A DNA stretch of 39,508 nt from a virus, in the IMG/VR virus record IMGVR_UViG_3300020205_000271, positions 1 to 39,508 of that record; one strand, 5' to 3'. Both the position numbers and the translations under genes were made by a program. Position 1 is the stretch's first letter. Each line of letters starts with the position of its first letter. Shown here piece after piece: positions 1 through 39,508 of the stretch. The notes beneath the pieces were generated by a model. It ran no database searches, was not told the origin of the DNA, and saw only the letters and a program-made list of their open reading frames with translations.

Positions 1-99
1 AAAGTCCATTGTCATCAGGCTCATCAATCTCGTTTTCCTGCATTGTGGTTTTAGGCCACAGCGTTCTCCAGCTTTCAGGCTTCTCGTCAAACTGGAGTA
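1..99. repeat. 99-bp terminal direct repeat, left copy
   Basis: Bases 1-99 are identical to 39410-39508. The repeat lies inside the terL coding sequence, and joining the ends keeps that reading frame open, so this is most simply the overlap left by assembly of a circular or circularly permuted genome rather than a true packaged terminal repeat. Confidence 0.95.
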
Positions 100-1027
100 C
101 GGCAGGCATTGCAAAGTAAGTAAAGGGTGACTTGCCACCAGACCATTGCTGGGGGTCACGGAGCATCTTGTATAGGTCAATTGGTGCAACTCGAGTGCCA
201 ACGATAATTAATTTACCATGTCGTCCTAGACGCGTAATAACTTCTTTTTGAATCCACTCGAGTTGCTTTTCCCACTCGTGAGCGTTAGAGCCCATCACAG
301 CATCGTCGATGATAATTAGGTCAGCGCGAGCACCGTAAATCTGAGAGCCCATACCTAGGGCTTGGACCGTAGGGTCCTTCTCACCAGAATCGCGTCCTGT
401 ACCCAGGTAAATCATATCGGCAGACCATTGTGTTGAGTCTGCCTTATATCCCCCGTTAGGCCCGAAGGCTACTTGGAGTTTGGTAAAGGCTGGGTGGGAA
501 AGTCTTGTTTTGATTGCGCCAAGGAATTTGCGAGCCATACCCTGAGTCTTAGATACGATAATGACTCGCGCATTGGGGTTGGTAACAATCTTATAAACGA
601 CATAGTTAGTCGTAATAACCGTACTCTTAGCATGCTCAGGTGGTACGTTAATGAGAACACGGTTGGCAGCTCCTGGCTCATAGGTCATGGCCGAGTCTAA
701 CCATCGGGGCTCACGGCCCTCAATCAAGTCTACCCAGTCCAGGTGATGCTCGAAGAGCTTAGTATCTAGGAACTGCTCAGAGAAGTCTGGGAAGGATATA
801 TCCCCCAGTTCCTTTAGGTCAGTCTTGATGCCTTTACCCTCTAGGCGGGCAGCCTCGGCACGGGCTTTGAACTCAGGGTCAGTTGCTGACCATTGGCGGA
901 AGGCTACATCTGAGCGGCCGACAGAGGCCATAGCCTGGGTAATCGTACTACCCTGACTCAGTTGCTGTAAGGCCTTTTCTTGCGCCTCGCGCTTAGGGAT
1001 GTTCTGAATCCCAGGTTTTCTACCCAT
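1..1027 (-). CDS. terL: Terminase large subunit, N-terminal part (gene crosses the window ends)
   Basis: This is the N-terminal 342 codons of the DNA-packaging motor ATPase. The ATG at 1027 has AGGGGA about 7 nt upstream. Residues 128-136 contain a deviant Walker A (PPEHAKST, like the PPRHGKS form of many terminases) and residues 237-244 a Walker B (LIIIDDAV). Residues 13-62 look like a helix-turn-helix domain of the small-terminase type placed ahead of the ATPase, which could explain why no separate small terminase gene is seen. The frame is open to base 1 and continues at 39409 into the nuclease half (38568-39508). Across the circle junction the full protein is 622 residues, a normal length for the family. 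It should be the first gene of the leftward late operon. Identification as TerL is secure; the fused HTH role is inference. Confidence 0.93.
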   Translation of the reverse strand, partial: MGRKPGIQNIPKREAQEKALQQLSQGSTITQAMASVGRSDVAFRQWSATDPEFKARAEAARLEGKGIKTDLKELGDISFPDFSEQFLDTKLFEHHLDWVDLIEGREPRWLDSAMTYEPGAANRVLINVPPEHAKSTVITTNYVVYKIVTNPNARVIIVSKTQGMARKFLGAIKTRLSHPAFTKLQVAFGPNGGYKADSTQWSADMIYLGTGRDSGEKDPTVQALGMGSQIYGARADLIIIDDAVMGSNAHEWEKQLEWIQKEVITRLGRHGKLIIVGTRVAPIDLYKMLRDPQQWSGGKSPFTYFAMPAVLQFDEKPESWRTLWPKTTMQENEIDEPDDNGL

Positions 1028-1087
1028 CAGTTGTCCCCTAATTTACAGTCATTTAACGCTGGCCGATTAACGGCAGAACTTCCCCAT

Positions 1088-1101
1088 ATTATAATATTAT
1101 A
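1088..1101 (-). promoter_or_regulatory. Candidate leftward promoter (-10 elements) for terL and the late operon
   Basis: Two perfect TATAAT hexamers lie on the minus strand at 1093-1088 and 1101-1096, about 65 nt ahead of the terL start. No good TTGACA-like -35 is present. The expected -35 position is instead occupied by the dyad at 1112-1142, which would suit an activator or the phage's own sigma-like factor. The exact start is not determinable by eye. Confidence 0.45.
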
Positions 1102-1111
1102 TACTATATAA

Positions 1112-1142
1112 GAGTCGCGGAGTCTTAAACGGAGCGACTCCG
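1112..1142. promoter_or_regulatory. Two overlapping alternative inverted repeats upstream of terL
   Basis: GAGTCGC (1112-1118) pairs perfectly with GCGACTC (1134-1140). Overlapping it, CGGAGTC (1118-1124) pairs perfectly with GACTCCG (1136-1142). The two stems are mutually exclusive. Together they form either a double operator in DNA or a two-state hairpin in RNA. The position immediately upstream of the leftward -10 elements suggests control of late transcription. Confidence 0.5.
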
Positions 1143-1143
1143 A

Positions 1144-1163
1144 ATATGTATTTCTATACATAT
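1144..1163. other. Perfect 8-bp AT-rich hairpin
   Basis: ATATGTAT (1144-1151) and ATACATAT (1156-1163) form a perfect inverted repeat with a TTCT loop. It lies directly beside the overlapping dyads at 1112-1142 and may belong to the same operator or origin structure. Confidence 0.4.
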
Positions 1164-1218
1164 AAGATAACCTGTTCAAATCGTAAAAACGAACAACTGA
1201 AACCAATATATTTTTAAA

Positions 1219-1234
1219 AGCCCTGTTCAGGGCT
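1219..1234 (-). terminator. Hairpin with leftward T-tract, terminator-like
   Basis: AGCCCT (1219-1224) pairs with AGGGCT (1229-1234) around a GTTC loop. Read on the minus strand the stem is followed by TTTTAAAAATAT, giving a short intrinsic-terminator look. It would stop leftward transcripts entering from the control region before the terL promoter. Confidence 0.35.
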
Positions 1235-1674
1235 ATATATAGGGGGCTATAGTATTATATAACAGAAATTTTTGGGAGGATACTATATCCGACCCTGCCA
1301 CTCGTATTAAACAATCTGGGGTCATAATGTCTAAGTCTAAGGTATAGGGTTAGGGTTGGTGCTAATTGTCGATAAATTGACAAGTCGCTATAACTATTTA
1401 TAGGTTTATCTATTTACCGACTATCTACCCGACTATGTAATTTCCCAGCCAACACACAATTATTTCCCAGCAAACTCACAGGATTAGCGGGGATTATTTA
1501 TACCTATCTATTATGCAAACCGAGCTGCATAGTGTGACGAGTATCATAGGGTTAAACCCTTGCGCTTATGGCGGGTTCATGGTAAGTGCAGGGAATGTCC
1601 GAATTGCCCTAATTTATAGGCGCGTACCATTATGAGCTGCAATAGTCAAACCGACACGCGGGGAATTGTGAGTG

Positions 1675-1690
1675 TGTGACCTATCTCACA
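1675..1690. promoter_or_regulatory. CRP/GlxR-type operator 1
   Basis: TGTGACCTATCTCACA is a perfect match to the TGTGA-N6-TCACA palindrome recognised by CRP-family regulators, including actinobacterial GlxR/Crp. Its centre is about 98 bp upstream of the predicted early transcription start. A second perfect box follows with centres 23 bp apart. Confidence 0.7.
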
Positions 1691-1697
1691 TGGTAAT

Positions 1698-1713
1698 TGT
1701 GACCTAAATCACA
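1698..1713. promoter_or_regulatory. CRP/GlxR-type operator 2
   Basis: TGTGACCTAAATCACA is a second perfect TGTGA-N6-TCACA palindrome, centred about 75 bp upstream of the predicted start of the early transcript. Two such boxes 23 bp apart are very unlikely by chance. The phage encodes no CRP-like protein that I can see, so the ligand would be a host regulator. Confidence 0.7.
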
Positions 1714-1745
1714 TAACTATTTTAGGGGTTGAGCGTGTGGAGTGT

Positions 1746-1774
1746 TTGACACGCAGCTACCTATCCCCTAGAGT
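1746..1774 (+). promoter_or_regulatory. Rightward early promoter
   Basis: TTGACA (1746-1751) is a perfect -35, followed by a 17-bp spacer and TAGAGT (1769-1774) as -10 (4 of 6 consensus). The -35 sits inside the dyad GCGTGT (1733-1738)/ACACGC (1749-1754). Transcription would start near 1781 and enter the structured leader and the accessory operon from 2096. Confidence 0.6.
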
Positions 1775-1780
1775 TTGTCT

Positions 1781-2095
1781 TGTAAGGGTGAGCAAGCGTC
1801 ATTCACCGAGTTAGAGGAAAGTCGGGTATCCGACTAGTACCTAGTTTCACTCGGTGGTGAAAGGCAGTCGTACCCTAGAAACCAAGACCTAACTAGTCTG
1901 CGTTTCTCTAAGGTCGAGGATACCCGAAACCCGCGAGAAAGACGAACAGGAGTAATTGCGTTTCGCTAGTCGATAAATAGTAATAAACCGAAACCGAGTT
2001 TCCCCTATGTAGGGGGAAATAAGGGTTCGCGGGTGGCGGGCGGGAAACTGCCCGCCATTCACGCAAGACCAACCGACTAGAAAGGTAAGTAAATT
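1781..2095 (+). ncRNA. Highly structured leader RNA or ncRNA ahead of the early operon
   Basis: No ORF is visible but many stems are. AGTCGG/CCGACT lies at 1820-1835. TTTCAC/GTGAAA lies at 1845-1862, and its loop (TCGGTG, 1851-1856) is complementary to CACCGA at 1804-1809, a pseudoknot-like pairing. A two-tier hairpin lies at 1877-1907 (AGAAAC and AGAC pairing with GTCT and GTTTCT across a symmetric 2x2 internal loop). TTTCCCC/GGGGAAA lies at 1999-2019 and GGCGGGC/GCCCGCC at 2035-2056. A competing long-range pairing, CGGGTATCC (1823-1831) with GGATACCCG (1918-1926), would disrupt the first hairpin. It begins just after a strong promoter. It matches no riboswitch, tRNA or 6S RNA that I recognise. 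Confidence 0.5.
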
Positions 2096-2398
2096 ATGGG
2101 CTCAATTACCACCACGCCACACAAGCCTAGAGTGACCCGCGCATGGGCTCAGTCTAAGCATGGGGTGAGCGAGGTCACAATAACCAAACCTAATGGTGAG
2201 ACTTTCACAATTCCCGCCACGCCCGCCAAACCTCGCAAGCCACGCGCTCGCAAGGGTAAGCCACACAAACCACAAACCACACGCAAGCGCAAGCAAGCGC
2301 GTGCCGTTCGACCACAAGACCACAAGGCTATCGAGCTGCAAGAACGCATGGATAAACTCATGCGCGAAATGGGTTCGATACACTTAGACGACAATTAA
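2096..2398 (+). CDS. Small, very basic Lys/Arg/Pro-rich protein, first early gene
   Basis: This is a 100-residue protein of unknown family. The middle (about residues 42-80) is packed with Lys, Arg and Pro, resembling the tails of histone-like or nucleic-acid-binding proteins. The C-terminus (about 80-100) is an acidic amphipathic helix. Such a composition would suit DNA or RNA binding, but there is no recognisable fold. The ATG at 2096 follows GAAAGGTAAG about 8 nt upstream. It is the first gene after the early promoter and structured leader, the position where phages commonly place host-takeover proteins. The opposite-strand ORFs here are rejected because they lack ribosome sites and operon continuity. 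Confidence 0.75.
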   Translation: MGSITTTPHKPRVTRAWAQSKHGVSEVTITKPNGETFTIPATPAKPRKPRARKGKPHKPQTTRKRKQARAVRPQDHKAIELQERMDKLMREMGSIHLDDN

Positions 2399-2404
2399 GA
2401 CTTA

Positions 2405-2467
2405 GCCACGCCTAGCGATAGGCTACGAGGGTTCATGACCCAGCGTGGCACTCATGCAACCGCATGA
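2405..2467 (+). ncRNA. Compact three-way-junction RNA structure between early genes
   Basis: P1 is GCCAC (2405-2409)/GTGGC (2445-2449). P2 is GCCTA (2410-2414)/TAGGC (2419-2423) capped by a GCGA tetraloop of the GNRA class. P3 is GGGT (2429-2432)/ACCC (2438-2441). A separate 6-bp hairpin TCATGC (2452-2457)/GCATGA (2462-2467) follows, ending about 20 nt ahead of the next start codon. Almost the whole gap between the two genes is base-paired, suggesting an mRNA processing, stability or translational control element. Confidence 0.4.
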
Positions 2468-2489
2468 AATTGACTAGAGAGGATACGCC

Positions 2490-2630
2490 ATGCAACTATC
2501 CGCGAGTGACTTATTCGCGCTCATAATTGCTATCGGTTCGCTTAACACGATACTGATAATCGCGTTTCGTAGAGTCTATGTATTAGAACGCAGATTGCGT
2601 AGATACGAAGGCTACTATGAAGCACGATAA
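2490..2630 (+). CDS. Predicted 46-residue single-pass membrane protein
   Basis: The short protein has a hydrophobic segment at about residues 9-24 (FALIIAIGSL and following), then a strongly basic tail rich in Arg and Tyr (RRVYVLERRLRRYE). By the positive-inside rule the C-terminus should face the cytoplasm. The ATG at 2490 follows AGAGAGG at about 6 nt, the same ribosome-site type used by its neighbours. The next gene overlaps its 3' end by 14 nt, which supports real translation. The function is unknown. Confidence 0.6.
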   Translation: MQLSASDLFALIIAIGSLNTILIIAFRRVYVLERRLRRYEGYYEAR

Positions 2631-2742
2631 CAAACTCAATGCCACTATGCTATACGCCTTTCGCAAGGCTATGGTGAAGCCTAATGCTGATGAAGCCTTA
2701 GCGCACACAGTCCGAGAGATTATTGGTACTGATGTCCGATAA
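2617..2742 (+). CDS. Hypothetical 41-residue protein
   Basis: This small basic protein (begins MKHDNKLNAT) overlaps the genes on both sides: its start lies 14 nt inside the preceding gene and its end 11 nt past the next start. It is predicted mostly helical. No clear ribosome site is seen, so translation probably depends on coupling to the upstream gene. No family is recognised. Confidence 0.5.
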   Translation: MKHDNKLNATMLYAFRKAMVKPNADEALAHTVREIIGTDVR

Positions 2743-2923
2743 CCTACTATTAGACCTGACCCCTAGAGAGGTCGAGGTCATACGCATGGCACTACGCCAA
2801 GCACAAGACATTCACAAGCGCAACGACTTTAAGGTTCTAGTGATAGAGACCGAGGAGTTGCGTTCCAAGATTGCTAACGCTATTATAGATAGCCACACTA
2901 GCGGAAAGCCCGCTAGAGTATAG
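2732..2923 (+). CDS. Hypothetical 63-residue helical protein
   Basis: The product begins MSDNLLLDLTPREVEVIRMAL. The Leu-Thr-Pro-Arg-Glu start of a helix followed by a second amphipathic helix resembles small phage proteins of unknown role; there is no catalytic motif. The ATG at 2732 was chosen over an upstream in-frame TTG (2723) because ATG starts dominate this operon. It lies 14 nt ahead of the amidoligase gene and is likely co-transcribed with it. Confidence 0.65.
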   Translation: MSDNLLLDLTPREVEVIRMALRQAQDIHKRNDFKVLVIETEELRSKIANAIIDSHTSGKPARV

Positions 2924-2937
2924 AGATAGGTAAGCCT

Positions 2938-4251
2938 ATGTCTGATGAAGCTGCAATAAATTGTGCGTTCTGCTCAGGGATAATCTCTGATGTAGATGAC
3001 CAACGCACAATGCCTGACGGAGACATAGTGTGTGCAGATTGCACACTCTATTGCGAGTCATGCAACACTCTCATGCCTAATGATGATGCACTCACGAATG
3101 AGAATAGTATCTATTGCTCAGAGTGTGCCACTAATTGCGAGAATTGCCAAGATGTTACACACAGAGATGACCTACATAGTGTCGGTCGTGATGTATGGTG
3201 TAATTCATGCTATGAGAATAATACATTCTACTGCGAAGGTTGTAGCGAGTCCTATCCTGATTACTGGTCTAACTACTATGTAGAGGATAGTACTTACTGC
3301 GAGTCATGCTATGAGTCAGAATGTTACTACTGCGAGGACTGTGACGAGTACCGCATGAATGGTAACGAGTGCGAGTGTGACGGAATTGGTGGTAGAACAC
3401 GCCAGCCTTGCGGTTGTCGTGGCTTTATCCATAACTATTCATGCAAGCCTAACCTCACCTTTAAGGGTAACTCCAGCAAGGGTGTGTACATGGGCTTCGA
3501 GTTAGAGATGGAGATTAGAAGTGGTAGTGACGAGTTACAGGAAGCTGCAAGGTTTGCTTCTAATGCACTCGACCCTATCGCTATCCTTAAAACTGATGCT
3601 AGTATAGGTCGAGACGGATACTCAGGCTTCGAGTTAGTTACTCAACCACACTCTCATACAGAGTACAGAGATAACTCTAAGGTACTATGGGCTACCATAG
3701 ATAAACTGCGTACCGACCACTACGCTAGGTCATGGGATACCAACACTTGCGGGCTACACATTCATGTGAGTCGTGCAGGGTTTAATAGCGGGGCACACAC
3801 GCACCGCTTTATCGCTTTCATCTATCACAATAGTGAGATGATGATGAAGTTTGCGGGTCGTAAGACCGACTTCGCACGCTTTAATGATTGCTATAAGTTT
3901 GATGAGTATGACAAGCCAGTCATGTCCTTTAAGCACAAGACAGGAAATCCACAACGCAACTCTACGGAGAGATACTCCGCAGTCAATACACAGAACAGGG
4001 ATACGCTGGAGCTGCGCTTCTTTAGGGGTACTATGAACCCTAGCGGGGTGCTATCCGCGCTTGACCTAACACAAGCAATAGTCGAATACACGAGAGAGTT
4101 ACGCCTTGATGATGTTAAACTAGGCGCACTCACATGGGATTGGTTCGCTGATTATGTCAGAGATAACAATGGACTATACCCTGACCTATACTCACGCCTG
4201 CCTAAGATTGCAGGCACGAGTATTACCAACCGACAACTAATGGAAGCATAG
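2938..4251 (+). CDS. Predicted amidoligase with an N-terminal multi-zinc-finger region
   Basis: The 437-residue protein has two parts. Residues 9-162 hold about two dozen Cys, mostly as CxxC pairs (CAFC, CADC, CESC, CSEC, CENC, CNSC, CEGC), like tandem treble-clef or LIM-type zinc fingers. Residues 183-385 carry the signature of the Amidoligase_2 family, which has a glutamine-synthetase/glutamate-cysteine-ligase-like fold: GFELEME (186-192), FELVTQP (231-237), CGLHIHVS (271-278), RYSAVN (345-350) and LELRFFRGT (357-365). The Glu and His residues in these motifs are the expected metal and ATP ligands. The family is predicted to form amide or peptide bonds using ATP and is often found beside a glutamine amidotransferase, as here (next gene, 10 nt away). 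The substrate is unknown; cell-wall peptide or host protein are options. The ATG follows GAGATAGG. Confidence 0.85.
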   Translation: MSDEAAINCAFCSGIISDVDDQRTMPDGDIVCADCTLYCESCNTLMPNDDALTNENSIYCSECATNCENCQDVTHRDDLHSVGRDVWCNSCYENNTFYCEGCSESYPDYWSNYYVEDSTYCESCYESECYYCEDCDEYRMNGNECECDGIGGRTRQPCGCRGFIHNYSCKPNLTFKGNSSKGVYMGFELEMEIRSGSDELQEAARFASNALDPIAILKTDASIGRDGYSGFELVTQPHSHTEYRDNSKVLWATIDKLRTDHYARSWDTNTCGLHIHVSRAGFNSGAHTHRFIAFIYHNSEMMMKFAGRKTDFARFNDCYKFDEYDKPVMSFKHKTGNPQRNSTERYSAVNTQNRDTLELRFFRGTMNPSGVLSALDLTQAIVEYTRELRLDDVKLGALTWDWFADYVRDNNGLYPDLYSRLPKIAGTSITNRQLMEA

Positions 4252-4261
4252 AGAGGATACT

Positions 4262-5095
4262 ATGTGCATACTCGTAGTGTGTGAGCCTAACTCCACACCA
4301 AGTAAATCAGACTTGCACGCTGGTGCATGCGCTAACCCGCATGGCTTCGGCTTCGCAATACACGCTGGTGATAAGATTATCTCAGAACGCAGTATGTCTG
4401 CAAAGAAATCTATCAAGCGTTTCATGGAGCTGCGAGCGCAGTATCCTAACGGCTATGCCATGTGGCATGCACGATACGCCACACATGGTGTAAAGAACGA
4501 ACAGAATTGTCACCCATTCCAAGTCGGTGATGATGAAGGCACATACCTAGCACACAATGGTGTGTTAGATGTTGCTATCCCACACGGCGACCGCCGTTCA
4601 GACACACGAGTCTTTGCAGAGGACACGCTACCTAAACTAGGTGGTGTCAATGCACTAGATGACGATACTATTTGGCTCATGATTTCCAAGTGGGCTAGTG
4701 GTAGTAAGATTGCTATACTCACGACCAGTACCACCGCCAAGTATCCTATGTACTTAGTCAATGAGAACTTAGGTACATGGGATAACGAGGGTATCTGGTG
4801 GTCTAATCAGAGTCACAAGCGTACTACCTATACCAAGCCAGCAGTACTCACTACCTATAATGAGTACGACAGCGTGTCCAAATGGGCAGATGTTGCTGAA
4901 GTCTTAGATGACTCGCAGCTTGATGAATTATGTCCGTATTGCTTGGGAATTGTAGACCTCGATGATAATCCGTACTACTGCCCAACATGTACGCTATGCT
5001 TCGACTGCTCAGATGTAGTGCATAACTGTATGTGCTATACTCCAAGCACTAGCAAGTGGACAACTCGTAGAGATTACGACTTGTTCTCATACTAA
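4262..5095 (+). CDS. Class II glutamine amidotransferase with C-terminal zinc-finger tail
   Basis: This 277-residue Ntn-fold glutaminase should release ammonia from glutamine for the neighbouring amidoligase. Cys2 immediately follows the initiator Met (MCIL) and is the expected N-terminal nucleophile after Met removal. Other family motifs are WHARYATHG (68-76), HPF (84-86), LAHNG (96-100) and SDT (113-115). Residues 224-258 add CPYC, CPTC and further Cys and look like a zinc-binding tail, matching the Cys-rich head of the amidoligase, so the two may dock through zinc modules. The gene begins 10 nt after the amidoligase stop with AGAGAGG ahead of the ATG at 4262. No synthetase or acceptor domain is fused to it, so the amidoligase is the obvious partner. 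Confidence 0.88.
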   Translation: MCILVVCEPNSTPSKSDLHAGACANPHGFGFAIHAGDKIISERSMSAKKSIKRFMELRAQYPNGYAMWHARYATHGVKNEQNCHPFQVGDDEGTYLAHNGVLDVAIPHGDRRSDTRVFAEDTLPKLGGVNALDDDTIWLMISKWASGSKIAILTTSTTAKYPMYLVNENLGTWDNEGIWWSNQSHKRTTYTKPAVLTTYNEYDSVSKWADVAEVLDDSQLDELCPYCLGIVDLDDNPYYCPTCTLCFDCSDVVHNCMCYTPSTSKWTTRRDYDLFSY

Positions 5096-5098
5096 CAT

Positions 5099-5121
5099 TC
5101 TGTATGCAAAGTGTATACAGA
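5099..5121 (+). other. Stem-loop after the amidotransferase gene
   Basis: TCTGTAT (5099-5105) pairs with ATACAGA (5115-5121). It has no T-run behind it on the plus strand, so it is more likely an mRNA processing or stability element than a terminator. Confidence 0.3.
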
Positions 5122-5146
5122 GTAACACCAACACGAGAGGTAACAA

Positions 5147-5416
5147 ATGTCCACAACCACAAATCTCTTCAACTTAGTTGAGGAAATCCGTATCATCGCT
5201 GATGAACTAGAGGCTAACATTGAGTCCGCAGCTTCGTCAGACTTCGTACCTAAGGGTACTATCGTCAAGGCTAAGGAAGTGCAGAACCGCTTCAAGGCTA
5301 AGTCAATGTGGGTCTCACTAGGAGACGGCACATACAAGCACCTTACAGGCAAGAAAGGATTACTTGCTACAGACCACCGCCTAAGCGGTTATGTAGATGT
5401 AATCTTTCAACCCTAA
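5147..5416 (+). CDS. Hypothetical 89-residue protein
   Basis: Not recognised. The N-terminal third is an acidic amphipathic helix (residues 7-30, LFNLVEEIRIIADELEANIE). The remainder looks like a small beta-barrel (FVPKGTIVKAKEV, MWVSLGDGTYKHL, GYVDVIF), a shape often used for nucleic-acid or protein binding. AGAGG lies about 6 nt before the ATG at 5147. It belongs to the accessory operon downstream of the amidoligase pair. Confidence 0.75.
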   Translation: MSTTTNLFNLVEEIRIIADELEANIESAASSDFVPKGTIVKAKEVQNRFKAKSMWVSLGDGTYKHLTGKKGLLATDHRLSGYVDVIFQP

Positions 5417-5476
5417 CACCATGTCCTGAGCATGACTTGAAACTGCTCACCTTAAACTTAACAGAAAGGATAGTCA

Positions 5477-5641
5477 ATGAACATTGTATGGAAAGCAGAA
5501 CTATCTAGAGAGATGATGACTCATCTATCGCTTGAAAAGCAACAAGAACTTATGAGAAAATTAAGTGAGCAAGTAGACTTTATTGCTGCAGCTTATGAGG
5601 TAGGAAGGGAGTTCAAGCATGAGTTACGAACCACTACTTGA
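5477..5641 (+). CDS. Hypothetical 54-residue helical protein
   Basis: Begins MNIVWKAELSREMM and is predicted entirely alpha-helical, with mixed charge (LSLEKQQELMRKLSEQVDF), suggesting a coiled-coil or small adaptor protein. GAAAGGA precedes the ATG at 5477. The following gene starts 23 nt inside this one. Confidence 0.65.
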   Translation: MNIVWKAELSREMMTHLSLEKQQELMRKLSEQVDFIAAAYEVGREFKHELRTTT

Positions 5642-5753
5642 TGATGACATAGCACTAGGTAAAGATGAAGAGTGTGAAGATTGCGGTAACCTCATGAGTG
5701 AGGATACTTGCGGTGAACCTGATGTAATGTACGATGAAGCACTAGAGAGATAG
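5619..5753 (+). CDS. Acidic 44-residue Cys-containing protein
   Basis: Very acidic product (LLDDDIALGKDEECEDCG) with one CxxC pair and one further Cys, a partial zinc-ribbon pattern. Its ATG at 5619 lies inside the previous gene and follows GGAAGGGAG. It ends 8 nt before whiB. Function unknown. Confidence 0.6.
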   Translation: MSYEPLLDDDIALGKDEECEDCGNLMSEDTCGEPDVMYDEALER

Positions 5754-5761
5754 GAGATACA

Positions 5762-6091
5762 ATGCAAGGTCTATGCACAGGTCATGAGAACCCTGACCTA
5801 TGGTTTAGCGAGTCTATTGACAGCGATGGCGACAGTTCACATACTAATGAGAACAGCGCAGAGTACAAGCAACGCATCGCTAATGTAAAGACCGCGCTGG
5901 CTATCTGTAATGCATGCCCCGCTAAGGCTGAATGCTTTGACGAGGGTATGAAAAGAGAGAACTTAGATAATGGAATTTGGGGAGGCTCTCTACCAGGTGA
6001 GCGTATCGTACTTGCAGATGTTTCAATAACATGGAATAATCGCAGGTCTATGATTAACTTCGCACATAGAGTGAGGGCAACAACACAATGA
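5762..6091 (+). CDS. whiB: WhiB-family Fe-S transcription regulator
   Basis: The 109-residue protein has the four conserved Cys of the WhiB (Wbl) family at positions 5, 49, 52 and 58, the last three in C-x2-C-x5-C spacing (ICNACPAKAEC). The diagnostic turn GIWGG (71-75) is followed by GER (79-81). Wbl proteins carry a redox-sensitive 4Fe-4S cluster and many bind the principal sigma factor of RNA polymerase. They occur only in Actinobacteria and their phages, which identifies the host phylum. Phage copies such as mycobacteriophage TM4 WhiB can repress host whiB genes and alter septation. The gap from the first to the second Cys (43 residues) is wide. AGGAGATACA precedes the ATG at 5762, and the stop overlaps the next start as ATGA, implying coupling to the lysozyme-like gene. 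Confidence 0.92.
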   Translation: MQGLCTGHENPDLWFSESIDSDGDSSHTNENSAEYKQRIANVKTALAICNACPAKAECFDEGMKRENLDNGIWGGSLPGERIVLADVSITWNNRRSMINFAHRVRATTQ

Positions 6092-6480
6092 AATCACTAA
6101 CATTCTTACTGCTCGTAGTAGTAGCTCTGCTATTAACCGACAACTCAAAGACAGCCACGGACACAACAGACAAAGTCGTGCAAGTCCTTTGGAGTAAGGA
6201 ACATAGCAAGGCATACGCTAGAGATAAACTCAGCGAGTGGCAAGATGAACAATGGTCATGTCTCAACAGATTGTGGGGCAAGGAATCCGCATGGAATCCT
6301 GAAGCTTTTAATCCTATCCGTGTAATGGGGAAGCATGCGGGTGGGATTCCACAACTGTTGGGGCTTGACCCCGATACACCAGCACCACGACAAATAGAGC
6401 GTGGACTTGATTACATTTACTACAGATACGGCACACCATGCGATGCATGGTCTCATTGGAAAAGGAATGGTAACTACTAA
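6088..6480 (+). CDS. Secreted lysozyme-like (transglycosylase-type) protein in the early operon
   Basis: Residues 4-17 are a hydrophobic signal or membrane anchor (LTFLLLVVVALLLT). Residues 55-130 match the lysozyme-like domain common in actinobacterial secreted proteins: W-x-CL-x2-LW-x-KESAWN with Glu66 as the expected catalytic acid, GGIPQ (85-89), a GLDYIYYRYG segment (106-115) and C-x2-W-x-H near the end. Cys58 and Cys118 probably form a disulfide. It should cut or bind peptidoglycan glycan strands outside the membrane. It overlaps whiB by 4 nt (ATGA). Its early-operon position, far from the holin/endolysin cluster, suggests wall remodelling, superinfection exclusion or support of DNA entry rather than final lysis; that is inference. 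Confidence 0.82.
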   Translation: MKSLTFLLLVVVALLLTDNSKTATDTTDKVVQVLWSKEHSKAYARDKLSEWQDEQWSCLNRLWGKESAWNPEAFNPIRVMGKHAGGIPQLLGLDPDTPAPRQIERGLDYIYYRYGTPCDAWSHWKRNGNY

Positions 6481-6590
6481 TGGAGGAAGAAACAATCAAC
6501 TGTTCAAGGTGTGAAGCTCCGACACCCGAGAGTGAACTGTTAGAATTACTTTCATGGTGGGTATGTGCTATCTGTTATGACGATTTATAG
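6480..6590 (+). CDS. 36-residue zinc-ribbon miniprotein
   Basis: Two CxxC knuckles (CSRC at 8-11 and CAIC at 29-32) separated by an acidic helix form a complete four-Cys zinc site in a tiny protein. Its ATG overlaps the preceding stop by one base (TAATG), so it is translationally coupled to the lysozyme-like gene. Probable protein- or nucleic-acid-binding module; function unknown. Confidence 0.65.
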   Translation: MEEETINCSRCEAPTPESELLELLSWWVCAICYDDL

Positions 6591-6602
6591 AGAGGATAAA
6601 TT

Positions 6603-6827
6603 ATGAGTGAGCATGTAGATAATATTAGTCATGACTATTCAGAGTCAATGGACATTCGTGGTGAGCCAACCACGGTATGCCCATGTGGTTCACAGTTATG
6701 GCTAGTCAAGGTAATGTTCGATGAAGAGGGGGATATAGGTATGTGGTTTACAGAGACAATGGAATGTGTAGTGTGTGGCACCTTAGCCACAGCTCCACAC
6801 CCTAGTGATGAGGTAACAGATGGCTGA
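6603..6827 (+). CDS. 74-residue zinc-ribbon protein
   Basis: It carries CPCG (26-29) and CVVCG (55-59) as two zinc knuckles around a short beta hairpin (LWLVKVMFDEEGDIGMWF), the layout of a classic zinc ribbon. N- and C-terminal tails are acidic. AGAGAGGATAAATT precedes the ATG at 6603, and the next gene begins 8 nt before its stop. It may interact with RNA polymerase or a nucleic acid, but no family name is justified. Confidence 0.75.
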   Translation: MSEHVDNISHDYSESMDIRGEPTTVCPCGSQLWLVKVMFDEEGDIGMWFTETMECVVCGTLATAPHPSDEVTDG

Positions 6828-7260
6828 GTTCTTACACCAAGTAATAAAGAAGCGTGAACGAGAGATGGAAATGCGTGGGTTATTAGACTTTGACTCACAA
6901 ATATTTCAGCATGCACAACGAATCCAGCGTGGGTCGGCACTTGACGAGCAGATATTTCGCCCGCCGGCGTGGAGTATTCCGCCTGCAACTGACATAACAT
7001 ACAGGTTTAATTCTAACAATGGGGTTACGGAACACTCTGTAATCTTCCCTAATGTTGGTAGTTGGATTCAATCAGCAGTAATTATTATGACACCAGGGAG
7101 CGTGACCTTACGCTCACCTCAATTACTATCTATTATTGCATGGGATTTATTAGCAGGACACCCATGCAGACCTAACTATAGTTGGGATAACAATATATAT
7201 ACATGTAGAACCTGTAGCGGTACCTACACAACTGATGGAAGCGAGTGGCAACGTGGCTAG
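6820..7260 (+). CDS. Hypothetical 146-residue protein
   Basis: Not recognised. A basic helical N-terminus (residues 2-40, LHQVIKKREREMEMRGLL) is followed by a beta-rich middle (60-105) and a Cys cluster at the end (C116, then CRTC at 129-132), possibly a small zinc site. GAGG lies 7 nt ahead of the ATG at 6820. Its 3' end overlaps the FmdB-like gene. Confidence 0.65.
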   Translation: MAEFLHQVIKKREREMEMRGLLDFDSQIFQHAQRIQRGSALDEQIFRPPAWSIPPATDITYRFNSNNGVTEHSVIFPNVGSWIQSAVIIMTPGSVTLRSPQLLSIIAWDLLAGHPCRPNYSWDNNIYTCRTCSGTYTTDGSEWQRG

Positions 7261-7429
7261 TTATGAATACAAATGTGAGATTGACTCAAGCACTGTTACA
7301 ATCAGTCGGGGTATGACCGAAGAAGAAATCATACCTTATTGTGATAGTTGTAATGAGCCAATGGTAAGGGTGTACAGTGCACCACCTGTCAAGTTTAATG
7401 GCAGTGGATTCTATTCAACGGGAGGATAA
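7253..7429 (+). CDS. FmdB-like zinc-ribbon protein
   Basis: About 58 residues. From the GTG at 7253 the product begins M-ASYEYKCE and ends with VRVYSAPPVKFNGSGFYSTGG, matching the FmdB putative regulatory family in both end motifs (YEYKC at the start and GSGFYxTxx at the end). It keeps CDSC but the first knuckle has only one Cys, so zinc binding may be incomplete. The in-frame ATG at 7235 would add six residues. GTG is preferred because FmdB proteins begin two or three residues before YEY. It overlaps the end of the previous gene by 8 nt. Confidence 0.75.
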   Translation: MASYEYKCEIDSSTVTISRGMTEEEIIPYCDSCNEPMVRVYSAPPVKFNGSGFYSTGG

Positions 7430-7684
7430 ATGACAAAAGAATATATAACTAAGGCACACTATCCTGTGCCTATCTGTCCATGTGAAAGTGGTGGTTGCTC
7501 AGCATGTGAGCCTGTCAATGACGAGCTTCAGTTTGCTAGCATGAAAGAGATTGAAGAGTTCTACAATATAGATGGGGAAGCATTGCATGTTGACCCAGCA
7601 GAGATGGACTTAGAAGGTATGATACAAGACATGATTGATTCAGAGGTTAACTTCGACAAAGAGTTTGACCCTGATGCCAAGTAG
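7430..7684 (+). CDS. Acidic 84-residue hypothetical protein with Cys-rich N-terminus
   Basis: Residues 16-26 contain four Cys (CPCESGGCSAC), a compact metal-binding look. The rest is acidic helix (MKEIEEFYNIDGEAL, EMDLEGMIQDMIDS). GGGAGGATAA precedes the ATG at 7430, directly after the FmdB-like stop. Function unknown; the acidity could reflect DNA mimicry or protein binding. Confidence 0.7.
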   Translation: MTKEYITKAHYPVPICPCESGGCSACEPVNDELQFASMKEIEEFYNIDGEALHVDPAEMDLEGMIQDMIDSEVNFDKEFDPDAK

Positions 7685-7817
7685 AGGGCGTAGTCTCGAC
7701 ACGCTACGCGCTCTCTTACTTGTATCAGTTACATTCTTTATTGCTCTGACTCTTGTGGTGTACCTAATTCTTGGTATGACATCTCTTCTGATGTTTCTGT
7801 TTCCGTGGTCTCCGTAA
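7674..7817 (+). CDS. Possible 47-residue membrane protein at the convergent junction
   Basis: From the ATG at 7674 the product has a basic start (MPSRGRSLDTLR) and about 30 hydrophobic residues that could span the membrane once or twice. It overlaps the previous gene by 11 nt and runs 80 nt into the 3' end of the oppositely oriented sigma-like gene. AAAGAG lies about 10 nt upstream. The continuous hydrophobicity argues for a real product; the antisense overlap argues against. Confidence 0.4.
   Translation: MPSRGRSLDTLRALLLVSVTFFIALTLVVYLILGMTSLLMFLFPWSP
7688..7709. terminator. Weak hairpin between the convergent early and replication operons
   Basis: GCGTAG (7688-7693) pairs with CTACGC (7704-7709). 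On the plus strand it is followed by GCTCTCTTACTT, only a poor T-tract. It is the best terminator candidate where the two operons meet, but a weak one. Confidence 0.25.
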
Positions 7818-8430
7818 AGTCAGTATCATAGAATGGCTTGAAGCCACCCAACTTATTGACCAGTCGCTTGACGGCTCTGTTACCTCTCATGCGAGCTGCG
7901 TCATCACTACCTAGAGACAGGTAATTACTTATCTCTTTGTAGTCCATAGACTCTGCATATCGGAAGAAAAGTATCTTTCTATCCTCCTTACTCAACTTCC
8001 AGTATGCGGAGTCTATCTCCATCATCATGACAGATAAGTTTCCACCTTCAGAAGGAGCGCTTGGTCGCCCTGGTCTACCCAAGTTTAACTTATGAGTAAC
8101 ACCCCATTCGCAACGCAACACAGCAGGGAGCAGTGCTTCTACAACATCTGACTCATAGTAATATAAATCTGACACGTCGTATCCGACACTCTTTGCCTTC
8201 CACTTCTGGCAATAATCCAACGCATGATTCCGTAAGCTCCGATAGATAAGGTTCTTTGCATCCTTGTTACCTATCTTCTCCCACTCAGCAACCTTGTTAG
8301 GGTGCTTAGCAAACCACTCATAAAGACTCTGCTTGATATCTTCTAGTTCAACCATATCAAACTTACGATGATACTCAGAGGCTACCGCCGTGATTACATA
8401 TTCCCACGGCTCAATTTGTTGCCAGTTCAT
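7738..8430 (-). CDS. Sigma-factor-like protein
   Basis: This 230-residue protein is built like a short group-4-type sigma factor. Residues 28-80 (LEDIKQSLYEWFAKHP to LIYRSLRNHALDYCQKW) resemble sigma region 2. Residues 140-195 (WKLSKEDRKILFFRYAESMDYKEISNYLSLG, then a basic recognition helix) resemble sigma-70 region 4, a DNA-binding helix-turn-helix. The linker contains GRPGRPS. The acidic Thr/Glu-rich tail (205-230) is extra. It is the last gene of the leftward replication operon, so it would be made in time to switch host RNA polymerase to late promoters such as that ahead of terL. An HTH regulator without sigma activity is the alternative. Confidence 0.75.
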   Translation of the reverse strand: MNWQQIEPWEYVITAVASEYHRKFDMVELEDIKQSLYEWFAKHPNKVAEWEKIGNKDAKNLIYRSLRNHALDYCQKWKAKSVGYDVSDLYYYESDVVEALLPAVLRCEWGVTHKLNLGRPGRPSAPSEGGNLSVMMMEIDSAYWKLSKEDRKILFFRYAESMDYKEISNYLSLGSDDAARMRGNRAVKRLVNKLGGFKPFYDTDFTETTETETSEEMSYQELGTPQESEQ

Positions 8431-8824
8431 CGCTAACCTTCTCGTTCTTAAACTTGCGGGTCATTGTAAGTAAATCTTCTACAGTAATCAGGTAACCTTT
8501 ACTCTTATTAGGTGGAATCTCGCAAGAGATTTCTCTTCCAAATTCTAATACACCCTTCTTTAAGATATGTGTTGGTATAATAAAGACGGCTTGCTCTAAT
8601 ACGAATGCCCAATGTGAAGCTTCAGTAACCATTAAGCCTGATGGCTCCCATGATTCAGACTTCTTGAACCAGCATTCAACTTCGATATAAAGATTGTTTG
8701 TAATCCACCACTTGCGGTCGCGCTTGACTTCTACTGTACGCCCACCAGTAAGCAACTCTTCTACTAACTGTTCACCCTTACGGCCGTACCCAAAGTCTAT
8801 ATCAAACGATGACTTGTTTGTCAT
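8411..8824 (-). CDS. Putative nuclease-like protein (PD-(D/E)XK-type pattern)
   Basis: The 137-residue protein begins with FDIDFGYGRKGEQLVEELL, followed by VEVK (31-34) and YIEVEC (46-51), then a SGLMVTEASHWAFVL segment. The order Glu18, Glu32-x-Lys34, Glu48 resembles the core of small PD-(D/E)XK nucleases of the resolvase/restriction type, but the canonical Asp is not clear. It overlaps the methyltransferase gene upstream by 23 nt and the sigma-like gene downstream by 20 nt. A nuclease that acts in recombination or alongside the methyltransferase is possible; catalytic activity is inference. Confidence 0.55.
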   Translation of the reverse strand: MTNKSSFDIDFGYGRKGEQLVEELLTGGRTVEVKRDRKWWITNNLYIEVECWFKKSESWEPSGLMVTEASHWAFVLEQAVFIIPTHILKKGVLEFGREISCEIPPNKSKGYLITVEDLLTMTRKFKNEKVSDELATN

Positions 8825-9485
8825 TAGTTAACTCCTTCATCAGTTGTCTTCCAATGTACTCTGTGTACGCTGGTGGTATTGCTTCGACCAGTTCTCCCCA
8901 AATCATCCAGTCAATTCCCATTGCATCTCGTGCTTCTTCAATAGTCTTAGCAGTCATACCACCATAGACATACTTGCCTGTTGCTTTGTCTAACCCCTGA
9001 GGGTTATCATTCATCGCACCATACACACCAACGGGCTTGCCTTGTTCTTTGTGCTTGCACTTCGTGCCTTCAAGTTTAATATTACTCTCAAACAATCTAT
9101 GCCTGCGTACCTTCAAGCCAAAGGCTGAACCACATATCTGAATTGGGTTGATAAGTGGTGCACCTTTGACGTTCTCAATTACATACGGCTTACCTGATTC
9201 AATCAGTAGTTGTCGTACTGGTTCAAGCAAGTCTAACTTAGATGTTGTCCCACCCTGCGCTTCACGCAGATGTTTGGTTATGCTATGAGTTTGGCAAGGA
9301 GGTGATGCATGGATTGCATCATAGTCCTGCAACTCAGCAAGTGTAACAGTATTGAAATCTCTGCGCAAGTAAGTGAATGGGTATCTCTTACCATGCTTGA
9401 CATCAAGTCCAGTTACCTCAAACCCTGCTAAGGCGTAGCCCTTAGAGGCTCCACCTGCACAGCAGAATAGGTCAAGTAGTTTCAT
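8802..9485 (-). CDS. DNA (cytosine-5) methyltransferase
   Basis: The 227-residue enzyme transfers a methyl group from S-adenosylmethionine to C5 of cytosine in DNA. Motif I is LDLFCCAGG (4-12), motif IV ASPPCQ (60-65) with catalytic Cys64, motif VI ENV (104-106), and motif VIII RRHRLF (127-132). The C-terminus (about 205-220) contains the motif X helix (PPAYTEYIGRQL). The protein is short for the family, with a small target-recognition region, as in many phage orphan methyltransferases. There is no clear cognate restriction enzyme, though the next gene could be a nuclease. Likely roles are protection against host restriction or marking phage DNA. It overlaps its upstream neighbour by 4 nt. 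Confidence 0.92.
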   Translation of the reverse strand: MKLLDLFCCAGGASKGYALAGFEVTGLDVKHGKRYPFTYLRRDFNTVTLAELQDYDAIHASPPCQTHSITKHLREAQGGTTSKLDLLEPVRQLLIESGKPYVIENVKGAPLINPIQICGSAFGLKVRRHRLFESNIKLEGTKCKHKEQGKPVGVYGAMNDNPQGLDKATGKYVYGGMTAKTIEEARDAMGIDWMIWGELVEAIPPAYTEYIGRQLMKELTNDKQVIV

Positions 9486-9865
9486 TTATCCCATTGTCCT
9501 CGTAGTATTAGCAATCCAATGATTGCATAGTTAGCCATATCTTTGAATGAATCTTCCAATGATTCATGCTGAGGGTCAGCACCACTATCGACTAGATTAC
9601 TGATGCGTGCCAATTTGTCATGCATCCGTACACGCAAGCCATTGATAGGCCCACCAGGGGCTTGCGAAATATTCTTAGGGCCATAGTCCCTATGCTTACT
9701 CAACAACAAGTCAGAGAGTTCATTGACTGTGTTGCTCAAGTGCACCTCTAGATGGACTTCGCGTGCAATAGAGGGATTGCTAAGGTTACTTTCAGCAGAG
9801 CGCCGTCCTTCAACACCAACTCTACTGGTAATCCTAACCCCGTTAGATACTGAATAATCTGCCAT
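9482..9865 (-). CDS. MazG-like / DUF1599-type (nucleotide-modification-associated) protein
   Basis: The 127-residue protein has a disordered first 40 residues and then an all-alpha core. The pattern LLLSKHRDYGPKNIS (53-67), RMHDKLARI (80-88) and ESLEDSFKDMANYAIIGL (101-118) matches the DUF1599 / Nmad1 family. That family resembles MazG-type nucleoside triphosphate pyrophosphohydrolases, whose Glu and Asp residues on the helices bind magnesium. It directly precedes the methyltransferase gene and overlaps it by 4 nt, fitting nucleotide-pool control or DNA modification. Substrate unknown. Confidence 0.75.
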   Translation of the reverse strand: MADYSVSNGVRITSRVGVEGRRSAESNLSNPSIAREVHLEVHLSNTVNELSDLLLSKHRDYGPKNISQAPGGPINGLRVRMHDKLARISNLVDSGADPQHESLEDSFKDMANYAIIGLLILRGQWDK

Positions 9866-9871
9866 GTCTCC

Positions 9872-10210
9872 TCATTCTCCATCTGCCAAGAGCTGTTTAA
9901 GTTCGTCATCAATTCCCACCATGCTAGAGCCAACAATCATATCTTCAATCACATCTAGTATTACATCTGGTTGCGTCTCTGCTGTGAACAACGTCATGTA
10001 AGTATCCTGTGTGATTGATTTTATCTGTTCAGGGTCATGCGCATAGCGGTACATACAACGAAGTAACGAACCAATCATAAGGCGATAGCCGTTAGGTAAC
10101 ACCAATGCTGGGTCGAACTCATTTTCCTCTTCAAGGAGATGGTCTGTTGCCTCAAAGACATTGTCAAACTGTTGACCACAATCAGGACAAGGATTAATTT
10201 TATTCTTCAT
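9872..10210 (-). CDS. Conserved-looking 112-residue protein with N-terminal zinc knuckle
   Basis: Begins MKNKINPCPDCGQQFDNVFEA, a single CPDCG knuckle with H29 nearby as a possible third ligand. The remaining helical region (about 38-112) is unrecognised. It lies between the primase and the MazG-like gene, overlapping the primase end by 11 nt, so a replication-linked role is likely but unproven. Confidence 0.7.
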   Translation of the reverse strand: MKNKINPCPDCGQQFDNVFEATDHLLEEENEFDPALVLPNGYRLMIGSLLRCMYRYAHDPEQIKSITQDTYMTLFTAETQPDVILDVIEDMIVGSSMVGIDDELKQLLADGE

Positions 10211-10838
10211 TTGTTAACCCCATCTTCTCTTTAATAAACCCTGCGCCATACTTGGTGTATGCCGAATTAACATCTTCCCCGTCACCGAATCCCACGATAG
10301 TGACTGGCAACTCTCTAGCCAAACTGTTTGCGAACTCCCTGCCTGGCCCGTCACCATCTGCAAAAACAAAGATGCGTTCGAAGTCAGCGAGCAAACGTGT
10401 GTAGTGTTTCTTCCAACTGTTTGCACCTGGTACTCCAACACAAGGTATGCCAACACAGCGAGACATAGTAAGGGTATCGAGTTCACCTTCGCATACTCCT
10501 ATCCAGTCACCTGCACGTTCAATGTCTAACACATTGTACATTTTTGTGTCAGCTCCTACCATACCCATATACTTCGGTTCAACCGCAGGGTTGAGTGAAC
10601 GAAAACGAATATCAGAAATGCCAGTCTTAGTTATGTAAGGTATACTAAGTCTGCCAGTATATTGTTCATGACCAGGTTCAGGTTCCGCGACTACGCCTAA
10701 TCGTGCCAACCGCGCTACCTCCAGAGTTATACCTCTGCTTCGAAGGTAAGCCTCTGCCTGATAGATGCTTTCCTGGTACTTTTTGGACGCTATGCCCAAG
10801 AGTTCCTTCTGCGAATTTTGCTGCGCCACGTATGTCAC
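10200..10838 (-). CDS. DnaG-type primase, TOPRIM part (second frame of a split gene)
   Basis: This ORF encodes the catalytic part of a bacterial-type primase. A linker helix (QAEAYLRSRGITLEVARLARLG, about 27-48) leads into TOPRIM motifs CEGELD (116-121, Glu117) and FADGDGPG (159-166), which bind metal for RNA primer synthesis. The zinc domain is in the next ORF upstream in another frame (10678-11043). The nominal start is GTG at 10838; a GTG at 10829 has AGGAAGGG about 10 nt before it. Alternatively, reading from the zinc frame with one base skipped at the A5 run (10784-10780) gives one continuous 280-residue primase. Either internal initiation or frameshifting is needed. Confidence 0.82.
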   Translation of the reverse strand: MTYVAQQNSQKELLGIASKKYQESIYQAEAYLRSRGITLEVARLARLGVVAEPEPGHEQYTGRLSIPYITKTGISDIRFRSLNPAVEPKYMGMVGADTKMYNVLDIERAGDWIGVCEGELDTLTMSRCVGIPCVGVPGANSWKKHYTRLLADFERIFVFADGDGPGREFANSLARELPVTIVGFGDGEDVNSAYTKYGAGFIKEKMGLTNEE

Positions 10839-11043
10839 ACCCTTCCTGTCGTGCTATAATTTGTAAACTGTTTCCTTGTACGCCACACGCAAAGCACACA
10901 AATAAGTTCTCATCTAAGTTAGCTGTACCTGATTGATGCGAGTCACTATGAAAGGGACACTTAAGGTTTGCTTGCCCATGGTCACGACGTATGCTGGCAC
11001 CATAGTGCTCCAACACAGCCTTGATACTGGGCAAATCATTCAC
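10678..11043 (-). CDS. DnaG-type primase, CHC2 zinc-binding part (first frame of a split gene)
   Basis: Residues 29-53 contain CPFH (29-32) and CFAC (50-53), the CHC2-type zinc site of primases that recognises the priming sequence, in the usual context (NLKCPFHSDSH and LFVCFACGVQGNSLQII). Residues up to about 87 read as genuine primase. The last 34 residues (from VPGKHLSGRG) look like an out-of-frame tail over the TOPRIM reading frame. The two frames meet at a run of five A on the coding strand (10784-10780), where a +1 shift would join them. Confidence 0.78.
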   Translation of the reverse strand: MNDLPSIKAVLEHYGASIRRDHGQANLKCPFHSDSHQSGTANLDENLFVCFACGVQGNSLQIIARQEGCDIRGAAKFAEGTLGHSVQKVPGKHLSGRGLPSKQRYNSGGSAVGTIRRSRGT

Positions 11044-11404
11044 CGAAAATATCTCCTAATCTAAGTACCAAATAGGCGTCCGCAATTGCTTTGCCTCTTG
11101 CCTTAATAATAAGTGCTGGCGTAACTTGTTCTTTTCCCAAGCCTCTCGCTTCAGCGTAATGCTCTGCCTCGACTCGCGCTTCTTTACTCCAGCCACTGAG
11201 GTCAATGGCGTTACCTGCACCTGGGGCTTTACATTCGATGACGCCAATGCTTCCAAGGAAGTCTTTGCGGACAACAACATCGCCCTCATCTCGTGCACCT
11301 GTTCGAGCAAGTCGTTCACTATCGTATCCATTTGCTCGAAACCAATCTCGGATGTCGGTTTCAAAGGTTGCACCTCTAGCCTTGTGACTCTTGCGTGTCG
11401 TCAT
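11036..11404 (-). CDS. Holliday-junction-resolvase-like endonuclease
   Basis: The 122-residue protein has the archaeal-Hjc/PD-(D/E)XK layout: Glu15 in a first helix (ARGATFETDIRDWFRANGY), then ERLARTGARDEGDVVV with Asp42, then VIECKAP with Glu57-x-Lys59. These are the metal-binding residues of the family. Such enzymes cut branched DNA during recombination or before packaging. It sits between the helicase and primase genes and overlaps the primase start by 8 nt. Confidence 0.82.
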   Translation of the reverse strand: MTTRKSHKARGATFETDIRDWFRANGYDSERLARTGARDEGDVVVRKDFLGSIGVIECKAPGAGNAIDLSGWSKEARVEAEHYAEARGLGKEQVTPALIIKARGKAIADAYLVLRLGDIFGE

Positions 11405-11546
11405 TTACTTCGTATTCCTTTGGTAGTTCAAACTTGTCAATGACCAAACGTAATCTATCTTCATACTCTTTAGTCAGCGCAGATACTGCATCTTGCCAAC
11501 CTTCAACGTATGCTTCTTGTCGCATAATCTTTAGTGTCTTTTCCAT
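11376..11546 (-). CDS. Hypothetical 56-residue protein
   Basis: Begins MEKTLKIMRQEAYVEGWQDA; predicted helical and charged (LTKEYEDRLRLVIDKFELPKEY). GGAGAGAG lies about 6 nt before the ATG at 11546. It sits between the helicase and resolvase genes, starting 14 nt after the helicase stop and overlapping the resolvase start by 29 nt. A replication accessory role is plausible from position only. Confidence 0.65.
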   Translation of the reverse strand: MEKTLKIMRQEAYVEGWQDAVSALTKEYEDRLRLVIDKFELPKEYEVNDDTQESQG

Positions 11547-11560
11547 TAACATCTCTCTCC

Positions 11561-12343
11561 TTAAACATTCTCTGGTATATCATCAATGAACATGTACTCA
11601 GGATTGAAAGCAACCCATGTCATGAGTCCTCCCCCTGCGTCAGCTCTACCGTATCTATTCTTAACAGGTGCAACACCCATAGAAGTACCAACAACGCCGA
11701 GGGTGCATATAAGAGCAGGAAGTTGAGCAACCTTGCCCTGAATAGCCGACCGTGGTTGACACGGGCTACCTTGGACAGCCTCCGAAGTGTGGTGTAGTAC
11801 AACCACTGCAGCGTTAGTCGCTCTCGCAAGATACTTCAACTCCTTCATGATTGCACGCATAGATGCAAACTCTTCACCACCATCGGTGGCTACATCCATT
11901 AAGTTATCTACTATAATTAAAGTTGGGGGGCAACCCCATAGTTCTTCGAATGCTTGCACCTCTTCGTCAATATCTTGAAGTGTTGGTGCTGATTCAAATG
12001 ACCAGACAATATGTGCACCTTTGGCAAGTGTTGCCTTGGTCCAGCCATGGTCTGTATTCATCAATGCTTCAACGTCTGTCTGTGACTTACCTGAAATCAT
12101 TGAGGCTAATCGCATAGCCATCGTGTGTGCGTTGGTATCTGCTGAGATGTAAAGTGTTGGCACCTTCATCTTAAGTGCAAGTGCCAGTGCTAGTGTGGAC
12201 TTTCCGACTCCAGGTGCTGCTGCGAACATCGAAACCTCAGAGCGCCTAATGATAATCTTGTTACTTTCGAATGCCTTAAAGCAACTAGGGAGCGGTTCTC
12301 CACCAATACTGGAACGACCAACTGAGCGGACAAGTGTACGCAT
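11561..12343 (-). CDS. DnaB-like / RecA-fold replicative helicase ATPase
   Basis: The 260-residue RecA-type ATPase has Walker A APGVGKST (43-50), Walker B LIIVDNLMD (142-150, Asp146), a VVVLHHTSE segment (180-188) as sensor motif, and a Gln-containing loop near 202. The order matches the C-terminal domain of DnaB helicases, without the N-terminal primase-binding domain. It probably unwinds the replication fork with the adjacent primase. With no DNA polymerase encoded, it would have to load host polymerase. A stem-loop lies between this gene and its upstream neighbour. Confidence 0.85.
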   Translation of the reverse strand: MRTLVRSVGRSSIGGEPLPSCFKAFESNKIIIRRSEVSMFAAAPGVGKSTLALALALKMKVPTLYISADTNAHTMAMRLASMISGKSQTDVEALMNTDHGWTKATLAKGAHIVWSFESAPTLQDIDEEVQAFEELWGCPPTLIIVDNLMDVATDGGEEFASMRAIMKELKYLARATNAAVVVLHHTSEAVQGSPCQPRSAIQGKVAQLPALICTLGVVGTSMGVAPVKNRYGRADAGGGLMTWVAFNPEYMFIDDIPENV

Positions 12344-12370
12344 CCTTTATCATTCCCTTCTTTATAGAAA

Positions 12371-12411
12371 GAACGCAGCCACTTCTGTGGTGTTCTTCGG
12401 TAGCTGCGTTC
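12371..12411 (-). terminator. Stem-loop attenuator between the zinc-ribbon and helicase genes
   Basis: GAACGCAGC (12371-12379) and GCTGCGTTC (12403-12411) form a perfect 9-bp stem. Within the loop a second small hairpin CCAC/GTGG is possible. On the minus strand the stem is followed by TTTCTATAAAG, a weak T-tract. This could be a partial terminator or a processing site that lowers helicase expression relative to the gene before it. Confidence 0.5.
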
Positions 12412-12424
12412 CTTCATCAACGTT

Positions 12425-12841
12425 TTAGTTTACTGGCTTGCACTGGTCGGGAGTCCCCTGTGGGGTTGGGCATGCCCAGAAAGCGTAAGGCTTCCCACTC
12501 GCTTTGCTCACTCCCTGTCGGAAGATTCTCGCTCCGTGTACGCACGTCGGGCTCGCTTGTCCCGTTGGTGTAATTGCGCTTGGCGGAGGTGTAAGTGACG
12601 GACCCTGCCCCTGGGTTGGAGCGGAGTAAGTGGATTGCGATGTGCCTTGAGTTGAAGGCGTGGTCCCCAAAGGGGCAGCATTGTAGGCACCAACAACCAA
12701 TCGTTGCACTGCTGCAACTTGTGTTGAGTAGTCGCCAACACCTTCAAGCAACACGCTTAGTTCGTCAGCGGTGTTAGCGCGGACGTTAATCATGTCACCA
12801 GCAGGTGTCTTGTATGATACTTGCAGTTTCCATTCTTCCAT
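12425..12841 (-). CDS. 138-residue replication-module protein with C-terminal zinc ribbon
   Basis: Three parts: a folded N-terminal region (1-55, beta strands LQVSYKTPAGDMINV then helix), a low-complexity Gln/Thr/Pro/Ser linker (56-95), and a Cys-containing end (CVHGARIFRQG then FWACPTP and QCKP) that looks like a degraded zinc ribbon. The folded head, flexible linker and short tail resemble phage single-strand DNA-binding proteins in architecture only. Position between the nuclease and helicase genes supports a replication role. The identity is not established. Confidence 0.6.
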   Translation of the reverse strand: MEEWKLQVSYKTPAGDMINVRANTADELSVLLEGVGDYSTQVAAVQRLVVGAYNAAPLGTTPSTQGTSQSTYSAPTQGQGPSLTPPPSAITPTGQASPTCVHGARIFRQGVSKASGKPYAFWACPTPQGTPDQCKPVN

Positions 12842-12844
12842 TTG

Positions 12845-13450
12845 TTATCCTATCTTCGTTGAGAACTGACAGTGTGCTGTCAATCCGCATTTATATTGGC
12901 AGTTGTTTGTGTTCGGTAAAAATACTCCAGCTTTACGAGCCTTGTCAAATCCTGCAACAAGGTACTCAAGTTTGTCCTCTGTGTACTGCTCGAGGCTAAC
13001 AAGAGGTGACACACCGTGCTGACGTGCCATCCAATAAGTCCCCCACTTAACATCGATACCAAAGGTCTTTAGTATGCCGACCTTATAGAAGCCGAGTTGA
13101 AGTGTATTGGTTGGTGTTTGCTGAGAGGTTTTCAAGTCGACGATAACCAGTTCGCCATTGACTTCAAACACCCTGTCAAGAATCATCTTGACTGGCACGC
13201 CAGCAAATTCAGGTAGCATCGCTAACTCAATGGCTGGTACACCTTGTGGTGTCTTCCACAATTTCCAGTCAGGGTTAGCCTTACGCCAATCAATATACGC
13301 TTGGACCCATTGAGGTCCAGTCGCTTGCCAAAAGTTAACATCTTCCTTCTGTGGGTTAGCCTTGGTTGCTCGACCACCAACGCGTGCATTGGTTAGGTCC
13401 TTGTCACCAAGTTCCTGTGCCCAGGCCTTAGCCCATAACTCATTCTGCAT
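12845..13450 (-). CDS. Cas4/RecB-like nuclease, main part (second frame of a split gene)
   Basis: 201 residues with the PD-(D/E)XK core of RecB/Cas4 exonucleases: MILDRV (89-94, Asp92), VDLKTS (104-109, Asp105-x-Lys107) and QLGFY (118-122), the RecB-family Q-x3-Y motif. The C-terminal Cys (184, 188, 194) resemble the three-Cys end of an Fe-S cluster whose first Cys would lie in the separate N-terminal ORF. That dependence suggests that both parts form one enzyme. The ATG at 13450 overlaps the stop of the first ORF by 11 nt. The expected role is 5'-end resection in recombination or replication. Confidence 0.82.
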   Translation of the reverse strand: MQNELWAKAWAQELGDKDLTNARVGGRATKANPQKEDVNFWQATGPQWVQAYIDWRKANPDWKLWKTPQGVPAIELAMLPEFAGVPVKMILDRVFEVNGELVIVDLKTSQQTPTNTLQLGFYKVGILKTFGIDVKWGTYWMARQHGVSPLVSLEQYTEDKLEYLVAGFDKARKAGVFLPNTNNCQYKCGLTAHCQFSTKIG

Positions 13451-13631
13451 TTTCTAAGTCCCACATTTCTGTCGCTGTATGGAAGGCAGAGCCCCCCACT
13501 GACCAGACTGACGGTGCCTCAGGTAGTTGCAGCAATCGACCAAGGTAGTACTGGTAACCACAGTCGACATAGGTACTGAACGCTGAGTAACTCACGTGTT
13601 CAGGTAATTCGTAATCTCCAAGTTGTATCAT
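13440..13631 (-). CDS. Cas4/RecB-like nuclease, N-terminal part (first frame of a split gene)
   Basis: 63 residues from the ATG at 13631. VSYSAFSTYVDCGYQYYLGRL followed by VGGSAFHTATEMWD is the characteristic N-terminus of RecB/Cas4 nucleases, including the first Cys of the likely Fe-S cluster and the conserved GxxxH helix. Its frame ends 11 nt inside the next ORF. Dropping one base of the A4 run (13453-13450) joins the two frames into a 261-residue protein of normal length. An upstream in-frame GTG (13649) is possible. This is the first gene of the replication operon. Confidence 0.75.
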   Translation of the reverse strand: MIQLGDYELPEHVSYSAFSTYVDCGYQYYLGRLLQLPEAPSVWSVGGSAFHTATEMWDLENAE

Positions 13632-13653
13632 TGGGTAACCATAGCACACTTAT

Positions 13654-13682
13654 GGGTCAGTGCCAATAGGCATATCTGACCC
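13654..13682. promoter_or_regulatory. Two-tier dyad upstream of the replication operon
   Basis: GGGTCAG (13654-13660) and CTGACCC (13676-13682) form a perfect 7-bp inverted repeat that encloses a second one, TGCC/GGCA (13661-13671). It is either an operator or a 5'-leader hairpin about 25 nt before the first replication gene, and the most likely regulatory site of that operon. Confidence 0.55.
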
Positions 13683-13737
13683 GCTTACTTACACCCTCAG
13701 ATTCTATGTGTATAATTAAATATAATATATAATAAAT

Positions 13738-13756
13738 AAACCCCCTTCGGGGGTTA
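13738..13756 (-). terminator. GC-rich hairpin in an AT-rich cruciform-like tract
   Basis: AACCCCC (13739-13745) pairs with GGGGGTT (13749-13755) around TTC. Read leftward it is followed by TTTATTTATT, a plausible intrinsic terminator that would isolate the replication operon from the late operon. Flanking A/T arms (about 13711-13795) extend an imperfect palindrome, so a cruciform, promoter or origin function is also possible. Confidence 0.5.
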
Positions 13757-13798
13757 TATTATATATAATAATATATATATTATACTATAGGAGATACT

Positions 13799-13957
13799 AT
13801 GTTAGAAGTTTTCTTTGGAGCATTGGCAGCAGTAGCAGTGCGTGATGTATATCAGGAACTGATTAATCGATACAAGGAATATCAATTCAAGAGGGGTCTT
13901 CGGAACATTAACGACCTACTTGAGGACCTTGAAGCAGACGACGATGACATCAAGTAA
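13799..13957 (+). CDS. 52-residue hypothetical protein, lone plus-strand gene
   Basis: Begins MLEVFFGALAAVAVRDVYQE: a short hydrophobic segment, then a helical basic stretch (NRYKEYQFKRGL) and an acidic tail (LLEDLEADDDDIK). GGAGATACT precedes the ATG at 13799 and a TATACT-like -10 lies about 20 nt further upstream. It is the only rightward gene between the two leftward operons and is followed by a strong terminator, so it is an independent transcription unit. Such isolated genes in phages are often regulators or host-interaction proteins; there is no direct evidence here. Confidence 0.65.
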   Translation: MLEVFFGALAAVAVRDVYQELINRYKEYQFKRGLRNINDLLEDLEADDDDIK

Positions 13958-13976
13958 CCTCTAGAAATGACAAAAG

Positions 13977-14016
13977 ACCCCCTCGCCCTAGTATTTCTAC
14001 TAAGGTAAGGGGGTTT
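13977..14016. terminator. Bidirectional intrinsic terminator
   Basis: ACCCCC (13977-13982) pairs with GGGGGT (14009-14014), and CCTAGTA (13987-13993) pairs with TACTAAGG (13998-14005, one bulge). An A-tract precedes and TTTCTTG follows. It lies between the rightward 52-residue gene and the end of the leftward late operon, so it can end both. Confidence 0.8.
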
Positions 14017-14051
14017 CTTGTTGCTATGGGCCCGCTAGGGGCCTTAAATGG

Positions 14052-14243
14052 TTACTCTGAACCTTTGCCGTAGGCAGCTTCTTTAGGGTCTAATGCCTTT
14101 AGGATAGGTGCTGCAAGGGATGCAAGGAATGCTGAGCCTAATGCCTTAGGGTCGGTTACGCCTGCGATGTACATTGCTAGCACGGCTGCGAAAGCAGCAC
14201 GTAGGTATGTGCCTGCGATTGCAACTAGTTTCTCTGTGTTCAT
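14052..14243 (-). CDS. Holin-like membrane protein
   Basis: 63 residues with two hydrophobic helices (about 15-33 and 36-52) linked by a short polar turn (VTDPKALG) and ending in a charged tail (LDPKEAAYGKGSE), a layout seen in small actinophage holins. It lies 9 nt after the M15 endolysin gene and is the last gene of the late operon, the standard holin position. It would form membrane lesions that release the endolysin. Confidence 0.7.
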   Translation of the reverse strand: MNTEKLVAIAGTYLRAAFAAVLAMYIAGVTDPKALGSAFLASLAAPILKALDPKEAAYGKGSE

Positions 14244-14252
14244 AAGTCCTCC

Positions 14253-14762
14253 TTAGGACGTAGGATTTGACGTATGGACTTTGCAACAAGTGCAAACTGC
14301 AGTCTTATACGTTTTCTTGCTTGGCGATGGTGTGAGTATCGCCTTCACCTGATTGATTACCTTAGGCTGGTTAAGCCACCAGAACCACGGTGAAGTATCA
14401 TTCCCCATATCGTCATTGATTGAGATATGAAGGTGTTTGTTGTGCTTATTCGTACCGTCATAATCACGGTCTCCTTCTTTAGCACGTTCGGCTGACCAAA
14501 TCTTTCCCTTGAAAATCAGGTACTTAACTCGCTTGTCTTCCTTTAGTTTCTGGAAGATGTCAGCACAATCAACGCCATGCTTAGGGTCATGTGTTAAGTC
14601 TACCCCGTAGCCTGTGTTGTGGTCTGATTTAGGATTCTGTGTTTGATGCAGCTTCGACGGAAGAAGTCCATCGGATACTTTCAAACGAGATGGCGCTATC
14701 GCTGTGGCTTGTCGAAGGACAGCAGTAGCGGCAGGTGTGGCTTTCTTGACTACAAACTTCAT
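14253..14762 (-). CDS. Endolysin, peptidase M15-type
   Basis: The 169-residue protein has the zinc-peptidase motifs SDHNTGYGVD (47-55ish; His48 and Asp55) and KHLHIS (109-114; His110 and His112), matching M15-family D-Ala-D-Ala carboxypeptidase or L-Ala-D-Glu endopeptidase-like endolysins that cut peptidoglycan stem peptides. No signal peptide is apparent, so export should depend on a holin. The tail (about 135-169) is basic with a CTCC cluster and may bind the wall. It overlaps the upstream membrane-protein gene by 4 nt and precedes the holin gene. Confidence 0.85.
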   Translation of the reverse strand: MKFVVKKATPAATAVLRQATAIAPSRLKVSDGLLPSKLHQTQNPKSDHNTGYGVDLTHDPKHGVDCADIFQKLKEDKRVKYLIFKGKIWSAERAKEGDRDYDGTNKHNKHLHISINDDMGNDTSPWFWWLNQPKVINQVKAILTPSPSKKTYKTAVCTCCKVHTSNPTS

Positions 14763-14965
14763 TCATTTCTCCCCTTGTGCAACATCATTTGATAAAGAAT
14801 TTCTACTTTTTCTTCTAACCGCGTGACGGAATCTTTGAGGCTTGAACCACTATTAGGCTTGAGTTCATTGAGGTAGTGCTTGACTAGCCACTTAATGGCG
14901 CCGACAAAGCCACCCATAATTGTTAATACGGCAACGGCTACCGTTGCATAGTCTTGTGCTTGCAT
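14759..14965 (-). CDS. Small membrane protein of the lysis cassette
   Basis: 68 residues: one hydrophobic segment (about 8-25, VAVAVLTIMGGFVGAIKWL), then a predicted coiled coil (43-62, LKDSVTRLEEKVEILYQMM). One membrane helix plus coiled coil is typical of class III-like holins or holin regulators. It starts at the stop of the tail protein and overlaps the endolysin start by 4 nt. It may be a second holin or an antiholin. Confidence 0.65.
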   Translation of the reverse strand: MQAQDYATVAVAVLTIMGGFVGAIKWLVKHYLNELKPNSGSSLKDSVTRLEEKVEILYQMMLHKGRNE

Positions 14966-17196
14966 TAGACTGTCCTAATCGTGATATCAATGACACCACC
15001 ATAGCCCGTGAATCCACGGTCTGGAGGTGTGAGGCGAGTGAAAGAGATTTGTTCGATGACAGCCTGACGTGACTCACCTGTGGTTAAGTCTTGCCATGTT
15101 ACAACGTCACCGTTTTCTTCAACGGCTTCTAGTTGGCCAATTCTATCGAAGGCTCTGCCTTCATAGCCAACCTGTACATTGTATCGGTCTGTCTCCACGT
15201 CATAGCAATAGACGGGGAATCTCATAACTCGCTGGCGAGGAGTAGCAATAGTTGCTTTCGCCTGGTAGCCCTTCATTACTGGACCTCGTGAAGCAGTGGT
15301 ACCATCACGGTATAGGATAAACTTGTAAGCCAAGTACTCCTGTGCTTCCTGTGGATTAGATGTGGTTACTTCTACTGGTGGTACAGAGATATCGTATGAT
15401 ACGACATCATACTCTGTGCCATCAGCGGTAACTGTTTCAAGGGTCATAGACCCATACTCAAAGTCACCACGTGCAACAAGACGTTTAAAGTTCTTAGGCT
15501 CTAGTGTATTGTATCTAATGTAGCCAGTAGTTAGATACCCATTTGTCATTAAGTCAGCATCATCTTCGATGTATACCGAACCAGGAGTTGCTGCTATAGC
15601 GGTAGATGATGTGACAGCAGCAGATGTAACCGTTGCAGTCACTGCACTAGTATAAGTAAATGTTGAAGTAGTTGCGCTAGATACTGTCCATGCACCAGTG
15701 CTTGAGTTGAAGTTAGAATCAACCCCTTCTACCCATACTGAGCTGCCAGCAGTTAGGCCATGCGCAGACGCAGTTGTAAGCGTTGCTACACCTGATGTCA
15801 TAGCCTTGTTGGTAATTGTCCCACCTACTGTTAGAGCGGTAGAAGAAAATACTAGTTGGTCAGTCTCACCTGCGAATGCACAGGCGGTAGTTACTCGACC
15901 AGAAATACCACCATAGTATATATCGTTTGCATAAGCAAAGCGTAGTGGTTCAACCTCAAGACTTAAGTCAATACGAATAACACCAGGTTCACCTGCTACA
16001 CCAGTAGCACACCACACATAGTGGTCACGTGCAGCAAAGTCATAGACTGGCTGAGTTGTCTCTACAATTAATGGGCCATAATTAATTGAACCATCTTGGT
16101 CAGAAACAGTTGCAACTCTGATGCCCTTGTTAGTCCCGATAACCATATAGCCTAGGTAATAATAGATTCTATGAATAACTTCACCTACTGGCATTTCTGC
16201 TGCAGTAATTGCACTTGTAAGTGTTGGCATAACACCAGCAGTACTTAGTGTGAATTTAAAAATAGATGATTGGATTCCGCTATAACCTGTTACATAAATT
16301 GCTGGACCAGAAGCGGTAATGCTTGTAAATACAATATCAGTATCGCTGTGTGTATATACAGGGGATGGAAGAGTGGATGCCGATGTTGGTATTTCATATA
16401 TCTTATTGTTGATACACATGACAATACGGTCTTTAACATATTCCATTACTGCATTAGTTACAGTAATACCATTATCACTAATCATTAAAGTAACATCAGC
16501 AGTGCTTGCCGAGGTTCCTGTTAATGGTTTTTTATATACTCGCAGCCTTGGGGTTCCAGCGTTAGTTATATTAGTAATCCAATAAGCATAAACTCCATCA
16601 TCACATATAGCATGAACTGGATAGTCGGTTCCTGCAGCATAATCAATAAAGTGAGTAACGGTACCATCCGTAGTAATCTTATCAACATCGTACTGGTCTC
16701 TAAGCAAGACACCATCATTACCGCTCCATTGAATTGAGCGGAGGTGTTGATTAGGTTGACCATTAGAACCTACACTGCCCGTGGTAATATGTTCTGCATT
16801 AACATTGTTAAGCAGAGTTACCTGACCCTGCTCCCAGACATTTACACCCTTGCTATCAGCAAATCGAAAATGTCCAGGAGAGTTAGGAGCAGTCTGGGCT
16901 GGGTCGTAGAAGGTTATACCGTCTCCGCCATGAAATGATTGCTGACTACGAATCCACCAACCAGTTAGTGATTGCTCACCTGGTTCAGTCTGGTTATCAA
17001 ACTGTTCTTTACGAAATGGTGCTGTCTGTCGGATGTATGGACGTGCATCACTAATTGCATAGATGAACGGCATGCCACCAACTGCGACATCATATGCCAC
17101 ATCAGTGTTTTGCCAGATTGCAGATGTAGCAACTACACCAACATCGACAGCAATTGCCCGCGTTGCACGACCTTCGGTAATATCACGACCAGCCAC
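14965..17196 (-). CDS. Large beta-rich tail protein
   Basis: 743 residues, Thr/Val/Tyr-rich and mostly beta, with repeated blade-like segments (about 150-450) that suggest a beta-propeller or stacked-sheet tail or receptor-binding protein. Residues about 465-545 (ITNKAMTSGVATLTTASAHG, SVWVEGVDSNF) form an insert like small Ig-like or bacterial surface repeats found in phage tail proteins. The C-terminal part (550-743) resembles a baseplate or fibre attachment domain (VQVGYEGRAFDRIGQL). It lies between the glycosyltransferase and lysis genes. The assignment as a tail component is from position and composition. Confidence 0.65.
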   Translation of the reverse strand: MAGRDITEGRATRAIAVDVGVVATSAIWQNTDVAYDVAVGGMPFIYAISDARPYIRQTAPFRKEQFDNQTEPGEQSLTGWWIRSQQSFHGGDGITFYDPAQTAPNSPGHFRFADSKGVNVWEQGQVTLLNNVNAEHITTGSVGSNGQPNQHLRSIQWSGNDGVLLRDQYDVDKITTDGTVTHFIDYAAGTDYPVHAICDDGVYAYWITNITNAGTPRLRVYKKPLTGTSASTADVTLMISDNGITVTNAVMEYVKDRIVMCINNKIYEIPTSASTLPSPVYTHSDTDIVFTSITASGPAIYVTGYSGIQSSIFKFTLSTAGVMPTLTSAITAAEMPVGEVIHRIYYYLGYMVIGTNKGIRVATVSDQDGSINYGPLIVETTQPVYDFAARDHYVWCATGVAGEPGVIRIDLSLEVEPLRFAYANDIYYGGISGRVTTACAFAGETDQLVFSSTALTVGGTITNKAMTSGVATLTTASAHGLTAGSSVWVEGVDSNFNSSTGAWTVSSATTSTFTYTSAVTATVTSAAVTSSTAIAATPGSVYIEDDADLMTNGYLTTGYIRYNTLEPKNFKRLVARGDFEYGSMTLETVTADGTEYDVVSYDISVPPVEVTTSNPQEAQEYLAYKFILYRDGTTASRGPVMKGYQAKATIATPRQRVMRFPVYCYDVETDRYNVQVGYEGRAFDRIGQLEAVEENGDVVTWQDLTTGESRQAVIEQISFTRLTPPDRGFTGYGGVIDITIRTV

Positions 17197-17205
17197 GTAG
17201 ACTCC

Positions 17206-17931
17206 TTAGTCTTGTTGTTTTTCTTGCGCCTTTTGTTTAATCATATCTAATGTCCAGTACATATCATAGTAGCCAACATCTAGCGAGAATCGCTTAATGT
17301 GCTTTACTAATGCACCAGTGTGTGCATACAGTGGAACACCTGCTTCTTGCATCTTACGGAAGAAGACAATATCTTCACCCACATACTTATCGCCGACGTT
17401 TTCTTGCTCAGCAAACATAGACTGGTCTGGAAACTTTTCGCGCATCTTAGGAATGATTGACTTGTGCATTAGCACAAAACCAAAGCCTGCACTATCTACC
17501 TTAATCAGTTCATTAGGTGGTAGTGGGTGTACATGCTGGATACTAAACTCATCTACATCAAAGAACAATGCTGGGTATGGCTTAGCCAAAGTACCCTCGT
17601 TCTCCTTGGAGATGAAGTAAGTGCCGCTTACGACTGGCTTGCTAATCTTGTCAGCAGCGTCCCAGAGTTTAGCAACTACCTCCATGTTGACTACAATATC
17701 TGAGTCAATCCATAGTAGCCAGTCAGTCTTGACTTGGTCAGCCCAATAGTCAAACAGAACCTGGCGTTGTCTGCCAATCTGATTGCCCTGCACTCGCATG
17801 CTGTGGGTCAGTTCGATGCCATTGTTAGCGCACTGTAATGCTACGCTAACAACACCTTCTGTGAACTTACCATCAGTGTTACCGTTGTCACACCAGCCTA
17901 TTGCTAGCGTTCCCTTATTTACTTTAGCCAT
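17206..17931 (-). CDS. Glycosyltransferase, GT-A fold
   Basis: The 241-residue protein has features of a family-2-like nucleotide-sugar transferase: a Rossmann-type start (LAIGWCDNG), WLLWIDSDIVV (71-81) with the metal-binding DxD as DSD (76-78), a VGEDIVF motif (184-190) holding the likely catalytic acid, and His204/His211. It would transfer a sugar from an activated donor to an unknown acceptor. It is flanked by tail-fibre genes and has its own upstream promoter-like element, so likely substrates are virion tail proteins or a host surface polymer. It contains no membrane segment. Confidence 0.8.
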   Translation of the reverse strand: MAKVNKGTLAIGWCDNGNTDGKFTEGVVSVALQCANNGIELTHSMRVQGNQIGRQRQVLFDYWADQVKTDWLLWIDSDIVVNMEVVAKLWDAADKISKPVVSGTYFISKENEGTLAKPYPALFFDVDEFSIQHVHPLPPNELIKVDSAGFGFVLMHKSIIPKMREKFPDQSMFAEQENVGDKYVGEDIVFFRKMQEAGVPLYAHTGALVKHIKRFSLDVGYYDMYWTLDMIKQKAQEKQQD

Positions 17932-17962
17932 TGTGTCCCCTATGTTTAAGGCATTATTAGCC

Positions 17963-18000
17963 TACTTGCAATATAGCATATTCCTATAATAGTGCAAGTA
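17963..18000 (-). promoter_or_regulatory. Leftward promoter framed by an inverted repeat, ahead of the glycosyltransferase
   Basis: Minus-strand TTGCAC (17997-17992), a 16-bp spacer and TATATT (17975-17970) make a promoter about 40 nt ahead of the gene. TACTTGCA (17963-17970) and TGCAAGTA (17993-18000) form an 8-bp perfect inverted repeat that covers both promoter elements, as an operator would. This is one of the few sizeable gaps (120 nt) in the late operon. Confidence 0.5.
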
Positions 18001-18051
18001 AGCAAAAATTAATGAGCAGTTTAGACCCATACTCAGGGGTATAACTATTTG

Positions 18052-18453
18052 TTATTCAGCAGGTAATTCTGCTTTAATCCATTCTTTGTTAATTTCTGAC
18101 CAAATCCAAAAATAACCTTCTTGAAGTTCTGGCATAGCAATAGGGGCTTCCCATTGGTATGTTGTATAATTTAACTTCCAAGAAGGATGTGGTTTAGGTT
18201 CAATAAAAACATCAAATGATGGGTCGTAGATATAACCCACACTTGGATAATTTGCACGAATGTTCCCATTATAAGATGCTCGTTTACAAGTTAAACCCTC
18301 AAACCAAGGGCGTGATGCATAAAATTGCTCCCACGCCTCAGATGTTCCACCAACCTGAGTGCCATCTGTATCTGTTTGAATTATGTTTTCATCAACTCCA
18401 GTAATTACTTGAACTACTATTTTGTCTTTATTAATAAGTGCGTAATGTGCCAT
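18052..18453 (-). CDS. Phage tail-fibre-associated protein, short YxYDP-type family
   Basis: 133 residues, Trp/Tyr-rich and beta-strand-like. The pattern MAHYALINKDKIVVQVITGVDE, CKRASYNGNIRANYPSVGYIYD, then a PPxPxxSWxL-like WKLNYTTYQWEAP segment is shared by many myo-, sipho- and podovirus proteins encoded beside tail fibres, of unproven function. The ATG at 18453 overlaps the stop of the adhesin gene (TAATG); an upstream TTG adds three residues and is less likely. A chaperone or cap for the fibre is plausible. Confidence 0.7.
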   Translation of the reverse strand: MAHYALINKDKIVVQVITGVDENIIQTDTDGTQVGGTSEAWEQFYASRPWFEGLTCKRASYNGNIRANYPSVGYIYDPSFDVFIEPKPHPSWKLNYTTYQWEAPIAMPELQEGYFWIWSEINKEWIKAELPAE

Positions 18454-20039
18454 TATGCCCAACTCACATTTCCTGTGCCTGCTGTAATTGTTGTTACTTT
18501 ATAACCACCGCTAGGAGCAGCAGTTGAACCTGTTAAACCAGCGCCAATTGTTATCGTTACAGAATCTATATACTTTAGAATAGCAACGCCCGAACCACCA
18601 GCACCTCCACGTGTGTCTACGTTAGAGCCAGCAGAAGCGTGAGAACCGCCTCCACCACCAGTATTTGCAGTTCCTGCATTTGCTGTATAAGGATTTGATG
18701 TGTCTTCATTTCTATGTCCAGAACCACCACCTGCTACACCAACGCCTAGAGTAGGGGCGCCACCACCGCCTGCGCCTCCGCCTCCGCCTCCACGGGCTAC
18801 GGATGTACCAGTAATAGATGAAGATAAACCTATTCCTCCATCTCCACCTATTTCAGACCCAGCCGAACCACCGACACCACCAGCACCTCCACCGCCGCCT
18901 CCGCGGTCTTGACCACCATTGGCACTACCGCCTGAATAACCTTGAACAGGAGATGTGCTAGGTGTATTTCCAGCGCCGCCATTTCCTCCGCGAGCACCGC
19001 CACCACCTGAACCACCAGAAGCGCCATCTCCAGCATTAGCACCAGTTCCAGCGCCACCGCCAGTAGATGTTATAGTAGAAAAAACAGAGTTTGAACCGTT
19101 TGTTCCTATGTTGTCAATGTTTCCAGCACCGCCTGCACCAACAGTTGCTGTGTAGTTAGTGCTACCTGCTAGTGCTAAAGTACCAGTTCTATAACCACCA
19201 GCACCGCCACCACCAGCACCTCGACTATTATAGTTACCTCCGCCTCCGCCTCCACCTCCAGCAATTAATAAATATTCAACAGAAATAATATTTGGCATAG
19301 TTGCAGAGTTTGATGCAGTGCTTTCAGCACTAGTTCCATTTGCATTAGTTGTTTTAACTTTGAATGTATAAGCAGAACCACCAGTTAATTGACCACTTGT
19401 AAATGTGTATGAAGTTGAACTTGTAGTTGCTGCAGTTCTAGATGTTCCAGCAGTAGTTCCATTAAGATATGGAGTAATTGTAATAGCAGAAAGAGCCTTT
19501 CCACCATTGCTTCCTAGTGTCCAAGTTACTGCCACTTCGTTTGCTGATGTAGAAGCAGTAGCCGTTCCAATAGTTGGAACTTGTGGTAATGTTGTTGGGG
19601 TTACAGCAGTTGCATTTGCTGTATTTGTTGAAACACCAAAAATATTTTGAGTATTACCATAAACAGTATAAGCCGTTCCTGGTGTGAGCCCAGTTATAGT
19701 AACAGGTGAAGTAGAATTAAATGAACTAAATCCACCAGCAGTTGTGTATGCATTAAATTGAGAAGCAACACCACCACTAGCACCTTCTGTAAATGCTACA
19801 GATAGTTTTCCAGCAGTAGATGTATATGCATCAGCGGTACTTGCATCTGTTGGTGTAGCAATAGTTGGTGTAGCAGGTGGAGAAGATGCTCCTACCCAAC
19901 CGTTTGCTGTGTACATTTCAAGAAAGCCAAGCGTTCCATTATAATACGTATCACCAATTACTGGCGCAGCAGGACGATTAGCGGTATTACCAGATGGGAT
20001 ACCTGCTGCCTCTGGCAAGGGAAATTGTTGAATAGCCAT
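18453..20039 (-). CDS. Tail adhesin with FN3 domains and a poly-glycine domain
   Basis: 528 residues in four parts. An N-terminal attachment motif of the tail-fibre type is at residues 17-50 (ANRPAAPVIGDTYYN, LEMYTANGWVG). Two fibronectin type III-like domains follow at about 55-148 and 152-245 (PVTITGLTPGTAYTVY and YTFTSGQLTGGSAYTFKVK). A Gly-rich region at about 255-486 starts with YLLIAGGGGGGGG and contains many GGGG and GGAGG tracts, recalling the polyglycine-II sandwich of T-even gp38-type adhesins. A short C-terminal cap completes it. It is a likely receptor-binding protein. The next gene is translationally coupled (TAATG). Confidence 0.72.
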   Translation of the reverse strand: MAIQQFPLPEAAGIPSGNTANRPAAPVIGDTYYNGTLGFLEMYTANGWVGASSPPATPTIATPTDASTADAYTSTAGKLSVAFTEGASGGVASQFNAYTTAGGFSSFNSTSPVTITGLTPGTAYTVYGNTQNIFGVSTNTANATAVTPTTLPQVPTIGTATASTSANEVAVTWTLGSNGGKALSAITITPYLNGTTAGTSRTAATTSSTSYTFTSGQLTGGSAYTFKVKTTNANGTSAESTASNSATMPNIISVEYLLIAGGGGGGGGNYNSRGAGGGGAGGYRTGTLALAGSTNYTATVGAGGAGNIDNIGTNGSNSVFSTITSTGGGAGTGANAGDGASGGSGGGGARGGNGGAGNTPSTSPVQGYSGGSANGGQDRGGGGGGAGGVGGSAGSEIGGDGGIGLSSSITGTSVARGGGGGGAGGGGAPTLGVGVAGGGSGHRNEDTSNPYTANAGTANTGGGGGSHASAGSNVDTRGGAGGSGVAILKYIDSVTITIGAGLTGSTAAPSGGYKVTTITAGTGNVSWA

Positions 20040-20353
20040 TAGTTAATCTCCACTCCCGAAACGTGAATTGTTACTGAGGTAGTTGAGGCAAAGCCAGTAA
20101 TTACCTTAGGTGTTGCATTGGCTGGCAGTACTTGCTTAAGGTCAAACCCCACAAGAGAGTTTGCTGCAACAGATACTGCAGGTACTAATACAATTCCATC
20201 CATTGCAACAGTTGCTGTTGCTGAAGATGTAGATGCATTTGCAAGCACAATGTTAGTTACTACCGCAACTGAAGTTGTACTTGGTGCCGTATAGAGAGTA
20301 GTGCTTGTTGTTGCTGCCGCTGTTCTAGCCAGCGCTTTGGATGTTACAGTCAT
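20039..20353 (-). CDS. Small beta-rich structural protein
   Basis: 104 residues rich in Ala, Thr and Val with alternating beta strands (TTLYTAPSTTSVAVVTNIVLAN, TSVTIHVSGVEIN). Proteins of this size and pattern beside tail fibres are often adaptor or decoration proteins. It lies between the long fibre and the Gly-rich adhesin, and its stop coincides with the adhesin start. Confidence 0.6.
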   Translation of the reverse strand: MTVTSKALARTAAATTSTTLYTAPSTTSVAVVTNIVLANASTSSATATVAMDGIVLVPAVSVAANSLVGFDLKQVLPANATPKVITGFASTTSVTIHVSGVEIN

Positions 20354-20371
20354 TATTTGCTGTACCTTTCT

Positions 20372-22234
20372 TTAGAGAACGCCCATTACGGCATTGATGC
20401 TTGTTTCGTCTGATAAACTTAATGTTACTGTTCCTGATGTTCCACCACCTGCAAGACCATTACCTGCAGTTACGCCAGTAATGTCTCCTGGATTAGGTGC
20501 AGCCCATTCAAGCCCTGTTGCTGTTGCGCTATTAACACTAAGAACATATCCATTAGTTGAGGCTACTGTAAGAGCAGAAGGGGTAGATGCACCACTTGCT
20601 GAAATTAAAGAACCCTTAGCGGTAAGGATTGATTTGTCAATAAAGTTAGATGTGTCAGGTGCTACTAAGTCCCAGGCTGCGCCATCGTAGACTTTCATTG
20701 CGCCAACAACTGAGTTAAAGTAAAGCGCTCCAGTAAGAAGAGCCCCACCGTCATTATCTAGTGTTGGGTCAGTTGTTTTAGAACCTAGGTAGCGGTCATC
20801 AAACTGGTCGTAAGATGCTGCTGCACTTGTAGCCGATGTCAGGGCAGAACTTGCACTAGTAGATGCAGAAGATGCACTAGTTGCTGCTGCCGTGGCAGAT
20901 GTACTTGCACTGTTAGCAGAAGTTAATGCTGATGATGCTGAAGTACTTGCACTATTAGCAGATGTTAAAGCAGAACTTGCGCTAGTTGCTGCGTTAGTTT
21001 GTGATGTAGAAGCGGAAGTTGCAGATGTCAATGCGCTTGCAGCACTTGTAGATGCAGATGCTGCGCTAGTCGATGCTGCTGCAGCGTCTCCTACAATACT
21101 TGCTGCACTTGCTGCAGCACTAGATGCTGATGTGGCTGCAGCCGTTGCTGATGCACTAGCAGATGTAGCGCTTGTGGCTGCTGCACTTGCAGAGTTAGAT
21201 GCAGTAGTTGCATACCCTGCAATTGTTGCTACGGAAGCCGCTGCAGTTGTGGCACTGGCTGCTGCGCTTGTAGCGCTTGTAGCAGCACTAGTTGCCGATG
21301 TTGCTGCGGCTGTTGCGCTTGTTCCTGCGCTAGTTGCACTAGTTGCTGCTGCTGTAGCGGAGTTTGCTGCTGAAGTAGCAGATGTTGCTGCTGCTGTTGC
21401 TGAACTTGCTGAGGCTGTAGCAGAAGAAGAAGATGCTATCGCTGATGTTTCAGAACTACCAGCAGAAGTAGCAGCAGATGCAGCACTAGTAGCAGCCGAT
21501 GCTGCTGAGGTGGCTGCTGAGGTGGCAGAACCTAAAATACTATCTACGTAATCCTTAGGTGTAGCAGATGATGCTGACATACCTGCTGAAGATAAACCAG
21601 TAATAACTGGTGAGCCTGAGATAGTCGGGCTAGTTAAAGTTTTGTTTGTTAAAGTCTGTACCGCAGTAGCAACTACTATAGTTCCTGTTGTATTAGGCAT
21701 AGTCAGCGTGTTGTCCTGTGTAGGGTCAACTACTGTAAGGGTAGTTTCATAGGCATCAGCAGTTGCACCTTCAAAGACAATACTTGCATCTACGCCTGCA
21801 CCTGAAATGCTAGGGTTGGTGATTGTAGGGCTGGTAAGAGTCTTGTTAGTCAGGGTCTGAGTATCTGTAGTACCTACTACAGCACCTGCAACACCGTGTA
21901 CACCTGTGCTAGATTCAATATGAACGTTAGCCTCACGGTAGTCACGACCAATTGCCATGTGACGAACTACTGCGCCAGCAGAGTGAGCCTGTGCAGATGA
22001 GCCATCAATGGCACGGGTTATTGTAAAGGTATTAGTCGATACCGCCGTGGCATCTACAATTTCTTCAAGTGCTGTATCTGGGTCAACTACGATAGTAAAG
22101 GTTGTTCCAGCGGGGATGGTTACACCACCAAGGAGTCCAGTACCAGACTGGACAACCATTGTTGATGCACCAGCCGTAACCGCACTTGTCAGCGTTGTCT
22201 GCTGTGAGCGAGAGGAGTAATTGCGTGTTGTCAT
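20372..22234 (-). CDS. Long tail fibre with an Ala/Ser/Thr coiled-coil repeat
   Basis: 620 residues. The N-terminal region (1-115) is beta-rich and probably attaches to the virion. Residues 125-225 contain two copies of a QTLTNKTLTSPTI repeat typical of phage fibres. Residues about 233-473 are a near-uniform Ala/Ser/Thr repeat (ATSAASAATSA type, about 7-residue period) like the stalk of lambda Stf-type side fibres. The C-terminal 140 residues form a globular tip (YFNSVVGAMKVYDGAAWDLV and GDITGVTAGNGLAGGG). It should project from the tail and bind host surface structures. The repeat makes large antisense ORFs in this region that are not genes. Confidence 0.8.
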   Translation of the reverse strand: MTTRNYSSRSQQTTLTSAVTAGASTMVVQSGTGLLGGVTIPAGTTFTIVVDPDTALEEIVDATAVSTNTFTITRAIDGSSAQAHSAGAVVRHMAIGRDYREANVHIESSTGVHGVAGAVVGTTDTQTLTNKTLTSPTITNPSISGAGVDASIVFEGATADAYETTLTVVDPTQDNTLTMPNTTGTIVVATAVQTLTNKTLTSPTISGSPVITGLSSAGMSASSATPKDYVDSILGSATSAATSAASAATSAASAATSAGSSETSAIASSSSATASASSATAAATSATSAANSATAAATSATSAGTSATAAATSATSAATSATSAAASATTAAASVATIAGYATTASNSASAAATSATSASASATAAATSASSAAASAASIVGDAAAASTSAASASTSAASALTSATSASTSQTNAATSASSALTSANSASTSASSALTSANSASTSATAAATSASSASTSASSALTSATSAAASYDQFDDRYLGSKTTDPTLDNDGGALLTGALYFNSVVGAMKVYDGAAWDLVAPDTSNFIDKSILTAKGSLISASGASTPSALTVASTNGYVLSVNSATATGLEWAAPNPGDITGVTAGNGLAGGGTSGTVTLSLSDETSINAVMGVL

Positions 22235-22242
22235 TTATATTC

Positions 22243-23160
22243 CTATCGAGTATAATGAATTCGTGGCGGATATTGATTTTGCTGTGTACTGACTTCTTCG
22301 TTCATACGTTGTGAGTAAAGAGCAAAGAGTTGCTTTGTAGCTGAGGCACTTGCACCGTAAGGGCGCTTGCCATCTGTTTCGTCCGCCTGTGGGCTAATCT
22401 GACCTGCACGTGCTGGGTCAAGGTAAGCCAATAATCTGTATGATGCACCTAAGATTGCAATGTCTCTTGCTGACTCAGGATATCCTGTTACTGTTGTAAA
22501 TACATCTGTGCTATTTTCCATAGCAGTAGGTGGTGTGGCATACATCACTTTTACTGTACGTCCTGGAGTAATGAAGTCGTAGATAGATACAGTCTGTGAG
22601 TTAGCACCCCAAGTAGTAACATCTGCGAATGGGTCGAAGTCCCAGCGACGAACACGAATCCACTCCTTAGAAGGACCTGTATCTTGCCATGACATTGTAA
22701 GAATGTTTTCAATGTTTAGGTTTTCAAACTCATAAGTATTGATTGCTGCATTGAATGTAAAGGTAGTCTGCTTGACAGAAAGTAGACTTGCACCCATTGC
22801 TCGAATAGTGTCGTTGATTGCTTTCTTAATTACATACCGTGGGAAGATAGGTGAGATAGTAACCTTCGCATCAGCAGCATGTGTGGCAGCGCCTGTGCCT
22901 AGATATCCACGGCCATAAGGGGATACTGTTGCTGTGTTACCAACACGGTCAAAGGAGTCGACCCACATAAGTTCTTCATCAACTTCAAGGATTCCCTTAC
23001 CTACGTTGCTTGTGTCTCCAAGAGATAGGATTGTAGGAGCAGTGCTTGGTGATGTGAGCGTAGTCACAGCAGTTCTGAGATAGGTAGAACGGTCCTGTTG
23101 GTAGGTGTAACCTGAAAGGTTGATGAGAACTTCATCAATCATTTGTGCTAGTGTTGTCAT
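22243..23160 (-). CDS. Head-tail connector/neck-type structural protein
   Basis: 305 residues. The N-terminal region resembles phage structural proteins (MIDEVLINLSGYTYQQDRSTYL, VDEELMWVDSFDRVGNTATVSPYGRGYLGT); the second half is mixed alpha/beta (YPESARDIAILGASYRLLAYLD). The position between the capsid group and the fibres fits a tail-tube-A-like or neck protein in a short-tailed virion. Domain assignment is uncertain. It overlaps the upstream gene by 4 nt. Confidence 0.55.
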   Translation of the reverse strand: MTTLAQMIDEVLINLSGYTYQQDRSTYLRTAVTTLTSPSTAPTILSLGDTSNVGKGILEVDEELMWVDSFDRVGNTATVSPYGRGYLGTGAATHAADAKVTISPIFPRYVIKKAINDTIRAMGASLLSVKQTTFTFNAAINTYEFENLNIENILTMSWQDTGPSKEWIRVRRWDFDPFADVTTWGANSQTVSIYDFITPGRTVKVMYATPPTAMENSTDVFTTVTGYPESARDIAILGASYRLLAYLDPARAGQISPQADETDGKRPYGASASATKQLFALYSQRMNEEVSTQQNQYPPRIHYTR

Positions 23161-23432
23161 AGGTCTATGCTCCTTAATGCAACAACGGCTGATAGTCCAG
23201 TAGTTCCCGCTAGTTCGTTACAGATAGCGTTAAGCATCTTGTAGTTGTTAGGCTGACGATTTGCTGAAGCCTTAATATTCAGTGCTGCAATAATACCTAA
23301 GCCACTAGTGTCAGCATAGTTGTTAGCTGCACCCTGCTCAGATTGATATGCATCTGGTGTGGGATATGTTCCACCGTTTGCAAGACGATTCAACTCATCA
23401 GCAAATGTGCTACCTGCTACTCCTGTTGCCAT
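23157..23432 (-). CDS. Hypothetical 91-residue virion-region protein
   Basis: Ala/Asn-rich helical protein (FADELNRLANGGTYPTP, IIAALNIKASANRQPNNYKMLNAICNELAG). No family is recognised. Tight packing (overlaps of 1 and 4 nt with neighbours) supports expression with the head and neck genes. Confidence 0.6.
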   Translation of the reverse strand: MATGVAGSTFADELNRLANGGTYPTPDAYQSEQGAANNYADTSGLGIIAALNIKASANRQPNNYKMLNAICNELAGTTGLSAVVALRSIDL

Positions 23433-23668
23433 TATCTAAACCTCGCAGCCTTCTTCGCTATTGACTTTGGTTGTTTCACAAACTGCTTACCCTTGGCATT
23501 GCCTGCGGCTTTAGCCTTATTAGTAGCAGCTTTCTCTGCTGGGCTTAATGCAGCCCATGCCTTCTCAGGCAAATATCTTTTCTTACCCTTCGATGGTGTA
23601 CCATCAGAAGTCTTCCACTTTTCTTTAGTCCACTTCTTGAGGGACTTCTGAGATTTAGCAAGTGCCAT
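23432..23668 (-). CDS. Lys-rich conserved small protein (SLKKWTKEKW type)
   Basis: 78 residues, very basic. The pattern SLKKWTKEKWKTSDGTPS followed by KRYLPEKAWAALSPAEKAATN and GKQFVKQPKSIAKK recurs in many phages and some large viruses as a domain of unknown function. It is one of six consecutive small basic proteins between the capsid and neck genes, likely packaged or DNA-associated. Stop and start codons overlap by one base with both neighbours. Confidence 0.72.
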   Translation of the reverse strand: MALAKSQKSLKKWTKEKWKTSDGTPSKGKKRYLPEKAWAALSPAEKAATNKAKAAGNAKGKQFVKQPKSIAKKAARFR

Positions 23669-23856
23669 TACTTGTAACCTCCGCCTGCCTTCTTGTATTC
23701 TACGGCAAGTAGTTGTGCTTTACGTGCTGACCATTCGCCAGGGTCTCCGCCCTTTGCACCAGCCTTAATCTTCTTAAACAACGAGGCACGCATAGCGGGC
23801 TTAGTGTAGTTACCAGCAGCATTGACCTTAGACTTAGTCTTCTTCTTTGCTACCAT
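23668..23856 (-). CDS. Lys-rich conserved small protein (GGxPGEWSARKAQ type)
   Basis: 62 residues, basic. GGDPGEWSARKAQLLAVEYKK near the C-terminus is a motif shared by small phage and virus proteins of unknown function. The N-terminus (MVAKKKTKSKVNAAG) is flexible and Lys-rich. Overlaps both neighbours (7 nt and 1 nt). Probably a nucleic-acid-associated virion or assembly protein. Confidence 0.72.
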   Translation of the reverse strand: MVAKKKTKSKVNAAGNYTKPAMRASLFKKIKAGAKGGDPGEWSARKAQLLAVEYKKAGGGYK

Positions 23857-24107
23857 TTAACTTTGTCCGCCCAGTATGCTGCACTCATCTTACCCTTTGC
23901 AATGTTCTTAGCATGACGAGCCTTGAATGACTTCTGTCGTGCTGTAGGTTGCCTATCACCAGTCACGCCCTGCTGACCAAAGCGAATAGTTTTGACCTTG
24001 TCTCCTTCTTTAGCCACAACAACGTGTGACTTCTTTGGGTGACTTGGTGTACGCTTAGGCTTGTTAAAGCCTGATACTCCTGCTCGCTTTAGTCTTGGGT
24101 CTGACAT
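23850..24107 (-). CDS. Basic conserved small protein (RLKRAGVSGFNKPKRTP type)
   Basis: 85 residues. RLKRAGVSGFNKPKRTPSHP, SHVVVAKEGDKVKTIRFGQQG and KSFKARHAKNIAKGKMSAAYW identify a domain recurring in phages with no assigned function. Very basic with a compact beta core. Part of the same small-protein string; the companion gene at 24116 shares its SQVVVTTGQGSTIKMGD-like segment, suggesting duplication. Confidence 0.72.
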   Translation of the reverse strand: MSDPRLKRAGVSGFNKPKRTPSHPKKSHVVVAKEGDKVKTIRFGQQGVTGDRQPTARQKSFKARHAKNIAKGKMSAAYWADKVKW

Positions 24108-24115
24108 TTCAATTC

Positions 24116-24337
24116 CTATCGATTCTTGTTTTGTGCTACAATTTTACGCAATATAGCATCGTACTCAGCGCTAGTGTATTCTTTAATTACACCAATGCGA
24201 GTCTTCGCTGTAGGTGTAGGAGATTTCTTTCCTAGGTCACCCATCTTGATTGTAGAACCTTGGCCAGTTGTAACAACAACTTGAGACTTCTTAGTAGCCT
24301 GTGGGCTAGGGGAAGCCTTTGGTTTTGGAGAAGCCAT
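24116..24337 (-). CDS. Hypothetical basic 73-residue protein
   Basis: A Pro/Lys/Ser-rich N-terminus (MASPKPKASPSPQATKK) precedes a short beta segment SQVVVTTGQGSTIKMGDLG that resembles the matching region of the next gene (SHVVVAKEGDKVKTIRFGQQG). A C-terminal helix follows (TSAEYDAILRKIVAQNK). The ATG at 24337 overlaps the previous stop as TAATG. Confidence 0.65.
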   Translation of the reverse strand: MASPKPKASPSPQATKKSQVVVTTGQGSTIKMGDLGKKSPTPTAKTRIGVIKEYTSAEYDAILRKIVAQNKNR

Positions 24338-24477
24338 TACTTCTTCTTGCCCATCTTCTTCATGACAGTCTTTTTAATAGCCTTCTTCATTGGCTTGCCT
24401 GTTTTCTTGGCCTCAGCCTTAGCCATTGCCATACCTTTTGCTGTGTAAGCGAATTCTTTCATTCCTACTTTTGGCAT
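24337..24477 (-). CDS. 46-residue Lys-rich peptide
   Basis: Begins MPKVGMKEFAYTAKG and ends MKKMGKKK, an extremely basic amphipathic helix (KKTGKPMKKAIKKTVMKK). It is coupled at both ends through TAATG overlaps. With its neighbour at 24477-24617 it looks like a duplicated polybasic peptide, suited to DNA compaction in the capsid or membrane activity. Confidence 0.65.
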   Translation of the reverse strand: MPKVGMKEFAYTAKGMAMAKAEAKKTGKPMKKAIKKTVMKKMGKKK

Positions 24478-24617
24478 TACTTCTTCTTCGCAATCTTCTT
24501 GGCTGTCTTCTTTGCTGTCTTCTTCATGGCCTTCTTACCCATAGAAAGTTCCATCATCTTTTCTTTCTTGGATTCCATCTTTTCAGCCATCTTGTATGCT
24601 TTGTTCTTCATCATCAT
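24477..24617 (-). CDS. 46-residue Lys/Met-rich peptide
   Basis: Starts MMMKNKAYKMAEKME; almost half of the residues are Lys and there is much Met and Ala (AMKKTAKKTAKKIAKKK). Three consecutive ATGs are present; the first (24617) overlaps the previous stop as ATGA and is preferred. It resembles histone H1 tails or phage DNA-condensing proteins. Probably produced with the capsid genes. Confidence 0.65.
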   Translation of the reverse strand: MMMKNKAYKMAEKMESKKEKMMELSMGKKAMKKTAKKTAKKIAKKK

Positions 24618-25060
24618 GCTTGTCCTATCTCTTTCATTACCGCTGCGGTTGATTGATTTATGTGCTTTGCATCAGGCATTGAATTAGCATTGTATGGCTT
24701 ATTCAATACTTCGGAGGCGCGTTCTGCCTCACGAATCTTCTCCATCGAAGTTCCACCAGGTTTGATTCCCTGTGCCTTCGCATTAGCGTATGCAGATAGT
24801 TCACTTTCGAAACGCTTACGTGGAGCATTTCGCTGACTGTTAGCATCGCCAGTATTCATCTGAAGTCCTCTGGCCTTACAGCCAAAGCAATCAGGTCCAC
24901 ACGTAGTGTGGTCTATAAAGATATCGTTCTCATCAGGGAATGGTTCAGTTGATGTAGCGTCACAATACACACACCCATATAATGCTGAGTATGGAATCAT
25001 GTCTCCGTCAACTAGTTTGTATGCCCATTCAAGAACTTTGCTTGCGTGTTCGTGTCCCAT
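24614..25060 (-). CDS. 148-residue protein with a Cys/His zinc cluster
   Basis: Residues 30-63 hold CVYC, a spaced His and CGPDCFGC, which could bind one or two zinc ions, followed by KARGLQMNTGDA. The C-terminal half is helical and charged. The arrangement recalls HNH/treble-clef modules but the HNH catalytic residues are not evident. It lies in the head gene group just after the capsid protein's downstream neighbour. Role unknown. Confidence 0.6.
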   Translation of the reverse strand: MGHEHASKVLEWAYKLVDGDMIPYSALYGCVYCDATSTEPFPDENDIFIDHTTCGPDCFGCKARGLQMNTGDANSQRNAPRKRFESELSAYANAKAQGIKPGGTSMEKIREAERASEVLNKPYNANSMPDAKHINQSTAAVMKEIGQA

Positions 25061-25067
25061 ATGTCCC

Positions 25068-25337
25068 TTATACTGCTGTAAAGTTTGCTTCCGTTACCCC
25101 AACGCCACCAGCAATAAGTGCTGCCTTTGTTATGTCATCTACAGTGTACTTGCTACCACCAAGATATACTTCTTGGTAAGTATCTAAGTCACCATCGTAT
25201 GGATAACGAACCTGACGGTAAGTCCCATTAACTCTGATGATACTAATTCCACGTGTTAATTTGTAGAATGTAAAGAGTCGCTGAACTCCTTCAAATCCTT
25301 CGTCGACAGTTGGTGTCTTGAAGATGTAATCTGCCAT
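25068..25337 (-). CDS. Small head-associated protein
   Basis: 89 residues, beta-rich (YIFKTPTVDEGFEGVQRLFTFYKL, ISIIRVNGTYRQVRYPYDGD, YQEVYLGGSKYTVDD). It directly follows the capsid gene after a stem-loop and has a strong GGAGGAG ribosome site, implying high expression, as for a capsid decoration or head-completion protein. No family is recognised. Confidence 0.6.
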   Translation of the reverse strand: MADYIFKTPTVDEGFEGVQRLFTFYKLTRGISIIRVNGTYRQVRYPYDGDLDTYQEVYLGGSKYTVDDITKAALIAGGVGVTEANFTAV

Positions 25338-25366
25338 GACTCCTCCTTTAGTGGACTCACCACAAG

Positions 25367-25384
25367 GCTAGGTTGCCCTAGCCC
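25367..25384 (-). terminator. Perfect stem-loop after the capsid gene
   Basis: GGCTAGG (25367-25373) pairs perfectly with CCTAGCC (25378-25384). On the minus strand the loop is GCAA, a stable GNRA tetraloop. No T-run follows, so it more likely stabilises or processes the capsid mRNA than ends it. Confidence 0.5.
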
Positions 25385-25400
25385 TGCAGTCAATTAACTA

Positions 25401-26603
25401 CTAGAGAGCAGCGATTGATGAACCTGATGTGATTCGGTATAGAGCCTCATCGCGGTAGACTGAGAAGCCAAGTACGCCGTACCAACCCATTGGGCGGAAA
25501 CGCATCAACTTATCAGTTACGTTACCGATAACTACGTGTGGCTCTTCAGCTACGGCTTCTGCCATTGCTTGTGAACCTGCAACGATTGTATCGAAAACTT
25601 CTGTTACTGGGGTTACTGTAACAACTGTTGTTGCTGTAACTGCAGCAGTGTTTGCTGTGTCAACAGTAAATGTTGTTGTTGAACCTGATGTTGCAATTGC
25701 AGTAATCTTAGCACCTGAAGCGATACCTGTTCCTGCAATCTTATCGCCAACCTCAGCGCGAGAAGCAATAACTGCAGATGAAGCAACGCCGAATGTGAAT
25801 GCGGCTGAAACTCCTGCAACTGTTACTGCTGTTGTTGCCAATGCTGTCTGGTCTGCACCTGACTTAGCAGAGTACAAACGTGGTGACTCTACGAAGAACG
25901 CACCTTCGTACTCACCGATTTCTCCTGCCCAAATCTTGCTTGCTTCTGAAGCAGATTGTGACTGAGGGTAGCGCCATCCAAGGTCGCCTGTCTCTGCACG
26001 AAGGTCGTGTGAAACTTCTGGGTGAATACCAACCCAGTATGCATTTCCGCGACGGCCCTTAGCCTTATTAGTACGCAACTTTGATACAGCCTTACGGATG
26101 TCTGCTGAGTCTAGTGTGTCCGCAGCATCTACAGTAGCAACTGATGTTGCATTACCTGCGTAGATGTTGTTTGAGCCTGAGCGTAGTGTTGTCATTGCAA
26201 CCTTGTCGATTGAATCTGCAAGGTTGTATGCAATAATGTTAGCGATTGCTGGGTCTACATCTGCTAGAGAGAATAGTTCCAACGCACGTGTTACAAGTAC
26301 AGCGTTACCGTACTCGTTAAGTGTTACAGTAACAGATGTTGGTGTTGACAATGCTACTGCATCTGGGTCAACTGTCTCTGTTAGTGTTGATGTCTTTGCA
26401 TCTAGGTCAACGTACTTCTGTAGAACTACAGTTGAACCTGGGATTGCTTGCTTTGCTGGACGCTTATCTGCTACAGAACGAATTAGGGGTTCTGAACGGA
26501 GAGCGAACTCGAGAAGGCGGTCGTATGCCTTCTGTACGAGACCAGCACCGCCAACTGTACCACCGAGCGAACCGCTCGTGGTATCTGTATATGCGTTTGC
26601 CAT
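25401..26603 (-). CDS. Major capsid protein, N4-gp56-like, with an inserted domain
   Basis: 400 residues. The N-terminal half (YDRLLEFALRSEPLIRSVADKR, GSTVVLQKYVDLDAK, NAVLVTRALELFSLADVDPAI and LADSIDKVAMTTLRSG) matches the HK97-fold N4-gp56 family. The C-terminal segment (AMAEAVAEEPHVVIGNVTDKLMRFRPMGWYGVLGF) returns to that fold. Between them, residues about 255-335 are an Ala/Thr/Val-rich beta insertion (SAAFTFGVASSAVIASRAEVGD, TSGSTTTFTVDTANTAAVT) like a surface-exposed Ig-type domain. GGAGA precedes the ATG. The scaffold lies immediately upstream and a stem-loop immediately downstream. It forms the icosahedral shell. Confidence 0.88.
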   Translation of the reverse strand: MANAYTDTTSGSLGGTVGGAGLVQKAYDRLLEFALRSEPLIRSVADKRPAKQAIPGSTVVLQKYVDLDAKTSTLTETVDPDAVALSTPTSVTVTLNEYGNAVLVTRALELFSLADVDPAIANIIAYNLADSIDKVAMTTLRSGSNNIYAGNATSVATVDAADTLDSADIRKAVSKLRTNKAKGRRGNAYWVGIHPEVSHDLRAETGDLGWRYPQSQSASEASKIWAGEIGEYEGAFFVESPRLYSAKSGADQTALATTAVTVAGVSAAFTFGVASSAVIASRAEVGDKIAGTGIASGAKITAIATSGSTTTFTVDTANTAAVTATTVVTVTPVTEVFDTIVAGSQAMAEAVAEEPHVVIGNVTDKLMRFRPMGWYGVLGFSVYRDEALYRITSGSSIAAL

Positions 26604-26635
26604 TTTTTTTAGTCTCCTTGACTATGAACGATTGA

Positions 26636-27109
26636 TTATTGTTGACTCTGCATCAGGGTGATTAACTCTTCCATAGAACTTGCATTGTCCATGCGCTGTT
26701 CTAGGTCCTGTGCTCGGTCTGGTGTAACGGCACCCTGGGTCATGACGTCTTGCTGACGCAATGTCGCAAGATTTTGTTCGTCACGCTTCTGTGATACCTC
26801 TATACCAAACAGGTCAGCGTTATCATCAAGCCAGTTCGATACTGACTCTTCTGAAAATTCGCCATCTAAATCCTTGAGGATTAGACGTGCTGCCTTCTGG
26901 TTTACACCCTTCTTTTCTAAGATTGATTTGACGGTTGACTCACGCTGCGACTTGGTAAATCCCTCAAGTTGCTCAGTGAGTTCCTTAATACGCTTTTCAT
27001 CTGCACGCTTGGCTTTACGTAACTTTTTAAGTAAGTCACTGCCGTCCATTTGTGTGTCTGTGTCGGTATCTTGGTCTTCGTCTTCTTCATCCCAGTAGTT
27101 GTTGCTCAT
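26636..27109 (-). CDS. Scaffolding protein
   Basis: 157 residues, acidic and helical with a coiled-coil segment (about 25-60, LLKKLRKAKRADEKRIKELTEQL), an acidic Asp-rich N-terminus (WDEEDEDQDTDTDTQ) and a Gln/Met-rich end. It lies just upstream of the capsid gene. This composition and position are typical of assembly scaffolds that guide procapsid formation and leave before or during packaging. No protease domain is fused. Confidence 0.8.
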   Translation of the reverse strand: MSNNYWDEEDEDQDTDTDTQMDGSDLLKKLRKAKRADEKRIKELTEQLEGFTKSQRESTVKSILEKKGVNQKAARLILKDLDGEFSEESVSNWLDDNADLFGIEVSQKRDEQNLATLRQQDVMTQGAVTPDRAQDLEQRMDNASSMEELITLMQSQQ

Positions 27110-27227
27110 AGCAACCCACCCTTCTATTCGTTGTTAGTTCGCAAGCCTCAGTATCTAGTCGGGGAACTAGGCTGGCTCTTGCTCTCGGTCTATTACTCTG
27201 ACGGGGCCGATAGGTCCGTTCAGGATT

Positions 27228-28613
27228 CTAATATTGTCCTACGTTTGATGTAGTAAGACTTGTTTTATTTGTGCCTGATGCACCACTAAAGGATGCAATC
27301 TCACGTTGTGTCAGTTTCTGACGCTTGCGTTGGGCAGATGCAAGGCTATTGAATACCTCTTGCTCAGCTTCTGTCTGGCCGTAGCCATCAAGAGTTGTGC
27401 CATAGATATCAGATAGTTTCTCAGCAGTAGGAAGAATATCTGCAATAGTTGCATAACCCTTCTGTGCTTCTGCTTGTGTAACACCCTGTGCTGCTAGTTG
27501 CTCGGCAACGGATACACCAGCCTTGAGTCCTTGACGTCCTGCTGCCACACCAATTTCAGATGCTGCTACTTGACGTTCAATCTTCTGGAACTGCTGATTA
27601 GGGTCTAGTACATAAGCCACTAGGTCTGCTTGTCCAATGCCATAGTAGTCACGTAGTTGCTGTGAGATAGCAGGGTCAGCATTCTGTACACGCTGTACTG
27701 CTGTAACTACACGGTTAGAAAGTTCTGCTGCAGAGACGTCGTTAGCAATGAACTGAGATACATAGTCATCAGTATCAAACTGCTTGAGTCCGTATGCACG
27801 GAGTACTTGACGGTATCCATCTTCAACGTTAAGGTACTCACCAGGGTTAAGAACTGCAAGGCCTTTAGCGATACGAGCCTGGTTAGCCTTAAAGCGAGTC
27901 TTGTATTCCTCAGTCTCCTGTAGACCTAGTGTAATTGTGGCTTCTGTTGCACCATCAACTGCTAGTTCTTTAATCTTATTAACAAGGCTACCTAGACCAT
28001 AGCGCTGGAAGCGCTCAGTAAGAACTTCAATAGCATTCCTACGTGTAGTCTCTGCTGCTGCCTTCTTCTCTGCTGCAGCTAGTGCTGCTGTACTATTGTT
28101 GGCTGAGGTTAAACTAGCAATTTGAGATTGCAAAGAATTGATGAGTGCCAATACTGCTGGGTCGGTCACGTTGTTAACAACAGTCTGTGGTGGTACATAT
28201 GTTGATGTCACTACTGGCGTAGGTGTAGGTGCTGCTTTCTTTACAGTTGTAACTTTGCCAGTTACTGGGTCAACAGTAGATGTGACTCCAGTAGCATTCT
28301 CATTAATTATCTTTGCAGTATTAGTAGCGTTCTCAAAAGCTGCCAACTGTGCAGATGTCTTACCAGTTGAGCCAACCTTTACGGTATAGTAACGTGGGTC
28401 ATCTTCACCTACTGGTCCACTTAAAACTTCACTTACGGTAGCAGCGCTGACGCTTACTGGTACACCTAAAGCAATCTTCTCTGCATCAGTTAGTGGCTGA
28501 CCTGCTCCTAGTTTTCTAACAGCTGCTTGCATTTGTGCTGGAGTTAGTGTTGGGTTGTTAGGTACAGCTTCTCCACCACCATCAGTCATCATAGCATTTG
28601 GATTGTATCTCAT
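27228..28613 (-). CDS. Large putative virion/ejection protein (461 residues)
   Basis: Starts MRYNPNAMMTDGG from the ATG at 28613, whose A is the last base of the previous stop (TAATG). It has a flexible Thr/Val/Pro-rich N-terminal third, a coiled-coil stretch around 165-190 (LALINSLQSQIASL, AALAAAEKKAAAETT), then a folded helical core (about 195-420; FQRYGLGSLVNKIKEL, DLVAYVLDPNQQFQKIERQV, EQLAAQGVTQAEAQKGYATI). No family is assigned. Length, helicity and position with the 1536-residue protein suggest an internal virion protein. Confidence 0.6.
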   Translation of the reverse strand: MRYNPNAMMTDGGGEAVPNNPTLTPAQMQAAVRKLGAGQPLTDAEKIALGVPVSVSAATVSEVLSGPVGEDDPRYYTVKVGSTGKTSAQLAAFENATNTAKIINENATGVTSTVDPVTGKVTTVKKAAPTPTPVVTSTYVPPQTVVNNVTDPAVLALINSLQSQIASLTSANNSTAALAAAEKKAAAETTRRNAIEVLTERFQRYGLGSLVNKIKELAVDGATEATITLGLQETEEYKTRFKANQARIAKGLAVLNPGEYLNVEDGYRQVLRAYGLKQFDTDDYVSQFIANDVSAAELSNRVVTAVQRVQNADPAISQQLRDYYGIGQADLVAYVLDPNQQFQKIERQVAASEIGVAAGRQGLKAGVSVAEQLAAQGVTQAEAQKGYATIADILPTAEKLSDIYGTTLDGYGQTEAEQEVFNSLASAQRKRQKLTQREIASFSGASGTNKTSLTTSNVGQY

Positions 28614-29470
28614 TACATCAATCCCCAATCGCTGAATACTTTAGTAGTAAGTGAGTCAATAGTGTTGCGTGCATTGTTTGTATATAGCCATTCATCTGTA
28701 CTCTTGACTGTCTTGTCAACCATCCACTGTGGCATTATCTCTTGCTTGCCAGTAGTAGGATTGACATAACCCATGATTCTTTTAACCAAAGGATTGTTGA
28801 AGTCTACAGTATCTGGGTCTATCTCTAATAGGTTAGCAACAGTAGATGTAACGTTTGATGCAAGAGCAGATAAAGATACATTATTCTTAATACCCTCAGC
28901 ATATGCTGGGTATGCACTAGCAGAAAGATTCTTAATATCATTCATGATATCATCTGCTGTAGTATCACCAGCAAACAATGCTGTCGACTTAGTGTCCCAG
29001 TATGATGAGTTAAGTAGATTGCCTACTCCGTATGCATTAGCATAACTCTGCAGAGAAGACACGGTGCTCATTGTATTGCCACCGAGTTTACCCATAGAGC
29101 CAGACTTGACGATTAACTGGTCAACCTGGTCCTCAGTCATACCATTCTGGTAGCCAAGTTCTACTTGCTTCTCAACTCCAGGTGTCCATTGAACACCATT
29201 CTGGATAAGACGCTTCTTTGCTGATATCTTGTATGCATCTAAATCCTTAGCATACACACCAGGCTGGTTAGTCTGTGCAGTTTTACGTTGGCGAGCAATC
29301 GCATTGTTGCTGCGATAGAAGTCGCTAGCAAGAACAAGTGTTTGGAACTCATCCATCTTGCCAGCAAGATATGCCTGCCATGCCTTCTCAAGGGTTGGGT
29401 CTGTTGCCTTGAGTGCGAGAATCATTTGAATCTGTTCTGCTACAGATGCATCATTTGCATTAAGCGCCAT
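28613..29470 (-). CDS. Hypothetical virion protein (285 residues)
   Basis: Mostly helical, Ala/Asn-rich (LNANDASVAEQIQMILALKATD, MTEDQVDQLIVKSGSMGKLGG). It shares the style of its neighbours at 27228-28613 and 29470-30486, and all join through TAATG or directly adjacent codons. It is likely an internal virion or ejection component. No catalytic motif seen. Confidence 0.6.
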   Translation of the reverse strand: MALNANDASVAEQIQMILALKATDPTLEKAWQAYLAGKMDEFQTLVLASDFYRSNNAIARQRKTAQTNQPGVYAKDLDAYKISAKKRLIQNGVQWTPGVEKQVELGYQNGMTEDQVDQLIVKSGSMGKLGGNTMSTVSSLQSYANAYGVGNLLNSSYWDTKSTALFAGDTTADDIMNDIKNLSASAYPAYAEGIKNNVSLSALASNVTSTVANLLEIDPDTVDFNNPLVKRIMGYVNPTTGKQEIMPQWMVDKTVKSTDEWLYTNNARNTIDSLTTKVFSDWGLM

Positions 29471-30486
29471 TATAGACCTCCAGATAGGATTTTATAAAGG
29501 TCATTGTTGAACTCAAATGCCTTGCGACGTTCGTATTCTTCTGGCTTTAGTTCCTGAAGTTTCTTTTCGACAATATCCTCTGATGCTTCAGCAGTTAAAC
29601 CAGGAGAAGTAATCTGTACATTTTCTAGTTTGCCTGTCTTCTTGTTCTTAACCTTCTTATACTCGGTTACAGTACCTGTGTTAGCTTTGTCAAGTAGGTC
29701 AAATAGTTCCTGCTTAGTTGCATCATCTAGCTTCTCACCAACCTTGCCAAGTCCCCATTGCTCGATTGCATCGAATGTCTTTGCCTTATCTAACTTAGAT
29801 ATAGCACGGGTTGGTAGTGTAGGCTCATCTCCTGCTACTGACTTTAATGAATCAGTTAACAGTTGCAAAGGTGTAATCTTAGGGCCACGTCCGCCCTGGT
29901 AGATGGTAGCTGCAGTAGTTACTAGCTTAGACCATAGGCCATATGCCTCTAATGTACTAATTTTCTTACCCTTAGCAGCGTATGCACCAATAATCTTGCT
30001 CTGTAAAGCCTGGTCATTCCAGAAATCAGTAGCCATAGTTGTTGCTAATTTAAGTGTAGGAGTTACAGTAGGCACTGGCTTGCCATTCTTCATAACAAGT
30101 CCACCAGTAGGCTTTGTTGTTTCACCAGTATATACGAACGCTGTGCTTCCTGCTCCACCTGCTACGAAGATAGACGGGTCACTGAAGTCTTGTCCTGTTG
30201 CTAACTTTAGGTCCATTGCCAAGTCATCTGTAATACCGACTGGAGCATTGGCAGCAATAGTAATACCCTTATCAAGGGGTGCTGCGTTGTCCTTCTTAGG
30301 TGCAGTCTTAGGCTTGCCAGATAATTGACGATTAACATCTGCTAAATCTTTACGCCAGCCTTCAGTAGCCTTCATAGATGCAAGACGGTCAGCAGCGGTA
30401 GTTGAAGTAATGTCAACCTTGGCAGCGTCAGAAATTAACTTTGTTAGTTCTTTCTTACGCTTGAGTAGTTCTTCAGTAGTTGCCAT
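29470..30486 (-). CDS. Hypothetical virion protein (338 residues)
   Basis: The basic helical N-terminus (TEELLKRKKELTKLISDAAKV) is followed by a Lys/Ala/Pro-rich linker and a mixed alpha/beta domain; the C-terminus is highly charged (LQELKPEEYERRKAFEFNNDLYK). It starts 1 nt from the giant protein's stop. Not recognised; probably cooperates with the giant protein as an internal virion or DNA-entry component. Confidence 0.6.
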   Translation of the reverse strand: MATTEELLKRKKELTKLISDAAKVDITSTTAADRLASMKATEGWRKDLADVNRQLSGKPKTAPKKDNAAPLDKGITIAANAPVGITDDLAMDLKLATGQDFSDPSIFVAGGAGSTAFVYTGETTKPTGGLVMKNGKPVPTVTPTLKLATTMATDFWNDQALQSKIIGAYAAKGKKISTLEAYGLWSKLVTTAATIYQGGRGPKITPLQLLTDSLKSVAGDEPTLPTRAISKLDKAKTFDAIEQWGLGKVGEKLDDATKQELFDLLDKANTGTVTEYKKVKNKKTGKLENVQITSPGLTAEASEDIVEKKLQELKPEEYERRKAFEFNNDLYKILSGGL

Positions 30487-30487
30487 T

Positions 30488-33400
30488 TTATAGTCCTGAA
30501 CCTAGATATTTGTCATAGATTCTATCCTGTGATAGGAATCTGTCGTAGATGTTAGCGAACTCTAAGTCACCAGCCTTAAGCTGATTGACATAGTAGTCAA
30601 GAATCACACGCAAGTCTGCATTCTCCTTAGCATCAATGTTGTTAGATGGACGGCCACGCAGTCTTGCAGCCACTGCATCACGTGCTTTCATGTATACAGC
30701 AACTGACTTCCATGTAGGGTCATCAGCATTATCTGCCATAAACTTCTCATTGCCAAGAATCTTCTTGAATCCAATGATAGTCTTTGCAGCCTTTGTACCA
30801 TCAATATCACGATAGTCTTGGTACCATGCACTAGGTGCACCTGTTGATTGACCACTAACTGGGTCAATTTCAGATGCTAGTTGGCGAATGATAGCCTGCT
30901 TTGCAGCAGCTAAATCTTCAGCACCACCCTGTTGTAGTGATGTAAGTCCACGCTTCTCAAGGTGTGCATCAATAACAGCCATAGCACGACGGTACTTAGC
31001 CCAACCTTCACGAGCAGCATTCTGTTGCTGCGCTTCTTGAGGGTCTTGCTTTCCGCGGTACTTCTCAGGTGTTCCTGGTGCAATAGATGTTTCTGATTGC
31101 CACCAGTATGCTGTAGGGTTATACTTAGCGGCACCTGAACCCTTGGTAATTAAACCAACTAGGTAGGAGTTATCGCCCTTTACATCAGCGATTAAGTCTG
31201 TATAACGCTTAGCATTCTGCACATCATCCATTGTAGCCTGTGAACCTGTAGGGTTCTTAGACAAAGATGTAGCAAACTCGAAGTACTCTGGGTAGTCCTC
31301 AAGGAACTTAGCGTCTGCACCTAGACCGTAGGTCTGGCTGTATTCACGCCACTTATCCATGTAGAATCGGTAAGGGCTCTCGAACTGTGGTGCAAATGGT
31401 AGGATTAAGTTAGCCGCTACACGCATCTTGTAGAATGCGTCAGTCTTCTTCTTAATCTCAGCATCTGTAAGGTAGCGAGTTCCTGCTTCTTGTGCCTTCT
31501 GCTGCTCTGTTAACCAGATGAGTTGATATGTCTTAGCATAGTCATCGTTGTTGAGGCCTTGTACAGCCTTCAAAGAGTTACGCATCCATGTAGGCAGGAA
31601 CTGATTTAGTGATGCATCAGGTCCATACGGGAATGCAAACGATACAACCTCAGATAGTTCTGGCTTTAGTTTAAGTACATTGGCTACTGGAATAGCAGCA
31701 AATGGACCAACAGATACACCGAATGGGTTACCTTGGAAGATAACATCTAGGCTTCTCTTGCTGATACCTATCTGGTCAAGGGATGATAGTCCCTCTCCGA
31801 TGACAGGAAGCTTCTTTAATCCACTAGGAATAGGCAGCCACATTGTATCATTAGCGTTCAATGGGTTGCCTGTGCCTACTGGCTCACCCTTTTCATCTGT
31901 GATAAGGCCTGCACGGTTAGGTGCATTCCATACAATGTTAGCACGGTTAAGAATAGCAGGGTTATCCATGCCAATCTTGAACCATGTCTTGATTGCATTC
32001 TCTTGTGCAGAGAAGAATGGTGATACAAAGCGTAGCATATGTGCAGCATTTGAGCGACGTTCTACGTTATAAAGGATTCCCTTTACACCTTTAAGAGCAT
32101 CTGCTCGTGCACCTGCAGTTAACTTGTATTGTAGGTCAGCAAACTCTTCACGAGTGAATGTGCCACCCTTTAAGAACTCTGCTGTCTCAAGTCGCTTCTG
32201 AATAGACTTTTCGTACAAGTCAATAAACAATGGATGACGTGCCCAGTTATCTTCAGGTATCTGTGCGAGATACTTAAACAATGATGATGTAATACGCCTA
32301 GAAATAGCACGTGGCTTTAGGTTCATGTTCGCATCTAGTAGGTGACCATGCACGATAGGTAGTGCATTTGGGTCACGTACTGCATTACGAAGGAAGTCTT
32401 CTGTAATCTTACCAGCTTCTTCTCCAGGAAGGGCCGACATAATCTTCTCACGAATACCATAGCCGTCAGGAATGTAGTTATCCAAGAACTTCTGCGCTGT
32501 AACTACGTACTCTAAGGAATCAGCACGGGCAATACCTAAACGTGCACGCAGTTCCTTGTTATCAGCTAGTTCCTTTGCTACCTCATCAACACTCTTGCCA
32601 GCCATAAGTCCACGAGGGACTGCAGCGTTAGCAAATGTCTCATTGATAGCATTCGTCCACTCTTGGTAGTAGTTGACGTCTCCTGGACGTACAGCACCAC
32701 GACCCTTACTTGCTACGTTAGCACCGTAGATAGAAGAGTAGTCTTCCATAAGTGAATAGAAAGTCTGTTGTGAGGAGTTAAGCTCACGGAACAAACCACC
32801 ATTAGGTCCGCCGAAGGCTCCCCAGATTGTGTACTTAGTTCCGTCTGGGCTATCAACGGTTGATGTAAGTTCAATGTCCTGCTCGCCAATGCGCTTCTTA
32901 CGTGAGGCAACCTTTGATTGCTCTAACTTTGTAAGTGCTACGTTGTTTGACTCATAAGCAGCATTTGCTGTATCTAGTGACTTTTGCTTTATAACCAATT
33001 CACCGATTAAGTCAGCGTTGTCTGGTTCTAATGCAGCGCGTGTCTCAAGTTCTGCAACTTCCTTTGAAAGGCGTGCAATTTCTGAACCACTCTTTTGTAA
33101 ATCTTCCTTTAGTGCCTTGTAATCTATCTTTGCTGGTGCATTGTAGTTGTCAACCATGCGATTCTTTGCAGTTCTGGTATTGTCAACTAGGTTTCTCATT
33201 CCTTCACCTGCGTGACGGAGAGAAGCCATAGCACCTACGGTAGCCCAGATACGCAACTGTGAGTCGGCAGCGTTACGGATAGGATATCCAAGGCGCAGAA
33301 GAACTGCAGCCTTCCACAAGTCAGATGTTATTGCAATCTTGTCATGGATGCTACCACCAACTGCACGAAGTGAGCTAGCGTTCTGCTTAATGACTGCATC

Positions 33401-35098
33401 GATTGAGTCAAAATCTGCAATTGGCAAAAAGTTTGCTGTCTGAGATTCAAACAATGGCACCTTAATCATTTGATTAAGTTCATGGTCGTACAAGAATCCT
33501 TCTTCTTTGGATTCGCGTAATTTACCAGAACGCAATTGTGTGTGATACGAGAAAAGTTGTTCTGCGTCTTCTGCAGAAATGCCGTTTTTTGCAGCAATGA
33601 TTCTGTAGCCAGTCTGCTCTAGGTCATTAATGACACGAGCACGTGCTTCAGGTGTGGTCGCACGGGAGTAACGCTCTACATATGACAGGGCGTCTTGAGT
33701 TGTGAACGTTCCAGTTTGCAGACGAGTGATAAAAGCTGCACCTTTTGTAGGTACTGGCTTAGATAGTTGAATCAAACGGTCTGTAACTGCTGTTACTTCA
33801 CGAATTGAGTCACCTTCATTGAGATTAATGACGCCACTTGGACGTTCCTTTTGTCCCCAAGTTACCTTGTAGTACAGTTTGTGGAACGGTGTTGGCTGGT
33901 ACATTGTAAGTTTTGCATCAGCTACAGCGTTCGAGTGGTACGGAAGGCTGTTAGCAGTAGCAATAAATCGACCAGTGCCCTGGAATAAACCACCGACACC
34001 CTCTGTGATTGCTGGTGTTTCAGAAACTCCAAGCAATGTATCAACGTAACGGTCATGTCTTGCCCATGCGGAGATAAAATCTCTATCAGCCTGAATCTCT
34101 TCAGGTGTACGCAAAGCAAATTGTAGCATGTCGTCAGTTGTTGCATCAATTAATTTAGATTCTTCATTGAGCAAAACTTTGTAATCGCTCATTGTCATCT
34201 CACCATTAGCAATACGCAATGGTGCCACAATGTCTGGACGACGCAATTCATCAAGCATATCTATGCCACTCTTGTCACCCATGACTGCAAGCATTGTATT
34301 GATTGCTTCGTCTTTAGTTGCAGTAGTTCCAAGCAAGTATGAAACTGTAGCCTGGTTATTGCTGCCTTTAACCCAAGGATGATTCTGTGCCCAAGCAATA
34401 TCATTGTTAGCAAAATCATCTGCAAGTCTAGAATACTTTTCAGCCAACTTGTTTGTTGTTGGTATTCCAGAGCGAACTTCGCGTAGTGCGATGATTGCAT
34501 CCTTAGCAGAATCTGCAGCACGCTTGCTAGCGATTAGTTTTCCACCAACGATAGATACATCGCCAGCAAACTGTGCGATTGTATCAATGCTTCCAGAAGC
34601 AACTCTACCCATTAGGCTGTTAGAGAATGCTTCTTCACGCTGCTTGTCATCATAGATGTCAAAGTCAGAGTCCATAAACTTTGGAGTCAGGTCATCTGGC
34701 AAGAAAGATAGTGAGCCACCTAGTTGCGTGCTAAGTGCCTGACCGAAAGAAATTTCGTTACGTGCTTCCCATGCTTTTTTCCATGAGTCACTGATGCCCA
34801 TGTTTGGGTCGCGTTGTGCAAATAATGTTACAGCAGAAAGAGGTTCACGAATAAGGTTACGGTTTGTAGCCTCAACTGCACCAAGAATACCACCAATTGG
34901 GCGGGCTACATTCTTAGCCAAATCAATTGTTGACTGCTTTAACGTACCAAGAAAACTATCGTATTCTTTTCTGTCATTCCAGCCTGCTGTTGCAATGTCC
35001 CAAGCAAACTTTGCTGGAGATGCAATTGCAAGACCGACGTCTAAACCCCAGTCTCTGGTTCCTTTTGCAAGGTCACCAATGCGGTTCCATATAGACAT
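30488..35098 (-). CDS. Giant putative internal virion/ejection protein (1536 residues)
   Basis: This is the largest gene, 12% of the genome. The product is predicted mostly helical with many amphipathic segments. Residues 1-50 contain repeated Trp and Gly (WNRIGDLAKGTRDWGLDVGLAIASP). Residues about 690-740 include a strong coiled coil (LQKSGSEIARLSKEVAELETR). Residues about 1000-1110 read as an ordered domain (RFVSPFFSAQENAIKTWFKIG). The C-terminal region (about 1320-1536) is rich in short helices. No transglycosylase or peptidase active site is recognisable. Placement between the portal and scaffold/capsid genes is where podovirus-type internal core proteins often lie. A tape-measure role is less likely because no other long-tail gene is found. 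Confidence 0.6.
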   Translation of the reverse strand: MSIWNRIGDLAKGTRDWGLDVGLAIASPAKFAWDIATAGWNDRKEYDSFLGTLKQSTIDLAKNVARPIGGILGAVEATNRNLIREPLSAVTLFAQRDPNMGISDSWKKAWEARNEISFGQALSTQLGGSLSFLPDDLTPKFMDSDFDIYDDKQREEAFSNSLMGRVASGSIDTIAQFAGDVSIVGGKLIASKRAADSAKDAIIALREVRSGIPTTNKLAEKYSRLADDFANNDIAWAQNHPWVKGSNNQATVSYLLGTTATKDEAINTMLAVMGDKSGIDMLDELRRPDIVAPLRIANGEMTMSDYKVLLNEESKLIDATTDDMLQFALRTPEEIQADRDFISAWARHDRYVDTLLGVSETPAITEGVGGLFQGTGRFIATANSLPYHSNAVADAKLTMYQPTPFHKLYYKVTWGQKERPSGVINLNEGDSIREVTAVTDRLIQLSKPVPTKGAAFITRLQTGTFTTQDALSYVERYSRATTPEARARVINDLEQTGYRIIAAKNGISAEDAEQLFSYHTQLRSGKLRESKEEGFLYDHELNQMIKVPLFESQTANFLPIADFDSIDAVIKQNASSLRAVGGSIHDKIAITSDLWKAAVLLRLGYPIRNAADSQLRIWATVGAMASLRHAGEGMRNLVDNTRTAKNRMVDNYNAPAKIDYKALKEDLQKSGSEIARLSKEVAELETRAALEPDNADLIGELVIKQKSLDTANAAYESNNVALTKLEQSKVASRKKRIGEQDIELTSTVDSPDGTKYTIWGAFGGPNGGLFRELNSSQQTFYSLMEDYSSIYGANVASKGRGAVRPGDVNYYQEWTNAINETFANAAVPRGLMAGKSVDEVAKELADNKELRARLGIARADSLEYVVTAQKFLDNYIPDGYGIREKIMSALPGEEAGKITEDFLRNAVRDPNALPIVHGHLLDANMNLKPRAISRRITSSLFKYLAQIPEDNWARHPLFIDLYEKSIQKRLETAEFLKGGTFTREEFADLQYKLTAGARADALKGVKGILYNVERRSNAAHMLRFVSPFFSAQENAIKTWFKIGMDNPAILNRANIVWNAPNRAGLITDEKGEPVGTGNPLNANDTMWLPIPSGLKKLPVIGEGLSSLDQIGISKRSLDVIFQGNPFGVSVGPFAAIPVANVLKLKPELSEVVSFAFPYGPDASLNQFLPTWMRNSLKAVQGLNNDDYAKTYQLIWLTEQQKAQEAGTRYLTDAEIKKKTDAFYKMRVAANLILPFAPQFESPYRFYMDKWREYSQTYGLGADAKFLEDYPEYFEFATSLSKNPTGSQATMDDVQNAKRYTDLIADVKGDNSYLVGLITKGSGAAKYNPTAYWWQSETSIAPGTPEKYRGKQDPQEAQQQNAAREGWAKYRRAMAVIDAHLEKRGLTSLQQGGAEDLAAAKQAIIRQLASEIDPVSGQSTGAPSAWYQDYRDIDGTKAAKTIIGFKKILGNEKFMADNADDPTWKSVAVYMKARDAVAARLRGRPSNNIDAKENADLRVILDYYVNQLKAGDLEFANIYDRFLSQDRIYDKYLGSGL

Positions 35099-35547
35099 TA
35101 AATACCATTCATCAAGATTGCTAGCGCACGTCGTGTTTCTGCTGAAGTATTAGGGCGGGATGCAATGTAACTTAAAACTGGATAGTATGATGCGATGCTT
35201 TTATTGAACTCAGCATTGTTGTCAGCATTACTTGGAAGCATAAGTGCTTCTGAACCAGGACCTGCACCCATATTAATACCTGATGTAATTGGCTCGTCAG
35301 GATTCATTGTTGGTTCAGTTAAAGTAGTAATAGGTGGTTGTGACGGAGCAACGTTCATTGGACGTGCTACTGCTTTTGCAACCTTAGCCATAGGAGCACC
35401 TGCTGCCTGCTCATTAATTTGCTTATTCATTCCATAGTTATAACCTGAGGCTACACGTCCAGATTGACCTGCTCCACCAGTACCAGAAACATTGGCGGGA
35501 CTATTCTGGGGCGCTGTTGGGCGCATCCCTCCACGATTTTCAGCCAT
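35098..35547 (-). CDS. Hypothetical disordered linker-type protein
   Basis: 149 residues. The first 110 are low complexity (Gly, Pro, Asn, Ala, Thr), with little predicted structure; the last 40 form helices (FNKSIASYYPVLSYIASRP, TSAETRRALAILMN). Its stop coincides with the start of the giant protein (TAATG), so the two are co-translated. It may act as an assembly adaptor. Confidence 0.6.
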   Translation of the reverse strand: MAENRGGMRPTAPQNSPANVSGTGGAGQSGRVASGYNYGMNKQINEQAAGAPMAKVAKAVARPMNVAPSQPPITTLTEPTMNPDEPITSGINMGAGPGSEALMLPSNADNNAEFNKSIASYYPVLSYIASRPNTSAETRRALAILMNGI

Positions 35548-35555
35548 GTTTCCTC

Positions 35556-36101
35556 CTACTTAGTTTCTTGTTCAAGAATGTGAAACGGCGGTGCCGTCTC
35601 GTTATTGTTAAGTGCTGCAATTCTCATCGCATCTAATGTACTTACTCCAGCATGAAGTGCGCCTACGGCAAAATCCCCACCTGAACCAATACCATAAAAT
35701 CCTGTGCTATTCATACCAACTGCAAAATCAGAATCAATCTCAAAGATTGTTCCATTGATTGCTATTAAAAGATATAATTCAAACTTACTATCATCATCAT
35801 TTGACGACTTACTTACATTGACTCCTGCTTCAACAAGTGTACTCTTTAATGAAGGAACTACTTTGTTGATTACAAACTCGTATAAGTTTGTTTTAGCCTT
35901 GACTGTAACTAGTGGAGGCGTCCACCCATGGAGTACCACTTGTAGAGCACGATAGTCACCAGCACCACTGATAATATAACTTCCACGTTCAACTGCCTTT
36001 ACCATATCCGAATGTGTATAAACTTTACCAGCTGCAGCAATTCGACTATCAGAAACAATTACACAGCCGTGTTCTAGTTGTACGCCAACGATTGTTGTCA
36101 T
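35556..36101 (-). CDS. Proteasome-beta/HslV-like Ntn hydrolase, candidate prohead protease
   Basis: 181 residues with T1-family peptidase features: TTIVGV directly after the initiator Met, so Thr1 is the nucleophile once Met is removed; SDSR with Asp17 (mature numbering); a Lys at 34 where HslV and 20S beta subunits have Lys33; ISGAGDYRAL (43-52) and GIGSGGDFAVGAL (about 135-147), the glycine-rich turns of the fold. It lies between the portal and the head proteins, where tailed phages normally encode the head-maturation protease; no other such protease is present. It may self-assemble like HslV. Functional assignment is inference; the fold is fairly secure. Confidence 0.8.
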   Translation of the reverse strand: MTTIVGVQLEHGCVIVSDSRIAAAGKVYTHSDMVKAVERGSYIISGAGDYRALQVVLHGWTPPLVTVKAKTNLYEFVINKVVPSLKSTLVEAGVNVSKSSNDDDSKFELYLLIAINGTIFEIDSDFAVGMNSTGFYGIGSGGDFAVGALHAGVSTLDAMRIAALNNNETAPPFHILEQETK

Positions 36102-36115
36102 TGTCCCCTCCTAGT

Positions 36116-37882
36116 TTATAAGCGTCGTGTTGAACGAACGCTTGCCGTCGGCTTTCCGCCACCAGTAATACCTGATAGCAAACTCATAATGTCTGGTGGT
36201 GCTTGTTCAATTTGAGGGGTAGCGCCTCCTGCTGGAATTCCAGCGGGAACAGGGGACGGTTGCTCAACCGCTTGTGGTACCCCAGCAGGAGGAACTGGTT
36301 GCGGCTGTGGGCTAAAGACTTCTTCAATGACGTCTTCTAGTGCCTGTCCCTTTTGGCGTGCCTTAATGACAGCCGCAATCTGTCGCACAACTTCTGAAGC
36401 GTCCTGGCCTTGCATAGCCATCTGTGGTATCGCTTGAGCGAGTGCAGTAATGGAACCGAGTAATGACTGACGCATATTCTCGATTTCAATCTTTTCTAGT
36501 TCTTGGGTTACGTTAACTGTAAATGGAAGTTCACGCATTGCCATATCCTTGGAGATGAGTCCACCACCAAGTGCCTGGAGCATAAAGATAAGTCCCTGTG
36601 CTGGGTTAAGACCAGCAAGCATTCCATAACGAACATCGGCTGAGAAGTCGCCCTTGATGTCCTTCTTAGGAGAGTAAGTAATTTCGTAAGGTGAACCTGA
36701 GTCAACACCACGAATTGTTTTTTCTTCTGGGAAAATTGTTTCGTCAACTTCAAAGCAAATGCTAATTACATCACGAAGAGAAGAAGCAAAGATTGCTTGT
36801 GCTGACTTGACCTGTGTATCAAAGGCTCCCATAAGAGCCTGAACACCTTGGCCAGTAACGACTGAAGCGTTGATGTTTCCTGTACGTGATTCAGGGTAAC
36901 GTGCACCAACACGAAGTTCTTGGTTGAGCAAGTTCTGTTCAGTGAACGCACCTGCTGGAATATTAAGTTCTACACGGCGTACGCCTGCTGGGTTAGCTGT
37001 ACGAATAACAGCGTCGCCACCAAGTTGCAACTCTTGTACATCCTGTGGAAGTACGATTGGAGCTTGAACAGATTTCTCTGCAGCTTCCATTGCGAGCAAT
37101 GCAAAGCGGTTACGAAGTAACTGGATACCCAGGATGTCGTCGAACTGTCCGCGTAGTTCATCATCAATAGATGGCTTACGTGCTACTACAACCATCATCT
37201 TACCCAATGGATTCTTCGCACGTGATAGTACTAAGTTATCCTTTGTAGGAATGTAGATGATTGATTGGTCTTTATCAAAGTAGCGAATCATTTCTACTTG
37301 AGTATTTAAGTCTTGCTTGTAACTTGCGCCACCTAGCAAAGAGTATTCGTACTCAGGGAACAATGAAACTAACTCCGCCAAAGAAGTCATGTAGCGTTTT
37401 GCAAAGGCAATGCAGCGTCCGTAGCGGTCGAATTCTGGGTAAGCACCCACTGGGTTTTCTAGGCGGATACGTGGCATCTTTGCTTCCTCATCCAATTCAA
37501 TAAAGAATGGGAGGAAACCGTAAGTAAGGTACCAGTCGGCACCTTGGTACATCTGAACCGAAAGGTCAGAGTGAGCAAAATAATTTGAGGCAATACGTGT
37601 ACGCTTGTCAGCAAACTGACGGGCTCTATCTGAAACAGAGTTGGCAGCAGAACAATTGACCGCAGGTAATGGTGCCATAACCTCAGACAAGTCGCGTGCG
37701 ACGATGTCAATAAAGTTAGCAACTACGTTAGCATCTACTCCGTCTGGAAAGAAATCAGGATATACAGATGCAATGTTACCCTTGCGGACTGCAAGAACGT
37801 CGAGGTTGCGACCGTCGCGTTCAGCGTTGCGGAAGCGAAGGTTCTCGACTCTCGCCGCAACTTGTTCCATTGATAATGCCAT
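36116..37882 (-). CDS. Portal protein
   Basis: 588 residues. The N-terminal half is mixed alpha/beta with typical portal motifs (FIDIVARDLSEVMAPLPAVNC, LTYGFLPFFIELDEEAKMPRIRLENPVGAYPEFD, YPESRTGNINASVVTGQGVQAL). The C-terminal third is helical, ending in a Pro/Gln-rich tail (about 520-560). It should form the 12-subunit ring through which DNA is packaged and ejected. It is the first large gene after the terminase, the conserved order. Confidence 0.85.
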   Translation of the reverse strand: MALSMEQVAARVENLRFRNAERDGRNLDVLAVRKGNIASVYPDFFPDGVDANVVANFIDIVARDLSEVMAPLPAVNCSAANSVSDRARQFADKRTRIASNYFAHSDLSVQMYQGADWYLTYGFLPFFIELDEEAKMPRIRLENPVGAYPEFDRYGRCIAFAKRYMTSLAELVSLFPEYEYSLLGGASYKQDLNTQVEMIRYFDKDQSIIYIPTKDNLVLSRAKNPLGKMMVVVARKPSIDDELRGQFDDILGIQLLRNRFALLAMEAAEKSVQAPIVLPQDVQELQLGGDAVIRTANPAGVRRVELNIPAGAFTEQNLLNQELRVGARYPESRTGNINASVVTGQGVQALMGAFDTQVKSAQAIFASSLRDVISICFEVDETIFPEEKTIRGVDSGSPYEITYSPKKDIKGDFSADVRYGMLAGLNPAQGLIFMLQALGGGLISKDMAMRELPFTVNVTQELEKIEIENMRQSLLGSITALAQAIPQMAMQGQDASEVVRQIAAVIKARQKGQALEDVIEEVFSPQPQPVPPAGVPQAVEQPSPVPAGIPAGGATPQIEQAPPDIMSLLSGITGGGKPTASVRSTRRL

Positions 37883-37912
37883 TGTTGTCCTAACGTAGTT
37901 TTAAAAAATTAT

Positions 37913-38179
37913 TTACATACTGCTTGATGCTTTTGTAACACGAGCCTTTGCTTCACGATTAACAATTCCTGCAGCGCGAGATGCAGTGCGACCACGGTCG
38001 TTAGCAATACGATTTTCAACAATAGGAATTAATTTTTGTTTCATTGCAAGTTTTTCTGCTGGCTTTAAGCCTAAACCTGCAAGCCCTGAGTTAACATATT
38101 TAATTGCAGCACGTGATGGATTCATACCTGTGCTTTTCATTTTTTCTGTCTTTGCTACTTTTTCTGCTTTTGTTGCCAT
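37913..38179 (-). CDS. Basic helical hypothetical protein (88 residues)
   Basis: Lys/Ala/Arg-rich throughout (MATKAEKVAKTEKMK, LKPAEKLAMKQKLIP, RGRTASRAAGIVNREAKARV). No Cys or catalytic motif. Between the terminase and portal genes, so possibly packaging-related; family unknown. Confidence 0.65.
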   Translation of the reverse strand: MATKAEKVAKTEKMKSTGMNPSRAAIKYVNSGLAGLGLKPAEKLAMKQKLIPIVENRIANDRGRTASRAAGIVNREAKARVTKASSSM

Positions 38180-38223
38180 GATGTTATTCCTTGTCTCTTG
38201 TATTTTCTAACGTAAATTAAAAA

Positions 38224-38559
38224 TTATTTGTTGTACTGGTTTGTTGCTCCGCCGCCACTCATTGGGCGGTACAATGCGCCAACCATAGTGCCACCCTTGC
38301 CTGCAATGCCAGGGTTGGTGCGAATCCTTACAGTTGTCTTTGGCTTACTAGTAACGTCAACTTTTGATGCAGTTCCTTTAGCAAATGCTCCAGATTTTTG
38401 TGCTGCTGACATTGCTGTTGAAGTTCTATTTGCCGCAGCACGGGCTGCGTCTGCTGTTGGGGCAACTAGTTTTACAGAACCCTTTGATGACTCTTTAAGC
38501 GCTTTATTTTTAATCTTGCGCTTTATAGGCCCAAGTACTGTATCTTTATTTTCTGCCAT
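38224..38559 (-). CDS. Basic disordered hypothetical protein (111 residues)
   Basis: Lys/Ala/Thr/Gly-rich and mostly unstructured (LGPIKRKIKNKALKESSKG, AAANRTSTAMSAAQKSG), with a C-terminal Gly-rich end (GIAGKGGTMVGALYRPMSGGG). It begins 8 nt after the terL stop. A packaging or head accessory role is possible from position only. Confidence 0.6.
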   Translation of the reverse strand: MAENKDTVLGPIKRKIKNKALKESSKGSVKLVAPTADAARAAANRTSTAMSAAQKSGAFAKGTASKVDVTSKPKTTVRIRTNPGIAGKGGTMVGALYRPMSGGGATNQYNK

Positions 38560-38567
38560 AATTTATC

Positions 38568-39508
38568 CTAACTATAAGTTTCTTGCCATTGCTCAGCAAA
38601 AGCCTCATCTAAGTTCAGAGACATTCTGCCTTGCTTCTGGTATCTGGTTGCCCAGCGATTATTTTGATACTGTCCTACTTTGCTACCTTGCTGCATCAAC
38701 TCACGTATACGAATGATGGCAAACCATAAAGCCATCACGCAGTCAGTTGGGTTCTTGGTGTCTGGCTTCCAAGTAATGAGTTGCTGTACAAGAGATTTGA
38801 GTCCCTCAGAGCCTTCGTTGCTTGGTAGTTCGATTAGACCGTTGTCTTGGTAGCGACCATCATGTATAGTACCAAAGAGGCTAGACATAGATGCTACACC
38901 AAAAGATGTGTCCCACTTGTTCTTACCAGTAAAGTGTGAGTTTAACTGGCAGCCGTAGGTAGCCAGATAGTTACGCAAGTCAGTATCCATAGCGTAGTAC
39001 TTCTGGTGTGCGTTAATCTCAACGCGAAATTCTTGAGGGTGGTACTTCTCGACCCACTCACGAATCAGAGCGTTCTCCTTTTGAGGAGTAGGGTCTGCCA
39101 TGTTGACGCAGTCAAGTACATAGATTGTGCTGTCATCTCGGTTAAGAGTTACGGCAACAAATGCACTTCGTCCAGATACAGCAGGGTCAAAACCAATTAC
39201 TGTGTAGGTCGAGCCTGCTCTGGAGGGGTGGCCTGGAGTACCAGGTTTAAGCGGTCCACGCTTTCGCATACCGTTAACACATCCTGCAACTGCTGTTGGC
39301 GCGAATATGGAATCGGACTGGACGTCTTCTTGTTGGTAGACCATAGCCCAGACAGATGCCGCAACTTCAGAGCGGCGCGTAAATAGCGAGGGTCCATCCC
39401 ATTTCGGATAAAGTCCATTGTCATCAGGCTCATCAATCTCGTTTTCCTGCATTGTGGTTTTAGGCCACAGCGTTCTCCAGCTTTCAGGCTTCTCGTCAAA
39501 CTGGAGTA
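38568..39508 (-). CDS. terL: Terminase large subunit, C-terminal nuclease part (gene crosses the window ends)
   Basis: Continuation of the terL gene whose start is at 1027; bases 39410-39508 repeat 1-99. The segment STYTVIGFDPAVSGRSAFVAV holds the first acidic residue (Asp, about residue 417 of the joined protein) of the RNase-H-like nuclease that cuts concatemers. Further acidic positions follow in VLDCVN (beta strand) and NPTDCVMALWFAI. Joined across the repeat the protein is 622 residues with no frame break. This part ends 9 nt before the next late gene. Confidence 0.93.
   Translation of the reverse strand, partial: LQFDEKPESWRTLWPKTTMQENEIDEPDDNGLYPKWDGPSLFTRRSEVAASVWAMVYQQEDVQSDSIFAPTAVAGCVNGMRKRGPLKPGTPGHPSRAGSTYTVIGFDPAVSGRSAFVAVTLNRDDSTIYVLDCVNMADPTPQKENALIREWVEKYHPQEFRVEINAHQKYYAMDTDLRNYLATYGCQLNSHFTGKNKWDTSFGVASMSSLFGTIHDGRYQDNGLIELPSNEGSEGLKSLVQQLITWKPDTKNPTDCVMALWFAIIRIRELMQQGSKVGQYQNNRWATRYQKQGRMSLNLDEAFAEQWQETYS
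39410..39508. repeat. 99-bp terminal direct repeat, right copy
   Basis: Identical to bases 1-99. It lies within terL. Together with the in-frame continuation across the join it indicates a closed circular assembly of 39,409 unique bases. Confidence 0.95.

Follow-up and report, generated by a model that had tools for sequence, protein, structure and literature searches.

Amidoligase/Glutaminase Pairs in Phages

Iyer et al. (2009) predicted the pairing of an amidoligase (AL) with a class II glutamine amidotransferase (GAT), and this pairing has also been noted for phage Marvin (both as cited in PMC10580990). The pair was also reported for the Methylophilales phages MEP401/402 (PMC10580990). A cell wall role in superinfection exclusion has been proposed for the phiEco32 genes, a proposal resting on Iyer et al. 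(2009) (as cited in PMC10580990 and PMC11318856). The substrate of the pair is reported in no paper that we found in the open literature. In Marvin (cluster S), AL and GAT are the adjacent gp105 and gp106; since both are annotated as "glutamine amidotransferase domain protein," gp105 is misnamed, and its misannotation is repeated through the cluster S phages. In phiEco32 and LUZ24, an amidoligase likewise adjoins a class II GATase.

Here we describe an AL/GAT pair in a 39,508-base window (the whole stretch of DNA that was analyzed), which is a phage genome with a 99-base terminal repeat and, because of this repeat, very probably complete. AL (437 aa; positions 2938–4251, plus strand) consists of an N-terminal LIM-like zinc array and a glutamine synthetase (GS)-fold ligase, as recognized from its open reading frame, Pfam matching, conservation, and a structural model, and its stop codon is separated by 10 nt from the ATG of GAT (277 aa; 4262–5095, plus strand), which was recognized by Pfam matching, conservation, and fold and has Cys2 as the putative nucleophile. 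The coordinates, the 10-nt spacing, and the sequence motifs given for the pair in a first-pass annotation, made from the letters alone, all agree with the open reading frame list and the translations. A small protein is encoded on the plus strand immediately 5′ of AL (2723–2923) and an 89-aa protein immediately 3′ of GAT (5147–5416, plus strand); they are present in 67 and 77 of the 86 pair loci, respectively. All of these genes belong to a plus-strand cluster of small genes (2096–7684), and the rest of the genome, including the replication and virion genes, lies on the minus strand and faces the opposite way. The cluster has its own strand and its own promoter-like region (1675–1774), and calling it an "early operon" is plausible, though not proven. 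Neither a tRNA nor an Rfam family was found in the window.

The window proteins share 31% (AL) and 34% (GAT) identity with their Marvin counterparts, with the same gene order and a C-terminal Cys cluster in GAT, although the Marvin AL has a shorter Cys region, with four CxxC before the ligase domain, and the gene neighbors differ. AL and GAT are also adjacent in MEP401/402, but GAT there lacks the C-terminal Cys cluster, and in the longer AL the ligase domain is preceded by only two CxxC. The GAT of phiEco32 and LUZ24 resembles that of the window in having C-terminal CxxC pairs, whereas their AL lacks the Cys array, and their operon adds a COOH-NH2 ligase, a RimK-like ATP-grasp ligase, and a gamma-glutamyl cyclotransferase.

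Catalytic Domains of AL and GAT

The ligase domain of AL (residues 165–424; 3430–4209, plus strand) was identified by Pfam matching, conservation, an AF2 model, and Foldseek. AL matched the Pfam family Amidoligase_2 (PF12224) with E = 7.5e-7 and 29.7 bits (curated cut-off 22), as did all 77 AL relatives (E ≤ 0.05). It contains the motifs GFELEME (residues 186–192), CGLHIHVS (271–278), and LELRFFRGT (357–365). Residues E188, E190, D220, E232, H274, H276, R279, R345, N350, N353, E358, and R360 are invariant among 77 diverse sequences. In Foldseek searches, the AF2 model (mean pLDDT 86.8) matched YbdK, Dop, glutamine synthetase, PafA, plant glutamate-cysteine ligase, and gamma-glutamyl-methylamide synthetase. 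The invariant motifs lie on strands of the model at residues 185–193 (ExE), 272–278 (HxH), and 356–363 (ExR), which we take to be the strands that would carry the metal and ATP ligands in GS. AL therefore has both the GS-like fold and the ExE, HxH, and ExR catalytic motifs of Amidoligase_2, and the earlier proposal that its Glu and His motif residues belong to a ligase active site accords with the position of the Glu, His, and Arg motif residues on the core strands of the GS-fold model, as seen by AF2 and Foldseek. AL had no match at E ≤ 1 to the Pfam family of Pup ligase and Dop, and the likeness to these enzymes is one of fold only. Run against the sequences in the PDB, the AL profile retrieved C2H2-finger and LIM chains, matching the Cys array only and partly as an effect of Cys composition, and it retrieved no GS enzyme; for this reason, we relied on the fold search for AL.

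GAT matched the Pfam family GATase_6 (E = 1.2e-6, 29.0 bits, cut-off 27), and its Ntn glutaminase domain (residues 1–185; 4262–4816, plus strand) was recognized by invariant residues and matches to GlmS. Cys2 directly follows Met1, and no variation is seen at C2, R71, N99, G100, or D114 among 65 diverse sequences; these residues correspond to Cys1, Arg73, Asn98, Gly99, and Asp123 of GlmS. A profile search of PDB sequences (hmmsearch) found the GlmS glutaminase (1xff, E = 6.8e-6) as well as PurF, and the AF2 model of GAT (mean pLDDT 83.8) matched the fold of 1xff with E = 4.5e-8. The profile score above the cut-off, the Ntn fold, the N-terminal Cys, and the glutamine-binding residues are all those of a class II amidotransferase. 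GAT is not a full GlmS or PurF, as it scored 19–28 bits with the NCBIfam equivalog models vs. cut-offs of 350–418. Judged by invariant residues, Pfam matches, and fold, both active sites appear to be intact, which upholds the initial assignment of the two genes as an amidoligase and a class II glutaminase. NCBIfam and PADLOC searches yielded no useful name for the pair, and three AL/GAT pairs had no match at E ≤ 0.01 to the known defense systems in PADLOC.

Cysteine-Rich Regions

The Cys array of AL (residues 9–147; 2962–3378, plus strand) is a tandem N-terminal array of 16–20 Cys, with five units of the CxxC-x(n)-CxxC type and predicted zinc binding. The CxxC pairs are at residues 9/12, 32/35, 39/42, 60/63, 67/70, 88/91, 99/102, 121/124, and 132/135, and the array closes with a CxC (C145/C147). 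A spacing of CxxC-x17-18-CxxC recurs in the array, as in LIM domains, and Foldseek matched the array to LMO2 (2xjy, E = 8e-4, probability 0.99) and to the LIM domains of Isl1 and PINCH, in agreement with the two-zinc fold of LIM domains. One fold relative is already called "LIM domain containing protein" by automatic annotation. The Pfam LIM family (PF00412) is matched by 7 of 77 AL relatives (best E 6.6e-6); because the window protein itself has no such match at E ≤ 1, we term its array "LIM-like." The second Cys-rich region, in GAT (residues 224–258; 4931–5035, plus strand), is predicted to bind two zinc ions through C224, C227, C240, C243, C246, C249, C256, and C258.

All eight Cys of the GAT module are invariant in 65 sequences. 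In the AL array, C99, C102, C121, C124, and C132 are invariant in 77 sequences, and C9, C12, C60, C63, C67, C70, C88, C91, C135, and C145 are conserved in at least 90% of them. On this sequence comparison, the Cys of both regions are conserved and not an accident of composition. The first-pass annotation had described zinc-type Cys-rich regions at the N-terminus of AL and the C-terminus of GAT, and both were confirmed, with zinc binding being the likely role of their conserved Cys. Between close relatives, dN/dS is about 0.00–0.25 in the catalytic domains and about 0.09–0.42 in the zinc regions, in which the Cys are fixed. More rapid change of the surface around a constant set of Cys would fit a recognition surface whose target itself changes, and relaxed constraint would look alike. 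The LIM-like character of the array suggests protein binding.

It was also proposed initially that the two zinc regions might dock with each other. However, 57 of 66 GATs from bacterial loci, phiEco32, and LUZ24 have no CxxC beyond residue 190 despite a neighboring AL array, as is the case for most bacterial GATs, and phiEco32 and LUZ24 represent the reverse case. The zinc modules of AL and GAT are thus distributed independently and have therefore been gained and lost separately, which makes obligate mutual docking unlikely.

Pairing and Distribution

Scans of IMG/VR, together with named phages, yielded 96 distinct complete phage AL genes, and a GAT match accompanies 95 of them, the sole exception ending 67 nt before the end of its contig. 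The gap between the two genes in phages is mostly 8–15 nt. The order is swapped in one short contig resembling Marvin (L237), where GAT precedes AL and the two genes are still adjacent. Among named phages, the pair is found in Marvin and its cluster, Methylophilales MEP401/402, ctgrD200, and Acinetobacter phage 313.

Our scan of bacterial genomes found 80 AL genes, mostly in Clostridia and some in Coriobacteriia, with single loci in records titled Bacteroidetes, Phycisphaerales, Victivallis, Bdellovibrio, and others; these names are record titles, and many of the entries are MAGs, in which phage contigs may be present. A Cys array (at least four CxxC) is found in every bacterial AL. Where downstream DNA was available, a class II GATase was found nearby for 73 of 78 bacterial AL, nearly always as the next open reading frame. 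The AL of a Mycobacteroides plasmid also has a GAT alongside. The other five bacterial loci and one C. difficile plasmid have AL without a recognizable GAT, so AL may be able to work without it. Recurrent neighbors of the bacterial pairs are resolvase, DUF3846, DUF932, YqaJ, and DUF960, which suggest mobile elements. Overall, the adjacency of AL and GAT is far beyond chance. The first-pass annotation had suggested looking for conserved neighbors of the pair in other actinophages and had counted homologs that never co-occur as evidence against it; the two genes occur together nearly always, and not in actinophages alone, as non-actinophages, plasmids, and mobile-element loci of bacteria carry them too.

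A gene fusion was considered as proof of contact between the two proteins and rejected. AL and GAT form a single frame in an Atopobiaceae locus (L269), but they are two overlapping frames in a near-identical Collinsella locus (L252), and the single frame probably arose through a frameshift or an error in sequencing. Two AL genes in tandem ahead of one GATase were observed in three loci (L243, L244, and L249). In addition, one genome of Butyricicoccus pullicaecorum has six AL copies on different contigs (L248, L250, L258, L259, L266, and L284), which suggests that a single cell carries numerous related mobile elements.

Accessory Status and Neighboring Genes

Ten near-full-length relatives of the window phage, picked by capsid protein, were searched for AL and GAT. 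Both genes are present in eight and neither in two, and in no case is one present alone. One of the pair-less relatives has a 127-base terminal repeat and is, on that account, complete. Both of them keep the WhiB-like, the lysozyme-like, and other plus-strand genes, but lack the small proteins encoded on either side of AL/GAT in the window, and the place of the pair is taken by other small genes. The AL/GAT pair is accessory and moves as a unit.

The presence of a lysozyme-like gene in the same cluster had led to the suggestion that the pair might modify peptidoglycan peptides or a host protein. This gene stays when the pair is absent, was not found beside the pair in Marvin or in two other divergent phages (L041 and L203), and is not among the recurrent neighbors of the bacterial pairs. 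Because it is kept in the pair-less relatives, a peptidoglycan link by neighborhood fails, and the lysozyme-like gene was rejected as a functional partner. The 89-aa protein 3′ of GAT was likewise rejected as a constant third component, with no homolog beside the pair in divergent phages, and it is a possible third component within this lineage only. Its likeness to a model of RNA polymerase subunit G is weak (E = 0.011, below the cut-off). Elsewhere in the window, a DUF1599 "nucleotide modification associated" protein (9482–9865) stands beside a short C5-methylase-like protein of 227 aa (8802–9485); these two genes hint that the phage modifies nucleotides or DNA in a way unrelated to the pair.

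Upstream Sites and Promoter

Two perfect palindromes of the sequence TGTGANNTANNTCACA, the consensus described in Corynebacterium for the cAMP-dependent regulator GlxR (PMC4254451), are found on the plus strand at 1675–1690 and 1698–1713. They precede a predicted sigma70-like promoter (TTGACA-17-TAGAGT, 1746–1774, plus strand), recognized by its consensus match, that reads into the operon. Among 69 distinct relatives with enough upstream DNA, which are not independent of one another, 29 have a perfect site 1.0–1.7 kb upstream of AL; the other 40 have no perfect site, and only perfect sites were scored. No perfect site was found elsewhere in about 604 kb of the relatives' DNA, and none was found in either pair-less relative. 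A promoter-like TTGACN-16/18-TANNNT sequence follows within 100 nt of the site in 23 of the 29, vs. 28 of 580 random stretches. By sequence, these would be sites for a CRP/GlxR-type regulator, which may influence the expression of the operon. It is possible that phage genes that include the AL/GAT pair are wired to the cAMP signaling of the host.

Proposed Function and Alternatives

Alongside the computed folds, catalytic residues, pairing, accessory status, and independent zinc modules, we favor, as probable though by no means certain, the reading of AL and GAT as a two-subunit glutamine-dependent amidoligase whose LIM-like array selects the target. GAT, with its Cys2 and Ntn fold, would split glutamine and free ammonia; AL, with its GS fold, would spend ATP on converting a carboxylate to the activated acyl phosphate and, presumably in a complex with GAT, join it to the ammonia delivered by the latter, giving a carboxamide product. 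On a broader reading, a different amine could be attached to the target in place of this ammonia. The LIM-like array on AL would pick the target, for which a host protein or peptide is the most probable candidate, and the C-terminal zinc module of GAT would be a separate accessory device. As accessory cargo of phages, plasmids, and integrated elements, the pair would probably aid host take-over or competition among elements. The best fit may be a cytoplasmic target, most likely a protein, that phages have in common with non-lytic elements.

The chemistry could also run differently. In a ligase/hydrolase pair like EgtA/EgtC or PuuA/PuuD, AL would mask an amine with a gamma-glutamyl or comparable group, which GAT, acting as a gamma-glutamyl amidase of the Ntn type, would later take off to unmask the amine, with no carboxamide made. 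EgtC, which removes a gamma-glutamyl group, has structures among the fold matches of GAT, and on this ground the alternative is retained; glutamate-cysteine ligase and gamma-glutamyl-methylamide synthetase among the AL matches, as well as the cyclotransferase and RimK-like ligase in the phiEco32 and LUZ24 operon, point the same way. However, the GlmS and PurF glutaminases outscore EgtC as matches to GAT, and no cyclotransferase gene was seen adjoining the pair in this lineage, and we regard this pathway as rather unlikely. A different substrate is envisaged in the wall role proposed for the phiEco32 genes, as presented in the two papers cited above: wall-peptide carboxyls would be amidated so as to keep competing phages from adsorbing or later endolysins from cutting. 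In favor of this role, wall peptides are amidated through such chemistry by MurT/GatD and AsnB-type enzymes. Against it, the pair is not accompanied by any wall gene, as shown above for the lysozyme-like gene; the LIM-like array suggests protein binding, and neither AL nor GAT has an obvious signal or membrane segment by eye. This makes superinfection exclusion through the wall improbable in our judgment.

The DUF1599 and C5-methylase-like genes in the same phage might instead suggest that the pair modifies DNA bases or a nucleotide, shielding the element from restriction. A methylase-like gene is near the pair in just 5 of 86 loci, DUF1599 is kept in the two pair-less relatives, and neither is among the recurrent neighbors of the bacterial pairs, all of which leaves such a role very improbable indeed. 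Returning to the two-subunit amidoligase, its most specific form would be a protein modification system of mobile elements across many phyla, in which the LIM-like array steers the ligase to a host (perhaps defense) protein, a carboxylate of that protein is amidated, and the system is switched on through cAMP/CRP (GlxR-type) control; we put this forward as speculative, with a small but real chance of being correct in full.

Comparison With Known Systems

The open literature that we searched contained no paper on the LIM-like array of AL, the spread of the pair through mobile elements, the independence of its zinc modules, or its CRP/GlxR-type control. The LIM-bearing, mobile-element-wide form of the already predicted pairing thus appears, from sequence, to be new; it is a compact two-gene accessory unit of phages, plasmids, and integrated elements in several phyla.

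Functionally, the pair resembles MurT/GatD and AsnB-type enzymes, in which a carboxylate is amidated by a ligase supplied by a glutaminase. The pair is not a MurT/GatD peptidoglycan amidase, which consists of a Mur ligase (MurT) and a class I GATase (GatD), as AL has a GS fold and GAT is of class II; AsnB, unlike the pair, is a single chain with another synthetase fold. Dop and PafA of the Pup pathway in actinobacteria share the GS fold with AL, match it in fold, and act on a protein carboxylate or carboxamide, but they have no GATase partner and no LIM array. LMO2, Isl1, and PINCH share with the AL array the zinc-module fold and the CxxC-x17-CxxC spacing. These proteins are eukaryotic, whereas the AL array is fused to an enzyme, is all-Cys, and has other linker lengths. 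The LIM fold is best known from eukaryotic protein–protein interaction, and here it is found, in LIM-like form, on a ligase of bacterial mobile elements; if the proposed reading is true, it would provide a rare bacterial example of substrate recognition by a LIM-like module.
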